Below, one piece after another: positions 1 to 64,000 of a stretch of DNA of 64,000 bases (its first letter is position 1; each line of letters begins with the position of its first letter). The position numbers were made by a program, and so were the translations under genes. The DNA is from a virus, in the IMG/VR virus record IMGVR_UViG_3300012950_001127, positions 18,822 through 82,821 of that record. One strand, given 5' to 3'. Below the pieces are notes generated by a model. The model was not told the origin of the DNA and ran no database searches. It saw only the letters and a program-made list of their open reading frames with translations.

Positions 1-207
1 TCTTCCTTCTATTCTGCTACAGAAGATAGCTATAGTATTGCGTTTTGGCGCCTTAAGGAAAAGATGTTTAAGCTTCCTACTATAGAAGACTATATGTCTA
101 AGATTGAGTCTATAACAAAGAAAGATATAATGGAGGCCGCAAATCTAGTTTTTGACAAAGATAAGCGACTAATGTTAATATGTCGAGGACCAGAAGATTC
201 TGGTTAA
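1..207 (+). CDS. M16 family metallopeptidase-like protein, C-terminal end (partial)
   Basis: The open frame enters from outside the window and stops with TAA at 205-207, leaving 68 residues. The visible part reads like the last helix-strand unit of M16 (insulinase/processing peptidase) C-terminal domains: a conserved LP-T-EDY stretch, then ITKKDIMEAANLVF, then a hydrophobic strand ending in a GPE-like turn. In the family this is the position of the 'VTaedv..vA..yl' helix followed by 'l.ivGP'. The catalytic HXXEH motif would lie upstream and cannot be seen, so activity is unknown. thyX follows 17 nt later in the same direction. The assignment rests on a short stretch and is moderate. Confidence 0.5.
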   Translation, partial: SSFYSATEDSYSIAFWRLKEKMFKLPTIEDYMSKIESITKKDIMEAANLVFDKDKRLMLICRGPEDSG

Positions 208-224
208 AAATTACTGGAGTAAGA

Positions 225-962
225 ATGACTGTTCCTGAGAAATCTATTTTGTTATATGAAGATGGAATTGGGCAAGTTGATTATGTGCAGCATATGGGCA
301 CTGATTTAACTATTGTCAATAGTGCGCGAGTTTCTTTTGGAAAAGAGAAAAAGGAGTTAGACAAGAGAGATATTAAGTTAATTAATTATTTAGTTAATCC
401 GCCAGAGGGCAAGATGCACTCTTCGGTATTTGAACATAATGTTGTTACCTTTCGCTTCATTGTTCCACTCTTTGTTCGCTCTCAACATCATAGACACCGG
501 ACTTGGTCTTATAATGAAATTAGTCGTCGCTATACTAATGTGAATATTCGATTTTATAATCCTGTCATGCTTAGAGCACAGCATGAGTCAAACAGACAAG
601 CAAGTAATCAAAGCGAACTAATTAACCCGCTTGTGTCTTATCCTAAGCATATGTATGCCGCTATGAACGCCTCTACTGCCATAAGAGAGCATGGAGAGAA
701 CAGCCTTTTGCTCTATGAAAGACTGCTTGAAAGCGGAGTTTGCAGAGAGCAGGCCAGAGGGGTGTTGCCTCAAAATATGTATACAGAGTATTATGGGACT
801 GTAAATCTCAATAACTTATTAAAGTTTATTGGACTTAGATTGCACGAAGGCGCACAATGGGAAATACAGCAAGTGGCAAAAGCTTGTCTTGATATTGCAA
901 CTACTCTGTGGCCTGTTGCGGTAGGTTCTTATAAGAAGTATTGTGAAGCTAATAGTAAATAA
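225..962 (+). CDS. thyX: Flavin-dependent thymidylate synthase ThyX
   Basis: ThyX makes dTMP from dUMP using FAD, NADPH and methylenetetrahydrofolate, so it supplies thymidine for phage DNA synthesis. The ThyX signature RHRxxSxNExSxRY is seen as RHRTWSYNEISRRY near residues 92-105 of the chosen frame. The N-terminal NSARVSFGKE stretch and a C-terminal helix rich in conserved Arg, Glu and Gln (CREQARGVLP) also fit the family. The frame is open from ATG 180, but I prefer ATG 225 because TGGAGT sits 5-11 nt upstream and the 180 start lies inside the upstream gene. That gives 245 residues, a normal ThyX length. Folate or deoxynucleotide partners are not in the window. Confidence 0.95.
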   Translation: MTVPEKSILLYEDGIGQVDYVQHMGTDLTIVNSARVSFGKEKKELDKRDIKLINYLVNPPEGKMHSSVFEHNVVTFRFIVPLFVRSQHHRHRTWSYNEISRRYTNVNIRFYNPVMLRAQHESNRQASNQSELINPLVSYPKHMYAAMNASTAIREHGENSLLLYERLLESGVCREQARGVLPQNMYTEYYGTVNLNNLLKFIGLRLHEGAQWEIQQVAKACLDIATTLWPVAVGSYKKYCEANSK

Positions 963-1055
963 CTCTCTTCTGCCGCCAAGTCTGGAAGATTTCGGGCAAA
1001 AACTTCACAAAATTGAGGGATCTTTTTTAAAAGACGGTAATATGTATATTGTATA

Positions 1056-1064
1056 TGATATAAG
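1056..1064 (+). promoter_or_regulatory. Candidate extended -10 promoter
   Basis: TGATATAAG fits the extended -10 form TGnTATAAT with one mismatch. It lies in the 150-nt gap 963-1112, one of the longest non-coding gaps here, about 50 nt upstream of the membrane-protein/Hsp20/KhpA cluster. No good -35 hexamer is visible. The rest of the gap is AT-rich with no clear hairpin. Confidence 0.25.
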
Positions 1065-1112
1065 TTAGTTGTAATTACTATGATTATTAAACATATATAA
1101 CATTTCGGAGAA

Positions 1113-1448
1113 ATGGTGAGTTTTGTTGATTTTTTAATATTTTTATTTGGCTGTACTGGCCTTACAATAAATTTAGTTTCCAGCGAAATACTGAGACCAC
1201 TTAGGGAGTTTGTTCTTTCTAAGTCAGAAAAATTGGGATATCTCTTAAGTTGCCCGATGTGTTCTGGGTTTTGGATTGGTTTAGTGGCAAGTAGCTTCTT
1301 TGAGATCAATCCTGTTTTTGGGGCAGCAACAGCTAGTTTTTCAAGTTGGTTTGCTGCAAACTTTATAGATGCGATATATGCAGTTGGTGTTTATTATGAT
1401 GTACAACTTCAAGATGGAGAATTAGAAGATGAAAGAACTACTGAGTAG
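1113..1448 (+). CDS. Small membrane protein with CPMCSGFW motif (DUF1360-like)
   Basis: A 111-residue protein with an N-terminal hydrophobic segment (about residues 3-24) and two further hydrophobic stretches after a central motif LLSCPMCSGFWIGL (about 44-57). The C-x2-C-x-GFW pattern next to membrane helices is what I associate with the DUF1360 family and similar phage membrane proteins of unknown role; this is recognition by motif only. The tail is acidic (DGELEDERTTE). TTCGGAG precedes the ATG by 4 nt. The end overlaps the Hsp20 start by 20 nt, so the two are probably translationally coupled. Confidence 0.6.
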   Translation: MVSFVDFLIFLFGCTGLTINLVSSEILRPLREFVLSKSEKLGYLLSCPMCSGFWIGLVASSFFEINPVFGAATASFSSWFAANFIDAIYAVGVYYDVQLQDGELEDERTTE

Positions 1449-1938
1449 AGTTTCCCTTCCGGGAAGAGTTATTGATTTAATTTGGTCTGATGATGAATAT
1501 TACAGAGATATTATTTCTAATAAAAAAGTAACCAGCTCTGGAAAGTTTCCAAGATGTGACCAATGGTGTGATGAAGAGGGGTTTCATATGGCCTTTGCGC
1601 TGGCGGGCTATTCGTCGGAAGACGTAGAGGTGTTTGCCTCATTAAGTGAGATTCACATTCATGGACAAGGATTAAAGACTACTTCTGAAGCATCCTCCAA
1701 AGTTGTTGAGGAGGGGGAGGCAGAAGATGATTATCCCGCCAAAGAGCCGAGGTTAGGGGTCCAAACAGGCATGATCGTTAGAGGGATTGCCAGAAGAAAT
1801 TTTAAAACAAAATATTTTATAAATCAATTCTTTGATACGGCTAAGGCAATTGCGATTATGAACAATGGATTATTAGAAATAATTGTTCCAAAGTCTAAAA
1901 AACAAAGCCTTGAAAAGATCAAGATACAGGAGAAATAA
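1429..1938 (+). CDS. Small heat shock protein, Hsp20/alpha-crystallin type
   Basis: A holdase chaperone of 169 residues. The IbpA-type alpha-crystallin layout is visible: a first strand block with DEEGFHMAFALAGYSSEDVEV (about 49-69), a second strand with EIHIHGQG, an acidic insertion of about 30 residues (EEGEAEDD), then RGIARRNFKTKYFI, and a final NGLLEIIVPK with the conserved G-L and I-x-V positions. The alpha-crystallin A-x-x-x-N-G-L signature is present as AIMNNGLLEI. The acidic loop is unusual. T4-like cyanophages also carry Hsp20 genes. It overlaps the membrane-protein gene upstream and is followed after 1 nt by khpA, suggesting one transcript. Confidence 0.85.
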   Translation: MKELLSRVSLPGRVIDLIWSDDEYYRDIISNKKVTSSGKFPRCDQWCDEEGFHMAFALAGYSSEDVEVFASLSEIHIHGQGLKTTSEASSKVVEEGEAEDDYPAKEPRLGVQTGMIVRGIARRNFKTKYFINQFFDTAKAIAIMNNGLLEIIVPKSKKQSLEKIKIQEK

Positions 1939-1939
1939 A

Positions 1940-2194
1940 ATGGAAAATATTAATACTTTGATTAAGACAATGGTTGTCAGTATTGTTGATAATACTGAAG
2001 CCGTATTAGTTGAGGAGTCTGCTTCAGAAAAGGGAACTCTTTTTGAAATAAAAGTAGCGAAAGACGATGTTGGAAAGGTTATTGGGAAGCAGGGAAGAAT
2101 AGCTAGTGCTCTCAGAACCGTTGCTAAGGCAGCTGGGGCAAAAGCTGGAGTTAGAGTTATGGTCAATGTTTTCAACAAGCCTTTAGATGTTTAG
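1940..2194 (+). CDS. khpA: KhpA-like KH-domain RNA-binding protein
   Basis: An 84-residue single-KH protein matching the bacterial KhpA (YlqC) family in length and pattern: a short N-terminal helix (MVVSIVDNTEAV), a beta strand with E-x-x-x-E-K-G-T-L-F-E-I-K-V-A, the KH GxxG loop as VIGKQGRI, and the following helix ALRTVAKAAGAKAGVRVMV. In hosts KhpA binds RNA, often with KhpB, and affects sRNA, growth and division functions. I use ATG 1940 because AGGAG lies 8 nt upstream; the same frame is open from 1883 but that part overlaps hsp20 and does not look like KH sequence. It is a rare gene to find in a phage; its target is unknown. Confidence 0.88.
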   Translation: MENINTLIKTMVVSIVDNTEAVLVEESASEKGTLFEIKVAKDDVGKVIGKQGRIASALRTVAKAAGAKAGVRVMVNVFNKPLDV

Positions 2195-2214
2195 ATAAAT
2201 ATACGGAATATGTA

Positions 2215-2598
2215 ATGACTAAAAATTGGAGAGAAAAATGTATTAGTTATCCAAACTTAATGTTTGGAAGAGCCTTAAGAAGTGCTAAAAATAGAGCTAT
2301 AAAGCGCAAAATTCCTTTTGATTTAACCAGAGAGTATTTAATAGACTTATTTGAAGGTCAGAATGGATTATGTTATTATTCAGAAATTCCTCTCAATATA
2401 GTTAAAGAGAAGGAAAACAGAACACATGATCCATTTAAAATGTCTTTAGATTGTGTTGACCCAGACAAGGGTTATGTTCCGGGGAATGTTGTTTGGTGCG
2501 CATATTGTATTAATGCTTTAAAGCTAAAAATGTCTACTAACAAAATGGTAGATATATGCAGGCACGTGGTAAAGGTTGCAGGTGTAAAGGGCTGGTAG
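2215..2598 (+). CDS. HNH-type endonuclease, free-standing
   Basis: A 127-residue protein with an HNH-like core: NGLCYYSEIPLNI, then MSLDCVDPDKGYVPGNVVWCAYCINALK. The D-x-x-x-P-x-x-G-Y-x-x-x-N-V-x-W-x-C block matches the beta-beta-alpha-metal fold of many phage HNH and recombination endonuclease VII-like proteins; the terminal WCAYC supplies possible zinc cysteines, paired with a single LC upstream. The N-terminal basic part (RSAKNRAIKRKIPFD) resembles DNA-binding segments of this group. It may be a homing endonuclease or a packaging/resolution nuclease. The start ATG is 17 nt after khpA. Confidence 0.75.
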   Translation: MTKNWREKCISYPNLMFGRALRSAKNRAIKRKIPFDLTREYLIDLFEGQNGLCYYSEIPLNIVKEKENRTHDPFKMSLDCVDPDKGYVPGNVVWCAYCINALKLKMSTNKMVDICRHVVKVAGVKGW

Positions 2599-2608
2599 TG
2601 AGGTTGGT

Positions 2609-2809
2609 ATGCTAGAAACAGAAGTAGAAAAGATTAAGAAGAAGGTTAATAGGATATATGAAAATTATGGCCTTGAGGTTGATGGTATGGCAGAAGAAGA
2701 AATGAGCAGAGTTTATAGATATTATATAGACGAAAAAAAACAATTGGAAAAAGATCTAAAAGACTCTGAAAAACATGCAACTTCTGTTGATAATGATAAG
2801 GCTTTATAG
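2609..2809 (+). CDS. Small coiled-coil hypothetical protein
   Basis: A 66-residue acidic, helix-rich protein dominated by charged residues (EVEKIKKKVNRIYENYGLEV then YYIDEKKQLEKDLKD), likely a short coiled coil. No domain is recognised. The ATG follows GAGGTTGG, a weak Shine-Dalgarno site, 11 nt after the HNH gene. It is kept as real because it fills the operon spacing exactly and has no competing frame, but function is unknown. Confidence 0.5.
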   Translation: MLETEVEKIKKKVNRIYENYGLEVDGMAEEEMSRVYRYYIDEKKQLEKDLKDSEKHATSVDNDKAL

Positions 2810-2882
2810 GATGTACTATTAATATTTATATTTTTATCGTAGGATGCACGCACACACATGTTTGCACTTGAAGGAATAGACG

Positions 2883-3167
2883 ATGGTAAACAAGAGAGAA
2901 CTAGCAAAACGAGTCGCACAAAAAACATTATTATCTCAGAAGGAGGCTCTTCAGGTTGTTGAGGAGCTATTCTCTTCTATTTTAGAATCTTTAGAAGAAG
3001 ACGAAGAAGTATCAATAGTAGGGTTTGGAAAGTTTTATTTATATACTCATTCTTCAAGACCAGTAAGGAATCCCAAGACTCAAGAAGAAATGATGCTAGA
3101 GCCATATAAGTCAGTTAAGTTTAAATCTAGCGATAAAGTTAAAAAGCATTTTAAGAAAAAGTCTTAA
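2883..3167 (+). CDS. HU/IHF family DNA-binding protein
   Basis: A 94-residue bacterial histone-like protein. It starts with the family N-terminus NKRELAKRVAQKTLLSQKEA, continues with the dimer helix VVEELFSSILESLEEDEEV, then SIVGFGKFYL, and the DNA-inserting beta arm with R-P-x-x-N-P (SRPVRNPKTQEEM, about residues 59-71). The C-terminus is very basic (KVKKHFKKKS), longer than in HU. It should bend and compact phage DNA or assist replication and packaging. AAGGA precedes the ATG by 6 nt. The 73-nt gap upstream is AT-rich without an obvious promoter. Confidence 0.9.
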   Translation: MVNKRELAKRVAQKTLLSQKEALQVVEELFSSILESLEEDEEVSIVGFGKFYLYTHSSRPVRNPKTQEEMMLEPYKSVKFKSSDKVKKHFKKKS

Positions 3168-3176
3168 GGGGATCGA

Positions 3177-6100
3177 ATGGCGGTTGATAGCAAAGCAAAG
3201 TCTACTGAGTTTACTAGCGCAGTAACAATTGTAACGGCAGAATGGGCGAATTCCCATTTTATTACAGAGATTGAAGAAGGTCATTACGGGCACGTTCACG
3301 ATGGTGAGCTAACGGACGGACACGCGGGGAAGGTTAATTTAACTGCTGGCGCGCACGTGCGCGGTCAGTTGCGTCATGCAAACTTGGCTGATGTTGCTGT
3401 ACAAAAAAGAAATGTTCAAACATATCCGATAGGCCAAATATATAACGCCATTCCTGTATATGAAATAGATAGTGAAGGGAATAAACAATACTATCTAGAC
3501 CTAAGCTTGTTTGAGCCTGCCGGTGATGATAAAAATATACAATATAATCATAACGGTGTTCTCGGCGCAGAGTCTGGATTCTCTTGGGACTATACAAATA
3601 ATAGGTTAGGGCTGGGATATGACAACCCCATGGCAAGAATTCATGTAGTAGGCACAGATAATAGCAACGATTCCGTCCTTTTTTTCACAGAGACACACGA
3701 TGGCGACGGGGGCGGGAATCTAGTTTTTAGAAAAGCTAGAGGCGGAGTTGCAAATCCGACTGGTACAGGCTACCTTGGCGTCACAAGTGGTGATTTTATT
3801 GGCACTATTCGGTTCGATGGGTACGATTCAGATAATAGTGATCCAAGCTCCACTGGATATACGAAAGCTGCATCTATTCATGCTAAAGTTGATGGCGCCC
3901 CTGTTGCCGGATCGGTCCCAGGAAAAATTATATTTAAAACGGTTCCGGTGAGCGGCACCAGTCTGATAGAAAGAGTAACCATTAAGAATGATGGAAAGGT
4001 TGGCATAGGAATCGAGGAGCCAACAGCTCTTCTTCATGTAGATGGTGGAGCAATAATTGAAGGTGATTTAACTGTAAATGGAACAATGACCACTCTTAAT
4101 ACTACAGAGATGACAGTTGACGATCCAAATATTGAGTTAAATGCCATTGGCTCTTCTGCTACAGATACACTTGCAGATGGAGGAGGAATTACCCTTCATG
4201 GAAGCGGATCTTCTGTTTATACAATCGCTTGGGCTAACGCAACTAATCGTTGGCACTTTAACCAAGGCATAGAGATTGATGGGACTGATACAAACTTAAT
4301 CGTAGGAGGGGACAGCCCTGGAGCCGGAAGCAATCAGATAGGACTCAGAACAGACAGTCCTGCGTTTCCATTCCATATGCAGAACAGTGATCAGCTTATT
4401 GCGCATAATGAGCCAGCGAATGCTGATTGCAAGTCTATTCAGTTTAGAAAGAGTAAGGGAGCTACGGGGGCATACACAGATTATACGAAAGTAACTACTG
4501 ATGATGCCCTTGGGGCCATTAGATTTTTTGGAGCAGATGGAGCAAAGTATGTGCAAGCAGCAAATATTGTTAGCTTTGTTGATGAAGACGCCCTCGGGGT
4601 CGATGTGGACGATATGCCCGGAATGCTTGTGTTCGGAACTACAAGTGATGGAGACAATTCTGTTACAGAAAGAGTAAGGATTTCAAGCAAAGGTCATGTA
4701 GGAATTGGACTTGTAGAGGGTGGAGGGACAGAGGTTCTTAGAAGGCTTGATGTTAAAGGTGCCGCTGGAGCTAATACATCCCCCGTAAGAATTAGAGAAA
4801 TTACCGAAGGTATGGGGAAGGTTTTAGTTTGGGATAAAGACGGAGACATGGGATCGGCCCCCAATAATTTAGCTGGCGATGTATATTGGGCTCCTATAGA
4901 GTTTTTCGAATCAACTGAAGAGAATCCAGCTACGGTAGAGGTTTCAGGGCCTGAAAATGAAGACACTGCGGTTGTTGTAAACCCTCCATCAGGAGGGTAT
5001 GATGCCGATGGCATTGAGCTGATGTTTTATTCTGTTAATCCGAGTAATAATCGTATTCCCTTTAATATAAATCAGCATGGACATATGGGAGTTGGGAAGA
5101 TTAATGCTGGACAAACTTATAGAATTGACGCCGATGGAGTTGTAAATGCAACCGGATTTGCTATTGGTGGAGTTGCGTTAACAGCGTCTATTGGGCAGCT
5201 TAATGATGCTGGAGGCCAAACGCCAGCGGCAGGTGGCACAGCAGAGGCTAACAAGGCTGTTGTTTTAGACGCCAATAAAGATATAGTTGGCCTTAGAGAT
5301 CAGAAGCTTGAGGGGGATATACATTTTACAAATGACACAAAGGGATTTAAGGACGCTAACGGAAATTATCAAGCTAAATTCAATCAAGTTGCTGACGCTG
5401 TAAATAATTTAGCGATTTCTAATGCTGCAACAGGAGGAGCTCCAGTTCTTGCGGCCTCTGGATCAGATGCTAACGTTGGATTAACTTTCAGCACACAAGG
5501 GACGGGAGCGCATGTTCTTAGACACGCCAACCAAGACACTTTGGCTATAAGAAATGATTCTGGAGATGCTATTTATCAGCAGCAGGTGGCCGGGAAAGAT
5601 CATGTATTTAAAGCTCAAGATGGGGTCGAAGCGTTAAGAATTAAGAGCGATGGTAACGTCGGCATCGGAATTGCCTCTCCTAATGATTACGTAGATGAAA
5701 AGAGAAATCTTGTACTTGGATCAACAACAGCCCACACGGGAATGACTATTGTTTCCGGGCCTACCCATATGGGCACGATTCAATTCAGAAGTGATACCGC
5801 CGTTAACAATATAGAAGGCTGGGTGGACTATAGCCAGAATTCAAAGGCAATGCGCTTTGGAACTAATGGCCTTAACACTCGTATGGTTATTGACTCATCT
5901 GGCAACGTCGGTATTGGAACGATTAACCCGGTTCATACGCTGGATGTAACGGGAGACATAAACTTAACTGGGGATTTTTCTTTTGATGCATCTGCAGCAG
6001 TTGTCAGTGCCATTTTAGATGAAGATGCAATGGGGTCAAATAGCGCAACAGCATTGGCAACCCAACAGTCTATTAAGGCATATGTTGATTCGCAAGTGAC

Positions 6101-8678
6101 GGCTCAAGATTTAGACTTTCAAGGCGATACTGGCGGCGCTTTCTCTATTGATTTAGACTCAGAGACTTTAATTGTTGCAGGTGGTACGGGAATAGATTCT
6201 GTAGGTTCTAGTAACACAGTTACTCTAAATATAGATGCAACGGTTGCTACATTAGAAGGATCACAAGCGCTTACAAATAAAACGTTAACCAGCCCTGTGT
6301 TAAACACAGGTGTTAGTGGTAGTGCCATATTAGACGAAGACGATCTGTCTTCTGATAGCGACACGAAGCTTGCCACACAGCAGTCTATTAAAGCATATGT
6401 TGATTCGCAAGGCGGCGGGGTGACCCTAGCAGGGAATGTAGACAACAGATTAGTAACCGCTACTGGCTCCGGGTTAAGTGGTGAGGCTGGACTTACATAT
6501 GATGGAACAGTTGTTATAGCTCAAGATAGTGATGTTCTCATCCAGACTAATAACACTTCTGATTCAGCACATAAGAGAATTACATTTGCAAAGAGCGCGA
6601 ACGCAACCGCTGGGCTTCATGGTTTGGTTGCAAATAACGAAGATCTTGGTGCCTTGGAATGGCAGGCGTCAGATGGAACCGACTATGGCGTCTCTGCGCT
6701 TATTAAAGCACAGATAGATGCACCCCCAGGAGATAATGATACTCCGGGCAGATTAACCTTCTGGACAACTTCAGATGATGCCGATACTGCCACTGAAAGA
6801 ATGAGGATAGATAGCGCTGGAAATATCGGCATAAATGGTTGCACTGATCCCAAGAGAGCCTTGCAGACTCATAATGGTGATATTGCAATAAGAATGAACC
6901 CAGGAAACTCTAGCGTCCCAAAGGCTCTTATTTTTCAGTCTGGTAGAGACGGTTCTGTGAATGGCCAAACGATAGTGGAGGATAATGATGTTCTTGGTTA
7001 TTTAAGGTGGGACGGCGCTGATGGTGACCAAGATATTGTTGCGGCAAGTATTCATGCTACGGTAACAGGCTCTCCTGGCAATAATAATATGCCTGCCTCT
7101 ATTTGTTTTTCAACCAATTCGGGGGCTGCAGCCACGACGGAGAAGATGATTCTTACGCCCACTGGAGATCTTGAGCTTTTGCTTGGCGGAGAACTTAGAT
7201 GGCACGATGATGATAGCACGCGTTATGTTGGCTTTAAATCCCCGTCAGTTGTTAGCAACAATGTAATGTGGACGCTGCCTGCTGCTGACGGAAGTGATGG
7301 TGATGTCCTCACTACCGATAGCAACGGAACCCTAAGCTGGGCCGCTGCAAGTGGAGGCTTAGATGCCTCAAACGGCTCAAGCGACAGAATAGCCACATTT
7401 TCTGATAGCGATAGCTTGTATGGAGAGGCAGATCTAGAGTTTGACTCTCAAGCTTTAAAAGTAACAGCTCATGATGTAGCTATAAATTCTGTAGGAGCCA
7501 ATCTAACCGCTCAGGTTCTTGCCTTCTTTAAGGACAAGGCCGGCGAGATTGTGACTTATCTAGATGGAAATAATGCAAATGATACAGCATTGGGGCACAT
7601 TGAGTTTCAAGGTTTTGATGGAAGCAATCAAAGAATTGGCGCAAGAATATCATCATATGTTGACGCCACTCCTGGGTCTTCAGATATGCCCTCGCGCCTT
7701 GTTTTTTGGACTACGCCAAACGGCACTGCAACTCCAGTGGAGAGGTTGAGAATAACACAAGCGGGGAATGTGGGGATCGGAGCAACTAATCCGACAAACC
7801 CACTTCATGTAAATGGAAATATTGCTGTAGGCGGAAGTAATAATGAATTAAGATTTTATGATGGGCCAAACTATGTAGGATTTGAGGCTCCAGACTTGTC
7901 TTCCAGTCAAATTTGGGTACTGCCTGCTGCTGACGGAAGTGATGGTGATGTCCTCACTACCGATAGCAACGGAATCCTAAGCTGGGCCGCTGGCGGAAGC
8001 GGGGCTGTTGCAACCTATTCCAATACCGGAAACAATAGAATCATAACATCAGTTAATTCCAGCACCATAAACGGAGAGGCAAACCTCACATTTGACGGAA
8101 ATGAATTTATAGTAGAGTCAACCACTAATGCAGTCAAGATTGCTTATGACGGCTCAAGTCATACAGTGTTAGATACAAGTTCCGCAGGGCAATTCAATAT
8201 TCAGCCATCGAGCGGGTCAGCCGTTGTTCATGGAAGCCTATCTGCAGGAAGAGCGGTTTTGCAAGCAACAGATGCAGACATAACGTTGTCGGACACAGAA
8301 TCTGGGGCGCTTGTTATATTTAATTCTACAACAGCAAGAACCATTACTCTGCCTAATGCAACAGCTTCAACTGTAGGAGCATGGTTTACAATCATGGTAG
8401 GGAAAGCGCCGAGCCTCAATGAGCATGTTATTTCAATAGCAGCTAATTCGAGTGATTACATCGGCGGCGGTGTTCTTATGTACAAGGACAATGATGACAG
8501 TACCTTTCGGGGCGCTGGAGCCCTTAAGGTAAAAATTGAAACAGGAACAGACGCGCTTGGGCAGGTTGATTCTATATTTACATTGCTATGTACTGGCGAT
8601 AATACCTGGACGTGTATGCCTAATGACTCATTTGTAATTTTTACTGCTGAAAATCCAGGCCAGCCATTTTCTACCTGA
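3177..8678 (+). CDS. Large tail-fibre-like protein with repeated VGIG modules
   Basis: An 1833-residue protein built from repeating blocks of the type (E)R-x-x-I-x-x-x-G-x-VGIG-x-x-x-P-x-x-x-LHV, seen near nucleotides 3960-4040, 4660-4720, 5635-5690, 5880-5945, 6800-6850 and 7740-7810. Such blocks are typical of trimeric phage tail fibres and other long adhesins. Between them are modules ILDED-x(n)-ALATQQSIKAYVDSQ (twice, about 6010-6090 and 6330-6410) and LPAADGSDGDVLTTDSNG (twice). The end (TITLPNATASTVGAWFTIMV...) resembles a fibre tip; the intramolecular chaperone (S74) tail is not seen. The N-terminus probably attaches to the virion. Codon use is less AT-rich than neighbours, as is common for exchanged fibre genes. 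Receptor specificity is unknown. Confidence 0.8.
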   Translation: MAVDSKAKSTEFTSAVTIVTAEWANSHFITEIEEGHYGHVHDGELTDGHAGKVNLTAGAHVRGQLRHANLADVAVQKRNVQTYPIGQIYNAIPVYEIDSEGNKQYYLDLSLFEPAGDDKNIQYNHNGVLGAESGFSWDYTNNRLGLGYDNPMARIHVVGTDNSNDSVLFFTETHDGDGGGNLVFRKARGGVANPTGTGYLGVTSGDFIGTIRFDGYDSDNSDPSSTGYTKAASIHAKVDGAPVAGSVPGKIIFKTVPVSGTSLIERVTIKNDGKVGIGIEEPTALLHVDGGAIIEGDLTVNGTMTTLNTTEMTVDDPNIELNAIGSSATDTLADGGGITLHGSGSSVYTIAWANATNRWHFNQGIEIDGTDTNLIVGGDSPGAGSNQIGLRTDSPAFPFHMQNSDQLIAHNEPANADCKSIQFRKSKGATGAYTDYTKVTTDDALGAIRFFGADGAKYVQAANIVSFVDEDALGVDVDDMPGMLVFGTTSDGDNSVTERVRISSKGHVGIGLVEGGGTEVLRRLDVKGAAGANTSPVRIREITEGMGKVLVWDKDGDMGSAPNNLAGDVYWAPIEFFESTEENPATVEVSGPENEDTAVVVNPPSGGYDADGIELMFYSVNPSNNRIPFNINQHGHMGVGKINAGQTYRIDADGVVNATGFAIGGVALTASIGQLNDAGGQTPAAGGTAEANKAVVLDANKDIVGLRDQKLEGDIHFTNDTKGFKDANGNYQAKFNQVADAVNNLAISNAATGGAPVLAASGSDANVGLTFSTQGTGAHVLRHANQDTLAIRNDSGDAIYQQQVAGKDHVFKAQDGVEALRIKSDGNVGIGIASPNDYVDEKRNLVLGSTTAHTGMTIVSGPTHMGTIQFRSDTAVNNIEGWVDYSQNSKAMRFGTNGLNTRMVIDSSGNVGIGTINPVHTLDVTGDINLTGDFSFDASAAVVSAILDEDAMGSNSATALATQQSIKAYVDSQVTAQDLDFQGDTGGAFSIDLDSETLIVAGGTGIDSVGSSNTVTLNIDATVATLEGSQALTNKTLTSPVLNTGVSGSAILDEDDLSSDSDTKLATQQSIKAYVDSQGGGVTLAGNVDNRLVTATGSGLSGEAGLTYDGTVVIAQDSDVLIQTNNTSDSAHKRITFAKSANATAGLHGLVANNEDLGALEWQASDGTDYGVSALIKAQIDAPPGDNDTPGRLTFWTTSDDADTATERMRIDSAGNIGINGCTDPKRALQTHNGDIAIRMNPGNSSVPKALIFQSGRDGSVNGQTIVEDNDVLGYLRWDGADGDQDIVAASIHATVTGSPGNNNMPASICFSTNSGAAATTEKMILTPTGDLELLLGGELRWHDDDSTRYVGFKSPSVVSNNVMWTLPAADGSDGDVLTTDSNGTLSWAAASGGLDASNGSSDRIATFSDSDSLYGEADLEFDSQALKVTAHDVAINSVGANLTAQVLAFFKDKAGEIVTYLDGNNANDTALGHIEFQGFDGSNQRIGARISSYVDATPGSSDMPSRLVFWTTPNGTATPVERLRITQAGNVGIGATNPTNPLHVNGNIAVGGSNNELRFYDGPNYVGFEAPDLSSSQIWVLPAADGSDGDVLTTDSNGILSWAAGGSGAVATYSNTGNNRIITSVNSSTINGEANLTFDGNEFIVESTTNAVKIAYDGSSHTVLDTSSAGQFNIQPSSGSAVVHGSLSAGRAVLQATDADITLSDTESGALVIFNSTTARTITLPNATASTVGAWFTIMVGKAPSLNEHVISIAANSSDYIGGGVLMYKDNDDSTFRGAGALKVKIETGTDALGQVDSIFTLLCTGDNTWTCMPNDSFVIFTAENPGQPFST
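7275..7347 (+). repeat. Fibre-gene direct repeat, copy 1
   Basis: A 73-bp stretch encoding LPAADGSDGDVLTTDSNG and the following LSWAA recurs at 7920-7992 with a single mismatch (position 7330 C against 7975 T). The spacing is 645 bp, a multiple of three, so the repeat keeps frame. Near identity within otherwise diverged modules points to recent duplication or gene conversion. Confidence 0.9.
7920..7992 (+). repeat. Fibre-gene direct repeat, copy 2
   Basis: Second copy of the 73-bp repeat at 7275-7347, in the same reading frame of the fibre gene, one mismatch. Confidence 0.9.
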
Positions 8679-8721
8679 TACCTTCGGCCAATATTATGTT
8701 CAAATGCTTTTGTGCATATTT

Positions 8722-8729
8722 CGTATAAT
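8722..8729 (+). promoter_or_regulatory. Candidate -10 element (CGTATAAT)
   Basis: In the 86-nt gap after the fibre gene a perfect TATAAT hexamer occurs as CGTATAATACA. The same CGTATAATnCA string appears before the prohead-protease-like gene at 55023. A possible -35 (TTCAAA, 8699-8704) is spaced 19 nt and weak. It would drive the block beginning with the TTG-started gene at 8765. Confidence 0.3.
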
Positions 8730-8764
8730 ACATACAAAGATTTGTACAGTCTAAGGAGTTTACT

Positions 8765-9094
8765 TTGCAGGCCTATATTGTTTTAAGTTGTAATGGGCAT
8801 GTTGATTTGGATGGATTTTTATATTGCAATTCTATTTCAAATCCAATTATTGATTTATCAAAAGTAAAAAAAGAAGAAAGAGAAAAAGTTTTTCACTTTT
8901 TAGACAATGCATGTGGATTATTTGATTCTACATGTTATGACTATAATAAATGCATTAATATAGTAACATTCTTGTATAGGAATTTTAATTTAATTAGTGA
9001 AGAAAATTTACGAAAAATTCAAGCATTTTTAAAAATGCATAAAGTTTGCGGAGTATATATAATGTTAGTGTTAAAAGAGGATTACAATGTCTGA
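8765..9094 (+). CDS. Hypothetical protein, Cys-containing, TTG start
   Basis: A 109-residue protein of unknown family. It has scattered cysteines (six, without a CxxC pair), a helical middle (KKEEREKVFHFLDNACGLF) and a hydrophobic end (VCGVYIMLVL). The start is TTG at 8765, chosen because TAAGGAG lies 7 nt upstream and no in-frame ATG follows near the N-terminus. The stop overlaps the next start by 8 nt. It is the first gene after the fibre, and may open the recombination/replication operon. Confidence 0.6.
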   Translation: MQAYIVLSCNGHVDLDGFLYCNSISNPIIDLSKVKKEEREKVFHFLDNACGLFDSTCYDYNKCINIVTFLYRNFNLISEENLRKIQAFLKMHKVCGVYIMLVLKEDYNV

Positions 9095-9443
9095 TTTGAA
9101 AGTGCCACAAAATAATAAATATTTAGAGTCAAAAACAAAGGGAGTTAGAAATAAAGTAGAGGAAGCTTTCAATGATTTTAAGCTGCTGTTGTCAGACAAA
9201 ACTCATCCAGACAATCAAACTCCTGGATTTCATAACCGAGTCGTAGGTATTTTAAATAATTTGCTTGTAGCCGCAGATGATCTTGACTCTACAAACCCTG
9301 GAGAGGGTATTTTTGGTTTAATTATATTAGCCTTAAGATCTAATTTAAAACTTAAAGATGATAGAGTTAAATTAGAAGTAGAAGTTAGAGAGTTGAGAAG
9401 AGAAATAGAAAAGCTTAAAAAGAATCAAAAGATAAAGAGATGA
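9087..9443 (+). CDS. Hypothetical protein with C-terminal coiled coil
   Basis: A 118-residue protein. The first two thirds are mixed helix (SDKTHPDNQTPGFHNRVVGI, then a hydrophobic FGLIILAL at about 74-81); the end is a strongly heptad-like charged helix (VKLEVEVRELRREIEKLKKN). No family recognised. It starts within the end of the preceding gene (8-nt overlap) and ends overlapping the next by 4 nt, so all three small genes are probably cotranslated with the FtsK-like gene. Confidence 0.6.
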   Translation: MSDLKVPQNNKYLESKTKGVRNKVEEAFNDFKLLLSDKTHPDNQTPGFHNRVVGILNNLLVAADDLDSTNPGEGIFGLIILALRSNLKLKDDRVKLEVEVRELRREIEKLKKNQKIKR

Positions 9444-9658
9444 CGTTTAAGAGCAAAGCTATAAAGCTTTTAACGGATAAAGCTTCTAATGTAAGTAAAG
9501 AGATTAGAAAAATAGAGGACGATGCCAAAAAATTTTCCGTTGACTGCTCCTCCGACCGTGTCTACAATGCTCTTGTGGGCTACCGTGAAGGCCTTAGAGA
9601 TGTTCTGCAGGAACTAAGGAGTTTGAATGAAGGCGTCAGAGGTAATAGGGATATTTGA
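9440..9658 (+). CDS. Small helical hypothetical protein
   Basis: A 72-residue, highly charged, probably all-helical protein (KASNVSKEIRKIEDDAKKF, then YREGLRDVLQELRSL). The ATG overlaps the upstream TGA (ATGA) and the 3' end overlaps the FtsK-like gene by 32 nt. Function unknown; the tight coupling suggests a partner of the translocase. Confidence 0.55.
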   Translation: MTFKSKAIKLLTDKASNVSKEIRKIEDDAKKFSVDCSSDRVYNALVGYREGLRDVLQELRSLNEGVRGNRDI

Positions 9659-10721
9659 GCAAAAAAAGGAAGAAAAGATTTTCAGCCTTTTGAAGTCATT
9701 TGGGATAAAGACGGAGTATGTAAAGATTGATAAAAAGAGATTTTTTGATATTTATGATATAAAATTATCTAATGGAATCAGATCTTCTAAGTTAGATCGA
9801 GTTCTTGTAGATATAGGTTTAGCAATGTCTTCTCATTCCCACCCTAAAGGATATCCTGTTATGAGGGATGGGGTATATAGGATTGAAATTCAAAGAGAAG
9901 AGATAGAGTCTCCTACTTTTCAGTCTGTATATAATTCTTTTGCTAAAAATCATTATGCGCCTATAGCGGTAGGCGTAGACACTTTGGGGGAATTTTTCAG
10001 TATAGATTTAAATAAGCTGCCAAATTTATTGGTAGCAGGGACTACTGGCTCTGGCAAAAGCATGTTGCTTCATAGCTTTGTATTATCTCTTTTGGGCTCT
10101 GATGCGCTTGTGCACCTTGTTGACCCGAAGATGGTAGAGTTTGGTATTTATGAAAACTTTAAAGCAATAAGATCTATTTCTCACTCTGTTGAGGAGACAG
10201 AGGCGATGATAGAGGGTGTTCGTGAACTCATGGAGTCTAGATTTGGATGCCTAAAGAGTCATGGAGCAAGAGACGCGTCAGAATATAATAAAAAAGTAGA
10301 TCAGAAGAATAAAATGCGTCCAGTAGTTGTGATTGTAGACGAGTGGGCAGATATTGTATTACAAGATAAGGATATACAAAAGGTATTATGCTTTGTTGCA
10401 CAAAAAGGCAGAGCGGCTGGTATTTCTATAATTCTTGCGACACAAAGACCATCTGCCAGAGTAATATCTGGATTAGTTAAAGCGAATTTTTCCGGCAGAG
10501 TGTCTTTGAAAGTTGCGTCGGCTGTTGATAGTAGGATTGTTTTAGATTGCAATGGAGCAGAAAAAATAACAGACGTAGGTACTGGCCTATATTTAGATGG
10601 CACATTGTCTAAACCAAAAATGTTTAGAGCGCCAAATATTCTTGATATTCAAGAAGAATTAAATATTATAAGCCCAATCGCTAAGGCGCGTCCAAGTTTT
10701 TGGAGCAGGTTTAAATTTTGA
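9627..10721 (+). CDS. FtsK/SpoIIIE-like DNA translocase
   Basis: A 364-residue P-loop ATPase of the FtsK-HerA group. Visible are the Walker A loop AGTTGSGKS (about 137-145), the FtsK-type VHLVDPKMVEF after the first strand, Walker B VVVIVDEWAD (about 233-242), a sensor stretch GISIILATQRPS (about 268-279) and the family 'L.ANFSGRVSLKVAS..DSR..LD..GAE.L.. G.glyl' end. There are no membrane helices and no gamma DNA-reading domain, so it is a soluble motor. It may move or clear DNA during replication, segregation or recombination. AAGGAG precedes the ATG by 6 nt. Its stop overlaps the TTG of the primase zinc-domain gene. Confidence 0.85.
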   Translation: MKASEVIGIFEQKKEEKIFSLLKSFGIKTEYVKIDKKRFFDIYDIKLSNGIRSSKLDRVLVDIGLAMSSHSHPKGYPVMRDGVYRIEIQREEIESPTFQSVYNSFAKNHYAPIAVGVDTLGEFFSIDLNKLPNLLVAGTTGSGKSMLLHSFVLSLLGSDALVHLVDPKMVEFGIYENFKAIRSISHSVEETEAMIEGVRELMESRFGCLKSHGARDASEYNKKVDQKNKMRPVVVIVDEWADIVLQDKDIQKVLCFVAQKGRAAGISIILATQRPSARVISGLVKANFSGRVSLKVASAVDSRIVLDCNGAEKITDVGTGLYLDGTLSKPKMFRAPNILDIQEELNIISPIAKARPSFWSRFKF

Positions 10722-11257
10722 TTAGATATTCGAAAGAGCAGATATTAAATAGTGTAAATATCGCAAGTATAGCAGATAAATTTAATATAGGGTTGGAGCA
10801 GGTTAATACTGGCAACTTTACACACAGGTGCAAGTGCCCATCGGCAGAGCATAAGAATGGCTCAGAAAGAACAGGCTCTCTTTATATAGATGAGATAAAC
10901 AATAATTTTTATTGCTTTGGTTGTGGAGCATCTAACAATGTTATAGACTTTTATATGTTATGTGCTGAAAAAGATTTTTCAGAATCTATTTTTGATCTAT
11001 CCGAATATGTAGATGCAGATAAAGTTAAGAATATTAAAGTAATAAAAAAAGCAAGTAACTTTCAATATTTAATAATGATTTCTAATGAATTTAGAAAATT
11101 ACAGAGATTTCACTCAGAAGATATGGAGTGGATCGAGAAGTTTATCAAACATACGGATAAGCGCTTGTGTTCTATAGATAGATGTGATGTTGGTGCGGCA
11201 AAGAAAATTTTAAATAAAATAAAGCTTATTATAAATAGGAGGTATCAAAACAAATGA
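10718..11257 (+). CDS. DnaG-type primase zinc-binding domain protein (split primase, N-terminal part)
   Basis: A 179-residue protein whose first ~95 residues match the CHC2-type zinc ribbon of DnaG: a leading helix (VNIASIADKFNIGLEQ), HRCKCPSAEHKN, then SLYIDEINNNFYCFGCGASNNVIDFYM, giving C-x-C...C-x2-C ligands. This domain chooses primase start sites on single-stranded DNA. No TOPRIM or RNA-polymerase core follows; the last 80 residues are basic and helical. The catalytic half is a separate gene at 34809. The start is TTG overlapping the previous stop (TTGA), with TGGAGCAGG upstream. Neighbours are a translocase and SbcCD. The domain assignment is good; cooperation with the distant gene is inference. 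Confidence 0.82.
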   Translation: MIRYSKEQILNSVNIASIADKFNIGLEQVNTGNFTHRCKCPSAEHKNGSERTGSLYIDEINNNFYCFGCGASNNVIDFYMLCAEKDFSESIFDLSEYVDADKVKNIKVIKKASNFQYLIMISNEFRKLQRFHSEDMEWIEKFIKHTDKRLCSIDRCDVGAAKKILNKIKLIINRRYQNK

Positions 11258-12423
11258 GAATGATTATCTGTGGAGATACGCATATAGGTGCCATTTTTGG
11301 CCTTGGAAGGCCAAATGGCAAGGGCAGTAATACGCGAGTTGATGACTATGAAAATACTTTTAACTCTATTGTTGATCACGCCATAAACACAAAGGCTGAT
11401 ATTTTTATTCAAACTGGAGATATATTTGAAAGCAGAAATCCTTCGGTTGAACATATGAAGGTTGTAGATAAGGCTCTTAGGCGCTTGTCTAATGAAAATA
11501 TAGCAACGTTTGTGATAATGGGGAATCATGATTATAAAAAAAGCGGCCCATCATTTACTAGCTCTATAACTTCATTGGCTTCTGCAGATTATCCAAACGT
11601 AAGAATGCTAATAGAGCCTGAGATTATTCAGGTTTGTAACTCAAGCAATGAAAAAGTTAATATTCTTCTCCTGCCTTATAGGGACAGGAAGATGTATAAG
11701 GGGAAATCTGTCAAGGAGCAATCAGATGGATATAATAATGAAATTATAAATTTAGTATCTTCCGCAGCCTCAGACATACCTCTGGTCGCGGTTGGACATA
11801 ATTTCTTTTATGAAGGAAGTTATAATGATTATGGCGGAACAGAAATTCTAACGAGCCCCCAGGCCTTTAAGGGCGCAGACTTAGTTGTTATGGGGCACTT
11901 GCATCAGTTTAGAGTATTGCGCAAGCGCGCACCCGTATGTGTGTATTCTGGCTCCATGGAGAAGACAAACTTTGGAGATTCAAGCGTAGACAAGTATTAT
12001 ATAGATTATAATATTTTAAATAAAAAGATAAAGTTTTGTAAAACTAAAACGAGAGAGCTTGTTGATGACTCCTTTGATTTAACTGGGGTTGGCTTTGCAG
12101 ATGTTCAAAACAGAATAGAGGAAGAATTAGAGGCCTCTTCTCTTGAAGACAAGATAGTTAGATTGAAGCTGGTTGTTGATGAAAAAGTTTTGCCAGTATT
12201 AGACGTGTCGAGGGTTGAAACGGCCATATATAGCCATGGAGCGTTTTATGTATCCAAAGTAATTATAGAGCCTATTGCACAAAGGATTGTTAGAGATAAT
12301 GCCATTCTAGGCTACGAAGATGATTACGAAATGTTTGAAGCCTTTCTTAAGTCACAGAATATAGATTTAGATTCTAAAGAGTTGCTGTTGACCGAAGCAA
12401 AGGAAATTATGGGGAAAATATGA
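11254..12423 (+). CDS. sbcD: SbcD/Mre11-like nuclease (T4 gp47 type)
   Basis: A 389-residue calcineurin-like phosphoesterase. Metal-binding motifs appear in order: GDTHIG (7-12), TGDIFE (about 54-59), MGNHDYK (about 89-95), VGHNFF (about 176-181) and MGHLHQF (about 209-215). The C-terminal part is the capping/DNA-binding region. With SbcC it trims double-strand ends and hairpins and feeds recombination-dependent replication. A strong AGGAGG lies 10 nt upstream; the ATG overlaps the previous stop, and the stop overlaps sbcC by 4 nt (ATGA), the usual arrangement for this pair. Confidence 0.93.
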   Translation: MRMIICGDTHIGAIFGLGRPNGKGSNTRVDDYENTFNSIVDHAINTKADIFIQTGDIFESRNPSVEHMKVVDKALRRLSNENIATFVIMGNHDYKKSGPSFTSSITSLASADYPNVRMLIEPEIIQVCNSSNEKVNILLLPYRDRKMYKGKSVKEQSDGYNNEIINLVSSAASDIPLVAVGHNFFYEGSYNDYGGTEILTSPQAFKGADLVVMGHLHQFRVLRKRAPVCVYSGSMEKTNFGDSSVDKYYIDYNILNKKIKFCKTKTRELVDDSFDLTGVGFADVQNRIEEELEASSLEDKIVRLKLVVDEKVLPVLDVSRVETAIYSHGAFYVSKVIIEPIAQRIVRDNAILGYEDDYEMFEAFLKSQNIDLDSKELLLTEAKEIMGKI

Positions 12424-14525
12424 TTCCAACAAAAGTTGAATTAGAAAACTTTTTTTCACACAAAAATAGCACTGTTGATTTTTCAGATTTTTCTTCTGCA
12501 TTGCTCATAGGCAATACAGAGGGCGATTACGGAAAGTCTAATGGCTCTGGGAAAAGTGCCATATTTGAATCAATTTTATGGTGCCTTTTTAACAAATCAA
12601 GAGTCTCTATGATGGATGATATAATCATGTGGGGATCTGCCACATGCTTTGTAGAGTTAGAGTTTAATCATGATAATAATTTATATAAGGTAAGAAGGTC
12701 CAGATCAAGGATGAACTCAACATCATCTGTTGAATTTTGTATATCTGATCCAGTGGAAGGCTGGCAAGACTTATCTTGTTCTACTGCGGGAGATACAAAT
12801 AAGTTAATCGAAGAAATTACAGGTCTCAATTATAAAACTTTTATAAACTCTGTCTATTTTAGACAGAATGATATATCTGAGTTTGCAGAAGCAGAAGCTT
12901 CCAGAAAGAAAGAGATTTTAAAATCTATTGTAGATATATCCAGATGGGACGACTACGATAAGGAGGCTAGGAAAAAGGCTAGAGATATCAAAATAGAGTG
13001 CAAAGTGTTGCAGGCATCTGTAGATGGATATAAAGATTTGGTTGAAGAGCTTGCGAAAACAGAGGGGGAGTTAGGATTATTAAAAGACAGCATAGAGAAG
13101 CTGGCGGCTAAGAAAGCCTCAGTTGTGGGACAGCTTGATTTGCTGAGTGGCGAATATTCTTTGATAAAAGAATCTTTGGATACAGAGACATACGATAAAA
13201 TTATTGAAAAAATTTCTTCTTTAAAGAAAGACAAAGAGCGTGCCGCTAACCTCTTAGGCGAAGAAACCGCTTTGATAGTTAAATATGAAAAAGATAAGAA
13301 GGCAATAGAGAATGATATTGACAATCTTTCAATATCAATAAAAAATCTTCTTGAAGAAGAGGTGCCTACAGGAATTGTTGATTCGCTTCGCAGTGAGCTA
13401 ACGACGCATAAGTCTAGCGTAGCTTCTTCTAAACTAATTTTAAGTAATTTAAACAAGATTGATCTAAGCAGCGGTGCATGTCATGTGTGTGAGCAGAATA
13501 TTCCTGAAACTCTTAGCCAAAAGTTATCAAAAGAATATAGAGAAAGAATTGATGGTCACAAGAAAAGCGTCGGAGTTTGCAAAGAAAGCATTGTAAAGAT
13601 TGAGGGCAAAATAGAAAAGTGGCTTGAGAAAGAGAAGGGCAATTCTAAGATAAAAGAGGCAAATGCTAGCATTGAGCCGTTAGAATACAAGCTAAGCCTT
13701 GTAAAAGAAACTCTAGATAAACATGTAAAGGAAAAAAAGGTTCAATCTAATAAGCTAGACAATATTAAGTCTGAATTAAAAACAAATATAGAAATATTAG
13801 AATCAATTAAAAATGAAAATTTTCAGAATATAAGATCAAATATTCAAATCTTAAAGGATGAAAAAGAAGTTTTGTTAAAATCCATTGCTGAAGAAAATAA
13901 AAAGATTGGAAGGCTGCAGGAAAGAGAAAGCTCTTTGAGCTCTAAGAAGGATGCTATGGAAGATAATAAGAAAAAATTAAATGAGAAGCTAAAGAGCGTT
14001 GCATTGTTTGACAAATTGGCAAGAATGTTTGGCAAAAACGGAATACAAACAATTCTTTTAGATGCTGTGATTGAAGATTTGGAGAAAACTTCTAATAAAA
14101 CTCTTTCGTCAATTTGCAACGAACCTGCAGTTATAACGCTAGAAACACAGCGTCCTGGTGCAGATGGAACGTCTATCGTTGAAACTTTGGACTTAAAAGT
14201 ACGTAAAGATGGGTGTTTGCAAAACTTTAAATCTCTTAGTGGCGGAGAAAAGTTTAGAATTTCCTTGGCGTTGCGGATAGCCCTTAGTGAAATATCCTCA
14301 AGATATGGCGGATCTTCGTTAGAATTTTTGTTGTTAGATGAAGTAAATTCGCCCTTAGACAGATTTGGCGTTGAAACTCTTTTTATAAATGTAATAAAGT
14401 CATTAGAGGACAAATATAAAATACTGGTTATTACTCACGATGAAGGGCTGAAAGAAAGATTTGATAACGTTATAGATGTAACAAAGGTTAATGGGGAAAG
14501 CCAAATAGAATTTATAGTTAGATAG
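12420..14525 (+). CDS. sbcC: SbcC/Rad50-like ATPase (T4 gp46 type)
   Basis: A 701-residue SMC-like ATPase. It shows the Walker A loop GKSNGSGKS (about 38-46), a Q-loop region (VYFRQNDIS), long coiled-coil arms on either side of a zinc hook CHVC (about 353-356), the ABC signature LSGGEKFRISLALRIAL (about 606-622) and Walker B EFLLLDEV (about 636-643) with a D-loop (SPLDRFG) and H-loop (VITHDEG). It is shorter than cellular SbcC, like T4 gp46. It forms the end-processing complex with the SbcD-like protein immediately upstream. Confidence 0.94.
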   Translation: MIPTKVELENFFSHKNSTVDFSDFSSALLIGNTEGDYGKSNGSGKSAIFESILWCLFNKSRVSMMDDIIMWGSATCFVELEFNHDNNLYKVRRSRSRMNSTSSVEFCISDPVEGWQDLSCSTAGDTNKLIEEITGLNYKTFINSVYFRQNDISEFAEAEASRKKEILKSIVDISRWDDYDKEARKKARDIKIECKVLQASVDGYKDLVEELAKTEGELGLLKDSIEKLAAKKASVVGQLDLLSGEYSLIKESLDTETYDKIIEKISSLKKDKERAANLLGEETALIVKYEKDKKAIENDIDNLSISIKNLLEEEVPTGIVDSLRSELTTHKSSVASSKLILSNLNKIDLSSGACHVCEQNIPETLSQKLSKEYRERIDGHKKSVGVCKESIVKIEGKIEKWLEKEKGNSKIKEANASIEPLEYKLSLVKETLDKHVKEKKVQSNKLDNIKSELKTNIEILESIKNENFQNIRSNIQILKDEKEVLLKSIAEENKKIGRLQERESSLSSKKDAMEDNKKKLNEKLKSVALFDKLARMFGKNGIQTILLDAVIEDLEKTSNKTLSSICNEPAVITLETQRPGADGTSIVETLDLKVRKDGCLQNFKSLSGGEKFRISLALRIALSEISSRYGGSSLEFLLLDEVNSPLDRFGVETLFINVIKSLEDKYKILVITHDEGLKERFDNVIDVTKVNGESQIEFIVR

Positions 14526-14580
14526 TTAGATCCGTTTTAATATGGTATGCTAATTATCGCAGATAAGTTATGGAGAGATC

Positions 14581-15456
14581 ATGATAGTATTAACTATGAC
14601 AGAGAGTTCGGTTGAGCTTATTTCTGGCAGCCCAGAGTATGTTGCCTTTTCCTCTAGCGAGCCAGCTAGCATCTACTATACCCTCGACGGATCTGCGCCC
14701 ACGGAAGAATCCCTGATTGCTGTGGGAAGAGTATACCTGCCTTCAGGTGGGGTAGCTTTTTCTATTAAGGCTGTTGCTATATCGGCAAGTGATAGTTCGG
14801 CAGTTTTAGAGCAAGAATACTCTCCAGACTCTACGGATTTAAATGGGCCAAGGCATATTGGGGAAGAGGGCGTTTTGGTTATGCCTTATGGAGAGGACGC
14901 TGTTGATAGTCTGTCTTACGATGCGAGTGGAGATCCGGCTCAAGAGGTTGCAAAGAGCTTTGATGATTTAGATATAAAGGTCTCCAGGGTTAATCGCGGT
15001 GGAGTTATGCTAGATAAATACAAAACCTCTGTATCTTTTGTTAACTTTGCAGAAATTTCCTCTAAAGCAAAAGAGACAATAACAAGCACTCCAAATAATA
15101 ATGTTGACTTTGATCCTACGGCTAGAGTTATTGTGATAGACGGCTCCACGGACGAAAAAAAGCAAGAACAAGTTGTCAAGATAGTAAATCGTCCCTATAA
15201 TAATCTTGACCCAGTTAGCAAATTTTACGATGAGCAAATTGGGAATTCAGAACAAGTTATTACAGGAAACTATGTTAGAAGCTTTTATAATCCCAGCACT
15301 GGAATATATACATCTTTTTATTGGGAAAGTAGAGAATCTAGGTGGTTAAAATCTATTCAGAGAATAGAGCACAAGCCCTTGGCTGTATCTTTTTCGTCTG
15401 AAAAAATGTTTGTATATAGATGGATTCAAGATAGAGCTATGAGTCAAATTTTTTAG
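14581..15456 (+). CDS. Protein with chitobiase/hexosaminidase C-type beta domain
   Basis: A 291-residue protein. The N-terminal ~75 residues fit the CHB_HEX_C_1 beta-sandwich: SASIYYTLDGS-type motif is seen as SIYYTLDGSAPTEESL (about 31-46), followed by FSIKAVAIS. In chitinases and adhesins this domain is an accessory module. The remainder is unrecognised and contains acidic, Ser-rich segments and a C-terminal region with many aromatic residues (YTSFYWESRESRWLKS). It could be a virion protein although its neighbours are recombination genes. ATG follows TATGGAGAG. The 55-nt gap upstream holds a TGGTATGCT string that is only a weak promoter candidate. Confidence 0.6.
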   Translation: MIVLTMTESSVELISGSPEYVAFSSSEPASIYYTLDGSAPTEESLIAVGRVYLPSGGVAFSIKAVAISASDSSAVLEQEYSPDSTDLNGPRHIGEEGVLVMPYGEDAVDSLSYDASGDPAQEVAKSFDDLDIKVSRVNRGGVMLDKYKTSVSFVNFAEISSKAKETITSTPNNNVDFDPTARVIVIDGSTDEKKQEQVVKIVNRPYNNLDPVSKFYDEQIGNSEQVITGNYVRSFYNPSTGIYTSFYWESRESRWLKSIQRIEHKPLAVSFSSEKMFVYRWIQDRAMSQIF

Positions 15457-15482
15457 TTTTCCTGCTACAAAAGGAGTTAGTT

Positions 15483-16256
15483 TTGTTAAAGCTTTCTGTG
15501 TCCTCTATGGACACTTATAATAAATGTCCAAAAAAATACCATTATAGGTATATAGAAAAGCCAGATGTAGAGAGGGCTAAGTGGGGGTTCACTGAGTTTG
15601 GCTCATGCGCCCATAGAATTCTCGAATTATTTCATAAAGAAATAATAAGAACAAAATCTGGAGAAAGTCATTATTCAGACATAATGAAGACTGCTTTTAA
15701 AAAGGCAGTAAAAGAATTTGATCTTGCCATATTAGAACAGCCAGTGTGGACTCCGAATGGAGACGCTCCTGGCCTCTTATATTTAAGAGAAATAATGCAA
15801 GATTATTTAAATTTATTAAAAAATAAAGGAATGCCAAATGTAATTGGCATTGAGGCCCCATATAACTTTAAGCTCCTAGCTGACGGAAAAGAGATTTTAG
15901 TAAGGGGCATTATAGACAGAATTGATAAAATTGGAGATCGAGAATATAGAGTTCTTGATTATAAAACCAGTAAGAATCAAAAATATTTAACCAGCTTTCA
16001 GCTGCTGGTTTATGCCGAAGCAGTTAGGCAAAAGTATCCAGATGCAGAAACTGTGCATGGTTCATATATGCTTTTGAAACACGGTTGCAAAACTGTTGAT
16101 TGGACCTTCGCTGGATCTGAAATAGATGGCTGCAAGCAGTCTATAATAAAAACTGCAACATATATTGAAGATGATGATTCTTGGGTAAAAAAGCCATCGC
16201 TTTTGTGCAGGTGGTGCGATTATAAACCAATATGCCAAGATGCATGGACAGAGTAG
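15483..16256 (+). CDS. Cas4/RecB-like PD-(D/E)XK nuclease
   Basis: A 257-residue nuclease of the PDDEXK_1 (RecB/AddB/Cas4) group. It begins with the family motif LSVSSMDTYNKCPKKYHYRY (residues 3-22), then has FGSCAHRILELFH (the RecB-type GxxxH), the acidic strand RGIIDRID (about 141-148) and VLDYKTSK (about 157-164), where D and K are catalytic. Four cysteines (one in NKCPKKY, three in CRWCDYKPIC near 242-251) match the Fe-S cluster of Cas4 and AddB. It probably degrades or resects DNA ends. The start is TTG, preceded by AAAAGGAGTTAG. No cas1/cas2 or CRISPR repeat is present, so a role in adaptation is not supported. Confidence 0.85.
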   Translation: MLKLSVSSMDTYNKCPKKYHYRYIEKPDVERAKWGFTEFGSCAHRILELFHKEIIRTKSGESHYSDIMKTAFKKAVKEFDLAILEQPVWTPNGDAPGLLYLREIMQDYLNLLKNKGMPNVIGIEAPYNFKLLADGKEILVRGIIDRIDKIGDREYRVLDYKTSKNQKYLTSFQLLVYAEAVRQKYPDAETVHGSYMLLKHGCKTVDWTFAGSEIDGCKQSIIKTATYIEDDDSWVKKPSLLCRWCDYKPICQDAWTE

Positions 16257-16264
16257 GGGATAAG

Positions 16265-17044
16265 ATGTTTGAAGGTATAGTTAGAATGTATGATGAAGAC
16301 GTGCATATAAATACAGATACAAAAGAAGGATATGCGCGAGTTATAGAGAGAATAGACCCGCTATTATGTAAAATGGCCTCAAAAACATATATGCCTGGAT
16401 ATAATTTTGATGACATCAAGCAAGAGTTGATAGTAATTGCGATGGAAGGAGTTGATGCATTTGATCCGAAAAAGAATGTAAAGTTAAGTACCTTTCTGCA
16501 TATTCATCTTAGAAATAAGTTGATTTCAAAAATAAAGAGCGTTAATAAACTTTCTAATGATGCGTTTTCATTGTCTGAAAATATGCAGAAAAACCCTATA
16601 TGTAGTTGTGGTGGCAAAATTATTTCAGACGAATACATAGAGGAAGAGACTGGCAAAGTAAAGTGCGGACATAGCTGTGAAGTATGTAGCAAAAATTATT
16701 CTTATCCTCATAGGAGGTCCAGAGAAGAGCTTATATTTAGTGGAATGCCGCGAGTTAACCCGAATGACGGTGAAGAGTATGCGGATTTTCAAAGTTCTTT
16801 ATCAAACTCTAGTGGGCTTTATTCTGACGATAGAACATCATATGATGATGTTGAATTAGAGCTTTTGATAGATAAGCTTTCAGAGGCGATTGACGAAAAG
16901 ACTTCAATCATATTAAGGAAAGTTTGCCTGGAAGGATTTTCAATTAAAGATGCTGCAGAAAGTGTAGGCTTGACCGGGTGGGCGGCAAGCATGAGGCTTA
17001 AGAAGCTTGATCGCTTTAAAATATTAAAAGACTTGCTTGATTAA
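16265..17044 (+). CDS. Phage RNA polymerase sigma factor with zinc-ribbon-like insertion
   Basis: A 259-residue sigma-70-like protein. Region 2 is visible at about 31-92: YNFDDIKQELIVIAMEGVDAFDPKKNVKLSTFLHIHLRNKLI, with the conserved D-I-x-Q-E and F-D-P...F-S-T-[FY] pattern that binds RNA polymerase and the -10 element. Region 4 lies near 205-255 (DEKTSIILRKVCLEGFSIKDAAESVGLTGWAASMRLKKL), an HTH. Between them is CSC (113-115) and C-x-H-x-C-x2-C (134-141), a putative zinc ribbon not usual in sigma factors. I choose ATG 16265 because GGGGA lies 4-8 nt upstream. It likely directs host polymerase to middle or late phage promoters. Confidence 0.8.
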   Translation: MFEGIVRMYDEDVHINTDTKEGYARVIERIDPLLCKMASKTYMPGYNFDDIKQELIVIAMEGVDAFDPKKNVKLSTFLHIHLRNKLISKIKSVNKLSNDAFSLSENMQKNPICSCGGKIISDEYIEEETGKVKCGHSCEVCSKNYSYPHRRSREELIFSGMPRVNPNDGEEYADFQSSLSNSSGLYSDDRTSYDDVELELLIDKLSEAIDEKTSIILRKVCLEGFSIKDAAESVGLTGWAASMRLKKLDRFKILKDLLD

Positions 17045-18371
17045 AAATAGTATGAGGGATGAAATCTTAAAACATATTAAAGATGAGAAGGATGTATCTA
17101 GGTATAAAATATTTGTTTTAAAAAAAAGAGCAAAAAATAAAGCCTACAAGCATAGACTTATTTCTATCGAAAAGGATTTTGTAGAATATCCAATCGAAAA
17201 GATTGAATTTAAAACCCTGGCAGAGGCTCGTGAGGCTATAGCTTTGTTTAAAGTTTCTAGATCAGAGTTTGTTGCCAAATATGGGCAAGGCAGGCCTAAA
17301 GAAAGGGCTAAAATTAATGCCAAAGAGCGCGGGCTTCTTGATGATAAAGTTTCTTTTTATGAAAATAAATATAAAAATCTTTTAGAGGAAGGAATAAAGA
17401 AATTAAATATATTAGAAGATGATTTTTTTGCTTCTCAGGTAAATTCGCTAAATAATTTAGATAAATCTGTTGGTCCAGATACCCTAATGAGGGTCGAGGG
17501 GGCCTCTCTCGGCAAAAAAAGAGCCAGGGCTCAGATTTTGCTGTATTGTTTTTCTAGATTTTTATATTATAAAGTTAAGAGGATAAAGAGATCTATCGAG
17601 AAGGACGAGATAAGCGCTGAAGAGTTTAGAGATTTAAATTTTACATTAGATAATTTTTTAAATAATTATGAATATGGATTGTTTAATTATTATAATGATG
17701 GAATAAAAGAGGTTCCGTTGATTATAAATGGAACTTTGGGACATAATAATTATATTCATGCGCTATATCCCCTTACCAATTTATTCGAGAAGTATGAATA
17801 TGATTTTTGTATCGAAAAAGTATTAGACGAAAATAAAAAAATTTTTAATGAGACAAGCCTTTTGCCATCTAATAAAAAATTTGCAAAAAGAGGATATGCT
17901 GTAATAACTCCTATGCAGCGGGTTGGCAATGAGGCAGTAAAACTTTTATTTTTAGATTTATGGTCTAAAAGCGGGGTGTGTTTGAACGAAATCTTTACTA
18001 AAGATTTTTATAATCAGATCGTTGATGATATATATTATAAGGCGATTTCCACAGTTCCTATTTGGACTACCGGCGAAGAGCTTAATAAAAACAAGTTTCT
18101 TTTTAGAATTATTGCATCATTGCTTGGCCTTGAACATGTGCCGATGATAGATGAAATTAACTTCAAAGATGCTTCTATAATAACTAGGATAAATAATTAT
18201 TACGATGGCAATATAGAAATATGCTCAAAGTCTAGTAAAATTTTAGTTCCAACTACGCGTTCTGAAGCAGATCATATAAAAACTTCTTTGGCACGGTTTG
18301 ACTTACTAATAAAAGAAATAAGAGAAGAGTATATTTCTTTGTTTTTAAAAGATAATCAATATGTCGTATAA
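17037..18371 (+). CDS. Unknown 444-residue protein downstream of the sigma factor
   Basis: No family recognised. The N-terminus is very basic (KIFVLKKRAKNKAYKHRL), residues about 60-110 contain an RPKERAKINAKERG stretch, and the rest is helical with many Asn/Tyr/Phe residues. It overlaps the sigma gene by 8 nt (TTG start at 17037; an ATG at 17052 is the alternative), so the two are probably made together. A DNA- or polymerase-associated role is only inferred from the basic N-terminus and context. Confidence 0.6.
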   Translation: MIKNSMRDEILKHIKDEKDVSRYKIFVLKKRAKNKAYKHRLISIEKDFVEYPIEKIEFKTLAEAREAIALFKVSRSEFVAKYGQGRPKERAKINAKERGLLDDKVSFYENKYKNLLEEGIKKLNILEDDFFASQVNSLNNLDKSVGPDTLMRVEGASLGKKRARAQILLYCFSRFLYYKVKRIKRSIEKDEISAEEFRDLNFTLDNFLNNYEYGLFNYYNDGIKEVPLIINGTLGHNNYIHALYPLTNLFEKYEYDFCIEKVLDENKKIFNETSLLPSNKKFAKRGYAVITPMQRVGNEAVKLLFLDLWSKSGVCLNEIFTKDFYNQIVDDIYYKAISTVPIWTTGEELNKNKFLFRIIASLLGLEHVPMIDEINFKDASIITRINNYYDGNIEICSKSSKILVPTTRSEADHIKTSLARFDLLIKEIREEYISLFLKDNQYVV

Positions 18372-18395
18372 CGTTAGTTAAAATTGGAAAGTTTA

Positions 18396-21300
18396 ATGGA
18401 TTTTGTCAAATTAAAGCAAGTTCTTGCAGATGTATCTGCCGATTCTTTCGGTGATTTTGTAACAATATTAAGTGAATTCCACACGAAGATACAAAACATA
18501 ATAGATATTCATGAGGCATTGGCCGATGATAATCCGCAGGCACGCGACGAGTTTTTGCCAAGACTTATAGGCGCATTTGAGGAAGGTGGGCTTATAGAAC
18601 TTTTGGGTGTTTTAGCCCAAGCCTATGAGGGCGCGGACATTACTTTAGACAATTTAAGCCCATTTGCTAATAAAGCGGAAGAGTTTGTAGAGGCATATGG
18701 CATTGGTGAATTTTTGGCGCAAGATTTTGCCAATATAATTGACAATGTAAACTCCCTGGAGGAAGCGGGGCAAGACGAGGTTCGGGTCGATGAGCCTCTC
18801 GATCCCGAGCCTCTCGATCCTGAGCCTCCCGGTCCCGAGCCTACAATAACCGTAGATGATTTGCTTTCTGGGCAAGTCAGGAAGAGTCGGGGTGGTGAAG
18901 CTCAGCCGAGCGAAGAAGAGGGAGACCCCGAAGAAGAAGAGCCAATTTCTCAAAAGAAAGTAAAAATTTTAGAAAGGCTAACTGTTGAAGAAAATGTAAT
19001 TTTAAATTTAGATGTCTCTGGAACTTTCTTTTCAAAAAGAATAAATAAGGAAGATTACAGATTGTCCTTGGCGGCGGCCCGCCAATCTTCGCAAGATTTG
19101 GATGAACTAAATTTTCACGATGCGTTTTCTGGGCTCCCTGCGCTATATGCGATAGATGATGAGCAGCACAAGGTTATATTTGATCTTAATGCTGCAAATC
19201 TTACAGAAAAAGCAGCAATTGATTTTATTGCGCTTTTAAATCGCGAATATTCCAGATTATCTGGAGAGAATATTAGTTATTCTAAAATTCATATACTTCA
19301 AGTAAAAAGAAAGAAGTTGGCAGAAAAGTTAGATGATTTTGTTGCCGCAATAAAGATTAGAGATTTGAAGATTAAAGATCTTCTGTCTAAATTCCATCAC
19401 ATGGGGTATGCGATGGAAGGTTATAACGAAATTAAATTTAGTTTAACTAAACTTATAAAAGATCCGAATACCGCGCTTAGTAAAGAATTAAATAATTTAA
19501 TTATGAATGTGGTGTTTATTGATATACGAAGCGAGATTGTTAAGTACAAATTCTCTAGAGCAGCTAAAGCAAATAAGGCCCTTTTAGAAGAGGTCATGCA
19601 AGCTTTTACTCCTATATTTGAAGAGCGACTATTGCAAGCAATTGTATCGTTCTTTTCTCCAAGTATTGCGCTTAATAGTGAAGTTATTTTTGATCAAGAG
19701 CAATTTTCTCAAGTATCAAGGACTAATGAGTTTTCTATAGCAGCATTTTTATCTTCACATGGAAGCTTGGGTCGGCAGCTTGTTCAGCAATTTGCATACG
19801 AACAAACTGTTATGAGCAAAAAAAGAGGGTGGAGTTACATGTCTTGCCCGACTTGTAATAAAGAAATATATACAGCTCCTTTTACAGGCTCTTACAAAGG
19901 CTCGGGCAGAGGGGCAGAGATTCATCCGAGAGAGCATTCTGATTACGAAGAAGAAAGATATAGCCTGCTTAGAAAAGATGGAACAATAATTACTCTTGAT
20001 CAATTAAATCAACATGGAGAGTTTCCTCCTCCAGAGGGTTATTTAGAGGGAGCTACATGGTTAGAGATAGAGTCTATGGTGGCCTCTCCACGCAGATCAA
20101 AGCATATAGAGGGAGTGGCGCGGCGCTCTCTAGCATTAAGCGCCATGGGCGGAATCCCTGTGCATAGCAGCAAGCAGGGTGGTTATATTGCAAATTATAA
20201 GTACCTTTGTCCTTATGGAGACACTTCTGCGCCAAGAGCCGGCTTAGAAACAATGCAAGCAGGAAAGCCGGCAAGATTTCAGTGCGGTCTTTCTTTGGAC
20301 CCAACCCCCCTGTTGAGCGGTGATCAAAATATTAGACCAGAACACTTGCAGGCCACAGGGGCATCTTTGGGATATTCTATTGAGCAATATTCTGCCACTT
20401 TAGACGAGGTGGCGCAAAGTGGCACAATAAGTGAGGAACAAAAGCAAGATTTTCTTGATGAGTTAAATCGACGGCGAGGTGGTGGGTGGAAATTTTCTAA
20501 CACTTACTTTAGATGCCCTTGCAAAGTTGATATACCAGAAGAGCATTATGGAAAAGAAAATTTTGATATTTCTGATTATGAACGCTATTCGTATATAGCC
20601 TCTCCAATTTCCGGCCCCATAACAGAGGCGGCCGTAGCAAGTAATGATGTTTATCTGCCAAGAAGCGCAGACGGATCAATTGCCCCTATTCAAGAAGGCT
20701 CTATGAGCTATTTGATCTGCGGAGCTTTAACTTCATTATCTGCTTTTATAAGAAGTCCGAGTGATCTTAATTCTCTTTCGGCTATATTAACAGAGCTAAT
20801 AAGCAAGGCTTCTGCTGAGCCAGATGGTTTGGCAGCGAATAAAGTTTTGGCAGACTTTATAAATACTTTAATTTATTTAGGAGTTGATGTTTCAGATATT
20901 CTTCCGCTAATGTCTAGAAACGTTAGAGTTGCAGCGGATATGTTTGAAGCAGAAAGATTTAAAAAAATAGCCCATTTGTTTGCAGTGGCTATGGCCTCTC
21001 CCCAGAATTTGTCTGGGTTGTCTAAAATAACTGAATCTTCTACAATAGATATTATTAAAAACATTGGCCTTCGATGCAAATACGGTCATAACTTTACAGT
21101 TGGGGACTCTGTATTTTTCGGAAGAACACATACTGGCATAAATATGCAAAATGTAAAGAAGAATGTTTACTCTTGGAGAGACGTAATAGATTCCGGGATA
21201 TTGTTTTCTGAAGGATTAGAGAATTTTAAAAATACATTGAAGTTGCGCACAGCAGGCAAGGGTCAGGGTAATCCGTATATTTTACAGGGTAATCGAAGCG

Positions 21301-24300
21301 GTTCTTCTCCTACAGATTATGAAGGCTGGGGCGGCAGAAGTATATATGACATTTATTTCTTACACCCAGAGACAGGGGCCGAATTAGCATTTCATCATCC
21401 TTCAAGAACTTATATATGGGGATCTGAGGGCGGAAAGCCATATACATCTGCACGAGTTAGAGAAACAAGAGATAGAGACTCAGTAATAGAGACCCACTTA
21501 AATTCTCGAAAAGATATTGAGGGCGGAAGGGAAGACGGAGCGCAGGCAGGAGCGGATAAGATGGGCAGAGCGGCTGCTCAAGCAGGAGCGGCAGATAGCA
21601 CTGTTTCTAGTATTATGGAAATGGCAAAAGACAGTCTTGGAAAGCTGTCAACACCAGCGTCCCCAAATAAGGGAGTTAATCAACTAACGGTCCCCTTAGG
21701 AAGCATGTTAAAGTCTTATTTGACATGCGTACATGACTGGCTAGACCTCGCTACCTCTTTGGACGCCGAGGGCGTTATAGCCGGGAAGTCAGAGGTTTTG
21801 GGTACAGATGAAGAAAAGATGGCGAAACTTTTAGATGAGTCAAGAAATGTAATGTTATCTGTAATTGAATATGCTGAGGGGGAGATTACTCCTTTTGCCA
21901 ACACTGTTATAGATATGTCTTTACAAAGATTTAAAGAAAGCTATTTAAATAGAGTATTTAAATTAGACTTAAGATTTTTAAATCAATTTGGTCTAATAAA
22001 TACTGAAAATATAATACATAATATTATTTATTCTATGTTAAATACTTTATATGATGCTAGAAAAAATGAAAACTTGGGAGCGGATGAGAAGTCTGGAGCA
22101 AAAGAGTGGTACGCTAATTATAGAGGAGACCTACTGTTAAGCAATATGCAGATAAACTTTAATACTTTAGTTGACGCTGGAGTTGATCTCAATTCTTTAA
22201 CAGATAATTTTAGAGAAATTCTCGCCCCCACTGCTTTGACGGCAAGAGAGATAGAGGGTATATATTCTCCTATTTCTGAAGAAGGGTATAGTTTAAAAGT
22301 CACAAAGATGAAAGGGAAAGAGTTCATGGGCATGATTATGCTGGCATCCTCTGCTCTTTATATTGCTGATTCTATTTCAAGGATTTATAATTTGTATATG
22401 AAGTATCCCAACACAAGTAACTACATAGGGTATGATATCGGATTAGATTTATCTTCTATAGATAAAGTTCTAGCCTTAGACAAAGAAAGTGTTGAGAGAA
22501 TAAATATAGGATTTGATAATTTAGAATTAGAGGGAAGCCCGCATTATAATCCCATAGAATTTATAGAAGATTATTTTGATAATATACTTAATTGTATAAA
22601 AGCTTTAGAAGGCGACTTAGTTAGAGTAAAGGCCGCATGTGTATCTTACAAGTATATACAGCGTGCTTCTGATATTATAAGAGAACGATTAAATAATATA
22701 ATTGTTTCTGAGCCAGAATCAGAAGAGTCTATTAAGGCGAGTCGCATAATAAACAGTGTCATGGTAAACTTGCCAGTTACAACTATTGACTTGAATAGTG
22801 GAGGAAAATACGCCAATTATTATTCAAGCTCTGCAGAGGCAGGGGGAGTTCCGCATGGATTAATTCCATTGTTTGGAGCAATGCTGGTGACGCATAAAGA
22901 TAAGCAGTTGGCCAATGTATATTATCCCGTGTATATATTAACAACAGTCAAGGGTGTACATCATAATTTTAATATAGACATCCCTTTGCCTGCGTCTAAA
23001 AAGTATATGTATGTTTTAAGCAGCAAGGCTCTTCCCGGCTCTAATGAGCTCGCAGATATTTCAAACACTCTGCCAGAAGTTTATAAGGATAATGGATGGG
23101 CGGCTTATGAGGTTTTGGCGTCAGAATGGAATTTTAAAGATTCGAGGTCAAATGCTGGACTCTCTGAAGGGGTTAGCTACATATACCATCCTGGCACAAT
23201 TCAGAATTTTGATGAAAATAATAATGTCTCTTCTTATTCTAATATAGAGTCCGGGTTAGATACGAGTCTCGGGATGTTCTTGGGATCGTTATGTCCCAAG
23301 GAGGGTCGCGGCCTTTGCTTTCCTCCCGTTCCTTTGATGCCTAATAACATTGGCGTGCCAATTCCATTTGGCTATGTTGACAGAATGAAAGAGCCTGCAA
23401 CGAGAAAGGCCGCCTTCCCTATTTTAGACGTAAGAATTCCAGTTCCAATTAAGATAGGAGATTATATAGAGAATATTGACGTATCTGACTTTTTGTTAAG
23501 AGAGCCCCATGAGGTTGCGCTATCTTTGATAAAAGAAATTATGAAAAATTACAAGTTATATCAAAAAGATCTAAGCTCAATTAACATTAGAACTCCAGAG
23601 GGACGAAAGCAGAAAGAGAGAGTAAAGGCGCAATATAAAGAAATTATTTCAAAATTAAATTATATGTATAGATCTTTGCCGTTTGCTACAGAAAATAAGC
23701 GAAGCGCTACGGCGAGAGCAAGGCAGAATATAGTTCAGTTTGAAGAAGGAACACAACACTCAGAGCGCTTTGGAGCAAGAGCTTCTGTATATATGCCTAT
23801 GATTGATTGGGTTATTATGCACAAGATGATAACCTCTCCTGCATTTGGCCCAGAATTCGGAGGGCATAATCTTTGGAGTGTTAGCGAAGGAAGCGCAGAG
23901 GGAGACACAGAGGTTGCGATAAGAGCTGTTAAAAGCGGATTAGAAAGATTTTTAATTGAATTAAATGGATTAGAGCGGTTAGCAGAATTATTAAGTGCAA
24001 GGCTTAATACAGATATAAGTCCAGAGGATTTGCTAGATCCGCAGAAAAGACTATTTAACTCAGGAAAGATAACGAAAAAACAATGTAAAGAATTATTTGG
24101 ATATGATTTCAGTTATACTGATACTTCTGTAGAATCTAGTGTTATGATGGGGGCCCATGAAGATGAATTTGGATCAGAGTTGTTTTGGATTAGAAGCAAT
24201 ACGGGAGAGGCTTTAGAGGAAGTTCAGGTGGTTTCTGATTCTGAAATCTCTAAGGCTGGTACTACTAATATATTTAGAAATTTTCGCTCTTGGGCAATGT

Positions 24301-24761
24301 CCCCAGGAAGGTACTACCCTATAGGCGTTGAGCGGAATGTAAGCTCTAGAACTGGAGACCCCGCTGCTAGAATAAAGATATTAAATACTATATTTCCAAG
24401 TCAAGATTATGCATCTAGATTGGCAGACGTGCAAGATTTAAGCTCTGAAGCTCTATTGGATATAGAGCAATTATATGCGTATGAGGTGTTACTTGGAAAT
24501 CCTAGAAAGCAAACATTTTATCCGCCACCAGCTACGGACAGGGTATCGCATATATCTATTGTAAGACAGGCGGAGGCAATTAGTGATTATTTGAGAGAGT
24601 ATCATCAAGCGGAGATGACTAGATCTTGGGATATAAAAAAGTTAAGTTTTTATAAAAATAATCTTATAAAAAAATCTAAAATTGACAAGATGGCTTTTGA
24701 TGTTAATGGTATAATGATAGGTACAAGGCTTATGGCCCTGTGGAATTATTTAACACGTTAA
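18396..24761 (+). CDS. Giant unknown protein with several cysteine (zinc-ribbon-like) clusters
   Basis: About 2121 residues, the largest protein in the window, with no recognised catalytic domain. After a helical N-terminus there is an acidic Pro-rich linker (DPEP repeats, about 132-150), then a helical region. Cysteine pairs appear at SCPTCNKEIY (near 19845), LCPYGD...FQCGLS (near 20205-20290), FRCPCKVDIP (near 20510) and RCKYGHNF (near 21075), spread over some 400 residues, suggesting zinc ribbons. A segment near 21540-21600 is Gly/Ala-rich. I prefer ATG 18396 over TTG 18384 because TTGGAAAG is then a ribosome site. It could be a large virion or transcription-associated protein; no RNA-polymerase beta' DFDGD motif is seen. 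Confidence 0.75.
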   Translation: MDFVKLKQVLADVSADSFGDFVTILSEFHTKIQNIIDIHEALADDNPQARDEFLPRLIGAFEEGGLIELLGVLAQAYEGADITLDNLSPFANKAEEFVEAYGIGEFLAQDFANIIDNVNSLEEAGQDEVRVDEPLDPEPLDPEPPGPEPTITVDDLLSGQVRKSRGGEAQPSEEEGDPEEEEPISQKKVKILERLTVEENVILNLDVSGTFFSKRINKEDYRLSLAAARQSSQDLDELNFHDAFSGLPALYAIDDEQHKVIFDLNAANLTEKAAIDFIALLNREYSRLSGENISYSKIHILQVKRKKLAEKLDDFVAAIKIRDLKIKDLLSKFHHMGYAMEGYNEIKFSLTKLIKDPNTALSKELNNLIMNVVFIDIRSEIVKYKFSRAAKANKALLEEVMQAFTPIFEERLLQAIVSFFSPSIALNSEVIFDQEQFSQVSRTNEFSIAAFLSSHGSLGRQLVQQFAYEQTVMSKKRGWSYMSCPTCNKEIYTAPFTGSYKGSGRGAEIHPREHSDYEEERYSLLRKDGTIITLDQLNQHGEFPPPEGYLEGATWLEIESMVASPRRSKHIEGVARRSLALSAMGGIPVHSSKQGGYIANYKYLCPYGDTSAPRAGLETMQAGKPARFQCGLSLDPTPLLSGDQNIRPEHLQATGASLGYSIEQYSATLDEVAQSGTISEEQKQDFLDELNRRRGGGWKFSNTYFRCPCKVDIPEEHYGKENFDISDYERYSYIASPISGPITEAAVASNDVYLPRSADGSIAPIQEGSMSYLICGALTSLSAFIRSPSDLNSLSAILTELISKASAEPDGLAANKVLADFINTLIYLGVDVSDILPLMSRNVRVAADMFEAERFKKIAHLFAVAMASPQNLSGLSKITESSTIDIIKNIGLRCKYGHNFTVGDSVFFGRTHTGINMQNVKKNVYSWRDVIDSGILFSEGLENFKNTLKLRTAGKGQGNPYILQGNRSGSSPTDYEGWGGRSIYDIYFLHPETGAELAFHHPSRTYIWGSEGGKPYTSARVRETRDRDSVIETHLNSRKDIEGGREDGAQAGADKMGRAAAQAGAADSTVSSIMEMAKDSLGKLSTPASPNKGVNQLTVPLGSMLKSYLTCVHDWLDLATSLDAEGVIAGKSEVLGTDEEKMAKLLDESRNVMLSVIEYAEGEITPFANTVIDMSLQRFKESYLNRVFKLDLRFLNQFGLINTENIIHNIIYSMLNTLYDARKNENLGADEKSGAKEWYANYRGDLLLSNMQINFNTLVDAGVDLNSLTDNFREILAPTALTAREIEGIYSPISEEGYSLKVTKMKGKEFMGMIMLASSALYIADSISRIYNLYMKYPNTSNYIGYDIGLDLSSIDKVLALDKESVERINIGFDNLELEGSPHYNPIEFIEDYFDNILNCIKALEGDLVRVKAACVSYKYIQRASDIIRERLNNIIVSEPESEESIKASRIINSVMVNLPVTTIDLNSGGKYANYYSSSAEAGGVPHGLIPLFGAMLVTHKDKQLANVYYPVYILTTVKGVHHNFNIDIPLPASKKYMYVLSSKALPGSNELADISNTLPEVYKDNGWAAYEVLASEWNFKDSRSNAGLSEGVSYIYHPGTIQNFDENNNVSSYSNIESGLDTSLGMFLGSLCPKEGRGLCFPPVPLMPNNIGVPIPFGYVDRMKEPATRKAAFPILDVRIPVPIKIGDYIENIDVSDFLLREPHEVALSLIKEIMKNYKLYQKDLSSINIRTPEGRKQKERVKAQYKEIISKLNYMYRSLPFATENKRSATARARQNIVQFEEGTQHSERFGARASVYMPMIDWVIMHKMITSPAFGPEFGGHNLWSVSEGSAEGDTEVAIRAVKSGLERFLIELNGLERLAELLSARLNTDISPEDLLDPQKRLFNSGKITKKQCKELFGYDFSYTDTSVESSVMMGAHEDEFGSELFWIRSNTGEALEEVQVVSDSEISKAGTTNIFRNFRSWAMSPGRYYPIGVERNVSSRTGDPAARIKILNTIFPSQDYASRLADVQDLSSEALLDIEQLYAYEVLLGNPRKQTFYPPPATDRVSHISIVRQAEAISDYLREYHQAEMTRSWDIKKLSFYKNNLIKKSKIDKMAFDVNGIMIGTRLMALWNYLTR
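18792..18842 (+). repeat. In-frame 15-bp tandem repeat
   Basis: About 3.4 copies of a 15-bp unit (GAGCCTCTCGATCCC and close variants) encode the acidic Pro linker EPLDPEPLDPEPPGPEP in the giant unknown protein. Confidence 0.9.
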
Positions 24762-24785
24762 TTTGAACAATAAGTTGGAGGCAGC

Positions 24786-25061
24786 ATGAGTGTGGTTAAG
24801 ATTTTTAATGAAGATAATGGTCAGTCTGAAAATACTACGTGGAATATTGATGACGTAAAAGAATATGTTAAACAATATCTTGTATATGAATTGCAGATAA
24901 AAGATCTGCAAGAGTCTAGAAGAGAATGGTCTAATGATTTTTTAAAAGCGAAGAGTCTTCCAAAGAAAGAGCTTACGCAGGCCTTGGGGTCAGCAAAGAA
25001 AGACATTGATATGGAAGTGGTAAATGAGATATATGATAACATAATAGGAATGTTTGAATGA
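24786..25061 (+). CDS. Small acidic hypothetical protein
   Basis: A 91-residue charged, helical protein. It has WNIDDVKEYVKQYLVYELQIKDLQESRREWSNDFLKAK followed by a Lys-rich linker and a C-terminal helix. The W-x-x-DF-x-KAK pattern with an amphipathic helix resembles small phage replication accessory proteins, but I cannot name it. TTGGAGG lies 7 nt before the ATG. Its end overlaps the hydroxylase-like gene by 4 nt (ATGA). Confidence 0.6.
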   Translation: MSVVKIFNEDNGQSENTTWNIDDVKEYVKQYLVYELQIKDLQESRREWSNDFLKAKSLPKKELTQALGSAKKDIDMEVVNEIYDNIIGMFE

Positions 25062-25543
25062 TGATATTTGCCCTGCATTTTTTGCTTGGCTATACATACG
25101 GTCTTTTCGCAGAGTGGTTTATTCATAAAGAAATTTTACACAGATACGGCAAAGGAAAAAATGCTATTTTTAAATTTCATTGGAGTTCACATCACAGTGA
25201 TGCCAGAAGATTTGAGTTTATAGATCCTTCCTATAATGAGAGTTTGCTTGCATGGAACGCAGCAACGAAAGAGTTGCTCTCTTTATTATTTTTAGTTGCA
25301 ATCCATACTCCTGTTTTATTTTTCGCCCCAGGAGCCTATGCTGCTCTTATTTTTTCAGTAATTGAATATTACTTTAAACACAGAAAGGCGCATAAAAATC
25401 CAGAGTGGGCAAAAGAAAAATTAGTGTGGCATTTTGACCATCACATGGGTAAAATACAGGATATGAACTGGGGTGTTCGCAGGGATATTGTCGATAGGCT
25501 TTTGGGAACAAGAGTAAAATACACGACAAAAAATAATTATTAA
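25058..25543 (+). CDS. Membrane di-iron hydroxylase, fatty acid hydroxylase/sterol desaturase family
   Basis: A 161-residue membrane protein carrying the histidine boxes of the superfamily: H23 and H28 (IHKEILHR), H41/H45/H46 (HWSSHH), H108/H112 (HRKAH) and H125/H128/H129 (HFDHHMG). These ten histidines would bind two irons for O2-dependent hydroxylation or desaturation of a lipid. Hydrophobic segments lie at 3-20 and about 73-103, fitting a short two-hairpin topology. Family members are usually over 200 residues, so this is a compact version. It sits between a small unknown gene and the DNA polymerase, overlapping upstream by 4 nt. Substrate is unknown; it is a good auxiliary-metabolism candidate. 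Confidence 0.75.
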   Translation: MMIFALHFLLGYTYGLFAEWFIHKEILHRYGKGKNAIFKFHWSSHHSDARRFEFIDPSYNESLLAWNAATKELLSLLFLVAIHTPVLFFAPGAYAALIFSVIEYYFKHRKAHKNPEWAKEKLVWHFDHHMGKIQDMNWGVRRDIVDRLLGTRVKYTTKNNY

Positions 25544-25564
25544 TATTTAAAATTGGAGCTTTAC

Positions 25565-28500
25565 ATGGCCTCTGGACCTTTTGTTTCTTTACATAATCAT
25601 ACAGAGCTTGGCAGCCCACTTGACGGAATGAATGATGTTCGTGATCTTTTTAGAAGAGCGAAAGAAGTAAATCATCCAGGGGTTGCGGTAACTGACCATG
25701 GAACGCTCACTGCTCTGTATGACTCTTGGAAGGCTAGCCAAGAATTTGGGGTAAAATTAATCCCTGGAATAGAGGCTTATTTTGCTGATGACTTAAACAT
25801 AAAGAAGTCATATCACTTAGTTCTTCTCGCTAAAAATTCTATAGGATATAAAAATATTTTAAAGTTAAATTATTTAGCTTTCCAGAATCAAGTTTCTGGA
25901 TACATGGGAAAGAAGACGCCTAGAATTTCTTGGGAACATATTGAGAATTATAACGAGGGAATAATTGCCTTAACGGCTTGTTCTAATGGTCTTGTTGCCA
26001 AAACTTTAATAACTGATAATGATGAAGAAAAAGCTTTATGTCATATATCTAGATTGAATGAAATATTCTATAATAGATTATTTTTAGAGTTACAGCCACA
26101 TGCCTTATATGATGTTAATAAGCATGGAAAGGAAGTAAATCAGCAAAAATTAAATGAATCGCTTATTAGAATATCTCACGATATGAAGATTCCTTATGTT
26201 ATAACTTGTGATGCTCATTATAGGGATAAAGAGGCTGCAAAATATCATGACTTTATGCTTGCAATAAAAGATAAAAAAGCAGTTGACGATCCAGATCGCT
26301 TTAGATATGGAGTCCAAGATATGTACCTAAAGACACATGAAGAAATTATAGATTTTTTTGGGAAAGATATTGCTACAGTTGGTATGGAAAATTCCATTAA
26401 AATAATGAATGCTTGTGATGAGCCGAGCTATATAAAGCCACGAGGAGCTATGCTTCCTGTTTTCTCTGTTTCTGAAGAATTAGATTATAAAGAGTTTAAA
26501 GAGTGGAAGGGTGAAGTTGGATCTAATATAGCGGAAGATAAAGCATATCTTCGGTTCAAGTGCATTGAGGGGTTCAAGAATAAGCTAACACACTTAGATA
26601 AGGGAGATAGAGACGAATACTGGGAAAGGGTGAAAACTGAATTAGCTGTATTAGAGGAGAAAAATTTTTCGTCTTATATGTTAATTGTTGCAGATTATGT
26701 TAATTGGGCTAAAGAAAGAATGCCGGTAGGGCCAGCGCGTGGTTCTGCGGCGGGGTCATTAGTAGCCTACTTGACAGGCATAACAAGCGTTGACCCCATA
26801 GAGTATGATTTAATCTTTGAAAGATTTCATAATAATCAAAAGAAATCTTTTCCAGATATTGATTCTGATTTTTCTGATCCAAGTATAGTTAAAGATTATA
26901 TTAAAGATAAGTATGGATCAGATCGGGTTGCTTCCATTTCTAATTGGAGCACTCTATCGCCACGCGTTGTTATAAAGGATGTAGCAAGAAGTTTAAGGTT
27001 AGGTGGAGATAAGTCTTCTGCTTTTAAAATAGCAAACGCTATAACCTCTATCATGCCAGATGCAGACACCCTTAGCGAGGCAATGTCGAGTAGTCGCCAA
27101 TTATCTGATTATATGAAGCAATACCCAGAGTTATATAAGTATGCTTCTAAGTTGCAAAATCTTACCAGAAACTGGTCCATGCATGCCGCAGGAGTCGTTA
27201 TTGGAGAGGATGCCCTATATGAGTCCATTCCCTTGAGAATAGACAAGGAAGGACACATTATAACGCAATGGGAAAAAACAAGGTGTGAAGAGAATGGTCT
27301 TATAAAGATGGATCTATTGGGACTTAAAACTCTTACTGTTATAGATAATGCTTTTAAATTAATTCACGAATCTACAGGGGAAAGCTTATCTGTAAATGAT
27401 ATAGATATGAAGGATCAAAGGGTTTATGAGATGATCGGGAAAGGCAAGACTATCGGGCTGTTTCAATTAGAATCTTCTCTTACTCCATTTTGCATACGGC
27501 TTAAGCCAAAAAATATAGAAGATATATCTGCAATAAATGCTATAGGCAGACCTTCGTGTAAGCCGGCAGAGAGAAGGAGATATGCTAAGCGTAGGCTCGG
27601 GGCAGAAAAAACAGTATATGATCATCCAAGTTTAAAAAGAGCATTAGAAAAAACTTATGGAGTTTTGGTTTATGAGGAGCAAGCTATGATCATTGCACAA
27701 GATTGTGCTGGATGGGATCTTAATCAGGCAGATGCTTTAAGAAAGATTAGTAAATTAAAAGGAAAAGATCAAGAGCTTGTTTTGCGTACAGAGGCAAATT
27801 TTACAAAAGATTGTATAGAATATAGCGGCATGTCATATGAAGTAGCGTGCAAGATTTGGAAAACATACATAGAACCTCTTGGGGGGTACGCTTTTAATAA
27901 ATCTCACTCTATATCTTATTCTATAATATCTTTTTATACTGCTTGGTTAAAATATCATTACCCTTCTGAGTTCATGTGCGCTTTATTAAACTCAGAAGAC
28001 CCAAATAGCGATAAGGCTCAAGAGTATTTGAGTGAATGCAGATCTATGAAGATTCAAATTAAACCTCCAAATGTTAATGATAGTGTTGGGCCTTATGGCG
28101 TGCTAAAATCAGGAGAGATTGTCACAGGACTTTCTGCCATTAAGGGCGTGGGCGAAAAAGCTATTAGCTCTATAGTTGCTAATCAGCCTTATGTTGATTA
28201 TCCTAATTTTTTAATGTTAAATGAAAGTAGAACCGTTGGGAAGACTGTTATTCAGTCTTTGTCCAAAGCTGGTGCTTTGGATTGTTTTTCTGGCGTAAGA
28301 AAAGATATGCATGATAATTATCAAAAATATAGATCTAAGGCCAAGGCGGTTTTCAAAAAGGCAATAGAGTCAAAAATATTTTTACAACACCCCTCTTTGA
28401 AGAAAGTTCCAAGTGATCGCAAAGAAGAATTGTTTAAAGAATTTGGCATAGTAAATAATTCTACTGAGTATCATAAGATAATGAGCTCTATTGAATTTTC

Positions 28501-28936
28501 TAAATCTGAAGAAGATTGGGATAGAAAGAAAAGGCTTTTGTTTGAAAAAGAGTCTCTGGGCAGACCTATAAGCGGAAGTTTGCACGAGGTATTTAAAGGA
28601 TTCTTCTCTGGAGGCTCTCTTGTGACGCCATTATCTCATGTAAATACTTTAGAGGCATCCTCTAAGGTTAAAATTGAAGTAATTATATCAACAAAGCTTA
28701 AAGAGTTTAAAATAAAAAATGGCAAAAACATAGGTAGAAAGTTTGCTAAATATTTGGTCGAAGATATAAACGGGGATACTTGCGGATTAACCGTATGGGC
28801 TGATGACTATGATAGATATAGAGCCATATTGAAAGACGGAGTTCCAATAAAAGCAATATGTAGAGTTAATGAGTATATGGATCAGAAAGATTTAGCGCTT
28901 TCTGCGTTAGAAAGAGTTTATGGGAGAGAAAGATGA
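25565..28936 (+). CDS. dnaE: DNA polymerase III alpha subunit (DnaE-like)
   Basis: A C-family replicative polymerase of 1123 residues. The PHP domain starts at once (FVSLHNHTELGSPLDG, TDHGTLTA, later YVITCDAHYRD), with metal-binding His/Asp largely intact, so it may proofread. The polymerase core has GPARGSAAGSLVAYLTGIT, the catalytic aspartates in PDIDSDFSD (about 430-438) and KMDLLGLKTL. A helix-hairpin-helix (GLSAIKGVGEKAISSI) and a C-terminal OB-like domain (KIEVIISTKLKEFKIKNGKN...) follow. The beta-clamp motif was not identified. I use ATG 25565: TTGGAG at 25553-25558 is the ribosome site. No epsilon exonuclease or clamp gene is in the window. Confidence 0.96.
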   Translation: MASGPFVSLHNHTELGSPLDGMNDVRDLFRRAKEVNHPGVAVTDHGTLTALYDSWKASQEFGVKLIPGIEAYFADDLNIKKSYHLVLLAKNSIGYKNILKLNYLAFQNQVSGYMGKKTPRISWEHIENYNEGIIALTACSNGLVAKTLITDNDEEKALCHISRLNEIFYNRLFLELQPHALYDVNKHGKEVNQQKLNESLIRISHDMKIPYVITCDAHYRDKEAAKYHDFMLAIKDKKAVDDPDRFRYGVQDMYLKTHEEIIDFFGKDIATVGMENSIKIMNACDEPSYIKPRGAMLPVFSVSEELDYKEFKEWKGEVGSNIAEDKAYLRFKCIEGFKNKLTHLDKGDRDEYWERVKTELAVLEEKNFSSYMLIVADYVNWAKERMPVGPARGSAAGSLVAYLTGITSVDPIEYDLIFERFHNNQKKSFPDIDSDFSDPSIVKDYIKDKYGSDRVASISNWSTLSPRVVIKDVARSLRLGGDKSSAFKIANAITSIMPDADTLSEAMSSSRQLSDYMKQYPELYKYASKLQNLTRNWSMHAAGVVIGEDALYESIPLRIDKEGHIITQWEKTRCEENGLIKMDLLGLKTLTVIDNAFKLIHESTGESLSVNDIDMKDQRVYEMIGKGKTIGLFQLESSLTPFCIRLKPKNIEDISAINAIGRPSCKPAERRRYAKRRLGAEKTVYDHPSLKRALEKTYGVLVYEEQAMIIAQDCAGWDLNQADALRKISKLKGKDQELVLRTEANFTKDCIEYSGMSYEVACKIWKTYIEPLGGYAFNKSHSISYSIISFYTAWLKYHYPSEFMCALLNSEDPNSDKAQEYLSECRSMKIQIKPPNVNDSVGPYGVLKSGEIVTGLSAIKGVGEKAISSIVANQPYVDYPNFLMLNESRTVGKTVIQSLSKAGALDCFSGVRKDMHDNYQKYRSKAKAVFKKAIESKIFLQHPSLKKVPSDRKEELFKEFGIVNNSTEYHKIMSSIEFSKSEEDWDRKKRLLFEKESLGRPISGSLHEVFKGFFSGGSLVTPLSHVNTLEASSKVKIEVIISTKLKEFKIKNGKNIGRKFAKYLVEDINGDTCGLTVWADDYDRYRAILKDGVPIKAICRVNEYMDQKDLALSALERVYGRER

Positions 28937-29442
28937 TAGCGTGTAAAGTTTGTGAATTTGAAGTTAACAATTCTATGAGACATAGTTTGGTTAAAAATAT
29001 ATGCCCAGCTTGTGGGGCTGCACTTTTCGGTGATTTTCATATGCGAAGACTTAATCTTTTGAAGCAAAAGATTTTAGAGCAAGAATTTTCCGAAGCGTTG
29101 GATGAAAGCAGTCTTTTTGACATTTGTTTATTCATTCTTACTGAGTTTTTTGTTAGCAAGCCAGGAATAGTAAACACAAAATTAGATCAAGGTAATATGC
29201 TCGATATTAGTATGGACGAACAAGGTTTGGAAGAAGGCGAGTTGATTGATTTTAGCGAAGCCGAGCCTGACCAGTCTTATGATGAAATTAGAGATGAAAT
29301 TAGAAAAGAGGTCCTAGCAGATGTTGATGAGGAGCTTGTTGAGGCGGAGGAAGATTTGCGAATCGCAAGACTCAAAAGAATAGCGAAAGAATCGCCTACG
29401 AATAAAAACCCAGGCGCTATAGTTAGGCGGGTAACGGATTGA
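28933..29442 (+). CDS. Hypothetical protein with N-terminal zinc ribbon
   Basis: A 169-residue protein. Residues 1-30 hold CKVC (4-7) and CPAC (about 25-28), a C4 zinc ribbon; the rest is acidic with a helical end (EIRDEIRKEVLADVDEELVEAEEDLRIARLKRI). It overlaps the polymerase by 4 nt (ATGA) and the next gene by 4 nt, so it is coexpressed with dnaE. Function unknown; small zinc-ribbon proteins of this kind are often replication or late-transcription accessory factors. Confidence 0.65.
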   Translation: MIACKVCEFEVNNSMRHSLVKNICPACGAALFGDFHMRRLNLLKQKILEQEFSEALDESSLFDICLFILTEFFVSKPGIVNTKLDQGNMLDISMDEQGLEEGELIDFSEAEPDQSYDEIRDEIRKEVLADVDEELVEAEEDLRIARLKRIAKESPTNKNPGAIVRRVTD

Positions 29443-29789
29443 TTAGAGCGGTTGCAAATAAAAGGCTTGACCTTAATGATAATGAGTATGATTATTTTTT
29501 AGATCTAAAAAATCAGTTTGGCGAAGATGATTTTCGACAAATTTTTGATACTGATAAAAACGGAATAATAACTGCTATTAGCCCTCCAGTAGATAGGTCA
29601 GTATCTTTGGGCATTCTTTTTTTTATGCTAAACATTATGATGAACCAAAGACTTAGAATGCTCGATGACAAGATAACAAAAATTTTAGTTTTTGAGAAAA
29701 ATATTGACATGTTGGGCATGGTGCCTAATATAGTTGAAAGATTAGAGAAAATAGAGAAATTAACAAGCCCGGAGGAGAATAATGGCTAA
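29439..29789 (+). CDS. Hypothetical protein of the polymerase operon
   Basis: A 116-residue protein starting with TTG overlapping the upstream stop (TTGA). It has a DTDKNGIITAI stretch resembling half of an EF-hand loop, and a hydrophobic segment (SLGILFFMLNIMMN, about 63-76) that is amphipathic or membrane-associated, then a helix ending in KIEKLTSPEENNG. No family recognised. The stop overlaps the next gene by 8 nt, and GGAGGAG near its end is that gene's ribosome site. Confidence 0.6.
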   Translation: MIRAVANKRLDLNDNEYDYFLDLKNQFGEDDFRQIFDTDKNGIITAISPPVDRSVSLGILFFMLNIMMNQRLRMLDDKITKILVFEKNIDMLGMVPNIVERLEKIEKLTSPEENNG

Positions 29790-30336
29790 GCTATTTGAAA
29801 AGGTTTCAATAAATGGATTTTCTATTGAAGATATAGATATAACTCCAGTAGAGGAGTTGAGTAATCTTTTGCCAAAAAATGGTGTTATTGATATAAACAT
29901 TGCAGAAAAGGGCTTAGTATATACTTTGGAAGGACAGAACTTTTGCCAAGAAAAAGTAGCACAATTAGATAGATGGATAGGCTTTTTAGAGTCAGAAAAA
30001 AACAAGGCATGGTCAGATGCTGCCCTAAATAAGGCAAAGCAGGCAGGACATAAGACGGTAAAAGACAAAGAGTGGTATGCACAGTCAGATGATGATTACG
30101 TTAATGCGTATAATTCTTTGGCTTTAGCGAAAGCTTGTAAAAAATGGCTAGAGAATAAAACGGCCTATTTTTCAGGTTGGCATTATGCATTAAAAACTTT
30201 CCTGCGTAGAGATTATGCTATTGAAAATGCCAGCGGCACAAAGTATAATGCAGGAACAGATTATAATCCATTCCCTACAGATGTAGGGAAAGAAGATGAT
30301 TTCGCAGATGGCGAAAACGACATAGAGTGGAAATAA
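29782..30336 (+). CDS. Possible UvsY-like recombination mediator
   Basis: A 184-residue protein. After a strand-rich N-terminus (GVIDINIAEKGLVYTLEG) the middle is helical: AQLDRWIGFLESEKNKAWSDAA, a basic linker (KQAGHKTVKDKEWYA), LALAKACKKWLEN, and SGWHYALKTFLRRDYAIE. This order of an early helix with Trp, a basic linker, and a late helix ending in 'lk..lrRdyaI' resembles T4 UvsY and its relatives, which load UvsX on SSB-coated DNA. The gene directly precedes ssb and lies 3 kb before recA, the usual company. The similarity is distant and I cannot confirm it; the acidic tail (DFADGENDIEW) is not typical. Confidence 0.4.
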   Translation: MAKLFEKVSINGFSIEDIDITPVEELSNLLPKNGVIDINIAEKGLVYTLEGQNFCQEKVAQLDRWIGFLESEKNKAWSDAALNKAKQAGHKTVKDKEWYAQSDDDYVNAYNSLALAKACKKWLENKTAYFSGWHYALKTFLRRDYAIENASGTKYNAGTDYNPFPTDVGKEDDFADGENDIEWK

Positions 30337-30347
30337 ACTTTAGACTT

Positions 30348-30397
30348 TAGCATAAATCCGCAATGTTGCGGTTAAGCTACAAACGTGACAATGTCAC
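30348..30397 (+). promoter_or_regulatory. Structured leader of the ssb mRNA (two hairpins)
   Basis: Upstream of the SSB ribosome site (AAGGAG, 30406-30411) two hairpins are visible. The first is CCGCAA/TTGCGG (30358-30371) with an outer TAGC/GCTA pairing (30348-30351 with 30376-30379). The second is GTGAC/GTCAC (30385-30397) with an AAT loop. T4 gp32 represses its own translation by binding a structured leader, so this may be an autoregulatory operator; that is an analogy, not a demonstrated fact. Confidence 0.4.
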
Positions 30398-30416
30398 ATA
30401 TAAATAAGGAGAAAAA

Positions 30417-31040
30417 ATGTCAACAATGGTATTTGGAGAAGTAGATTGGAATTCGGCAGACTCTGGCGGAACTAAGTCAGACTTTATACGACTTGAAGAA
30501 GGCGAGAACACAGTTCGTGTTATGGGTAATCCGGTGCAATTTTATATTCACTGGGTAGTAAAGCCAGACGGAAGTCGTCAAAAGGTAAATAGTCCGGTAG
30601 AACATCCCGAACTTGTTCGCAGATTAGAGGATTCTGGATTTAGGCGTCAAGCGCGATGGCTAATAAAGGTCTTGGACCGAACCGACAACCAGTTCAGACT
30701 GCTTGAGGTCGGCCCGCAGATTTATAATGGAGTTAAGGCTCTGTACAATAATAGTCGCTGGGGCAAGGTGACTGCTTATGATATTACTATCTGCAAGGGG
30801 CCTAAGGGACAGCAGCCTTTATATAGCGTTACCCCTAATCCAAAAGATGCACTAGATTCTGATTTAAAGACTACCTTTGTAGAATTTAATGATCGAATCA
30901 ATATAGAGCGTTTAATCACTCCTTCTGGAGCTATGGACGTGTGCGAGCACATGGGTTGGGATCCAAGCACGTATATGACTGAGGACTCTGGAGAGGGAAC
31001 CTCGGCTGGAGATGATGATTTCGATTTCGATTTCGAATAA
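30417..31040 (+). CDS. ssb: Single-stranded DNA-binding protein
   Basis: A 207-residue phage SSB. The N-terminal block FIRLEEGENTVRVMGNPVQFYIHWV, followed by RWLIKVLDRTDNQFRLLEVGPQIYNGVKAL and KGPKGQQPLYSVTPNPKDAL, is the pattern of a common phage SSB family. The C-terminus is a strongly acidic tail (GDDDFDFDFDFE-like), the usual protein-interaction tip of SSBs. It covers single-stranded DNA at forks and interacts with recombinase and primase. AAGGAG lies 6 nt before ATG. A strong hairpin terminator follows its stop. Confidence 0.85.
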   Translation: MSTMVFGEVDWNSADSGGTKSDFIRLEEGENTVRVMGNPVQFYIHWVVKPDGSRQKVNSPVEHPELVRRLEDSGFRRQARWLIKVLDRTDNQFRLLEVGPQIYNGVKALYNNSRWGKVTAYDITICKGPKGQQPLYSVTPNPKDALDSDLKTTFVEFNDRINIERLITPSGAMDVCEHMGWDPSTYMTEDSGEGTSAGDDDFDFDFE

Positions 31041-31067
31041 AAATTTCTAATTAATTTAGAAAATATT

Positions 31068-31100
31068 AAGCGCATAAAGTAACATCTTTATGCGCTTTTT
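31068..31100 (+). terminator. Rho-independent terminator after ssb
   Basis: A perfect 12-bp stem (AAGCGCATAAAG at 31068-31079 with CTTTATGCGCTT at 31086-31097), a 6-nt loop and a T run to 31100. It ends three bases before the ATG of the resolvase gene. Confidence 0.9.
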
Positions 31101-31103
31101 ATT

Positions 31104-31640
31104 ATGATAAGAATAATTGGTTTAGACATATCTTCTGCCGTTATAGGCTGGGCTTTACTGGAATATGATGACAAGTCTGTTCATTTGATTGAACATGGCT
31201 GCATTAAGCCTCCAAAGAGCTCTAAGGGAACCCTTACATACAGGGTCAATGACGCTTATGATGAAATATATGATTTTTTTAAATTAAAAGCCCCAGATAT
31301 TGTTGCATCTGAGGCATATGTGAATAAATTCACAAGAGGGAGAAGCACGGCAAGGACAATAATTGTATTGTCAGTATTTAATGAGATTTCATCACTTGCG
31401 TGTTTGCGTGCGCTTGAATACGAGCCATATAAATATGCAGTTATGACAATCCGATCTAAGTTATCAAAACTTGCTGGATATAGGATAATATCCAAAGATG
31501 ACTGCTTTGAATTTGTAAAGAAATATTTCCCATCATTTAAAGTAAAAACAAACAGAAATGGTAAAATAGCAAAAGAGAGTTATGACGAAGCTGACGCGAT
31601 TGCGGTTGCTTTAACTCATATAATTAAGAAGAGGGAATAA
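31104..31640 (+). CDS. RuvC-like Holliday junction resolvase
   Basis: A 178-residue RNase H-fold nuclease. The first strand IIGLDISSAVIGWALLE carries D8, the next acidic residue is E70 in IVASEAYV, and the C-terminal SYDEADAIAVALTHII holds the last acidic pair near 161-164, as in RuvC-type phage resolvases. It cuts branched DNA before packaging or during recombination. The start must be at or before D8, so ATG 31104 is secure, yet it has no Shine-Dalgarno and begins right after the terminator T run. The stop overlaps the GroEL ATG by one base (TAATG). Confidence 0.85.
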   Translation: MIRIIGLDISSAVIGWALLEYDDKSVHLIEHGCIKPPKSSKGTLTYRVNDAYDEIYDFFKLKAPDIVASEAYVNKFTRGRSTARTIIVLSVFNEISSLACLRALEYEPYKYAVMTIRSKLSKLAGYRIISKDDCFEFVKKYFPSFKVKTNRNGKIAKESYDEADAIAVALTHIIKKRE

Positions 31641-33292
31641 TGAGTAAAGATTTGACTTTTGGAAAAGATGCACGAAATAAGATTTTCTCAGGCGTTGAGA
31701 AGCTGGCCTCAACTGTTGCCGTAACAATGGGGCCTCAGGGAAAGAATGTTATATTTGGAATATATGGAGGAGCTGCAGCTCCATTGATAACAAAAGATGG
31801 GGTATCTGTCGCAAGACAGGTTACTTTGCATGATCCGGTTGAAGAATTGGGGTGTCAATTGGTAAAAGAGGTGGCTGCAAGAACTGCGGCTGTAGCCGGA
31901 GACGGCACTACAACAGCGACCGTTTTGACACACGCAATTTTAAAAGCAGGTAATGAGTTAATCACAAACAATTATAGCCCCCTTCTGTTTAGGCGGGGTA
32001 TTGAATGGGCTACAAGCGAAGTGGTTAAGGTTTTAAACCAAATGGCAACAGAGGCTGATAGTCTTGAGACTATTAAAAACATTGCAACAATTTCTGCAAA
32101 TAATGACGAAGAGATGGGAAGGAATATAGCAGAAGCGTTTAACGCGGTCGGGCTTGACGGAACTGTTGCGGCAGAAGCACATCCTGGAGCGGCAACCTCT
32201 GTGCGATACACAGATGGTATAGAGCTTAAGTCAGGATATATTACAACTGCTTTTTTAACGGAGGCTGGGCAGACAGAGATTTGTCTTGAATCATGCAGAG
32301 TCTTAATATGCAATCAAGAGATAACCAACCTAATAGGATGGCTAGACTTATTAAATGAAGTTTCTGACAAAGGGGTGCCGTTGTTAATTTTGTCTAAGAC
32401 ATTAAAGCAGGAAGCTTTGACGACCATTGTTACAAATAATAAGCTTGGCAGAATAAAGGCAGTTGCTGTTGAGATTCCTGCCTTTGGGGCGAAGCAAGAT
32501 GAATGGCTAGAGGATTTGGCCTCATTGGTTGACACGGTTGTTTGTGGCGATAAGACGGGCCACTCTATCAGGGAATTGAAGCTTGATGATCTTGGATTCG
32601 CAGAGAAAGTCATTGTGGGCAAATACGCTACTAAAATAATTGGAAGCAGAAAAAACAAAGAGAGAATAAGCGAGAGGCTTAGCTTTTATTCGGAAGACGC
32701 TCAAAAGCTCTTGGGAGAAAACGAGCGCCGAGATATACAGAAAAGAATTTCTTTTTTAAATAACAAAGCTGCAGTTATATCGGTCGGATACTCAACGGAA
32801 GTAGAGCTTAGAGAGAAGGGGGATAGGCTCGATGATGCCTTGAGTGCCACCAGGGCCGCCATAGAAGAGGGGGTTGTTGCAGGAGGGGGAGTGGCACTTC
32901 TGAGAGCCTCTAATATGGTTGATTTATCAAAGATAGATGAGAATCTTTTGCCAGCTGTGCAGGTTTTGCTCGGAGCCTGCAAGGCTCCTATGGCGCAAAT
33001 TGTTACAAATGCATATGAGGATCCAGACAAAATAATGAAAAAAGTATTAAAATCAAATAATTTAAATTTTGGCTATAATGCTGCAACTGGTAGCTTTGAA
33101 GACCTTTTAGATTCTGGAGTTATAGACCCCAAAAAGGTAACTAGAATTGCATTGGAAAATGCAGTGAGCGTATCTTTGCTTCTTATTAATACCGAAGCTG
33201 TAATTTCTGATTCGCCAGAAGATCCCTCTGCATGGCAAGCCCCCGGAGGTTGGAGGCCGCCATCAAAAAGTGGATTAAATCACGATTATTAA
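31640..33292 (+). CDS. groEL: GroEL-like chaperonin
   Basis: A 550-residue group I chaperonin. Visible: VTMGPQGKNVIF, the ATP loop AVAGDGTTTATVL (with the catalytic GDGTT), the apical substrate-binding part with IEL-KSGYIT, and AATRAAIEEGVVAGGGVALLRAS near 400 preceded by DRLDDAL holding the hydrolysis Asp. The usual GGM tail is missing; the protein ends with a Pro/Trp-rich WQAPGGWRPPSKSGLNHDY. Phage GroELs are known in some jumbo phages and may fold capsid or tail proteins. No GroES gene is in the window. It is coupled to the resolvase gene (TAATG) and followed 10 nt later by recA with its own AAGGAG. Confidence 0.96.
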   Translation: MSKDLTFGKDARNKIFSGVEKLASTVAVTMGPQGKNVIFGIYGGAAAPLITKDGVSVARQVTLHDPVEELGCQLVKEVAARTAAVAGDGTTTATVLTHAILKAGNELITNNYSPLLFRRGIEWATSEVVKVLNQMATEADSLETIKNIATISANNDEEMGRNIAEAFNAVGLDGTVAAEAHPGAATSVRYTDGIELKSGYITTAFLTEAGQTEICLESCRVLICNQEITNLIGWLDLLNEVSDKGVPLLILSKTLKQEALTTIVTNNKLGRIKAVAVEIPAFGAKQDEWLEDLASLVDTVVCGDKTGHSIRELKLDDLGFAEKVIVGKYATKIIGSRKNKERISERLSFYSEDAQKLLGENERRDIQKRISFLNNKAAVISVGYSTEVELREKGDRLDDALSATRAAIEEGVVAGGGVALLRASNMVDLSKIDENLLPAVQVLLGACKAPMAQIVTNAYEDPDKIMKKVLKSNNLNFGYNAATGSFEDLLDSGVIDPKKVTRIALENAVSVSLLLINTEAVISDSPEDPSAWQAPGGWRPPSKSGLNHDY

Positions 33293-33302
33293 GGAGTATA
33301 TA

Positions 33303-34445
33303 ATGACAAGAAAACTATCAATGTCAGAAGCTGAAAAGGAAGTAATTAAGTTTTTTGGAGAAGACACAGTATTTTTTGACGGAAATATCAGCACTAGATA
33401 TGAAGCAATAAGTACTGGCAGCCCAAAGCTAGATGAAGCTATAGGTATAGGGGGAATTCCTATGGGCAGAATTACGCAATTTGCAGGCCAGGAAAGTTCT
33501 GGAAAGACTATGCTTGCACTCTCTTGCATTAAGAGTTATTTAGATGCAAATCCCAATAATACAGCGCTTTTTATTGATGCGGAATATACTTATGATCCAG
33601 AGTGGGCCCAGAGTCAGGGTGTTGATATATCTAGAGTCATGGTCATAAAAACTAATGATGCAAAAGCAATTTTTGAAGGATTAATCGGCACTATGAAGAC
33701 TAATTCTAAAACTAAAAAAGTTTCAAAAAATATGAAAGGCATTTTAGATTACGTAATAGAAGGAGAGGATCCAAGATTTAAAGATCTTGGGATAATTGTT
33801 CTTGATTCAATTGCGGTATTAAATACTCCGCTGGAGATTTCTGCAGATATTGGCAAAGCAAATATGGCGCCAATCCCTAGATTTCTATCTACAGAATTAA
33901 AAAAGCTTACTCCGATTGTTGCACAAGCAAATGTTGTATTTATTGGCATTAATCAAGTTCGTGTAAATTTAGGTCAGATGTTTGGAGATCCAACGACTTC
34001 TCCGGGCGGAAAGGCACTCAAGCACGCGTGCAGTTTGATGATAAATATGGCTCCAGTTTTTAGTGCTGATTCTGTTATAAAGAATAATGCTGGAGATAAG
34101 ATTGGACATACTGTGCGAGCAAAGATTCAAAAAAATAAAGTTGGCGCTCCTTACAGGCAGGCGGAGTATAAAGTAAAATACAAGAAAGGTATAGTAAATA
34201 TTGAAGAAGAAGTTTTTGATCTAGCTGTAAAGTACGGGATTATCGAAAGGCCAAGTAGTCAAAGTTATCTCATAGATGGTGAAAAAATTCGTGGACGAGA
34301 GAGTGCTATAAGCGCCTTTTCAAGCAATGATTCTGTAGTAAAAAGTTATAACGAATCAATTAGAGATTTATATATTGGTGGCACAACTCCTGACACTGCA
34401 AAGGAAGAGTTGCAAGAAAATAGTTTAATTAGCGCAATAGAGTAG
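33303..34445 (+). CDS. recA: RecA/UvsX recombinase
   Basis: A 380-residue strand-exchange ATPase. It has Walker A GQESSGKT (about 63-70), the glutamate-containing FIDAEYTYDPEWAQSQGVD, Walker B LGIIVLDSIAVL (about 161-172) and the L2-side sequence INQVRVNLGQMFGDPTTSPGGKALKHA typical of phage RecA/UvsX. The end (about 290-380) is divergent and acidic. It pairs DNA in recombination-dependent replication together with SSB, SbcCD and the resolvase. AAGGAG lies 7 nt before the ATG. A second zinc-ribbon gene follows after 8 nt. Confidence 0.95.
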   Translation: MTRKLSMSEAEKEVIKFFGEDTVFFDGNISTRYEAISTGSPKLDEAIGIGGIPMGRITQFAGQESSGKTMLALSCIKSYLDANPNNTALFIDAEYTYDPEWAQSQGVDISRVMVIKTNDAKAIFEGLIGTMKTNSKTKKVSKNMKGILDYVIEGEDPRFKDLGIIVLDSIAVLNTPLEISADIGKANMAPIPRFLSTELKKLTPIVAQANVVFIGINQVRVNLGQMFGDPTTSPGGKALKHACSLMINMAPVFSADSVIKNNAGDKIGHTVRAKIQKNKVGAPYRQAEYKVKYKKGIVNIEEEVFDLAVKYGIIERPSSQSYLIDGEKIRGRESAISAFSSNDSVVKSYNESIRDLYIGGTTPDTAKEELQENSLISAIE

Positions 34446-34453
34446 GAGATATA

Positions 34454-34825
34454 ATGATAGTAAGATGTAATGTTGGATGCAGATTGACAGACGGGATCAC
34501 AGATGCCTCGCTTGATTTGGATACAAATAATGCCATGTGCAATGAGTGCGGAGAGGTGCTGACCGATGTGTCTGAATATTCAAAGCTTTCTATGAAGACT
34601 AATGGTGATATATTAAGAACAAAAAAGAAAAAAGCTTTTGTATTTCCATGTCAAACATGCAATGAGGACGTTGAGACAGAGTTTGTTTCAAGCAGACTTG
34701 TAGGGAAAGCTTGTCCGAATAATCAAGATGGGTGCAAGATAGATATAACTCAACATATGGTAAAAGCAATTGAGGAGACAAAAATAATTAGCGATAAGAT
34801 AAAGGAACATGATGCAAGCGAATGA
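34454..34825 (+). CDS. Zinc-ribbon protein following recA
   Basis: A 123-residue protein with several cysteine pairs: CNVGC (5-9), MCNECGEV (about 32-39), FPCQTCNEDVE (about 67-77) and ACPNNQDGC (about 92-100), so one or two treble-clef or ribbon zinc sites. The C-terminal helix is acidic. No family name is recalled; similar zinc-ribbon genes next to recombinases occur in large phages, role unknown. It overlaps the primase-core gene by 17 nt. Confidence 0.6.
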   Translation: MIVRCNVGCRLTDGITDASLDLDTNNAMCNECGEVLTDVSEYSKLSMKTNGDILRTKKKKAFVFPCQTCNEDVETEFVSSRLVGKACPNNQDGCKIDITQHMVKAIEETKIISDKIKEHDASE

Positions 34826-35570
34826 AATAAATAAACTTATTTCCATATGCCATAGTAATCTTAAAAATTCAAAAAAGTGTTTAAAGTATTTGATAAAAGA
34901 TAGATTTTTGGATAAAGAAAGTATTTTGAAATATAAAATAGGATTCTTTCCGCAAAATATCTCTATGCTAAAAGAACATGTATCAGAAGATGTTTTAACT
35001 AAGGCAAGTATTTTAGATTATTATAACAATAGTAGTGATTTTTCTAATTATTTTTATTTAATATTCCCAATTTTTTCTGAATTTAATGATCCAATAGGTA
35101 TAAGCGGCAGATCACTTATGCCTGATGAAGAGAGGGCGGTATTAGGCATTCCTAAATATAAAAATTCGTCATATAAAAAAGCTAATATTTTATACGGATT
35201 AAACTTTTCTAAAGACAAGATATTGAAATCTAATAATGTTTATATTTTAGAAGGATACTTTGATCACCTGTCTCTAAACAAATCTGGCATTTATAACTCT
35301 GTTGCAATATGTGGAACTGCTTTTTCTCAAAAGCATTTTTTGAAACTTGCAAGATATTCTGATAAAATGACGTTTATACTTGATGCAGATTCGGCTGGTC
35401 AAAAAACGGCAGAGAGAATTTTTAACAAATATTCTAATAAGGGGATAAAGTTGCGCTTTTTAAGGGTTCCGGAACCATACAAAGATATAGATGAGTATTT
35501 TTCTGACCCAATTAATAGTAAGGCTACATTTTTTAAAGATTTTAAACAATTTATTCCAAACACATGGTAG
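34809..35570 (+). CDS. DnaG-type primase catalytic core (split primase, C-terminal part)
   Basis: A 253-residue protein matching the DnaG N-terminal core and TOPRIM subdomains without a zinc finger or helicase-binding end. Visible: a helical start with LKYLIKDRFLDKESILKYKIGFFP, then FPIFSEFNDPIGISGRSLMPD, YKKANILYGL, the TOPRIM glutamate in VYILEGYFDHLSL (about 145-157), CGTAFS, and the acidic metal motif FILDADSAGQKTAERI (about 190-205). The zinc-binding half is encoded at 10718. Two ATGs lie at the start (34809 and 34812; AAAGGA fits 34812 better). RNA primer synthesis for the PolIII-like replisome is the inferred role. Confidence 0.88.
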   Translation: MMQANEINKLISICHSNLKNSKKCLKYLIKDRFLDKESILKYKIGFFPQNISMLKEHVSEDVLTKASILDYYNNSSDFSNYFYLIFPIFSEFNDPIGISGRSLMPDEERAVLGIPKYKNSSYKKANILYGLNFSKDKILKSNNVYILEGYFDHLSLNKSGIYNSVAICGTAFSQKHFLKLARYSDKMTFILDADSAGQKTAERIFNKYSNKGIKLRFLRVPEPYKDIDEYFSDPINSKATFFKDFKQFIPNTW

Positions 35571-35576
35571 GGTTAT

Positions 35577-36035
35577 ATGGCGAAAAAAAGTAGCTCATAT
35601 CAATATAAAATTGTTGAGATTTCATTTGATCAAGCAAAGTTAAATAATTTTTCATCAGAGCGAGGCATAAGCAACGTGCTGATGGAAAACTCATGTGATG
35701 AGCGAATATCGGATTTAAAAGAAGAATTATTAGATCAGTTATATGAAATAATAAATGGAGATTATTTAACTGGGCATCAGAAGAAAATATTATTTATGAG
35801 ATTAATGGGGAAGACTCAGAACCAAATAGCTGAACATTTAGGCATAACGCAATCTGCTGTACATAAAGCTATGCATGGAAATATTGACTATAAAAATCAT
35901 AAAAAGAGATATGGCGGGATAATAAAGAAGCTTAAGAAGATATGCAAGAATAAACCTGAAATTTTAAAGACATTAGAGCAAATTTCAAAAGTAAAAAATG
36001 GAGACTCTGATTCACCTACTAATTTAAAAGAATAG
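35577..36035 (+). CDS. HTH regulator with sigma-4-like helix-turn-helix
   Basis: A 152-residue protein. Residues about 60-105 read LTGHQKKILFMRLMGKTQNQIAEHLGITQSAVHKAMHGN, a sigma-region-4-like or LuxR-like HTH with the Q-x-x-IAxxLGITQSAVHKAM recognition helix. The flanks are basic (KNHKKRYGGIIKKLKKICKNK). It could be a transcription regulator or a late-gene factor; unlike the gene at 16265 it has no sigma region 2. It follows the primase-core gene by 6 nt with a GGG-containing ribosome site. Confidence 0.7.
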   Translation: MAKKSSSYQYKIVEISFDQAKLNNFSSERGISNVLMENSCDERISDLKEELLDQLYEIINGDYLTGHQKKILFMRLMGKTQNQIAEHLGITQSAVHKAMHGNIDYKNHKKRYGGIIKKLKKICKNKPEILKTLEQISKVKNGDSDSPTNLKE

Positions 36036-36121
36036 CATTAAGTTTTGTAGGTTTGAGGCAAATATAAGTTGGAAATTATTTCTATTAATAAACTTAAGTT
36101 TTACAGCAGGGAGTATATCTA

Positions 36122-36604
36122 ATGTCTGAAATAGACGAAGTGCTTATTAAATTATTTCGCGAACAGTCTTCTGACCCTTCCGATAAAAACGTATTACCTT
36201 TAGATGGTGGCGTTAAAATAAAAAAGATTGCGTTTGATATGTTTAAGGTGTTGGACGACAAACATGAAGACTTGTGGAAAGTAGAGAGCATCGATGGGGC
36301 TGATTTTTTAGTTAGATGCACAGACACTCCTTCGTTGCAAGTCAAGGAGAGTGGAGATTGGTCTGCAGTTGCTAATTACGATTGCGACAATGTAACTCTT
36401 TCATATAAGAGTGTTCCAATTTGCGCTTTTTCGTCCGACGAGTATGAGTTCGATAAGAATAGTATTTTTTCATTTAAATCGGCTCTTTTAGATATTGTGG
36501 AGGAAGATAGCCACTTTGTTAAGAATGTTATTGCTAGTCAGCCAAGTGCAAAAATTGAAGTTTTAAGTAATATTTTCCCCGAAATAAAAGAAATAATAAA
36601 GTAG
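36122..36604 (+). CDS. Hypothetical acidic protein opening the virion module
   Basis: A 160-residue, acidic protein. It contains a core of alternating strands (FKVLDDKHEDLWKVESIDGADFLVRCTDTPSLQ) and a C-terminal helix. No family recognised; the fold could be a small beta-barrel. CAGGGAG precedes the ATG by 8 nt after an 86-nt gap without a clear promoter. The next gene starts 9 nt after its stop. Confidence 0.55.
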   Translation: MSEIDEVLIKLFREQSSDPSDKNVLPLDGGVKIKKIAFDMFKVLDDKHEDLWKVESIDGADFLVRCTDTPSLQVKESGDWSAVANYDCDNVTLSYKSVPICAFSSDEYEFDKNSIFSFKSALLDIVEEDSHFVKNVIASQPSAKIEVLSNIFPEIKEIIK

Positions 36605-36613
36605 GAAATTTAA

Positions 36614-38173
36614 ATGAAAGAAATAAATAGAATGGCAATGGAAGCACAGAGAGCTTTGGATAGACTTTCTAATGGAAAAACATATACAACGGCTTATGTC
36701 GCAAATAGATTGCAAAAGTCAGCGTATCTTAACTCAAGAGACGCCCTAATATGCCATATGCGGGATGTTATAGCGAAAAGAGCTACCGAGCATAAGTTTA
36801 CAACTCAAAAGGATATCGGACAATTATATGACAACCTGTATGGAATGTCCGGTGGACGATCTAAGTTTAGAGAGGTTTTGGGTGATTTGTTGCCTCATAA
36901 GCATGCGGCTTTGAATTTAGCGCCACAGGGCGCAGAGGCGGCGAGAATCCCGTGCGAAAATAAATTAGAACCATTATTCGGAGAAAGCAAACTATCTGAA
37001 GAATTGTCTGGCATATTTTCACTAAACAAGAAAGCTGTTTTTTCCACATATTCTGACAATACTATTAGAAAGGCAGAAAAGTTTGCTAAGCTACAATTAG
37101 AATCATTGGGATGGGTGCCGTTATCTGTAAAGGCCATCAGGTCCAATGAACATTTTGTTCTTTGCACAGCATCTATTGATACCTCTGATTATACTCAGGT
37201 GAATATACCAATTCCGGTTCAGGTTACGAACGGCCTTCCCGCCCTTCCTAGGCACTTTGTGGCAGATGATAATCTAGTAACCCTCAATAAGGAAAATGTA
37301 TTTTTGTTTGTAAAAGATGCAAATAATCATCAAAAGAAGAGTGCTGTTAATAAATATGCTGCCCAAAGAGATATTCGAGAGCTGCGTGTAGATCAAGTGG
37401 TGGTTCCTGCTGCATTAGAGATGTATGCAGATCTTGAAGACAGCCTTATGGTTGCTGCATCTCACTTTAATAAAAACCAGATGGCAAAGGCAACTAATAT
37501 TGTTGCCGCAGAGCTGTCTGGATGTGGGGTTCAAAATCCACAGATTAAAATTGCATCTTCAACGCCAAGAGGGCTAGTTTTGACTGCTAGTGTTCCAACG
37601 GCTATGGGAAGGGTTGATATAAATGTGCCCGTTGATATGCCGAACGGAACTCCAATTATCCCCAGAGCTTTTGTGATTGGAAATAAAACTTGCAAGTTAA
37701 ACTCTGCCTCGATTCAAAGCTTGATTAGTATTGCTAATTCTAATAAGAATCTAAATAAGATATCTAGAGAAACTTTAGAAATGGGCAGACTTACTTATCA
37801 TCAGCTTTTAGATACGATGATTGACGGAGTTTCGCGTGGTGATTATAAACAGGCAGAGAGCGCTTTGAGTGCGATTGATTCAAAATTCGGTGGGCAGCAA
37901 TATACATTTGCTCTAGATAAGTTTTCAAAGCTGTTAAAGCATTCATCCGCTGATTCAGATAGAGACCTTATGATTAAGAAGGCTCTTGAATCTGGAGATT
38001 TAATTTGGGTCACAACATCGGTTGAGCCATATTGTCCAAAGCTTGGTCTGCCTGCCAGCAAGGTTGATTTCGATGGCAAGGGTCGCCCTTATCCAATTAG
38101 AAGAAATTCTCAGACGAACAATCTGGGAGAGACTGGGGCGATGATTTCTACATCAAGAGTCGCATTATCATAA
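36614..38173 (+). CDS. Unknown virion-module protein with an internal duplication
   Basis: A 519-residue protein. Two segments repeat: VLCTASIDTSDYTQVNIPIPVQVTNGLPALPRHFV (about 178-212) and LVLTASVPTAMGRVDINVPVDMPNGTPIIPRAFV (about 318-351), each preceded by a helix with an AAELSGCG/LESLGW-like end and followed by a helical linker. So the protein consists of two copies of a strand-rich domain plus flanks. No family recognised. It ends 15 nt before the next gene. TAGGAAA precedes the ATG. A structural role is inferred from position only. Confidence 0.65.
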   Translation: MKEINRMAMEAQRALDRLSNGKTYTTAYVANRLQKSAYLNSRDALICHMRDVIAKRATEHKFTTQKDIGQLYDNLYGMSGGRSKFREVLGDLLPHKHAALNLAPQGAEAARIPCENKLEPLFGESKLSEELSGIFSLNKKAVFSTYSDNTIRKAEKFAKLQLESLGWVPLSVKAIRSNEHFVLCTASIDTSDYTQVNIPIPVQVTNGLPALPRHFVADDNLVTLNKENVFLFVKDANNHQKKSAVNKYAAQRDIRELRVDQVVVPAALEMYADLEDSLMVAASHFNKNQMAKATNIVAAELSGCGVQNPQIKIASSTPRGLVLTASVPTAMGRVDINVPVDMPNGTPIIPRAFVIGNKTCKLNSASIQSLISIANSNKNLNKISRETLEMGRLTYHQLLDTMIDGVSRGDYKQAESALSAIDSKFGGQQYTFALDKFSKLLKHSSADSDRDLMIKKALESGDLIWVTTSVEPYCPKLGLPASKVDFDGKGRPYPIRRNSQTNNLGETGAMISTSRVALS

Positions 38174-38188
38174 AAACTGGAGTTTATA

Positions 38189-39475
38189 ATGAGCGGTAAG
38201 TTCGACAGAGGTTACAGAAAAAATAAATTAAAGAATATTACAAAGTTGGCCCTAGGGGATCAGCATGGAATATTTCAGCATTTTCAGTCTGATGTGACTG
38301 ATTACCCCTCTCGTGAACGCTATTTGTCAATGAGAGGTGGAGAGTCTACATCGAGAGATAGACTGTACGGGATAGGTCCAGAGCATGAAGACTCATATGT
38401 TCCGTTGGAACATACGGCTCGCTCTTTATCTACTCGTTACTCCCCAAATCGGTGCGGAGTGCAGGCCATGAGGGTTCCTGGGTCTAATGGCGGTGTATTT
38501 CAAGACCCGTATACCAAGAAGATTTACGATTATAACGAGGGATTTACCTTGGAGGATGGAACGTCATTTCCTGGAGGCAGCCCCGCTCTGCAGACCAGTT
38601 TGATGGGCTTTGCAAATCATTTGGACGAGTTGGGTTTATATAAAGAAGCAAATTATTTAGACAGTTTGATAAAAAGAGCGGGCGATCCAGCTGATGCGCT
38701 GTCAACAGAAGAGATCGTCAAGCTGGTGAGCTTTCTTAAGGCTCAAAAGCGACCCATAAGTGACTTAGCCAATGTTGATAGCAAGACCCCATGGGTTATG
38801 GATGCGTTAAATCCGGTTTCTGAAGAAGAAAGTTTAGATCCATTTGACATGATAACTGGCGAGCATAGCGCATCACCATCACCCGAGGGGCCTCTTGCAA
38901 GCGAAGATGGTATTATGTCAAAGCTTATTGCGGTAATGCCCGGGATGCAAGGCCGGGAAGCAGCCGATAAGATGAGGCACTTAGAGGCTATAAAGGAAAA
39001 GCTTCAATCAGATTCTGAAAAAGATATGGAAAGCGCAGGTTGGATGGCTCATCATATGTTACAGGGCGTGACCAGAACAGGCGGAGAAAGGCTAAACGCT
39101 TTTATGCTTATGCTTAAATTATTTTCAATGTGGGGAGGAGAGTTGGCTCATGACTTTTTTAAATCTAGAACAGAAGATATTGAGGCAGAGTTTCAAGAAG
39201 AGGGCAGATCTTGGTTCAAGAAGAGCGAAGGTCTTTCTAAAAACGTATTAGAGCATATGATAAAATTTGCTAATTATTTAGATTTTCACGGGCTTCGCAA
39301 TGAAGCTAATTATTTAGATTTGCTTCTGAAGAAAAACGCACAAGAAGAGGCGGAGCCTCAGCATTATTTGACAGATGTCGCAAATTCTTTAGACAACAGA
39401 GGTCTTTATAGAGAAGCTGACTTTTTGGATGCCTCAATCAAGAGGGCTCAGGCAGCAGCCAGTTTATCTTCATAA
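38189..39475 (+). CDS. Virion-module protein with LDxxGLxxEAxYLD helical repeats
   Basis: A 428-residue protein. Its hallmark is a repeated ~22-residue helical hairpin: LDELGLYKEANYLDSLIKRA (near 38620-38680), LDFHGLRNEANYLDLLLKK (near 39280-39335) and LDNRGLYREADFLDASIKRA (near 39390-39450). The rest is unrecognised; an N-terminal basic part and an acidic Pro/Ser-rich middle are seen. The same repeat type occurs in the gene at 58412 and, more weakly, in 40485, suggesting a shared interaction module. TGGAG lies 9 nt upstream of ATG, and a terminator follows. Confidence 0.65.
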   Translation: MSGKFDRGYRKNKLKNITKLALGDQHGIFQHFQSDVTDYPSRERYLSMRGGESTSRDRLYGIGPEHEDSYVPLEHTARSLSTRYSPNRCGVQAMRVPGSNGGVFQDPYTKKIYDYNEGFTLEDGTSFPGGSPALQTSLMGFANHLDELGLYKEANYLDSLIKRAGDPADALSTEEIVKLVSFLKAQKRPISDLANVDSKTPWVMDALNPVSEEESLDPFDMITGEHSASPSPEGPLASEDGIMSKLIAVMPGMQGREAADKMRHLEAIKEKLQSDSEKDMESAGWMAHHMLQGVTRTGGERLNAFMLMLKLFSMWGGELAHDFFKSRTEDIEAEFQEEGRSWFKKSEGLSKNVLEHMIKFANYLDFHGLRNEANYLDLLLKKNAQEEAEPQHYLTDVANSLDNRGLYREADFLDASIKRAQAAASLSS

Positions 39476-39496
39476 ATAAAGTTTTAATTCTTAAAG

Positions 39497-39535
39497 AGTC
39501 CTGGCCTAGTAAAATAAGGCTAGGACTTTTTATTT
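39497..39535 (+). terminator. Rho-independent terminator before the small terminase-like gene
   Basis: Stem AGTCCTGGCCT (39497-39507) with AGGCTAGGACT (39517-39527), 11 bp with one G-T wobble, 9-nt loop, followed by TTTTATTTT. It separates the upstream helical-repeat gene from the packaging genes. Confidence 0.85.
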
Positions 39536-39545
39536 TGAGGTAAAT

Positions 39546-40232
39546 ATGAGTAAGAAAATTTTAAATCATCCCGAAAAGGAAGAGATAATAAAAAAGCTTT
39601 TATCTGGAGACTCTGTAAAAGAGGTTGAACGATGGCTTAAAGAAAAGCATCCAAGGACAAAAAGGCTTCATATTTCCTATATGACTCTTCAGAAGTTTAG
39701 ATCAGAAAATTTAAATTTAAAAGGCGAAGTTCTTGAGGATATAAAAGATAAAAGAACAGAGATTGATCAAGAGTCAAAAGAAGCAGAGGCTAGAATGATC
39801 ATAACAAGCTCTTCTGCATATCAGCAAAAAATAGAAGAAATAGCTTCTTCTGAATTAGACGTTTCAAAAAGACTTCTTGAGATGGACTCACTAATTAATT
39901 CTAGAATAGAATACTATTTTAACTTATTGCAACAAGGCGGCTCTTTGCGCGAAGATAAGATTTTCATTGAGTATGTTAATACTATGAAGTCTATTATGCA
40001 AGACTGGAAGAAATATATTGAAGGATTTGCGGATAAAAAAATAGAACATAATATTAATATTAGTGTAGTAAATGAACAGGCGAAAATTTTGAAAGAAGTT
40101 GTTATGGATGTATTGCAGGAATTAAGTCCAAATCTTATTCCTATATTTGTAGATAAGCTGGATTACAAGATGAAAAAAGCAAATAATGATGATATAAGCT
40201 TAATTGAAGGAGAGGTAATAGATGTTGATTGA
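39546..40232 (+). CDS. Small terminase subunit-like protein
   Basis: A 228-residue protein. The first ~55 residues form an HTH-like region (EKEEIIKKLLSGDSVKEVERWLKEKHPRTKRLHISYMTLQKF), then a coiled-coil central region (EEIASSELDVSKRLLEMDSLINSRI) and a C-terminal KKYIEGFADKKIEHNINISVVNEQAKILKEVVMDVLQEL. This order (HTH, oligomerisation helices, C-terminal segment) and its place shortly ahead of terL fit a terminase small subunit, but family resemblance is weak. GAGG precedes ATG, right after the terminator. Confidence 0.45.
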   Translation: MSKKILNHPEKEEIIKKLLSGDSVKEVERWLKEKHPRTKRLHISYMTLQKFRSENLNLKGEVLEDIKDKRTEIDQESKEAEARMIITSSSAYQQKIEEIASSELDVSKRLLEMDSLINSRIEYYFNLLQQGGSLREDKIFIEYVNTMKSIMQDWKKYIEGFADKKIEHNINISVVNEQAKILKEVVMDVLQELSPNLIPIFVDKLDYKMKKANNDDISLIEGEVIDVD

Positions 40233-40485
40233 AGGAAGACAATATCAGGTTTTAAACCTTGATGACATTAATAGCCTTGTATCTTTGGAGGCTTGGGTCA
40301 AAAGGAATCTTTCTCTTTTTGATGAAGAGGCGAGTGTTTCTTCTGGAAAAATAGAAATTTTTCTAAATTATATTAAAGAAATAGTTAAATCTCAAAAGCC
40401 AGCAGACAAGTCGGAGTGGTTAGAGAAATTAGACGGCTTAGAAGAAAGATTGATAGAAAAAAGAGATCGAGCCGCAGGGGGCTAA
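40222..40485 (+). CDS. Small hypothetical protein
   Basis: An 87-residue acidic, probably helical protein. It starts inside the end of the previous gene (11-nt overlap) and ends at the next start (TAATG). There is a conserved-looking motif LVSLEAWVKRNLSLFDEEA and a C-terminal helix EWLEKLDGLEERLIEKRDR. No family recognised. Confidence 0.55.
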   Translation: MLIEGRQYQVLNLDDINSLVSLEAWVKRNLSLFDEEASVSSGKIEIFLNYIKEIVKSQKPADKSEWLEKLDGLEERLIEKRDRAAGG

Positions 40486-42047
40486 TGATGGGAAATATAA
40501 ATAAATATTTATCAATGAAACTGTCTGCTCTTATGACCTCTTCTGACTTGGGCGGCTATAAAGCTTTAACTAAAAGAGCAGAGGCATTATCAACTATTGG
40601 AATAGATAGTAATGAAAAATTTATAAAGTATTTATTTTTAAAAAAAGCAAGTAGAAATTTGGGGCTTAGTGTTGAATCATTTGATATATCAAAGCTATTA
40701 TCTTATAATATTAAGAATATAAATGATGCTTACTATTATCTGCTAAAAAACAGAATTAAGGGTACTATGAAAAAGGTTGCTTATCCAAACTTTGATCCAA
40801 ATATTTATGACAGAATAGAAGATGAGTTTGATTTAAATAAATGGTTAGACGTAACTCATCTTGTTTTTGATGCTGTTTCAAAAAATGAAATGACAAAAGA
40901 GAACGCCCTAGACTATTATAGTAATTTTTTAGATATAGAAAGAGATGAGGATCTTAATTTTAAAAAATGGTTTGAATATTATAGCAAGGGCGAGCATTTA
41001 AAATATAGTTCAGAGGAAAATAAGCAAATGAAAAAGAAAGCACTTTATACTGCAGATTTGGGGCAAGGAAATAACCCATATTATGGCGGAAGCGGAAGTT
41101 CGTATTTAAATAGATCAACTGGTTTTAATATGCCCGGCGATAGTTTTGGCGAGTCTTTATTTGGGGAAGAATCAGAAGAAGAGCAAACAGAGGGCTCTTC
41201 GGAAGGCTGTGGCGCCGGCTCAGGAGATGAGTTTTCAGGATGGAAGAGAAAATTGCATTCTGCATGTAGGCGTATAGACAGGCTTATAAGAAATGATAAG
41301 TTTCTAAATTCAGAAGATTATAAAGCATTGGCAGAATTATTGCTGAATTTAAGCTTGCAGGTTCAAATGTTAAAGCTCGCCTCTACTGCCTCTGATGTAA
41401 CTCATAGGGCTGCTAACAAACTAAATAAGATGGGCTACCTTGGTGAGGCAAGTATACTTAAGAAAATTGCACAAGAAGTCCCCGCCAATCCCCCCGTTGC
41501 CGAAGAGCAGGTTGCTCAAGACCCTGCTTTTGCGAACGCAGCACCAGTGGTTCCGGGGATGCCTGCTGGTGCCCCGGCCGAAGAGCCTCCACGGGCTCCG
41601 ACTATAAAAGACATGATTCCAAATCCAGGAGATGTTGATGCAGCATCTTTAAAAGATATTGTTCCTATTCCTGGAGCGAGACCCGGAGAGTACGAAGAGC
41701 TTGCTGGAGAAGTTAACGTTGAAGATGCGGCAGTAAAATTAGACGAAATTGCGGGCATGCTATCCGACAGAAGGATCATTAGGCGCTTGGCAGAGTTTGA
41801 TATTATGCTGGACAAAATAGGAATTGCCTCAATGTTCCCTGAGCTTGCAGAGTCTCAAAGTAAATTAATTGATTCATTTTCTTACGCTTTAACTAGAGTG
41901 ACAAAGATGATGGGGCAGCTATCTAACGCCAAGACAGTTATTGAGGCTCAGCCAAACTTTGTCCCTGGAGCAGTTCAGGCTCCAGAGCAGGAGGCTCCAG
42001 AGCAGGAGGCTCCAGAACAAGGCCAGGGGTTTCCTCCGGCCATATAA
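40485..42047 (+). CDS. Virion-module protein with one GL-type helical repeat and Pro-rich linkers
   Basis: A 520-residue protein counting from ATG 40485 (overlapping the upstream stop TAA; a second ATG follows at once). The start opens MMGNINKYLSMKLSALMTSS. The middle has RRIDRLIRNDKFLNSEDYKALAEL and a repeat-like ANKLNKMGYLGEASILKKIA (near 41410-41470). After that come Pro/Ala-rich linkers, then MLSDRRIIRRLAEFDIMLDKIGIASMFPELAES, and an EAPEQ tail repeat. It probably is a virion or scaffold protein. The same frame is open from 40416 but lacks a ribosome site there; GGGGG lies just before 40485. Confidence 0.6.
   Translation: MMGNINKYLSMKLSALMTSSDLGGYKALTKRAEALSTIGIDSNEKFIKYLFLKKASRNLGLSVESFDISKLLSYNIKNINDAYYYLLKNRIKGTMKKVAYPNFDPNIYDRIEDEFDLNKWLDVTHLVFDAVSKNEMTKENALDYYSNFLDIERDEDLNFKKWFEYYSKGEHLKYSSEENKQMKKKALYTADLGQGNNPYYGGSGSSYLNRSTGFNMPGDSFGESLFGEESEEEQTEGSSEGCGAGSGDEFSGWKRKLHSACRRIDRLIRNDKFLNSEDYKALAELLLNLSLQVQMLKLASTASDVTHRAANKLNKMGYLGEASILKKIAQEVPANPPVAEEQVAQDPAFANAAPVVPGMPAGAPAEEPPRAPTIKDMIPNPGDVDAASLKDIVPIPGARPGEYEELAGEVNVEDAAVKLDEIAGMLSDRRIIRRLAEFDIMLDKIGIASMFPELAESQSKLIDSFSYALTRVTKMMGQLSNAKTVIEAQPNFVPGAVQAPEQEAPEQEAPEQGQGFPPAI
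41978..42020 (+). repeat. In-frame 15-bp tandem repeat (EAPEQ)
   Basis: Nearly three copies of GGCTCCAGAGCAGGA in the 3' end of the gene, encoding an APEQE repeat. Confidence 0.9.
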
Positions 42048-42056
42048 TGCTATAAT
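42048..42056 (+). promoter_or_regulatory. Candidate extended -10 promoter (TGCTATAAT)
   Basis: TGCTATAAT is a perfect extended -10 (TGnTATAAT) starting on the last base of the upstream TAA stop, 22 nt before the nucleotidyltransferase ATG. No convincing -35 hexamer is visible. The expected start site would be only about 15 nt before the ATG. Confidence 0.35.
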
Positions 42057-42077
42057 TAAACACTTAGAGGCTTAGCG

Positions 42078-42926
42078 ATGAATAAAGATGAAATATATAA
42101 TATTATTTTAAAAATAAGTAAAGAAAATTATATTTCAGAGCCATTTGTTGTAGGGGGAACTCCCCGGGATATTTACCGAGGCGAAGAAGATTCCAATCCA
42201 GATATAGACATTACTACGAATGATGCAGATATATTGAGGTTGGCAATTTTAGCTGCCGATAGCCTAAAGCTTAGGTTTCATTTGTTTAATGATGGGCATG
42301 TTTCTGTGTATGTTGCAGAGCCAGAAGAGTCATATGCTTTAGACTTTTCAAGCAACTTTGTTTCAAAAGATGCAATCGCTTATATAGATAGAGAGCTTAG
42401 GCATGTAGCTAATTCGCCAAAATTATATGAAGTATATAGCAGAGATTTTACGATGAATACGCTTCATAAAAGATTACTTAGTGACGAAATTATTGATCCA
42501 ACCAATATGGGTATGAAAGATATAGATAATAAAATTATAAGAACGGTTGTTCCGCCAAATATTACGTTCTATGATGATAAGCGAAGATTGTGGAGAGCAA
42601 TTCGATTTGCTGCAAAATTTAATTTTAAAATTGATGATAAAATAATAGATTACGTAAAAAGCGTTAGAGATGAATTCACAGGAGAAGGAAAGTGGGGAAA
42701 GGCCGGACCCGGAAGAAAAGTTAGTGACCAATTTGTTTCAACATCTGTGGGTGAAGCGCTTAAGTATAATCCAGAGCTAACAATGCATTATATAAATGAA
42801 ATGGATTTACTTCCTGCGGTTCCATTGTCTGGAAGATTTAAAGAAGAAATAATAAATAGAAAGTTAGTAAATAAATATTTAGATGATGTTATTAATTTGA
42901 GCGAATATGAATTAAGTGTTTTGTAA
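42078..42926 (+). CDS. CCA-adding enzyme/poly(A) polymerase family nucleotidyltransferase
   Basis: A 282-residue class II nucleotidyltransferase. It has the head motif FVVGGTPRDIYRGEE (about 22-36), the catalytic acidic pair in PDIDITTND, SRDFTMNTLHKRLLSDEIIDPTNMGMKDIDNKIIRTV, and DDKRRLWRAIRFAAKFNFKI, all diagnostic of the CCA/PcnB family. The C-terminal tRNA-binding body is short compared with bacterial CCA enzymes (about 400 residues). It may repair tRNA 3' ends or add tails to RNA. GAGG precedes ATG by 9 nt. It lies among virion genes, with no tRNA visible in the window. Confidence 0.85.
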   Translation: MNKDEIYNIILKISKENYISEPFVVGGTPRDIYRGEEDSNPDIDITTNDADILRLAILAADSLKLRFHLFNDGHVSVYVAEPEESYALDFSSNFVSKDAIAYIDRELRHVANSPKLYEVYSRDFTMNTLHKRLLSDEIIDPTNMGMKDIDNKIIRTVVPPNITFYDDKRRLWRAIRFAAKFNFKIDDKIIDYVKSVRDEFTGEGKWGKAGPGRKVSDQFVSTSVGEALKYNPELTMHYINEMDLLPAVPLSGRFKEEIINRKLVNKYLDDVINLSEYELSVL

Positions 42927-42995
42927 TATAGTATTATATATCATGTCATTTATTCAAAATTTACTAATATTTTTCTCATTTATAGAGAAGGATGC

Positions 42996-43430
42996 ATGAT
43001 CAGAGGTAAAAGCCACAAATGTCCATTTGGACTTTCAATAACAGATGGGTGTAAAACTGCCGGCGGAATTATAGAAGGAACAAAGATGATGGCCATATCT
43101 GAGATGCAACCACTTGATATTTTTGAAAAAAAAGAGGACGCTAAAGAAGCTATGAATGATAATTTAGATATAATGATTATGGTTGGAGAGCCTATGCGCT
43201 GCCCCTTTGCCGACTTAGTATTAGAAGAGAGGAATGCTGTTGACTGCAAATATGATCCAGAGCATTCGTCAGTGCCTGCGGGAAATGTTGGATTAACCGG
43301 CAGCCCGCTCTACCCACACACGTTTGTTGGTAATATGTCTGAGGCCCAATACGGGTACCCATTAGAATATTATTCTGATAATAATGAAAGTAGAGACGTA
43401 TATTATGGACTTTATAGTTTAATAGGATAA
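42996..43430 (+). CDS. Hypothetical protein with two CPF-x(n)-C motifs
   Basis: A 144-residue protein. It carries KCPFGLSITDGCKTAG near residues 8-23 and RCPFADLVLEERNAVDCKYD near 67-86; the paired CPF...C motifs suggest a zinc or Fe-S site. The C-terminus has many Tyr residues (YGYPLEYYSDNNESRDVYYGLYS). No family is named; it follows a 69-nt AT-rich gap with AGAAGG before the ATG. It sits next to virion genes. Confidence 0.55.
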   Translation: MIRGKSHKCPFGLSITDGCKTAGGIIEGTKMMAISEMQPLDIFEKKEDAKEAMNDNLDIMIMVGEPMRCPFADLVLEERNAVDCKYDPEHSSVPAGNVGLTGSPLYPHTFVGNMSEAQYGYPLEYYSDNNESRDVYYGLYSLIG

Positions 43431-43435
43431 ATAAA

Positions 43436-45118
43436 ATGAATAAAAAATTTACAACATCATCAGTTTACAGAGAGCCTCAAAGTTCTGATTCAACGATTTA
43501 TATCGAAAAAGAAGCTCAGTGGCAAAGACAGGTAGGCGAAGCGGCCGGCCGGTTCGGGGAAGCCCTTAGGGGCTCTGAGGGCAGGGAGCAAAGGACTAGA
43601 GCTAGATGGAATCGGCAAGACGAGAGCACATCTGGTAGGCGCGACCGGCGAGACCAAAGAGAGGCGGGTTCTGACCAAAGAAGAGAAAATAGACGGGAAA
43701 GACAAGATCTGTCTAGAGAACAAGGAAGGTCTTATAGCCCTTGGAATCAAAATGATGCTCGTGTAGATCGTAAGCGTGAGCGCCAAGATGCTGGCGAGGC
43801 GGCTTCTGACCAAAGAAGAGAAGATAGACGAGAAAGACAAGATCTATCTAGAGATCATTCTAGAGAAGAATACGCCCAAAGGCAAGGATGGGGCGATTAC
43901 GGCCAGGCCTCGGACGCAGCAGCAGGAGGCGCAGCCGAGATGGCAGAGTCACCATTGGGTCAACTGGCTTCGGATCGTCCACCCACCGTTAATAACCCAG
44001 AGTCTATGCAGGCCTTAGAAGAGGCTGCCGCCGCTGATACTGCGGCGGACTCACAATGGCCCACCACCGTTAATAACCCAGAGTCTATGCAGGCCTTAGA
44101 AGAGGCTGCCGCAGCAGATGCTGCGAGCTCTAACGCGAATGATGGCGTAGTTTATGTAGAGGGAGTAAATAACGCAGCAGATTATATGTTAGATGATGCT
44201 TTAGGCCTGGGCGGAGGTGACGTTGTCTTCGTGGAAGAAGTGTCAGAGAATATTCCCCTTCCTCTTGAAGAAGTTACTTTTCAAGAAGGTCCGACCTCGG
44301 GGCATGAAATGAAAGATTTAAGCTTAGGAGACGTTGTAGATGGCCTAGCAGATGTTTTAGATGACGCAGGAGACCTCGGAGAAGAGTTTGAGAAGCTAAA
44401 GAAGTATGTTCCTGGAACTCAAATGGACGAAGATGAATTAGATGACGCGCCAAAGGCAGAGACAAATTATTTAGATGACGGAGATTTGTCTAAGTTTTTG
44501 GGACATATTACAGAGCAGTATCCGGCAAACATACCTCAACATGACGGCAGAAGTCAGTTGGGCTGCGAAAGAGCTGTTAGCTGGCTTGAAAGACTTAATA
44601 GTGAAATTTCTAAAAATATTCGTTTAGACACAGACAATTCTTTAGACTCAGATATACATAAGCTTGAAGAAATTCGTGTAAATGTTATGCGAGATATTCT
44701 TGTTCTCAAAAATCACTTAGCTAAATTAAAGAAGAGATTTAAAGAAGAAAACAAGAAGAGCGCATCTTTGGATATAGACGGAATACCAAGCTGGACAAGC
44801 TCTGGCGGAGATGAGGTGGAATATTCCGACCTAAAAAAGGAGGCCTCTACGCCAAGAAAGATGGTTATTGCAGTGCCCCCATTTCAGAGGGCTATAACGG
44901 GAATTCTAATCAACGCGCATATCTCTGGAGGCCATCCAATGGAAGATGTTTATGAGTTTTTGTCAAAGAAGTATTCCATAGAGCCACGTGAAGAACTTGC
45001 AATAATGCAGGTGTGCATGGATAGTGGGTTCCCCATCTTTAAAGACAGAGGAACTTACTCTGGAGGATCAAAAGATTCTAACAAGGCCATGGATTTTGTA
45101 AGGAATTATTTTGCATAG
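43436..45118 (+). CDS. Highly charged repeat protein of the virion module
   Basis: A 560-residue protein. Residues about 50-150 are dominated by Arg/Asp/Gln/Glu repeats (RRDRRDQREAGSDQRRENRRERQDLSRE type), then come two 27-residue repeats containing NNPESMQALEEAAAAD, an acidic linker rich in ED/DD, and a C-terminal domain (RKMVIAVPPFQRAITGILINAHISGGHPMEDVYEFLSKKYSIEPREELAIMQVCMDSG). The last part resembles no family I know. Disordered, charged repeats suggest a scaffold or nucleic-acid-condensing virion component. The next gene starts 9 nt after the stop. Confidence 0.6.
   Translation: MNKKFTTSSVYREPQSSDSTIYIEKEAQWQRQVGEAAGRFGEALRGSEGREQRTRARWNRQDESTSGRRDRRDQREAGSDQRRENRRERQDLSREQGRSYSPWNQNDARVDRKRERQDAGEAASDQRREDRRERQDLSRDHSREEYAQRQGWGDYGQASDAAAGGAAEMAESPLGQLASDRPPTVNNPESMQALEEAAAADTAADSQWPTTVNNPESMQALEEAAAADAASSNANDGVVYVEGVNNAADYMLDDALGLGGGDVVFVEEVSENIPLPLEEVTFQEGPTSGHEMKDLSLGDVVDGLADVLDDAGDLGEEFEKLKKYVPGTQMDEDELDDAPKAETNYLDDGDLSKFLGHITEQYPANIPQHDGRSQLGCERAVSWLERLNSEISKNIRLDTDNSLDSDIHKLEEIRVNVMRDILVLKNHLAKLKKRFKEENKKSASLDIDGIPSWTSSGGDEVEYSDLKKEASTPRKMVIAVPPFQRAITGILINAHISGGHPMEDVYEFLSKKYSIEPREELAIMQVCMDSGFPIFKDRGTYSGGSKDSNKAMDFVRNYFA
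43669..43854 (+). repeat. 51-bp near-identical repeats 135 bp apart
   Basis: The 51-bp stretch at 43669-43719 (TTCTGACCAAAGAAGAGAA and following) recurs at 43804-43854 with three differences visible to me. The 135-bp spacing is 45 codons, so the duplication keeps frame in the charged protein. Confidence 0.85.
43984..44128 (+). repeat. 81-bp-period tandem duplication
   Basis: A 48-bp identical segment starts at 43984 (CACCGTTAATAACCCAGAG and onward) and again at 44065, with similarity continuing to about 44128. The unit is 27 codons and encodes NNPESMQALEEAAAAD twice. Confidence 0.9.
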
Positions 45119-45127
45119 AGAACTAGT

Positions 45128-45715
45128 ATGAAAGTAAAAAGACAAAATATTAGCGAAGAATATAATACAACGGTTGATTGGATTAATGATTTTTCAAATA
45201 ATTTAAATAAAAATGCTGATTATTTGACTAATCTTAAATCCATAATGAAAAGTAGAAATGATTTTTCATCTACAGATGAGAAGATTGCAGATCTAAAAAG
45301 TAGGGTCGGATTTGACTTAATAAAGAATGTTCAATTGTCGGAAGGCAAAAATATAAAATCAGCTTCATGCGCATGCGGAGGTTCTTGCAATTCATGCCAA
45401 ATGAAATCGCATTATGGAGAAGACGCTTTTGAAAAAGTTAGAAATATTGTCAAATATATTGGAGATTTAGTAAGTGATCGACCTGATGCAAGCTTGCCTA
45501 TGATACTTTCTGAATGCAGAGAAAATCCTGAATTAGGCTTTTCTAACTTGGAAGGCATGATTGATCCGGTTCAATTAAGAGATTTAATAACAAAACTAAC
45601 TAGTAAACACGAAAAAGTTCAGGACAAAGTAGAATATATACCTCAGGCTGAAATATCAGTTGTTAATGATGATGATGTTGCCGACTATATTAACCATGCA
45701 AGTCCTGGATCGTAA
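45128..45715 (+). CDS. Hypothetical protein with CxC-x(n)-CxxC cluster
   Basis: A 195-residue protein. It has an N-terminal helical part, then SCACGGSCNSCQ near residues 79-90, a dense Cys cluster likely binding zinc, then helices (KVRNIVKYIGDLVSDRPDASLPMILSECRENPELGFSNLEG). No family recognised. It precedes terL with a one-base overlap of stop and start (TAATG), so it may be a packaging accessory protein; that is inference. Confidence 0.55.
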   Translation: MKVKRQNISEEYNTTVDWINDFSNNLNKNADYLTNLKSIMKSRNDFSSTDEKIADLKSRVGFDLIKNVQLSEGKNIKSASCACGGSCNSCQMKSHYGEDAFEKVRNIVKYIGDLVSDRPDASLPMILSECRENPELGFSNLEGMIDPVQLRDLITKLTSKHEKVQDKVEYIPQAEISVVNDDDVADYINHASPGS

Positions 45716-47496
45716 TGCTTCAAAAAAAAAATGCAAAAACTCAAGAGCAGCTTTTTGAGCAGCTAAAAACTAGTTTTTTAGATTTTGATCCAGCAAATTT
45801 TGTTCAAAATAATTTAACTTTAGACGGCGCAGAGTTTAAAGTTTTAGATAATGGATGGAAGTTTATGGCCGATATATATCGGTATATTGCTTTGCAGGCC
45901 ACAAGAAGAGACGGAAAGCCAGTTGTTATAAAGAAGGGTCGCCAGGTCGGGGCGACCGTTATGGCAGGCGCTCTTGATTTATTTTTTACGAATAGCGGCC
46001 TGTTTGACAAGCCAAATGTTAGGGTTGTTCATCTTTTTCCGGCTTTAGGTCAGGTAAAAAAGTTTTCGCAAGATAAGCTTGAAACTTTAATCAGAACAGC
46101 TAAAGATGATTTTGTAAATAAAAATAAATTAATAAGCTCAAATTCTGTTGATAATTTAACCATGAAGCAGTTTAACAAAGGCACTTTGTGGATAGATAGT
46201 TTAGGCACAGATGGTGATAGAATTCGTGGTATGACGGCGGATATAATCTTTTTTGACGAAGTTCAGGACATGTTTGGTCATGCCATTGGAAATGCTACAA
46301 AGATTTTAACGGCAGCAAAATATGGCCCAACCGGTCAGGGCGTTCAAGTCTTCTTTGGAACGCCAAAAGATAAAAGTAGTTATTTTTCAACCATTTGGGA
46401 TATGTCAGATCAGAGATATTATCACTTGGGTTGTATAAACTGTAAAAAAACGTATCCTTTTTATCTTCCCAACGATGATCGCTGGAAATCTATTTGGCTA
46501 TATGAAAATACAATTCAGTGCCCCTTGTGTGGCACAAAGCAAAAAAAGGTAGAAGCGATAGAGTACGGCAGATGGGTTGGCGCTAAGAATGCAGAAGAGG
46601 CCGAATTTGTTGGATTTCACCTGAATCAGCTTTATATTCCTTATTTTACAAAAGAGAATATAGAAAAATTAATGCCTGAAAATAATCCATCTCAAACTGA
46701 ACGAATTTGGCATAATGAAGTTATAGGTGAATTTTATTCTGGGGCGGGGATGCCTTTGACCAAGCGTGATATATATAATAATTGTAGAGATCCGGATCGT
46801 GAATTTGCAAAGAGTATTGGCGCAAATGAAAAAACAGTTTATCTTGGCGTGGATTGGGGAGGAAAAGATGATGACCCAAACTCTCGGGGCGGACAATCTT
46901 TTTCGTGTGTTGTAATTTTGTCTGCTCAGCCAGACGGAACTCTTTTAATCGAGCATGCACATAAGCTTAAGAAGAATACATTTGATTATAAAAAAGATAC
47001 AATAAAAGAGATGTACAGGCGATTCGCTGTAACGCGAGGGGTGTCAGATTGGTTTTTTGGACAAGATGTAGTGCATGATATTCAGGTTATGTATAGAGAT
47101 CGATTTATAGGAGCTCAAGGCAGTGGCAGCCTGATAAAGCCAATAAAGTATAGAGAAGATGAATTAATTGTATCTTATAATAAAGACCTTATGATTGAAG
47201 AGTTGTTTGATTTAATTAGAAAGGGTAGGATTAGATTTCCATGGAAAAGCTATGAATATATTGAGTGGTTAATAGATCATTGTACATCAATGGAATCTAA
47301 AATAAGAGTAACGGCAGGACAGCCAATAAAATCTTTTCAAAAAGGCGTTGGGCCAAATGATGGATTAATGGCATTAATGTATGCATATATTGCTTATAAA
47401 TTTGATGCAACAAAAGGCTTTACTATTAAGCCGGGATTATATAAGCCGACACGATATCCAAATCCTGTATTGGCAAAAGTTAAAAGGAGAGTTTAA
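45715..47496 (+). CDS. terL: Terminase large subunit
   Basis: A 593-residue packaging ATPase-nuclease. The ATPase N-terminal part has the deviant Walker A KKGRQVGAT (about 74-82), the adenine/Q side VVHLFPALGQVKKF, GDRIRGMTADIIFFDEVQDM with Walker B near 178-187, and the coupling motif FFGTPKD. A zinc-like pair CINC (about 240) and CPLC (about 269) precedes the nuclease, as in the GpA/large phage terminases. The nuclease starts with VYLGVDWGGKDDD near 377. It is one base from the preceding gene and 3 nt before the portal. Confidence 0.94.
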   Translation: MLQKKNAKTQEQLFEQLKTSFLDFDPANFVQNNLTLDGAEFKVLDNGWKFMADIYRYIALQATRRDGKPVVIKKGRQVGATVMAGALDLFFTNSGLFDKPNVRVVHLFPALGQVKKFSQDKLETLIRTAKDDFVNKNKLISSNSVDNLTMKQFNKGTLWIDSLGTDGDRIRGMTADIIFFDEVQDMFGHAIGNATKILTAAKYGPTGQGVQVFFGTPKDKSSYFSTIWDMSDQRYYHLGCINCKKTYPFYLPNDDRWKSIWLYENTIQCPLCGTKQKKVEAIEYGRWVGAKNAEEAEFVGFHLNQLYIPYFTKENIEKLMPENNPSQTERIWHNEVIGEFYSGAGMPLTKRDIYNNCRDPDREFAKSIGANEKTVYLGVDWGGKDDDPNSRGGQSFSCVVILSAQPDGTLLIEHAHKLKKNTFDYKKDTIKEMYRRFAVTRGVSDWFFGQDVVHDIQVMYRDRFIGAQGSGSLIKPIKYREDELIVSYNKDLMIEELFDLIRKGRIRFPWKSYEYIEWLIDHCTSMESKIRVTAGQPIKSFQKGVGPNDGLMALMYAYIAYKFDATKGFTIKPGLYKPTRYPNPVLAKVKRRV

Positions 47497-47499
47497 AAA

Positions 47500-49191
47500 A
47501 TGAGACGAGTTAGTAGGCCCCCCACAAAGATTTCCAAAAAAGCTGCAAATTCTATATCTGAAGTCAGAAGAGCTCAGATTACTGATGCTGCCAATAAGAA
47601 GATGGATGCAGATAATGAATTAGGCTTTAAAGCATCCGTAGCACATAGCCCCAATTTTTCTAAGATTGGCTCTATAGCAAGCCCTATGCCTGGGCCGTCA
47701 GCTTCATCAACTACAGATCGATTATCTCCAGAAATTTATTCTCCGTTATTTCAGCTTGCAAATTTAAATCTACCTCGTGATCGAGTTACGATGAATGCCT
47801 GGAATAGGGTTTTTTACGATACTCATCCGATGGTTAGAAACGCAATAAATCTTCACGCTTCTTACCCAATTAGCAAAATAAACATAACTTGTAAAAATAA
47901 AAAAGTGCAAGAATTTTTTATGCAGATGGCTGAAAAGATTGATCTTTACTCCATTGTATATGGTGTAGCCTTAGAGTTTTGGAAAATGGGCGAGGCGTTT
48001 CCGTATGGAGAGTTGGATGAAAACTCTGGAACATGGAGCAGAATAACTGTTTTAAATCCAGACTATGTACATGTAAAGAAGTCTGTCATTGGAAATCACA
48101 CAATGATATCTTTAAGGCCAGACGCAAATTTGCAAAGAATTGTAAATTCTTCTTCTCCGTCTGATTTGTCTATGAGGAAGCATATTCCAAAACATATTAT
48201 ACAATATGTAAAGAAGGGGCAAAATATACCGCTTGATTCTTTTAATATTTCACACTTAAAGCTATTAAGCTCTCCATACGATGTCAGAGGAACCTCTGTA
48301 TGCGTATCTATATATAAAGATTTAATGCTTTACGATAAATTTCGCGAGTGCAAATTTGCTCAAGCAGACGGAATGGTAAACCCGCTAACCTTGGTAACTT
48401 TGGGCGGAGAGGGAGATTATAGAGCTACGCAGGCCGATATTGAGGCGTTTAAAAATGTTTTAGAAGAAGCGCAATATGATAAAGATTTTAAGATAGTAAC
48501 ACATAATGGTGTTAAGATTGAAAGAGCAGGATTTTCAGGAGGGCTTGTAGATATAGGGACAGACATTGAGCACATTGTTACAAACCTGTACGCTGGCCTT
48601 ATGGTTCCTAAGGCGCTGATGGACCAAGAATCTGCAACGTATGCAAGCTCCTCTGTGGGGCTGGATGTTTTGCGGCAAAGATATGATATTTTTAGAAATA
48701 TGATAAAAAAGTGGTTAGAAAGAAAGGTGTTTGCTCCAATTTGTGAGCTTCAGGACTTCTTTGAATATAAAGATGGAGAGAAAAGACTTTTGATTCCATC
48801 AATTGATTTTAATCATATGAATCTTTATGATATGTCTGATTATGTAACAAATATATCTCAATTTGTTGGAAATAAGCAAGTTTCTCTTCAAACTTTGCAT
48901 AGAAGCCTTGGGTTAAGCTACGAGGAAGAGCGAAGAAGAATTAGAGAAGAGATGATAGATGAGCAAGTTTTTGCAAAAGAGCAACAAGTTTTGGGGAACA
49001 TGAGATTGTCAGAGCTTTTGACAATAGATCCAAACAAAACTATTCAAGAGCCGCCAGAGGGTGCTGCGCCAGGAGGAGGCGAGGGGCTCCCCGGAGTTCC
49101 TCCCGGTGGCGGACCTCCTCCCGGTGGACCTCCTCCCGGCGGACTTCCTCCCGGTGGACCTCCTCCTGGCGGCGGGCCGCCTGAGTTATAA
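47500..49191 (+). CDS. Portal protein
   Basis: A 563-residue portal, the dodecameric ring at the packaging vertex. The order of motifs fits phage portals: RDRVTMNAWNRVFYDTHPMVRNAINLHASYPISKI, then FFMQMAEKIDLYSIVYGVALEFWKMGEAFPYGE, a core with VRGTSVCVSIYKDLMLYDKFRECKFAQADGMVNPL and NLYAGLMVPKALMDQESATYASSSVGLDVLRQRYDIFRNMIKKWLERKVFAP. The C-terminus is a low-complexity Pro/Gly repeat. AGGAG precedes the ATG. Direct position after terL is the usual place. Confidence 0.92.
   Translation: MRRVSRPPTKISKKAANSISEVRRAQITDAANKKMDADNELGFKASVAHSPNFSKIGSIASPMPGPSASSTTDRLSPEIYSPLFQLANLNLPRDRVTMNAWNRVFYDTHPMVRNAINLHASYPISKINITCKNKKVQEFFMQMAEKIDLYSIVYGVALEFWKMGEAFPYGELDENSGTWSRITVLNPDYVHVKKSVIGNHTMISLRPDANLQRIVNSSSPSDLSMRKHIPKHIIQYVKKGQNIPLDSFNISHLKLLSSPYDVRGTSVCVSIYKDLMLYDKFRECKFAQADGMVNPLTLVTLGGEGDYRATQADIEAFKNVLEEAQYDKDFKIVTHNGVKIERAGFSGGLVDIGTDIEHIVTNLYAGLMVPKALMDQESATYASSSVGLDVLRQRYDIFRNMIKKWLERKVFAPICELQDFFEYKDGEKRLLIPSIDFNHMNLYDMSDYVTNISQFVGNKQVSLQTLHRSLGLSYEEERRRIREEMIDEQVFAKEQQVLGNMRLSELLTIDPNKTIQEPPEGAAPGGGEGLPGVPPGGGPPPGGPPPGGLPPGGPPPGGGPPEL
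49098..49185 (+). repeat. Pro/Gly minisatellite in the portal gene
   Basis: A run of 15-18-bp CCTCCCGGTGGA-like units encodes PPGGGPPPGGPPPGGLPPGG at the portal C-terminus. Confidence 0.85.
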
Positions 49192-49226
49192 GGCGTTTTA
49201 AATATATGAATAATGGTATATAAAAT

Positions 49227-50714
49227 ATGATTAGTTCAAATGAAAAACAATTGCTAACAGTTACTCTGCAGGCCGTCATGAGAGGTTTGGACAAAGGAGT
49301 ATCGGAAGGGTTCTCTAAGGCTAGATCAACAGATGTAGATGGAGCAATGACTGCATTATTAGCAATTCCTAATATGATTTTGCAGCCAAGCACTATATGG
49401 GACCCAGGATCTTTGCGGGGATTAGAAGAAGAGATGAGGTCCAGTGTTTATATGAAAAAGGGCAAAGAAAGACTTCGGGCTGCTAAGGCAAAATTTAGAG
49501 AACAAATAACTAGGGCTTTCGCTTTAACAGGAACTTTTTTTGAGCCATATTTAGATATTATTGATGCAGAAAAAAGCCCCGGACAAAGCAAGATAACAGA
49601 AGTAGGTAGAGCCCTTGGCCTAGAAAATGATACTGTTGTTTTTGATCCTGGAGAAATACAAGTGATTTCTTTAGACTTTAATACTAGAGATGATATTTTC
49701 GCCTCTGCAATGGGGCAGATTCTGCCATTATTAAGAGTAAAATTTGATGCAATCATGGCTTATCAGGGTGTTGGCTTTGACTCTTTGTTGCAAAGCGCCC
49801 TTAGCGGAGACTTAACTGAGGGCGAAACAGAGATATTCTCAGGTCTTTATGGGGCAATTTTAGAGTGGAGATTTTTAGTAAATAACCTGAACAGCAATTC
49901 TCGCGGCCTATCTCCTGCTGCGGCAGGAGATCCCGATGGATCAACTGCTCCGGATGGATCAACTGCTCCGGATGGATCAGAAGATATAGCCGCCCCAACT
50001 GCGGAATTTCCTGCTTTTTCGGTAGTAGTGGCTGGGATTATAGTTGATAGTTTAATAAACCCCAAAGATGGGTTTGGGATTGATATTACTGGGGCCTCTA
50101 GTGATATAATATTGGACAGAGTTCTTTTTAACGAGGCTCCGCTAAACTCTATATATCCATCAATTGATTTGCTTATAACTGGTGACAGCGCAGATAAATT
50201 AAACTCAACTGCAGAAGATGCTGAACAGTATATAGATTTTTTTGTTAATTCTGGGATAATTGAATTTAATTCCTCATTGCCAGATAATTGGAAAAATTAT
50301 ATAGCAGATTTCACAAGAAATTCTCATCCGGGTGGTGCAACAATTTCTTTGATCTTTCGCCAAGATAAATTATCTGAGCTAATAGCCTCTTCTATAGCTT
50401 CTAAAGTAGATATTTTTAAGATTATTACAGATAGATCTGGCGAGGTTTATGTAAAGGCAGAGGATACAGACTTGTTGGATAGCTTGTATAAAATATCTAG
50501 CGCTATGGGAGTAACGCCGTTGTATGAAACTATTTCGCCGGGAGGCGAAAAGGTGGTTTTCACGTCAACAGATTTGGTGAGAAATGGCGGAAAGATAAGA
50601 GACTCAAGAGGCAGATCTTTTAAGCCTAAAAGATGGAAGGGGAAAGGCTTATCTGATATAGTTTCGGCTCCTGGGTATGGCAAGGTTAAAAAGAAAAAGA
50701 GGAGCAAAAAATGA
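49227..50714 (+). CDS. Unknown virion-module protein after the portal
   Basis: A 495-residue protein without a recognised family. It has helical N-terminus, an ISLDFNTRDDIFASAMGQILPLLRVKFDAI core, a low-complexity DGSTAP linker, then strand-rich segments (AFSVVVAGIIVDSLINPKDGFGIDI) and a basic end (GYGKVKKKKRSKK). The basic tail may bind DNA. Start ATG 49227 has only a weak ribosome site. It overlaps the next ATG by 4 nt. Confidence 0.6.
   Translation: MISSNEKQLLTVTLQAVMRGLDKGVSEGFSKARSTDVDGAMTALLAIPNMILQPSTIWDPGSLRGLEEEMRSSVYMKKGKERLRAAKAKFREQITRAFALTGTFFEPYLDIIDAEKSPGQSKITEVGRALGLENDTVVFDPGEIQVISLDFNTRDDIFASAMGQILPLLRVKFDAIMAYQGVGFDSLLQSALSGDLTEGETEIFSGLYGAILEWRFLVNNLNSNSRGLSPAAAGDPDGSTAPDGSTAPDGSEDIAAPTAEFPAFSVVVAGIIVDSLINPKDGFGIDITGASSDIILDRVLFNEAPLNSIYPSIDLLITGDSADKLNSTAEDAEQYIDFFVNSGIIEFNSSLPDNWKNYIADFTRNSHPGGATISLIFRQDKLSELIASSIASKVDIFKIITDRSGEVYVKAEDTDLLDSLYKISSAMGVTPLYETISPGGEKVVFTSTDLVRNGGKIRDSRGRSFKPKRWKGKGLSDIVSAPGYGKVKKKKRSKK
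49935..49979 (+). repeat. 18-bp tandem repeat (DGSTAP)
   Basis: Two and a half copies of GATGGATCAACTGCTCCG at 49935-49952, 49953-49970 and 49971-49979. Confidence 0.95.
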
Positions 50715-51271
50715 AAAAAAAATCTATCAGAACTGCTCCATATGTTTTTAAGCCAACAATAAATGCAGAAGACATCCCTAGCTCTACAGGGGGGGAAGAG
50801 GGGCTTAGCAGCAGTACAAATGAAGGAGTTGGGCGAGGGTTTTCTATGATGGGAGAGCCCACTACTCCTGCAGTTATTTTGGAGACAGAAGAGGGGCCTC
50901 TTTTTCTCGGGAAGCATCGTCATCAAAAAAGAAATATTGATCATAAAAGATTCAAAAGCTTAATGGATTTGCTTGTTGGACTAGCAAATGCTGCAGATGA
51001 TCAAGATGAAATTAAGATGGCAGATTTTACTGACTTTTTAATTACAAAGTTTGCGCAGCAAATAAATATAGATCATTCTATTTTATTTAAAGATTTAATT
51101 ATAAAAATAATTGAATCTGATATTTTTAATCAAGATGAAATAGTTGTAAATTTAACTAATCACTATAATAGATTAATTGTTTTGAGCGTATCATCTGGGA
51201 TGAATATTCTGGATGCAAAGAAAAAGGCATATAATATGGTTGCAAATAAGGCAGAAAGATATGTCAAATGA
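50711..51271 (+). CDS. Hypothetical virion-module protein
   Basis: A 186-residue protein. The first third is low complexity (SSTGGEEGLSSSTNEGVG), then a helical region with KRFKSLMDLLVGLANAADDQDEIKMADFTDFLITKFAQQ, followed by more helices. It overlaps the preceding stop (ATGA) with AGGAG upstream. Family unknown. Confidence 0.55.
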   Translation: MKKKSIRTAPYVFKPTINAEDIPSSTGGEEGLSSSTNEGVGRGFSMMGEPTTPAVILETEEGPLFLGKHRHQKRNIDHKRFKSLMDLLVGLANAADDQDEIKMADFTDFLITKFAQQINIDHSILFKDLIIKIIESDIFNQDEIVVNLTNHYNRLIVLSVSSGMNILDAKKKAYNMVANKAERYVK

Positions 51272-51560
51272 TTTAATAAAAAAAGCTCAGCTTTTAGAGC
51301 AGAATCCGGTTTATGTAGCAGAAGAGTTGCATAAAATCATAAAAATAATGATAGCCAGATTATCCTTTGAATCTAGAGCTAAATCTTATTTAAACTTAAA
51401 GGATAAAATAGAAGAGTTTGATTCCATGGAGATAGCAAACAAAAAATCACCAGGCGGCGCGGCTATTGGCGTAAGTTTGAGCTTAGTAAAAAATATTTTA
51501 AATGGTAAAGATCCATATTTTATAAATATAGTATTAAATGAGTTAGTCAGAAGGTTATAA
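51261..51560 (+). CDS. Small hypothetical virion-module protein
   Basis: A 99-residue helical protein when the start is taken at ATG 51261, which overlaps the previous stop; an upstream in-frame ATG at 51213 lies deep in the neighbouring gene and is less likely. It contains a motif KSPGGAAIGVSLSLVKNILNGKDPYFINIVLNELVRRL. Function unknown. Confidence 0.5.
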   Translation: MSNDLIKKAQLLEQNPVYVAEELHKIIKIMIARLSFESRAKSYLNLKDKIEEFDSMEIANKKSPGGAAIGVSLSLVKNILNGKDPYFINIVLNELVRRL

Positions 51561-51564
51561 TAAA

Positions 51565-52422
51565 GTGTCAAGAATCTCTAAAATAAATTTTCTTCATAAG
51601 CTTGCTTATCTAAATAAGAGTGCGACAGGGCCGATGAGTCTGGAAGATTTTTTAGAAGTAACAAGATCTGGAGCGGATATTGCAGATAACGCTGTAGATT
51701 ATGTTCAAAAGGCAGGGGTGTCTTTAGAGGAGTTTATAGACAGCTTGAGCGATCTATCGGGAGAATATGAGGCAATTAACAATAGTTTATTTTCAGAGAT
51801 TAGAGCATTGCCGAGGCCAGAGAGGCCTGAGGCAGTGGGGGTTGTTTCTCCAGAGTTAGAAAGCAGATATAGCGATTGGACTCTGGGCGGCCCCAAGAAA
51901 ACTCCTCCTAACTTTCACAGGGTAGAGGGGGGCAACAATAATTATAGAAGCGCTCAACCTCCGAATGAAGAGGGTTTTTATAAATTTTTAAACGAAAAGT
52001 ATGGAATTGAAAATATTATTAGTTTAAATTCAAAGAATCATAGCAGTTCCGCTGGCGCTGCCGGCCTTGGATATTTGCATGTTCCGCTTAGCAGCAGGCC
52101 CCCGTCTCGGTCAGATTGGAGTATGATCAAAAGCTTGTTGTCTCAGGGCAACACTCTTGTTCATTGTACACATGGCGCAGATAGAACAGGGGGAGTCATT
52201 GGAAGGTATAAGGTTGAAGAGATGAATGTAGACCCAACTATAGCTCACAATGAATCCTTAGAGTATGGGTTTAAGTCTCAAGATCATCCAGGCTGGCCAG
52301 AGCGGTGCGATGATATGCCTGTAGGTGCGCCAGAAGAAGTAGCTGAGAAGCAAGAGTGTATTGATGATTCTGCCGATCCAAACAAAAGGCTTAGAAATTT
52401 TATTTATCATGGACACAGATAA
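51565..52422 (+). CDS. Dual-specificity/tyrosine phosphatase-like protein
   Basis: A 285-residue protein. The catalytic P-loop HCTHGADRTGG lies at about 200-210, with C201 and R207 in the HCx5R(T) signature, followed by VIGRYKVEEMNVDPTIAHNESLEYG as the helix after the loop. An upstream general-acid region (HVPLSSRPPSRSD near residue 174) fits. The first 100 residues are unrelated to the phosphatase and may tether it to the virion. Start GTG 51565 was chosen with AAGG 10 nt upstream. Substrate unknown; it sits inside the head genes. Confidence 0.75.
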   Translation: MSRISKINFLHKLAYLNKSATGPMSLEDFLEVTRSGADIADNAVDYVQKAGVSLEEFIDSLSDLSGEYEAINNSLFSEIRALPRPERPEAVGVVSPELESRYSDWTLGGPKKTPPNFHRVEGGNNNYRSAQPPNEEGFYKFLNEKYGIENIISLNSKNHSSSAGAAGLGYLHVPLSSRPPSRSDWSMIKSLLSQGNTLVHCTHGADRTGGVIGRYKVEEMNVDPTIAHNESLEYGFKSQDHPGWPERCDDMPVGAPEEVAEKQECIDDSADPNKRLRNFIYHGHR

Positions 52423-52483
52423 AGTAGTATGCAAATACTAATAGAAGAATATAAAGAAGATTGAAACTTATAAGGAATATAGC

Positions 52484-54751
52484 ATGATAAAAAAGTTAGC
52501 TTGGCCGCCATTTTCAGAGATGAATACATCAATGGAGCCTCAAGGGGACGCGGCTATGGACATTCAAGTTACTGTGTCAGAGGGAGAAACGGCGACTCCT
52601 GGATATTCCACTTTGGTTGGTCATCAGTTTACACAAGAAGAAAATCAATCTCCAATGTCTGTTGGAGTAATGTCTCCTGCAGAAGATGTTTTTTCTGACA
52701 TAGAGGACGCAGAAGCCCAAGCGATAGGAGAGTTGACAGACCGACTGATAAGCATGCTTCCGGACGGCTCTAATGTTTTGACTCTAGGCAAGCCTGATTG
52801 TCAAAATACAGAGCTGGTATTAGATGCGGGGCATAATTTGACTAATTTGGTTAAAAATACAGAAGATCTTGTCAATACCAGCAGGTTTCATAAAGAATGT
52901 GGGGACTCCAGATTTCACTTATTTAGGAAAAAGTTTGACGGATTTTGTTTGGCAAGCCAGTACAGCAAGCATGATGATCTGTCCATAGAGATTGGCAATA
53001 TATGTAAGCATTTAAGACCCTTGAGTGTTGGCCTAATTATGTCTAGAGCAAATTTAGACTTGTCTGATAGCTTGGAAAAATTAGGATTTGAAATTTTGTC
53101 TAAGTCAACACATAATGTGGGTATATATCTAGTAAGAAGAAATATTTTAAATAAAACTGCTGCAGTGAGATGTTATAACAATAAAGATGAAGATATATTT
53201 GTATCTTTTAAATGTGATATAGCAGAGACACCAAGAGAAAAGGCGGATGGGCTACAGGTTTATCCTTCCCTCGGGAAAGACGGAGGATTATTATTTTCAT
53301 ACAAAAAGGCTCAAGATGTAATGTATCATATGGGAACGGTTGGATATCCCATAGACATAATTTTTATAGGCGAGAATAATAAAGTTAATAAAATATCTAA
53401 AAATATACAGCCTGGATCCCTGGATGTGTTTGGCTGCCCTAATGTAAAAACCGTCTTGGAGATATCTGGAGGCCTGTGCGATGCATTGGGGATAGGGGTG
53501 GGCGCATATGTTTCTATAAATAGAGGGGAGAAATTTTTAGATGAAGATATCATTAAAGTATCGGGGGTTATAGAGAGATTAGGCTTTGAAAAGTTTTTTG
53601 TAAAAAAATCAGATAGTTTAAATTCTGGACTATATAATGTATTGAATAATAAAATTTATATTATAAATAATAATGATTATCATAATAATACTGCTAGTAT
53701 AGTAAAGTCTGCGTCATATATCAATATAAAGAAAGAAAAGATAGTTGCCTTTGATATTGATAATCAGCTTGTAGATAAATATAATATAAAGCTTTATAAG
53801 CATTGTGCTCCAAGCGAAGCTGTATTCGCCGGGCTAGATAATGAATCTTTTTCCATTGAAAGCAAAGATGAGGTAAATATAAAGCTCTCTTCTTATCTTA
53901 CGGATAGTTTTCAAGAAACATTTGGGGCAAATTACTCTGTTATTCCGACCCCATCTAAGAGTTTTTCTGGATTTAATAAGCATGATAGGCTACAAGCTCT
54001 TAAGAAAATTTCAGGAGCAATTGATTCTAATTCAAAAATTATTTTTGTCACAAAACATTTAATTAATAAAGATGTTTTAAATAAAATTATACAGTCTGAA
54101 ATAAATATAAAAGTTGGATCCGGCCAGCCTTTAGAGTTTGAGCTATTAAAAATTCCACAATATTTTGATTCGGAGGAGACATTTAACGCCCTATCTGATA
54201 GGCATGCAAATAAGGATATATTTCTTTATACAAATAATATTACAAAGAAAGCTGGGGTTCCTGTCCCTAATGAAATAAAAGATAAGGCAAGAGGGGCAAT
54301 AAGATATTTCGACAGAGCTGATGATATTTGTGGAAAATTAATTGATAATTTGCAAAAGAATTTATCTCAATATGAGAAGATACAAGGCAACCAAGAAGCT
54401 ATCACGGGGTCAAAGGGACAATATAATCAATCGGTAAAAAGAAACTCTAAGATGACAAAGCGTATGCTTTTAAATATAAAAGAAGGTTTGAAGACAATGA
54501 ATGAAATTAAAGATGTTTCTACAACTGGCGAGCTCATTGACTCTATTGCCAATTCTGCCAAAAGCGCGTCAGAGTCTGTAAAAGAGATCTTTAAACTTGT
54601 AGATGTTTTGGACTCTATTGATTTTCAAAATAAATTAACAGAGAAAACAGGTAACATGGAGAATGTTGTTGGAGATTTAAAATTAACGTTATCTAGAATG
54701 AGAGATTATATTAATTCAGACATTTTAGGCATTTTGATATTATCGGAGTAA
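52484..54751 (+). CDS. Large virion-module protein containing a DUF192 domain
   Basis: A 755-residue protein. Residues about 240-346 match DUF192 (PF02643): an ETPREKADGLQVYPSLGKDGGLLFSY block, then MGTVGYPIDIIFIGENNKVNKI, PGSLDVFGCPNVKTVLEISGG and IGVGAYVSI. The bacterial domain is a small beta-barrel of unknown biochemical role, usually in a ~150-residue exported protein, so this fusion is odd. The N-terminal 240 residues contain a Ser/Glu-rich start; the C-terminal 400 are helical with Asn-rich parts. AAGGAA precedes ATG. Confidence 0.7.
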   Translation: MIKKLAWPPFSEMNTSMEPQGDAAMDIQVTVSEGETATPGYSTLVGHQFTQEENQSPMSVGVMSPAEDVFSDIEDAEAQAIGELTDRLISMLPDGSNVLTLGKPDCQNTELVLDAGHNLTNLVKNTEDLVNTSRFHKECGDSRFHLFRKKFDGFCLASQYSKHDDLSIEIGNICKHLRPLSVGLIMSRANLDLSDSLEKLGFEILSKSTHNVGIYLVRRNILNKTAAVRCYNNKDEDIFVSFKCDIAETPREKADGLQVYPSLGKDGGLLFSYKKAQDVMYHMGTVGYPIDIIFIGENNKVNKISKNIQPGSLDVFGCPNVKTVLEISGGLCDALGIGVGAYVSINRGEKFLDEDIIKVSGVIERLGFEKFFVKKSDSLNSGLYNVLNNKIYIINNNDYHNNTASIVKSASYINIKKEKIVAFDIDNQLVDKYNIKLYKHCAPSEAVFAGLDNESFSIESKDEVNIKLSSYLTDSFQETFGANYSVIPTPSKSFSGFNKHDRLQALKKISGAIDSNSKIIFVTKHLINKDVLNKIIQSEINIKVGSGQPLEFELLKIPQYFDSEETFNALSDRHANKDIFLYTNNITKKAGVPVPNEIKDKARGAIRYFDRADDICGKLIDNLQKNLSQYEKIQGNQEAITGSKGQYNQSVKRNSKMTKRMLLNIKEGLKTMNEIKDVSTTGELIDSIANSAKSASESVKEIFKLVDVLDSIDFQNKLTEKTGNMENVVGDLKLTLSRMRDYINSDILGILILSE

Positions 54752-54754
54752 TAT

Positions 54755-54949
54755 ATGTTTATAAAATTTAGTGATAAAACAAAAAAAATTACAGTCAAAA
54801 CGTCTAAAGAGGACGCTGCTGAAACCCATAATGACGAAGAAAACACTGTTTATCTAGATGAAGAGTTAGATGACCAAGAGTCTGACGACAGAAGGATTAA
54901 AGTCTTAAAAAAGTATAATAGCAACAAGCTTATTAAGAATAACGATTAA
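54755..54949 (+). CDS. Small acidic hypothetical protein
   Basis: A 64-residue protein with a basic start (KTKKITVKTSKED) and an acidic middle (DEENTVYLDEELDDQESDD). It follows the 755-residue gene by 3 nt with CGGAG. The charge pattern suggests a disordered linker or scaffold factor. The 99-nt gap after it is AT-rich. Confidence 0.5.
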   Translation: MFIKFSDKTKKITVKTSKEDAAETHNDEENTVYLDEELDDQESDDRRIKVLKKYNSNKLIKNND

Positions 54950-55022
54950 AAAACTATGTAATTCAAAAAAAAATTACACAAAACTTATAAAGACTAATAA
55001 TATATATAAATATTGATCATCA

Positions 55023-55030
55023 ACGTATAA
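55023..55030 (+). promoter_or_regulatory. Candidate -10 element (CGTATAAT)
   Basis: CGTATAATGCACGAAGG lies 19 nt before the prohead-protease-like ATG and shares CGTATAATnCA and a following AAG with 8722-8729. No good -35 is visible. Confidence 0.3.
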
Positions 55031-55048
55031 TGCACGAAGGGCCCTTTT

Positions 55049-58000
55049 ATGTTAAAGAAGATTTGTTTTTCGCCAAAAAATGTAATAGAAACGCATGACA
55101 AGCAAGAAGTGCTTGTTAATAACGATCTAGTTGCAAGGATGACTAAGTTGGCGAATAACCTTAGGGCAATTTCTCCAAAGTCGGATGATTTTTTATATTT
55201 CTCTATTATATTTTTAAAATCAGCAGAAGCAGCACTTTTAGATGAGAAGGGTCTTCCGAAAAAGGTCGCAAACGGAGAAACCGCTTGGGGCTTTTTTGAT
55301 GAAGAGTGGAAATGGCACGGAAATACTCAGCCTCATAGAAATAACAATAGAGATATTTTTCCAGAATCAGAATTAAAGAAGGCGGCAGCCTCTTGGGTCG
55401 GTCTGCCTTTGTGTAAGGACCATGAGTCAAGTTCCGTAGATGGAATACGCGGCATAATTCTCGATACACACTATGATGAGAAATATAAGCAAATTATAGG
55501 ACTTTGCGCTTTAGACAAAGTTAACTATCCGGATTTGGCGAGAAAAGTAGAGACTGGACTGGTTAGGTATGGCTCTATGGGAACTGCCGTAGAGACATCT
55601 GTTTGTTCTGAATGTTTAAATAAAGCTACGACACAAGAAGAGTATTGTGCTCATATTTTAAACAAAACAGCGCATGGAGAAATAAATGTTGGGTTAAAGC
55701 CTATAGAGTATAGTTTGGTGGTGCAGCCAGCCGAGCCTGGCGCAGTATTGTTAAAGTGTATAGCATCTTTGACAGATTACAGAGATGAATTTATAAATTA
55801 TGGCGTAGATAATGTAGAAAGCATGTTGGGCAAATTAAGTTTGCCGCAAGCAAAACATTTAGAAAAAATAATGAAAACTGCTTGTGGTGAAAATGGCTGC
55901 TCAATAGGGCAAAGACAAGATATAGTTTCTAGTTTTCTTGATAACAATGGATTGTTAAAAACATCTACAGATGATTTTACAGATATGTCTCAAAAAGATA
56001 GAAATACTGCAGAAACTATAAATGCAGTTAGTCAGGCGGCCAATGTTGTAACTGACCCTGGAGTGCCTCAAAATATAAAAAGCGTTATAAGCAACCTTAT
56101 AAGCAGACTGGATCAGTCTAAAACTTCAACTCAACGCGTTACAGGTTACGAAGACCAAGAAGGCACAAGTCTTCCTGGGGATGTTAAAGATTATAGTGGA
56201 AATACTAGAATGAATATGTTTGGAAGTGGGGGAGATGAATTCCCTGGTCCAGATTTTTCTGAGAAAGATTTATTAAACCAAACCCCTCCTATGGGAGGAG
56301 GGGAGCCCTTAGTAGGATTTGCTTCTGAAGAGGGCAAGCTCGCCGCCAAAACGGCAAGCGACAATAATTACGTAGACGACAAGTCAATTAATTCATTAGT
56401 GGAGGATATTATGAACGAGTCAAGATTAAGAAAAAGAGCTGAGTTACGTCGTCGTATTGCTTATTATCAAGGCGGCGACAATGTTAGCGACAAGAATTGG
56501 AGAGAGCCCAGTGGGTTCAAGAGCGAAAATTATACAAACACAAGGGACAAGCAAGATAAGCAAATGCTTGGAACATATGAGTTCAATCAGCAAGAAAGCC
56601 AAGATCTCGCGGCGAAAGAAAAGCTGAGCCGAGCGCAGCTTCAGGACAGAAGAATGCGTCGTGTTGCGTATATGCAGGGCGGAGCAGAAGGGGTTGAGCC
56701 AAGTGTCTTTAAGTCTGAAGACTATAAGAAGTATAGAGACAATATGGACAAGCAAATGCTGCAAGGCAAGTCTATGGGTGGACCCTCGGGATCATTCCCT
56801 GGAGATGAAGGAGTAAAAGAAGGCTTAAAGAGAGCTTCGTATGACCGTGGCGGATTTACCAAGTCTGCATATAATGGCCCTTCGTTAAGTACAAGATTTA
56901 GTGTTCGACGCAATCCAAATGGATCTGTAGATCACTACGGAAGTACTTTTGAAGTTTTTGCCGGAAATAAGCGTGTTCTTGCCGCAACTGCTGGAGAAAT
57001 TTACGGAACCGAACTTCCTGCTAATTGGGCATGGCTAAACAGCCAAACTTATGGGCAAGAAGTTTGCAAGCAAATTCGTGCTAGCGGACTTCCTAGTGTT
57101 GCAAGGCTTCTTAAGTCTGCACAGGCAGGGCCACCTCCGGGACCTCCGATGGACGGACCACCTCCGGGAGCCGATATGGGCGGACCACCTCCGGGAGCCG
57201 ATATGGGCGGACCACCTCCGGGACCTCCGGGGCCGCCGATGGACGATATGGGGCCGCCGATGGACGATATGGGACCACCGATGGATGGGCCCCCAGGAGA
57301 GGACGAAGAGGCAGAAGAGACTCCGTCAGAGGCCATTGAGGGCCGCTTAACAGAGATGGAGCAACTCCTTAGCGAAGTAAGAGATCTTGTTGGACAACTT
57401 GAAGATGAAAGTCTTGCAGATGTTGATGTAAATGTATTTACAGGTAAGGACAAAAATGAGCCTGGAGCAGAAGCGGGCGGCGCTGAAGGAGAAATGCTCG
57501 CATTGTCTTCTCAGGTCTCTAATGAGCTTAAAAAGGTTTTTGCTCAACTTGACGAATCTGCCGACGAGCTTTCAATGGTTGCGGAGACATATGATAATAT
57601 CTCTAAACTCTCTAGAGGCCAAAGATCCCGATTTGTTAAGCTTGCCTCTGATGCAGTTAAGGATGCAGATAGTGTAATTGGAGAAACAAAGGCTCTAGTT
57701 AGAGTTGCTAATTCTTCTGGATTGAAAAAGTTTGCACAGAGTAGAGCTGCAAGAAGGAGCGGCAGACCTAGCCAAAGAAGAGTTGCCACCAAAGCTGCTC
57801 CCAGCCAAACAGGACAAGTTAACACTCTTGTGTCCGAAGCAATGACGCTTAGAAGAAACAGAAGAGGCGCTATTTTAAAGCAGGCAGAAGGAAGAATTCT
57901 TTCGCAAAGAGCCGCAAAGAGATCGGCTTTGCTTAGAAATGCAAATCAGAAAGCTGCCACAAGGACTGCGGTTAGACAGCAAAGGGTTGCTAGCCCAGCG

Positions 58001-58402
58001 CCGACTCGTCCCAATGTTGCTCCAAATGTAGTAAAGAATGCCGCTCAAACCTCTGAGGTTCAGAAGGCATTGTCTAATAAGCTAAATGCAAAGAGAGCAG
58101 ATGAGGAGAGAGAGTCGTACAGAATTAAGTTGCGTAGAGCTTATGATGTTGGGCTAGAGATGCAAAATAAGGGTCTCTTGGTACAGACGAAGACAGCGCT
58201 TGATAAGCAGGTTGATGAGATAATGTCCTTTGATGATAGAGCTTTTGAAGCGTTCAAGAGAAGCATTGGAAATGCTAGACCAGTTAGAAACATGAAAGTT
58301 GCTTCCGATTTAGGTGGAATTAATATTGGAGTTGAATCAGACGCCAATACTCAGCCTAGCGCAACCAATACCGTAGATGTTTTAACATCTATGTGGGAAT
58401 AG
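55049..58402 (+). CDS. Prohead protease-like head maturation protein with long repeat tail
   Basis: A 1117-residue protein. The first ~250 residues resemble the prohead protease/scaffold group: WKWHGNTQPHRNNNRDIFPESELKKAA, LPLCKDHESSSVDGIRG, a strand with GIILDTHYDEKYKQIIG, and a YGSMGTAVETSVCSECLNKATTQEEYCAHI segment with a possible serine (SMG) and a CxxC...C-x-H zinc-like site. The rest contains two related RRIAYYQGG/RRVAYMQGG segments (near 56450 and 56650), a Pro/Gly/Met-rich repeat (57131-57293), a coiled coil and an Arg/Ala-rich C-terminus. That is far longer than usual proteases; it may be fused to scaffold and virion parts. GAAGGG precedes ATG. Confidence 0.55.
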   Translation: MLKKICFSPKNVIETHDKQEVLVNNDLVARMTKLANNLRAISPKSDDFLYFSIIFLKSAEAALLDEKGLPKKVANGETAWGFFDEEWKWHGNTQPHRNNNRDIFPESELKKAAASWVGLPLCKDHESSSVDGIRGIILDTHYDEKYKQIIGLCALDKVNYPDLARKVETGLVRYGSMGTAVETSVCSECLNKATTQEEYCAHILNKTAHGEINVGLKPIEYSLVVQPAEPGAVLLKCIASLTDYRDEFINYGVDNVESMLGKLSLPQAKHLEKIMKTACGENGCSIGQRQDIVSSFLDNNGLLKTSTDDFTDMSQKDRNTAETINAVSQAANVVTDPGVPQNIKSVISNLISRLDQSKTSTQRVTGYEDQEGTSLPGDVKDYSGNTRMNMFGSGGDEFPGPDFSEKDLLNQTPPMGGGEPLVGFASEEGKLAAKTASDNNYVDDKSINSLVEDIMNESRLRKRAELRRRIAYYQGGDNVSDKNWREPSGFKSENYTNTRDKQDKQMLGTYEFNQQESQDLAAKEKLSRAQLQDRRMRRVAYMQGGAEGVEPSVFKSEDYKKYRDNMDKQMLQGKSMGGPSGSFPGDEGVKEGLKRASYDRGGFTKSAYNGPSLSTRFSVRRNPNGSVDHYGSTFEVFAGNKRVLAATAGEIYGTELPANWAWLNSQTYGQEVCKQIRASGLPSVARLLKSAQAGPPPGPPMDGPPPGADMGGPPPGADMGGPPPGPPGPPMDDMGPPMDDMGPPMDGPPGEDEEAEETPSEAIEGRLTEMEQLLSEVRDLVGQLEDESLADVDVNVFTGKDKNEPGAEAGGAEGEMLALSSQVSNELKKVFAQLDESADELSMVAETYDNISKLSRGQRSRFVKLASDAVKDADSVIGETKALVRVANSSGLKKFAQSRAARRSGRPSQRRVATKAAPSQTGQVNTLVSEAMTLRRNRRGAILKQAEGRILSQRAAKRSALLRNANQKAATRTAVRQQRVASPAPTRPNVAPNVVKNAAQTSEVQKALSNKLNAKRADEERESYRIKLRRAYDVGLEMQNKGLLVQTKTALDKQVDEIMSFDDRAFEAFKRSIGNARPVRNMKVASDLGGINIGVESDANTQPSATNTVDVLTSMWE
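57131..57293 (+). repeat. Pro/Gly/Met-rich tandem repeats
   Basis: Includes two copies of a 27-bp unit encoding GPPPGADMG and two to three copies of a 21-bp unit encoding GPPMDDM, all in frame. The antisense frame stays open across it, which is a by-product. Confidence 0.9.
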
Positions 58403-58411
58403 GTGGCAACA

Positions 58412-59452
58412 ATGTATAGCATGAGAGAAAATGGAGATTCTATTGCCCATGAGTTTTTAAAACTCTTGGGTGATTCCCCCAGCTTCCAAAAGGAAGCTGG
58501 GATCATGGACGCCGCAAGGTCAGCAGCAGAGTCAATGGGCCAGCAATCAGGTGGCAATGTTGGCGCGGATTCTGTTAAACAGGCTCAAGGTGTACTTGGG
58601 GTTGAGCAAGATGGAGTTATGGGACCACAAACTGAGGCTGCTTTAAAGCAGTGGCAGCAGAATAATGGCTTAACTGCAGATGGTGTGTTAGGCCCGCAAA
58701 CCCTTGAGGCTATGGGGATTGGGCAAAACAGCGCTGGTCAAAGCATCCAGGATGCGGCTGCAGCCGTTGGGGGTGTGGCGAAGAGTGTTGGACAGACCGT
58801 TCAAAACGCTGCAAATGCCGCAGCTAACTGGGGAAACTGGGCGAATGATGGTCAGACTGATTATCTAGCTGATGACAAAGTTGCAGGCTTATTTGTAAAT
58901 CCAGGAAGTAAAAAGCAAAGTGTAAATATGAATATGCTTGATGATCAGATAAAGAGCCACGCATTCGTTAAGAGCATAGCGATAGTTGCTTCAGAGCTTA
59001 ACAGAAGAGGTCTTACAAAAGAGGCTCATTATATTTTAGATTCTGTAGCCAAAGATCAAACAAGAGCGTTTTTGAGCAATGTTTTCTCTACAGCCACAGT
59101 TCTTAGCAAGAGGGGTTTGGCAAAAGAGGCACATTATCTATTAGATTCTGTTATGAAGGCTAAAAAGAGAGCACAAAGAGTCCCTCAAAGGCTCGCTCCA
59201 AAGACTGCCAATCATCATATTGTAAATGGTCTGAATAAGATTGCACATAGCTTGCGCTCTAAAGGTGAAAACTTCGCGGCAGATGTAGTTAATGCAACTA
59301 CTCTTAGTATAGTGACTGACCTTAAGAAAGAAGCTGCAAAAAAAGGCAACATTTCTAGAACCTTGTTAAAGATGGCTAGAGAGTTTGATAGAAGCGGAGA
59401 TACTTTCGCCGGAGATATGGTGAGAACTACCTTGCTTAATCTTCAGAAGTAA
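58412..59452 (+). CDS. Peptidoglycan-binding-domain protein with helical repeats
   Basis: A 346-residue protein. A PG_binding_1-type domain spans about 47-105 (VKQAQGVLGVEQDGVMGPQTEAALKQWQQNNG, LTADGVLGPQTLEAM). It is followed by helical repeats LNRRGLTKEAHYILDSVAK and LSKRGLAKEAHYLLDSVMKAKKR, plus related LRSKGENFAADVV and FDRSGDTFAGDMV ends. The PG domain may bind cell wall; no catalytic hydrolase domain is seen, so it is probably a virion component. GTG 58403 is possible but ATG 58412 has AGGTGG 5 nt upstream. A terminator follows. Confidence 0.75.
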   Translation: MYSMRENGDSIAHEFLKLLGDSPSFQKEAGIMDAARSAAESMGQQSGGNVGADSVKQAQGVLGVEQDGVMGPQTEAALKQWQQNNGLTADGVLGPQTLEAMGIGQNSAGQSIQDAAAAVGGVAKSVGQTVQNAANAAANWGNWANDGQTDYLADDKVAGLFVNPGSKKQSVNMNMLDDQIKSHAFVKSIAIVASELNRRGLTKEAHYILDSVAKDQTRAFLSNVFSTATVLSKRGLAKEAHYLLDSVMKAKKRAQRVPQRLAPKTANHHIVNGLNKIAHSLRSKGENFAADVVNATTLSIVTDLKKEAAKKGNISRTLLKMAREFDRSGDTFAGDMVRTTLLNLQK

Positions 59453-59507
59453 AAGATAGTATTTTTGTTTTCTATTGAAAGAATTTCTATACTATTAATA
59501 GTAAAAT

Positions 59508-59537
59508 AAAAGGGAGGAAGAGATTCCTCCCTTTTTT
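59508..59537 (+). terminator. Rho-independent terminator
   Basis: AAAAGGGAGGAA (59508-59519) pairs with TTCCTCCCTTTT (59524-59535) over 12 bp with a GAGA loop; the T run continues to 59537. It separates the peptidoglycan-binding gene from the next structural gene. Confidence 0.88.
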
Positions 59538-59572
59538 ATATTTATATTTATTTATAATAGCGGAGATTAAAG

Positions 59573-60265
59573 TTGTTAAAAGTAATTCATACTGGAAATG
59601 CAATGCCAATGAGTTTGCCTGTTGATCCAACGGCAGAATTTGAGCCGGGGATGTTCGCCCAGCTTGGTTTGATAGGAAATGATATCGTTGGAAGTGTCAG
59701 CGACGGAACAGCTCCATTGGGGATTATTGATGACGTTAGAACGACTGCGTTTACCAAAGCTCAAGTAGATGAAGTTGTGGTGGCAACAGCACAGGCTATA
59801 GAGGTAAATTCTAATGGGTATCGTGTAAACACAGAAGATTTGACTGGCATATTAGAATTTCCAAATATTGTAGAAGATAGCTTTACATCTACAATCTCTG
59901 TAGTTTTAAATACAGTAAATGGGGTTGTAACAATTCCTGCCGGAACCGTTTTAAATCATGATTCGGATGGTGATGGCGACTATGATAGCTTTAGAGTTAT
60001 AGTTAATTATATATACAGAGTTGCCGGAACTCCTGGAGATGATACTACAGTTGGCAGCGGAAGAATAACTTTGCACTATCAACGAGGCATTTATGCTACA
60101 GATCAGTTTGATACAACTCAAGTATATCCTGTAAACGCTACTCTTTACGTTGGATTAGATGGAAAGATTACCTCTAAGCAGCCTACAGCGAATCATCCTG
60201 GTGTGGCGGTTTGTACGGGACCCCCATCTGCATCAATAGGAACTATAGAATTCATGTTGCTGTAA
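59573..60265 (+). CDS. Probable virion structural protein, TTG start
   Basis: A 230-residue beta-rich protein with a TTG start at 59573 (CGGAG 7-11 nt before). It has a sequence EFEPGMFAQLGLIGNDIVGSVSDGTAPLGIIDD typical of phage head decoration/tail-spike-like beta folds, a Ca-loop-like DSDGDGDYDSF near 126-136, and strands in YIYRVAG and GRITLHYQRG. No family named. It lies after a terminator and 54 nt before the next gene. Confidence 0.6.
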   Translation: MLKVIHTGNAMPMSLPVDPTAEFEPGMFAQLGLIGNDIVGSVSDGTAPLGIIDDVRTTAFTKAQVDEVVVATAQAIEVNSNGYRVNTEDLTGILEFPNIVEDSFTSTISVVLNTVNGVVTIPAGTVLNHDSDGDGDYDSFRVIVNYIYRVAGTPGDDTTVGSGRITLHYQRGIYATDQFDTTQVYPVNATLYVGLDGKITSKQPTANHPGVAVCTGPPSASIGTIEFMLL

Positions 60266-60319
60266 ACTACTAATTTTTTAAATTGTGTTGATTAATATAT
60301 ATTATGGAGAATACAAATA

Positions 60320-60727
60320 ATGTTTAATTCTTGGTCCAAAGAAGATATATCTCATTTCGAAAAAAGTGAAGTTATGCAAGAATTCGAAAAAAGAGTTATA
60401 GAGAATTTGCATAGATTAGCTATTTTGAATAAAAAAGCCCAAGCTGAGGGAGCTGCTGAATTAAAGGAAGTAGAGAATCAGGCTAATGAGACTGCAGAGG
60501 CCCTGAAGGGTGTTGCAGAGGAGCAGGCGAAGCTTAACCCTGCTGATGATGATCCAGAAAAGACAGATGAAACTGCAGAAGACGGCTTAGCCGACAAGAG
60601 TGCTGTTGTAGAAGAGCTTAGAGAGATGATTAAGGCGGCGATGTCAAATAATAATATTAAGCTGGCTTATAAAATAGAGCGCACTATTGACGAGATTTTG
60701 GAGCAAAGCGTAAAATGCGAATTGTAA
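60320..60727 (+). CDS. Acidic helical hypothetical virion-module protein
   Basis: A 135-residue protein. Basic/amphipathic N-terminus (VMQEFEKRVIENLHRLAILNKKAQAEG), an acidic, Glu-rich middle (AEEQAKLNPADDDPEKTDETAEDG) and a C-terminal helix. ATG follows TATGGAG. The end overlaps the next gene by 13 nt. It may be a scaffold-type protein. Confidence 0.55.
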   Translation: MFNSWSKEDISHFEKSEVMQEFEKRVIENLHRLAILNKKAQAEGAAELKEVENQANETAEALKGVAEEQAKLNPADDDPEKTDETAEDGLADKSAVVEELREMIKAAMSNNNIKLAYKIERTIDEILEQSVKCEL

Positions 60728-63657
60728 AAAATTCAGAAGCAAGCCTGTTTGATGACTATGTAGCTACAATGCTGCAATTTGATAACAAAAGAAATAATCA
60801 ATTTTTGGTGAAAACTGCCGGGGATCGTGTCTCATTCTTTAGGAAGCTTCTCGGCATTGGTGATGATGTTGTTGATATTGGAAACAGATCTGCGAGATAT
60901 GGAGATAAGGCGCTTGACGCAGAGAGGGCTGCCAAAGTTGGCGTAGATGCAACAGAGGCGGTTTCTAGAAGCGGTATAGATATTGCTGAAGTATTTGTAG
61001 ATGGAGCAGCGGGCGCAAAGGCTTTAGCGTTTGACATTCAGACTTCAGCAAGACAACTGCAGCAAGATGGTAGAAATATTTCTAACTTAGAAGAGTTTTT
61101 GCATCAAGAAATTAGAAACAGTCCGCATGTTACTGCTGCCGGAAAGGCTAATCCAGATGATATTATAAGGTATTTAAGTGGCGAAGAGGTTCGGGCGGCA
61201 GTGCGTAGTAGCACAGAAGTGGTGCGCGCCATGGGCCTGCTCGATGATGTTCAGGCCGATGCTCTGCTCAGAGGCGAGCACATTCCCGCCGGAGGAGGCC
61301 TTACGCCCGTGAATCAAGGACAGAGGTTGTCCACATCCGATATGCATGCAGATGATATGGCGTTGCTTGCAGAAAGAGGCTTTTTGCCTAATAAACGCTA
61401 TGTGTGGGATGACAAGCTTAGGGGCTGGGTAGAGCTTGGCGCAGACGGTAGAACGGCAGTGCCAGGAAGTCAGCACATTGTAAGAGCAGAAGAGGGAAGG
61501 CGTCTTTTAACTGTTGATGAGGTTACAGATTGGGTAAGTGCGACGAGGGGAGTGCAGGATCGGGTACCCCGGCAAACTATCGATGTTGTGGATGTTGTGA
61601 ACACGCCGACTCACAGGGCTTTAACAAACGGTGATTATAGAGGATTCAGCGATATTGCAGGAAATATGCACTCTTCTCCCGCCTGGAGAAGACTGACTGC
61701 TGAGCAGCGTCAAGCTGCAGATTATTTCATAAGACAGGGCGCAGAACTATCAGATTCGACTAGAAAACTTGTCGCTGCAGGCGAGCGTGTTAGAAGCGTT
61801 CGTAGTCAAGCGGAACTTGATCGTGCCATTGCCGAGTTTGCAGAAGCTGCTGCAGATCTTCAGCGGAAGCAGCAATATTATGGACGAGCCTATGAGGATG
61901 CCCGCCGGCAAGGATTAGAGGCTGCTCTGCCACATATTGCTCACATGGAATCCGTCGTCGGCCGGTATGCCGATGAAGCAGCTGAAGTTATTCGGATTGA
62001 AAGAGAGGCTCTTAATGCAGAACGCGCTGCACATAATGGCAGGGTTGATGATTTTAATAATGCACAGCGAGCGGGCGAAAGTGGTCTTGCAGAAAGATTA
62101 GCTAAGCTTGAAGCAGATGAAGTTGCACTCAAAGCAAGGCAGGAAAAACTTGTAGCAGATGAAGCTGCACTCGAAGCGCAAAGGGCTGCAGATGCAGCTG
62201 CTCCACGGCCAACGGGCGGCGAACCAGATCCTAAGTCGGTTCGTGGTCAGACCAATGCCGCATCAGAAGGGGCGGTCGATGATCTGGCTGCCGCCAAACG
62301 CACCTTAGAAGAGGCTCATATCGCCAATGGAAAAACTCCTGCACAAGCTAGGGCATTGGCAGATGAAGCGTTTCAAGTTGCAGGGGCACGATCAGGGCTG
62401 TCTGGAACGACTAAGCTTGCATTAGCTGGTGCTGGCGCATGGGGAGGATGGAAGTGGGGAGTGTGGGGCAAGCTCGCAGCGCTTCTTGGCATAGGCGTTG
62501 GAGGATACGCTCTTTACAACTATCTTTCTGATGATGAAGAAGATTCTAGCGGAGCAACAGGCGGCGGCGGTCCAGGCGGCGGCAGCGGGGGAGGAAGAAG
62601 AGATTACGGTCATCGAGTTGCAGATCCTACGACGGGTGAGCCTACCACTGTTTCGAGAATATATCAACAGGGACGGTGGGAAGATCTTAATACTCTGTTG
62701 AATAACAGCCCTGGAGACATCGCTCTTCATGATGCTGTTAGAAGCGCATATGGAAAATCTTATAAGGTTGAATTGCCAGGGCCATTTGACGGTGAGGGTC
62801 AGGATCTTAGATATGCATTTATAAATAGAACACTTGGTGCCAGAGGGCCTATAGACAGAGAGGGGCTTAATAGATCCGCTTTAATTGAGCTGGTTTATTC
62901 TTCTCTTATGGACCCTCAAACTGGTGGAGCACAATATGATCACTACCTTACAAAGGTGACAAAAAATCCAATAACAAGAAGGCCAAATGCACAAATGGCC
63001 TTGAACGAAGCATTTGAGGAAGTTATGGGCAAAGGACTTTATGAGAGAGGACTCTTCGGAGGGACAGGTCCCGGAAGAAGAAGAACCAGAAGAGATATGG
63101 CGGGAAGAAGCTTAAACGCAGGCCCAGGATATGCTGGAGCCCCTGCTCAAGATATGAGCAGAGCAGAGCGCGGAGCGCTCCGTCGCAGATATAATAGAAC
63201 GGCAGAAGATGAAAGCCGCTTTGATGAGATTAAGAAATTCACAGAGTTATCAATGAATTCTATTAATAATGATGATACATCTGAGTTCTTTAACAAGAAA
63301 GCAGATAAATTTTCCAATTCCTATTACAAAGATGCAGTAAATGGTCTAAGTGGTGGAGATGAGGAGTTAAAGTCTTATTATACTGGGCTGGGAAGACTGT
63401 ATAACAAGAAGCGTAAGAAACCAAAGGCTGATTACGATAAACTGTACGACGTGTCCGAAGGGACAGGAGTTGATTTGATACATGCCGCACATCCAAAAGC
63501 AATTGTTGTTTTAGATTCGATTGGACGAGGCGGATTAGTAGAGAATGGACTTGAACAAAAACGTCAAACACATGGTGTGGCTTTAAGTACACCGACTGGT
63601 AATTTTAGAGCAAATTACGCGTGGTTACGCGATGCTTTGAATAAAACAAGTAAATAG
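60715..63657 (+). CDS. Large virion-module protein with a membrane-like segment
   Basis: A 980-residue protein. N-terminal helical part, then a long Ala-, Arg- and Glu-rich coiled coil (about 400-500) with the repeat-like ADEVALKARQEKL and ADEAALEAQRAAD, followed by a hydrophobic stretch LALAGAGAWGGWKWGVWGKLAALLGIGVGGYALYNYL (about 565-602) that could be a membrane segment, then a Gly-rich linker (SSGATGGGGPGGGSGGG). The C-terminal ~350 residues are unrecognised. Such an arrangement occurs in ejected or tail-injection proteins, but the role is unproved. The base composition is less AT-rich than neighbours. Confidence 0.6.
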   Translation: MRIVKNSEASLFDDYVATMLQFDNKRNNQFLVKTAGDRVSFFRKLLGIGDDVVDIGNRSARYGDKALDAERAAKVGVDATEAVSRSGIDIAEVFVDGAAGAKALAFDIQTSARQLQQDGRNISNLEEFLHQEIRNSPHVTAAGKANPDDIIRYLSGEEVRAAVRSSTEVVRAMGLLDDVQADALLRGEHIPAGGGLTPVNQGQRLSTSDMHADDMALLAERGFLPNKRYVWDDKLRGWVELGADGRTAVPGSQHIVRAEEGRRLLTVDEVTDWVSATRGVQDRVPRQTIDVVDVVNTPTHRALTNGDYRGFSDIAGNMHSSPAWRRLTAEQRQAADYFIRQGAELSDSTRKLVAAGERVRSVRSQAELDRAIAEFAEAAADLQRKQQYYGRAYEDARRQGLEAALPHIAHMESVVGRYADEAAEVIRIEREALNAERAAHNGRVDDFNNAQRAGESGLAERLAKLEADEVALKARQEKLVADEAALEAQRAADAAAPRPTGGEPDPKSVRGQTNAASEGAVDDLAAAKRTLEEAHIANGKTPAQARALADEAFQVAGARSGLSGTTKLALAGAGAWGGWKWGVWGKLAALLGIGVGGYALYNYLSDDEEDSSGATGGGGPGGGSGGGRRDYGHRVADPTTGEPTTVSRIYQQGRWEDLNTLLNNSPGDIALHDAVRSAYGKSYKVELPGPFDGEGQDLRYAFINRTLGARGPIDREGLNRSALIELVYSSLMDPQTGGAQYDHYLTKVTKNPITRRPNAQMALNEAFEEVMGKGLYERGLFGGTGPGRRRTRRDMAGRSLNAGPGYAGAPAQDMSRAERGALRRRYNRTAEDESRFDEIKKFTELSMNSINNDDTSEFFNKKADKFSNSYYKDAVNGLSGGDEELKSYYTGLGRLYNKKRKKPKADYDKLYDVSEGTGVDLIHAAHPKAIVVLDSIGRGGLVENGLEQKRQTHGVALSTPTGNFRANYAWLRDALNKTSK

Positions 63658-63756
63658 CCCTGGTTGTTGACTTTACAATTAGGTTAAAAACCAATTTAAG
63701 ATGATAAATTCATGGTGAGTTTATCAAAAATATTAATTTAAATAAGGAGAAAAAAA
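63658..63756 (+). promoter_or_regulatory. Intergenic region before the last gene
   Basis: A 99-nt gap with a TTGACT -35-like hexamer (63667-63672) but no good -10 at the right spacing, a weak hairpin around GGTTAAAAACC, and a second short inverted repeat TGATAAA/TTTATCA (63702-63708 and 63720-63726). The next gene has AAGGAG 7 nt before its ATG. Nothing else is seen. Confidence 0.3.
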
Positions 63757-64000
63757 ATGGCTCTTGTATTATTAAATCCCGGCCTTAGACCATTAGGGCA
63801 GTTTGATATGGAAGACGATAATGCCACCAATATGTCGGGTGGCGAATATGTAGAACTTACAACTATTGACGTTTCGAGCGAGGCTGGCGCTGAAGCTTAT
63901 GCTGCAGATGTTGGCACAGGCGGTAGCGGCACTGGTATCATTCAGGGTTCTGCCGGAGACAATGTTCACTTTGCGCTTGCTCAGCGTGCGCAGTCAAAAG
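63757..64000 (+). CDS. Start of a probable virion structural protein (partial)
   Basis: The frame starts at ATG 63757 and runs out of the window (81 residues visible). The start is MALVLLNPGLRPLGQFDMEDDN and the rest is Gly/Ala/Thr-rich with beta character (SGTGIIQGSAGDNVHFALAQ). Position after the head genes and the strong ribosome site fit an abundant structural protein such as a major capsid protein, but nothing in the visible part proves it. Confidence 0.55.
   Translation, partial: MALVLLNPGLRPLGQFDMEDDNATNMSGGEYVELTTIDVSSEAGAEAYAADVGTGGSGTGIIQGSAGDNVHFALAQRAQSK

Follow-up and report, generated by a model that had tools for sequence, protein, structure and literature searches.

A ten-histidine membrane protein of the fatty acid hydroxylase superfamily encoded in the replication block of a tailed phage

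The closest described counterpart of the protein considered here is Scs7p, the yeast ceramide very-long-chain fatty acid alpha-hydroxylase (PDB 4zr0, 4zr1), which is its best PDB match by both profile and fold. In Scs7p each metal is held by five histidines, unlike in SCD1 and AlkB, and SCD1 has a water molecule where Scs7p has the extra histidine (PMC10110569). A real but more distant relative is CrtZ, the beta-carotene hydroxylase of Pantoea and Paracoccus, which, unlike the phage gene, sits in carotenoid clusters.

Few phage genes act on membrane lipids, and the main precedent comes from cyanophages, which encode lipid desaturases (Roitman et al. 2018, as cited in PMC11480375 and PMC8228385). 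As far as the citing papers describe them, these resemble the phage hydroxylase in being phage-carried, membrane di-iron, lipid-modifying enzymes encoded by auxiliary metabolic genes, but they belong to the fatty acid desaturase family, i.e., another family of the clan. PF04116 proteins are also found in giant eukaryotic viruses (Mimiviridae and Phycodnaviridae; PMC10598087); these viruses have eukaryotic hosts, and their proteins are weak fold matches to the phage protein (E 0.05 and above) with 16-21% identity. In the literature searched, outside of which most subscription journals lie, a query for phage fatty acid hydroxylases returned eukaryotic-virus cases only, and the family is provisionally regarded as undescribed in phages.

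The protein and its conserved residues

The window, i.e., the whole stretch of 64,000 nucleotides that was analysed, comes from an IMG/VR virus record of 82.8 kb. Its plus strand contains at 25058-25543 an ORF (start ATG, stop TAA) for a 161-residue membrane protein, which the initial annotation had read as a phage-encoded member of the fatty acid hydroxylase family with ten histidines at named positions. The extent of the ORF and all ten positions proved exact in the sequence, and Pfam, histidine conservation and searches of the PDB by profile and by fold all back the family assignment. PF04116 (FA_hydroxylase) matches the protein with 33.3 bits, against a curated cut-off of 31 bits, over profile positions 2-132 of 132. 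A match to DUF2649 fell below the cut-off of that family and was discarded, PHROGs holds no family for the protein, and phmmer with the single window sequence found no match in the PDB.

The histidines are arranged in four boxes, all on the plus strand and defined in an alignment of 61 members (39 viral and 22 bacterial/archaeal homologues): H23-X4-H28 (HKEILH, 25124-25141), preceded by the invariant E19; H41-X3-H45-H46 (HX3HH, 25178-25195); H108-X3-H112 (HX3H, 25379-25393); and H125-X2-H128-H129 (HFDHH, 25430-25444). Conservation of these histidines among homologues had been named as a test of the assignment, and all ten are invariant in 61/61 sequences. Invariance across the 39 viral and 22 cellular members extends to E19, D56, E72, W124, D127, N137, D146, T151 and R152. 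PF04116 matches 58 of the 61 members at E <= 0.01, whereas PF10520 (the CarF/PEDS1 lipid desaturase family) and the PF00487 desaturase family match none of them.

A second viral scan, which overlaps with the scan behind the 61-member alignment, gave a similar result: 76 of 80 loci fit the strict histidine-spacing pattern and 78 keep all ten histidines. Two loci (L186 and L190) keep the ten histidines with box 1 in the form HX3H. In two identical viral copies (L150 and L152), an arginine replaces H41, and the hydroxylase encoded there is possibly inactive or altered. Between close viral copies, dN/dS is approximately 0.02-0.14, i.e., the genes are under strong purifying selection. Taken with the invariance of the histidines and of the other residues, these values argue that the viral hydroxylase genes are functional and constrained. 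Because of the PF04116 score, the ten invariant histidines and purifying selection, the match is far beyond chance.

An AlphaFold2 model built with the 61 sequences (pLDDT 96, pTM 0.89) contains two long helices (residues 2-32 and 91-113) and, between them, a shorter one (68-82). The short hydrophobic segments noticed in the initial annotation are present, and hydropathy now places them at residues ~2-22 and ~68-105; together with the helices, they leave at most about three membrane segments. Comparison of a predicted structure with fatty acid hydroxylases had been proposed as a check, and the predicted fold indeed matches Scs7p: four Scs7p chains are the sole high-probability matches in the PDB fold search (prob 1.00), at a TM of ~0.6 by query, modest E values (0.013-0.043) and an rmsd above 5 A. 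When the family profile was compared with PDB sequences, Scs7p again came first (4zr1/4zr0, E 7e-4 and 1e-3) as the sole credible relative, in an alignment that spans the first and last histidine boxes and the C-terminal G-V...D...G-T. Both proteins have ten histidines in HX4H, HX2-3HH, HX3H and HX2HH boxes, an acidic residue before box 1 (E[WY]xxHxxxxH) and a C-terminal G-V-x-D-x-G-T signature. At 161 residues, however, the phage protein is far shorter than Scs7p, lacks the cytochrome b5 domain, has fewer membrane helices and is only ~16% identical.

Genomic setting, distribution and relatives

The source record encodes tail fibre, terminase, RuvC, chaperonin, RecA, DnaG-type primase and ThyX domains, and the setting is therefore that of a tailed phage. 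Upstream of the hydroxylase gene lies a 91-aa ORF with no function assigned (24786-25061, plus strand), the end of which overlaps the hydroxylase start by 4 nt (ATGA), as had been noticed initially. This overlap suggests translational coupling of the two genes, and an AGGA stands 8 nt upstream of the hydroxylase ATG. The gene had also been described as lying directly before a DNA polymerase gene, and a DnaE-type DNA polymerase III alpha gene (25565-28936, plus strand) indeed follows after a gap of 21 nt. For DnaE, the ATG at 25565 appears a likelier start than the listed TTG at 25553, because of its own sequence context and the start in a relative. A phage-encoded Cpn60 chaperonin gene (31640-33292, plus strand) belongs to the same syntenic block.

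The nearest viral relative found, at 52% identity, is encoded on a 158.7 kb record that has the same uninterrupted order as the window: the 91-aa gene, hydroxylase, DnaE, five genes, Cpn60 and four further genes. A short similarity within the long upstream ORF adds one gene to the shared block. This uninterrupted order indicates that, in this lineage, the hydroxylase gene is an established component of the replication block rather than a newcomer. In other hydroxylase-carrying phages, DnaE lies elsewhere or none was found, and a special tie to the DNA polymerase across all phages was therefore rejected, as adjacency holds in the lineage of the window and not generally. Hydroxylase-carrying records have a common large-phage repertoire: among the virus records examined, DnaE is present in 14/20 and 10/14, and Cpn60 in 12/16 and 12/14 (24 of 30). 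The gene thus combines viral surroundings with homology to a cellular metabolic enzyme, which is the genomic mark of a phage auxiliary metabolic gene: DnaE flanks it, its record also carries terminase, tail fibre, RuvC, Cpn60 and RecA-type genes, and a second viral record shows the same synteny.

Homologues had been suggested for a search in both phages and hosts, and they occur in both. Scans of viral and genome contigs with the single sequence gave no match, and alignment-guided scans were needed. Once two Acinetobacter homologues had been aligned with the window protein, the scans reached 46 viral loci and, in genomes of bacteria and archaea, 410 stretches. With a richer alignment, 128 IMG/VR stretches were found to encode relatives, many of them on contigs of 100-395 kb. 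Among annotated phages and plasmids, tblastn found homologues in Acinetobacter only and no accepted cultured-phage member. Two matches labelled 'Acinetobacter phage MD-2021a' were rejected as phage evidence, as their contigs carry hisA, hisF, thrB, kup and msbA; such records (e.g., L002, CAKLQH020000003.1) look like Acinetobacter chromosome filed as phage.

Bacterial homologues come from Myxococcota, Marinobacter, Leptospiraceae, Planctomycetota, Acinetobacter and others. Those annotated as 'sterol desaturase family' proteins (Acinetobacter, Marinobacter, Myxococcota and Leptospiraceae) share ~36-49% identity and the same invariant residues with the phage protein, but have longer C-terminal tails (mostly 165-200 aa in total, compared with 161 aa). 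In 38 of the 77 bacterial loci with enough upstream sequence (L052-L131), the gene before that of the hydroxylase is divergent and belongs to the TetR family, whereas in Marinobacter and Acinetobacter the divergent regulator is of the AraC type. This layout is as expected of a regulated, ligand-controlled gene for a metabolic enzyme. A further outcome of the analysis is an uncharacterised family of bacterial hydroxylases, partnered by TetR, that could reveal the substrate.

On trees, viral and bacterial copies are strongly separated, by 2 changes (36 in shuffles) when 44 viral rows are included and by 5 changes (55 in shuffles) with 82 viral rows. A single viral clade is not rejected for the 44-row set (AU test); however, starred branches of the 82-row tree force at least 2 of the 5 changes, and a single viral origin of the hydroxylase is therefore not claimed. 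The window protein belongs to a supported group made up of 22 viral rows and four bacterial ones. Two Myxococcota rows (L056 and L060), which share the ending GVR-D--DR--GTR with it, are among its nearest by path. From these relationships, we conclude that the gene has long resided in phages and has passed between phages and bacteria more than once.

Proposed function and alternative explanations

It is reasonable to regard the protein, with some confidence, as a non-haem di-iron membrane oxygenase encoded by a phage auxiliary gene, which would hydroxylate an acyl chain or another long hydrocarbon and remodel host membrane lipids. The ten histidines fit those of Scs7p, with five per metal. The hydroxylase would be made together with the replication proteins and inserted in the host inner membrane, where the ten histidines would bind two irons at the cytoplasmic face. 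With O2 and electrons of a host donor, the enzyme would then hydroxylate the acyl chain of a lipid, or some other long hydrocarbon, and so remodel the host membrane lipids during infection. Neither a 2Fe-2S ferredoxin (PF00111) nor a cytochrome b5 (PF00173) gene was found in 20 of the hydroxylase-carrying virus records, and for this reason the electrons probably come from the host. An enzyme acting on host lipids is plausible, given the precedent of the cyanophage desaturases. The initial annotation had also suggested a changed susceptibility to other phages, and for this the analysis found evidence in neither direction. As regards the metal, the orientation, hydroxylation as opposed to desaturation, the lipid substrate, the host electron donor and the benefit to the phage, we infer the likely properties from what is established for Scs7p, SCD1 and AlkB. 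We know of no biochemically studied member of this family and, to our knowledge, a ceramide substrate is not expected in most bacteria.

Since hydroxylation and desaturation both occur within the superfamily at similar metal centres, the protein might instead be a desaturase or other oxidase, similar to C5-sterol or plasmanylethanolamine desaturase, which would change membrane fluidity by introducing a double bond in a lipid. The cyanophage desaturases, known here through the papers that cite them, lend this some appeal. It is nevertheless rather unlikely: the two desaturase profiles, PF10520 (PEDS1/CarF) and PF00487, are those that none of the 61 members matches, and the ten histidines are arranged as in Scs7p, not as in SCD1 with its water in place of the extra one (PMC10110569). 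The case for a CrtZ-type carotenoid hydroxylase, which would hydroxylate host carotenoids (e.g., beta-carotene to zeaxanthin) and thus alter membrane rigidity or oxidative protection, is built on size and on the first box. CrtZ is likewise short (~175 aa), has ten histidines, reads HKYIMHG where the family has HKYVLHG, and is related to the family in a profile comparison (92% probability, E 5.5e-7). However, its third box is HX4H, whereas that of the phage protein is HX3H, and it is without the C-terminal N-W-G-V...D...G-T-R of the family, a signature that resembles Scs7p. Moreover, carotenoid genes are absent from the families detected in the virus of the window, and the carotenoid reading is judged improbable.

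More remote is the idea that the fold and metal site have been kept for a role other than lipid chemistry, e.g., binding of O2 or iron in the membrane so as to modulate host respiration or block superinfection. Such a role would be compatible with a place in the replication block and with the lack of a companion redox gene, but catalysis is indicated by the strong purifying selection seen in divergent phages and by the invariant residues other than histidine, acidic ones among them, and we consider the idea very unlikely. A lipid hydroxylase thus remains the preferred reading, and the enzyme probably lets these viruses chemically alter the membrane lipids of their bacterial hosts.

Within this context, a broader proposal is advanced tentatively, at slightly less than even chances: large uncultured phages would widely carry diversified lipid hydroxylases, in some lineages stably within the replication block, and use O2 to rewrite host membrane lipids, a strategy undescribed in the literature searched. 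A small oxygenase under strong purifying selection in more than 100 viral contigs, many of them from large phages, would imply that membrane-lipid oxidation matters for infection in many hosts. Being compact and confidently predicted, the protein also provides a model for membrane di-iron enzymes.

Other genes of the source phage

The long ORF upstream of the block (18384-24761 of the window) encodes 2125 aa and matches neither Pfam nor PHROGs; its one short and weak similarity is to the 1242-aa ORF that precedes the block in the 158.7 kb relative. Besides the Cpn60 gene of the window, the source phage has a second one at L132:1097-2704 (same virus record). Genes for adenylosuccinate synthetase and IMP dehydrogenase are located outside the window in the same virus record (L132:9490-10509 and 13930-15051, respectively), which suggests purine-nucleotide remodelling. 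PurZ, i.e., an enzyme of 2-aminoadenine DNA, was considered for the adenylosuccinate synthetase and rejected: the Asp in WGDEAKGK, which we take to be replaced by Ser in PurZ, is kept, and the enzyme therefore appears PurA-like. Proteins of the window and L132 also include FtsK/SpoIIIE, sigma-70 region 2, HSP20, poly(A) polymerase head and HU domains.
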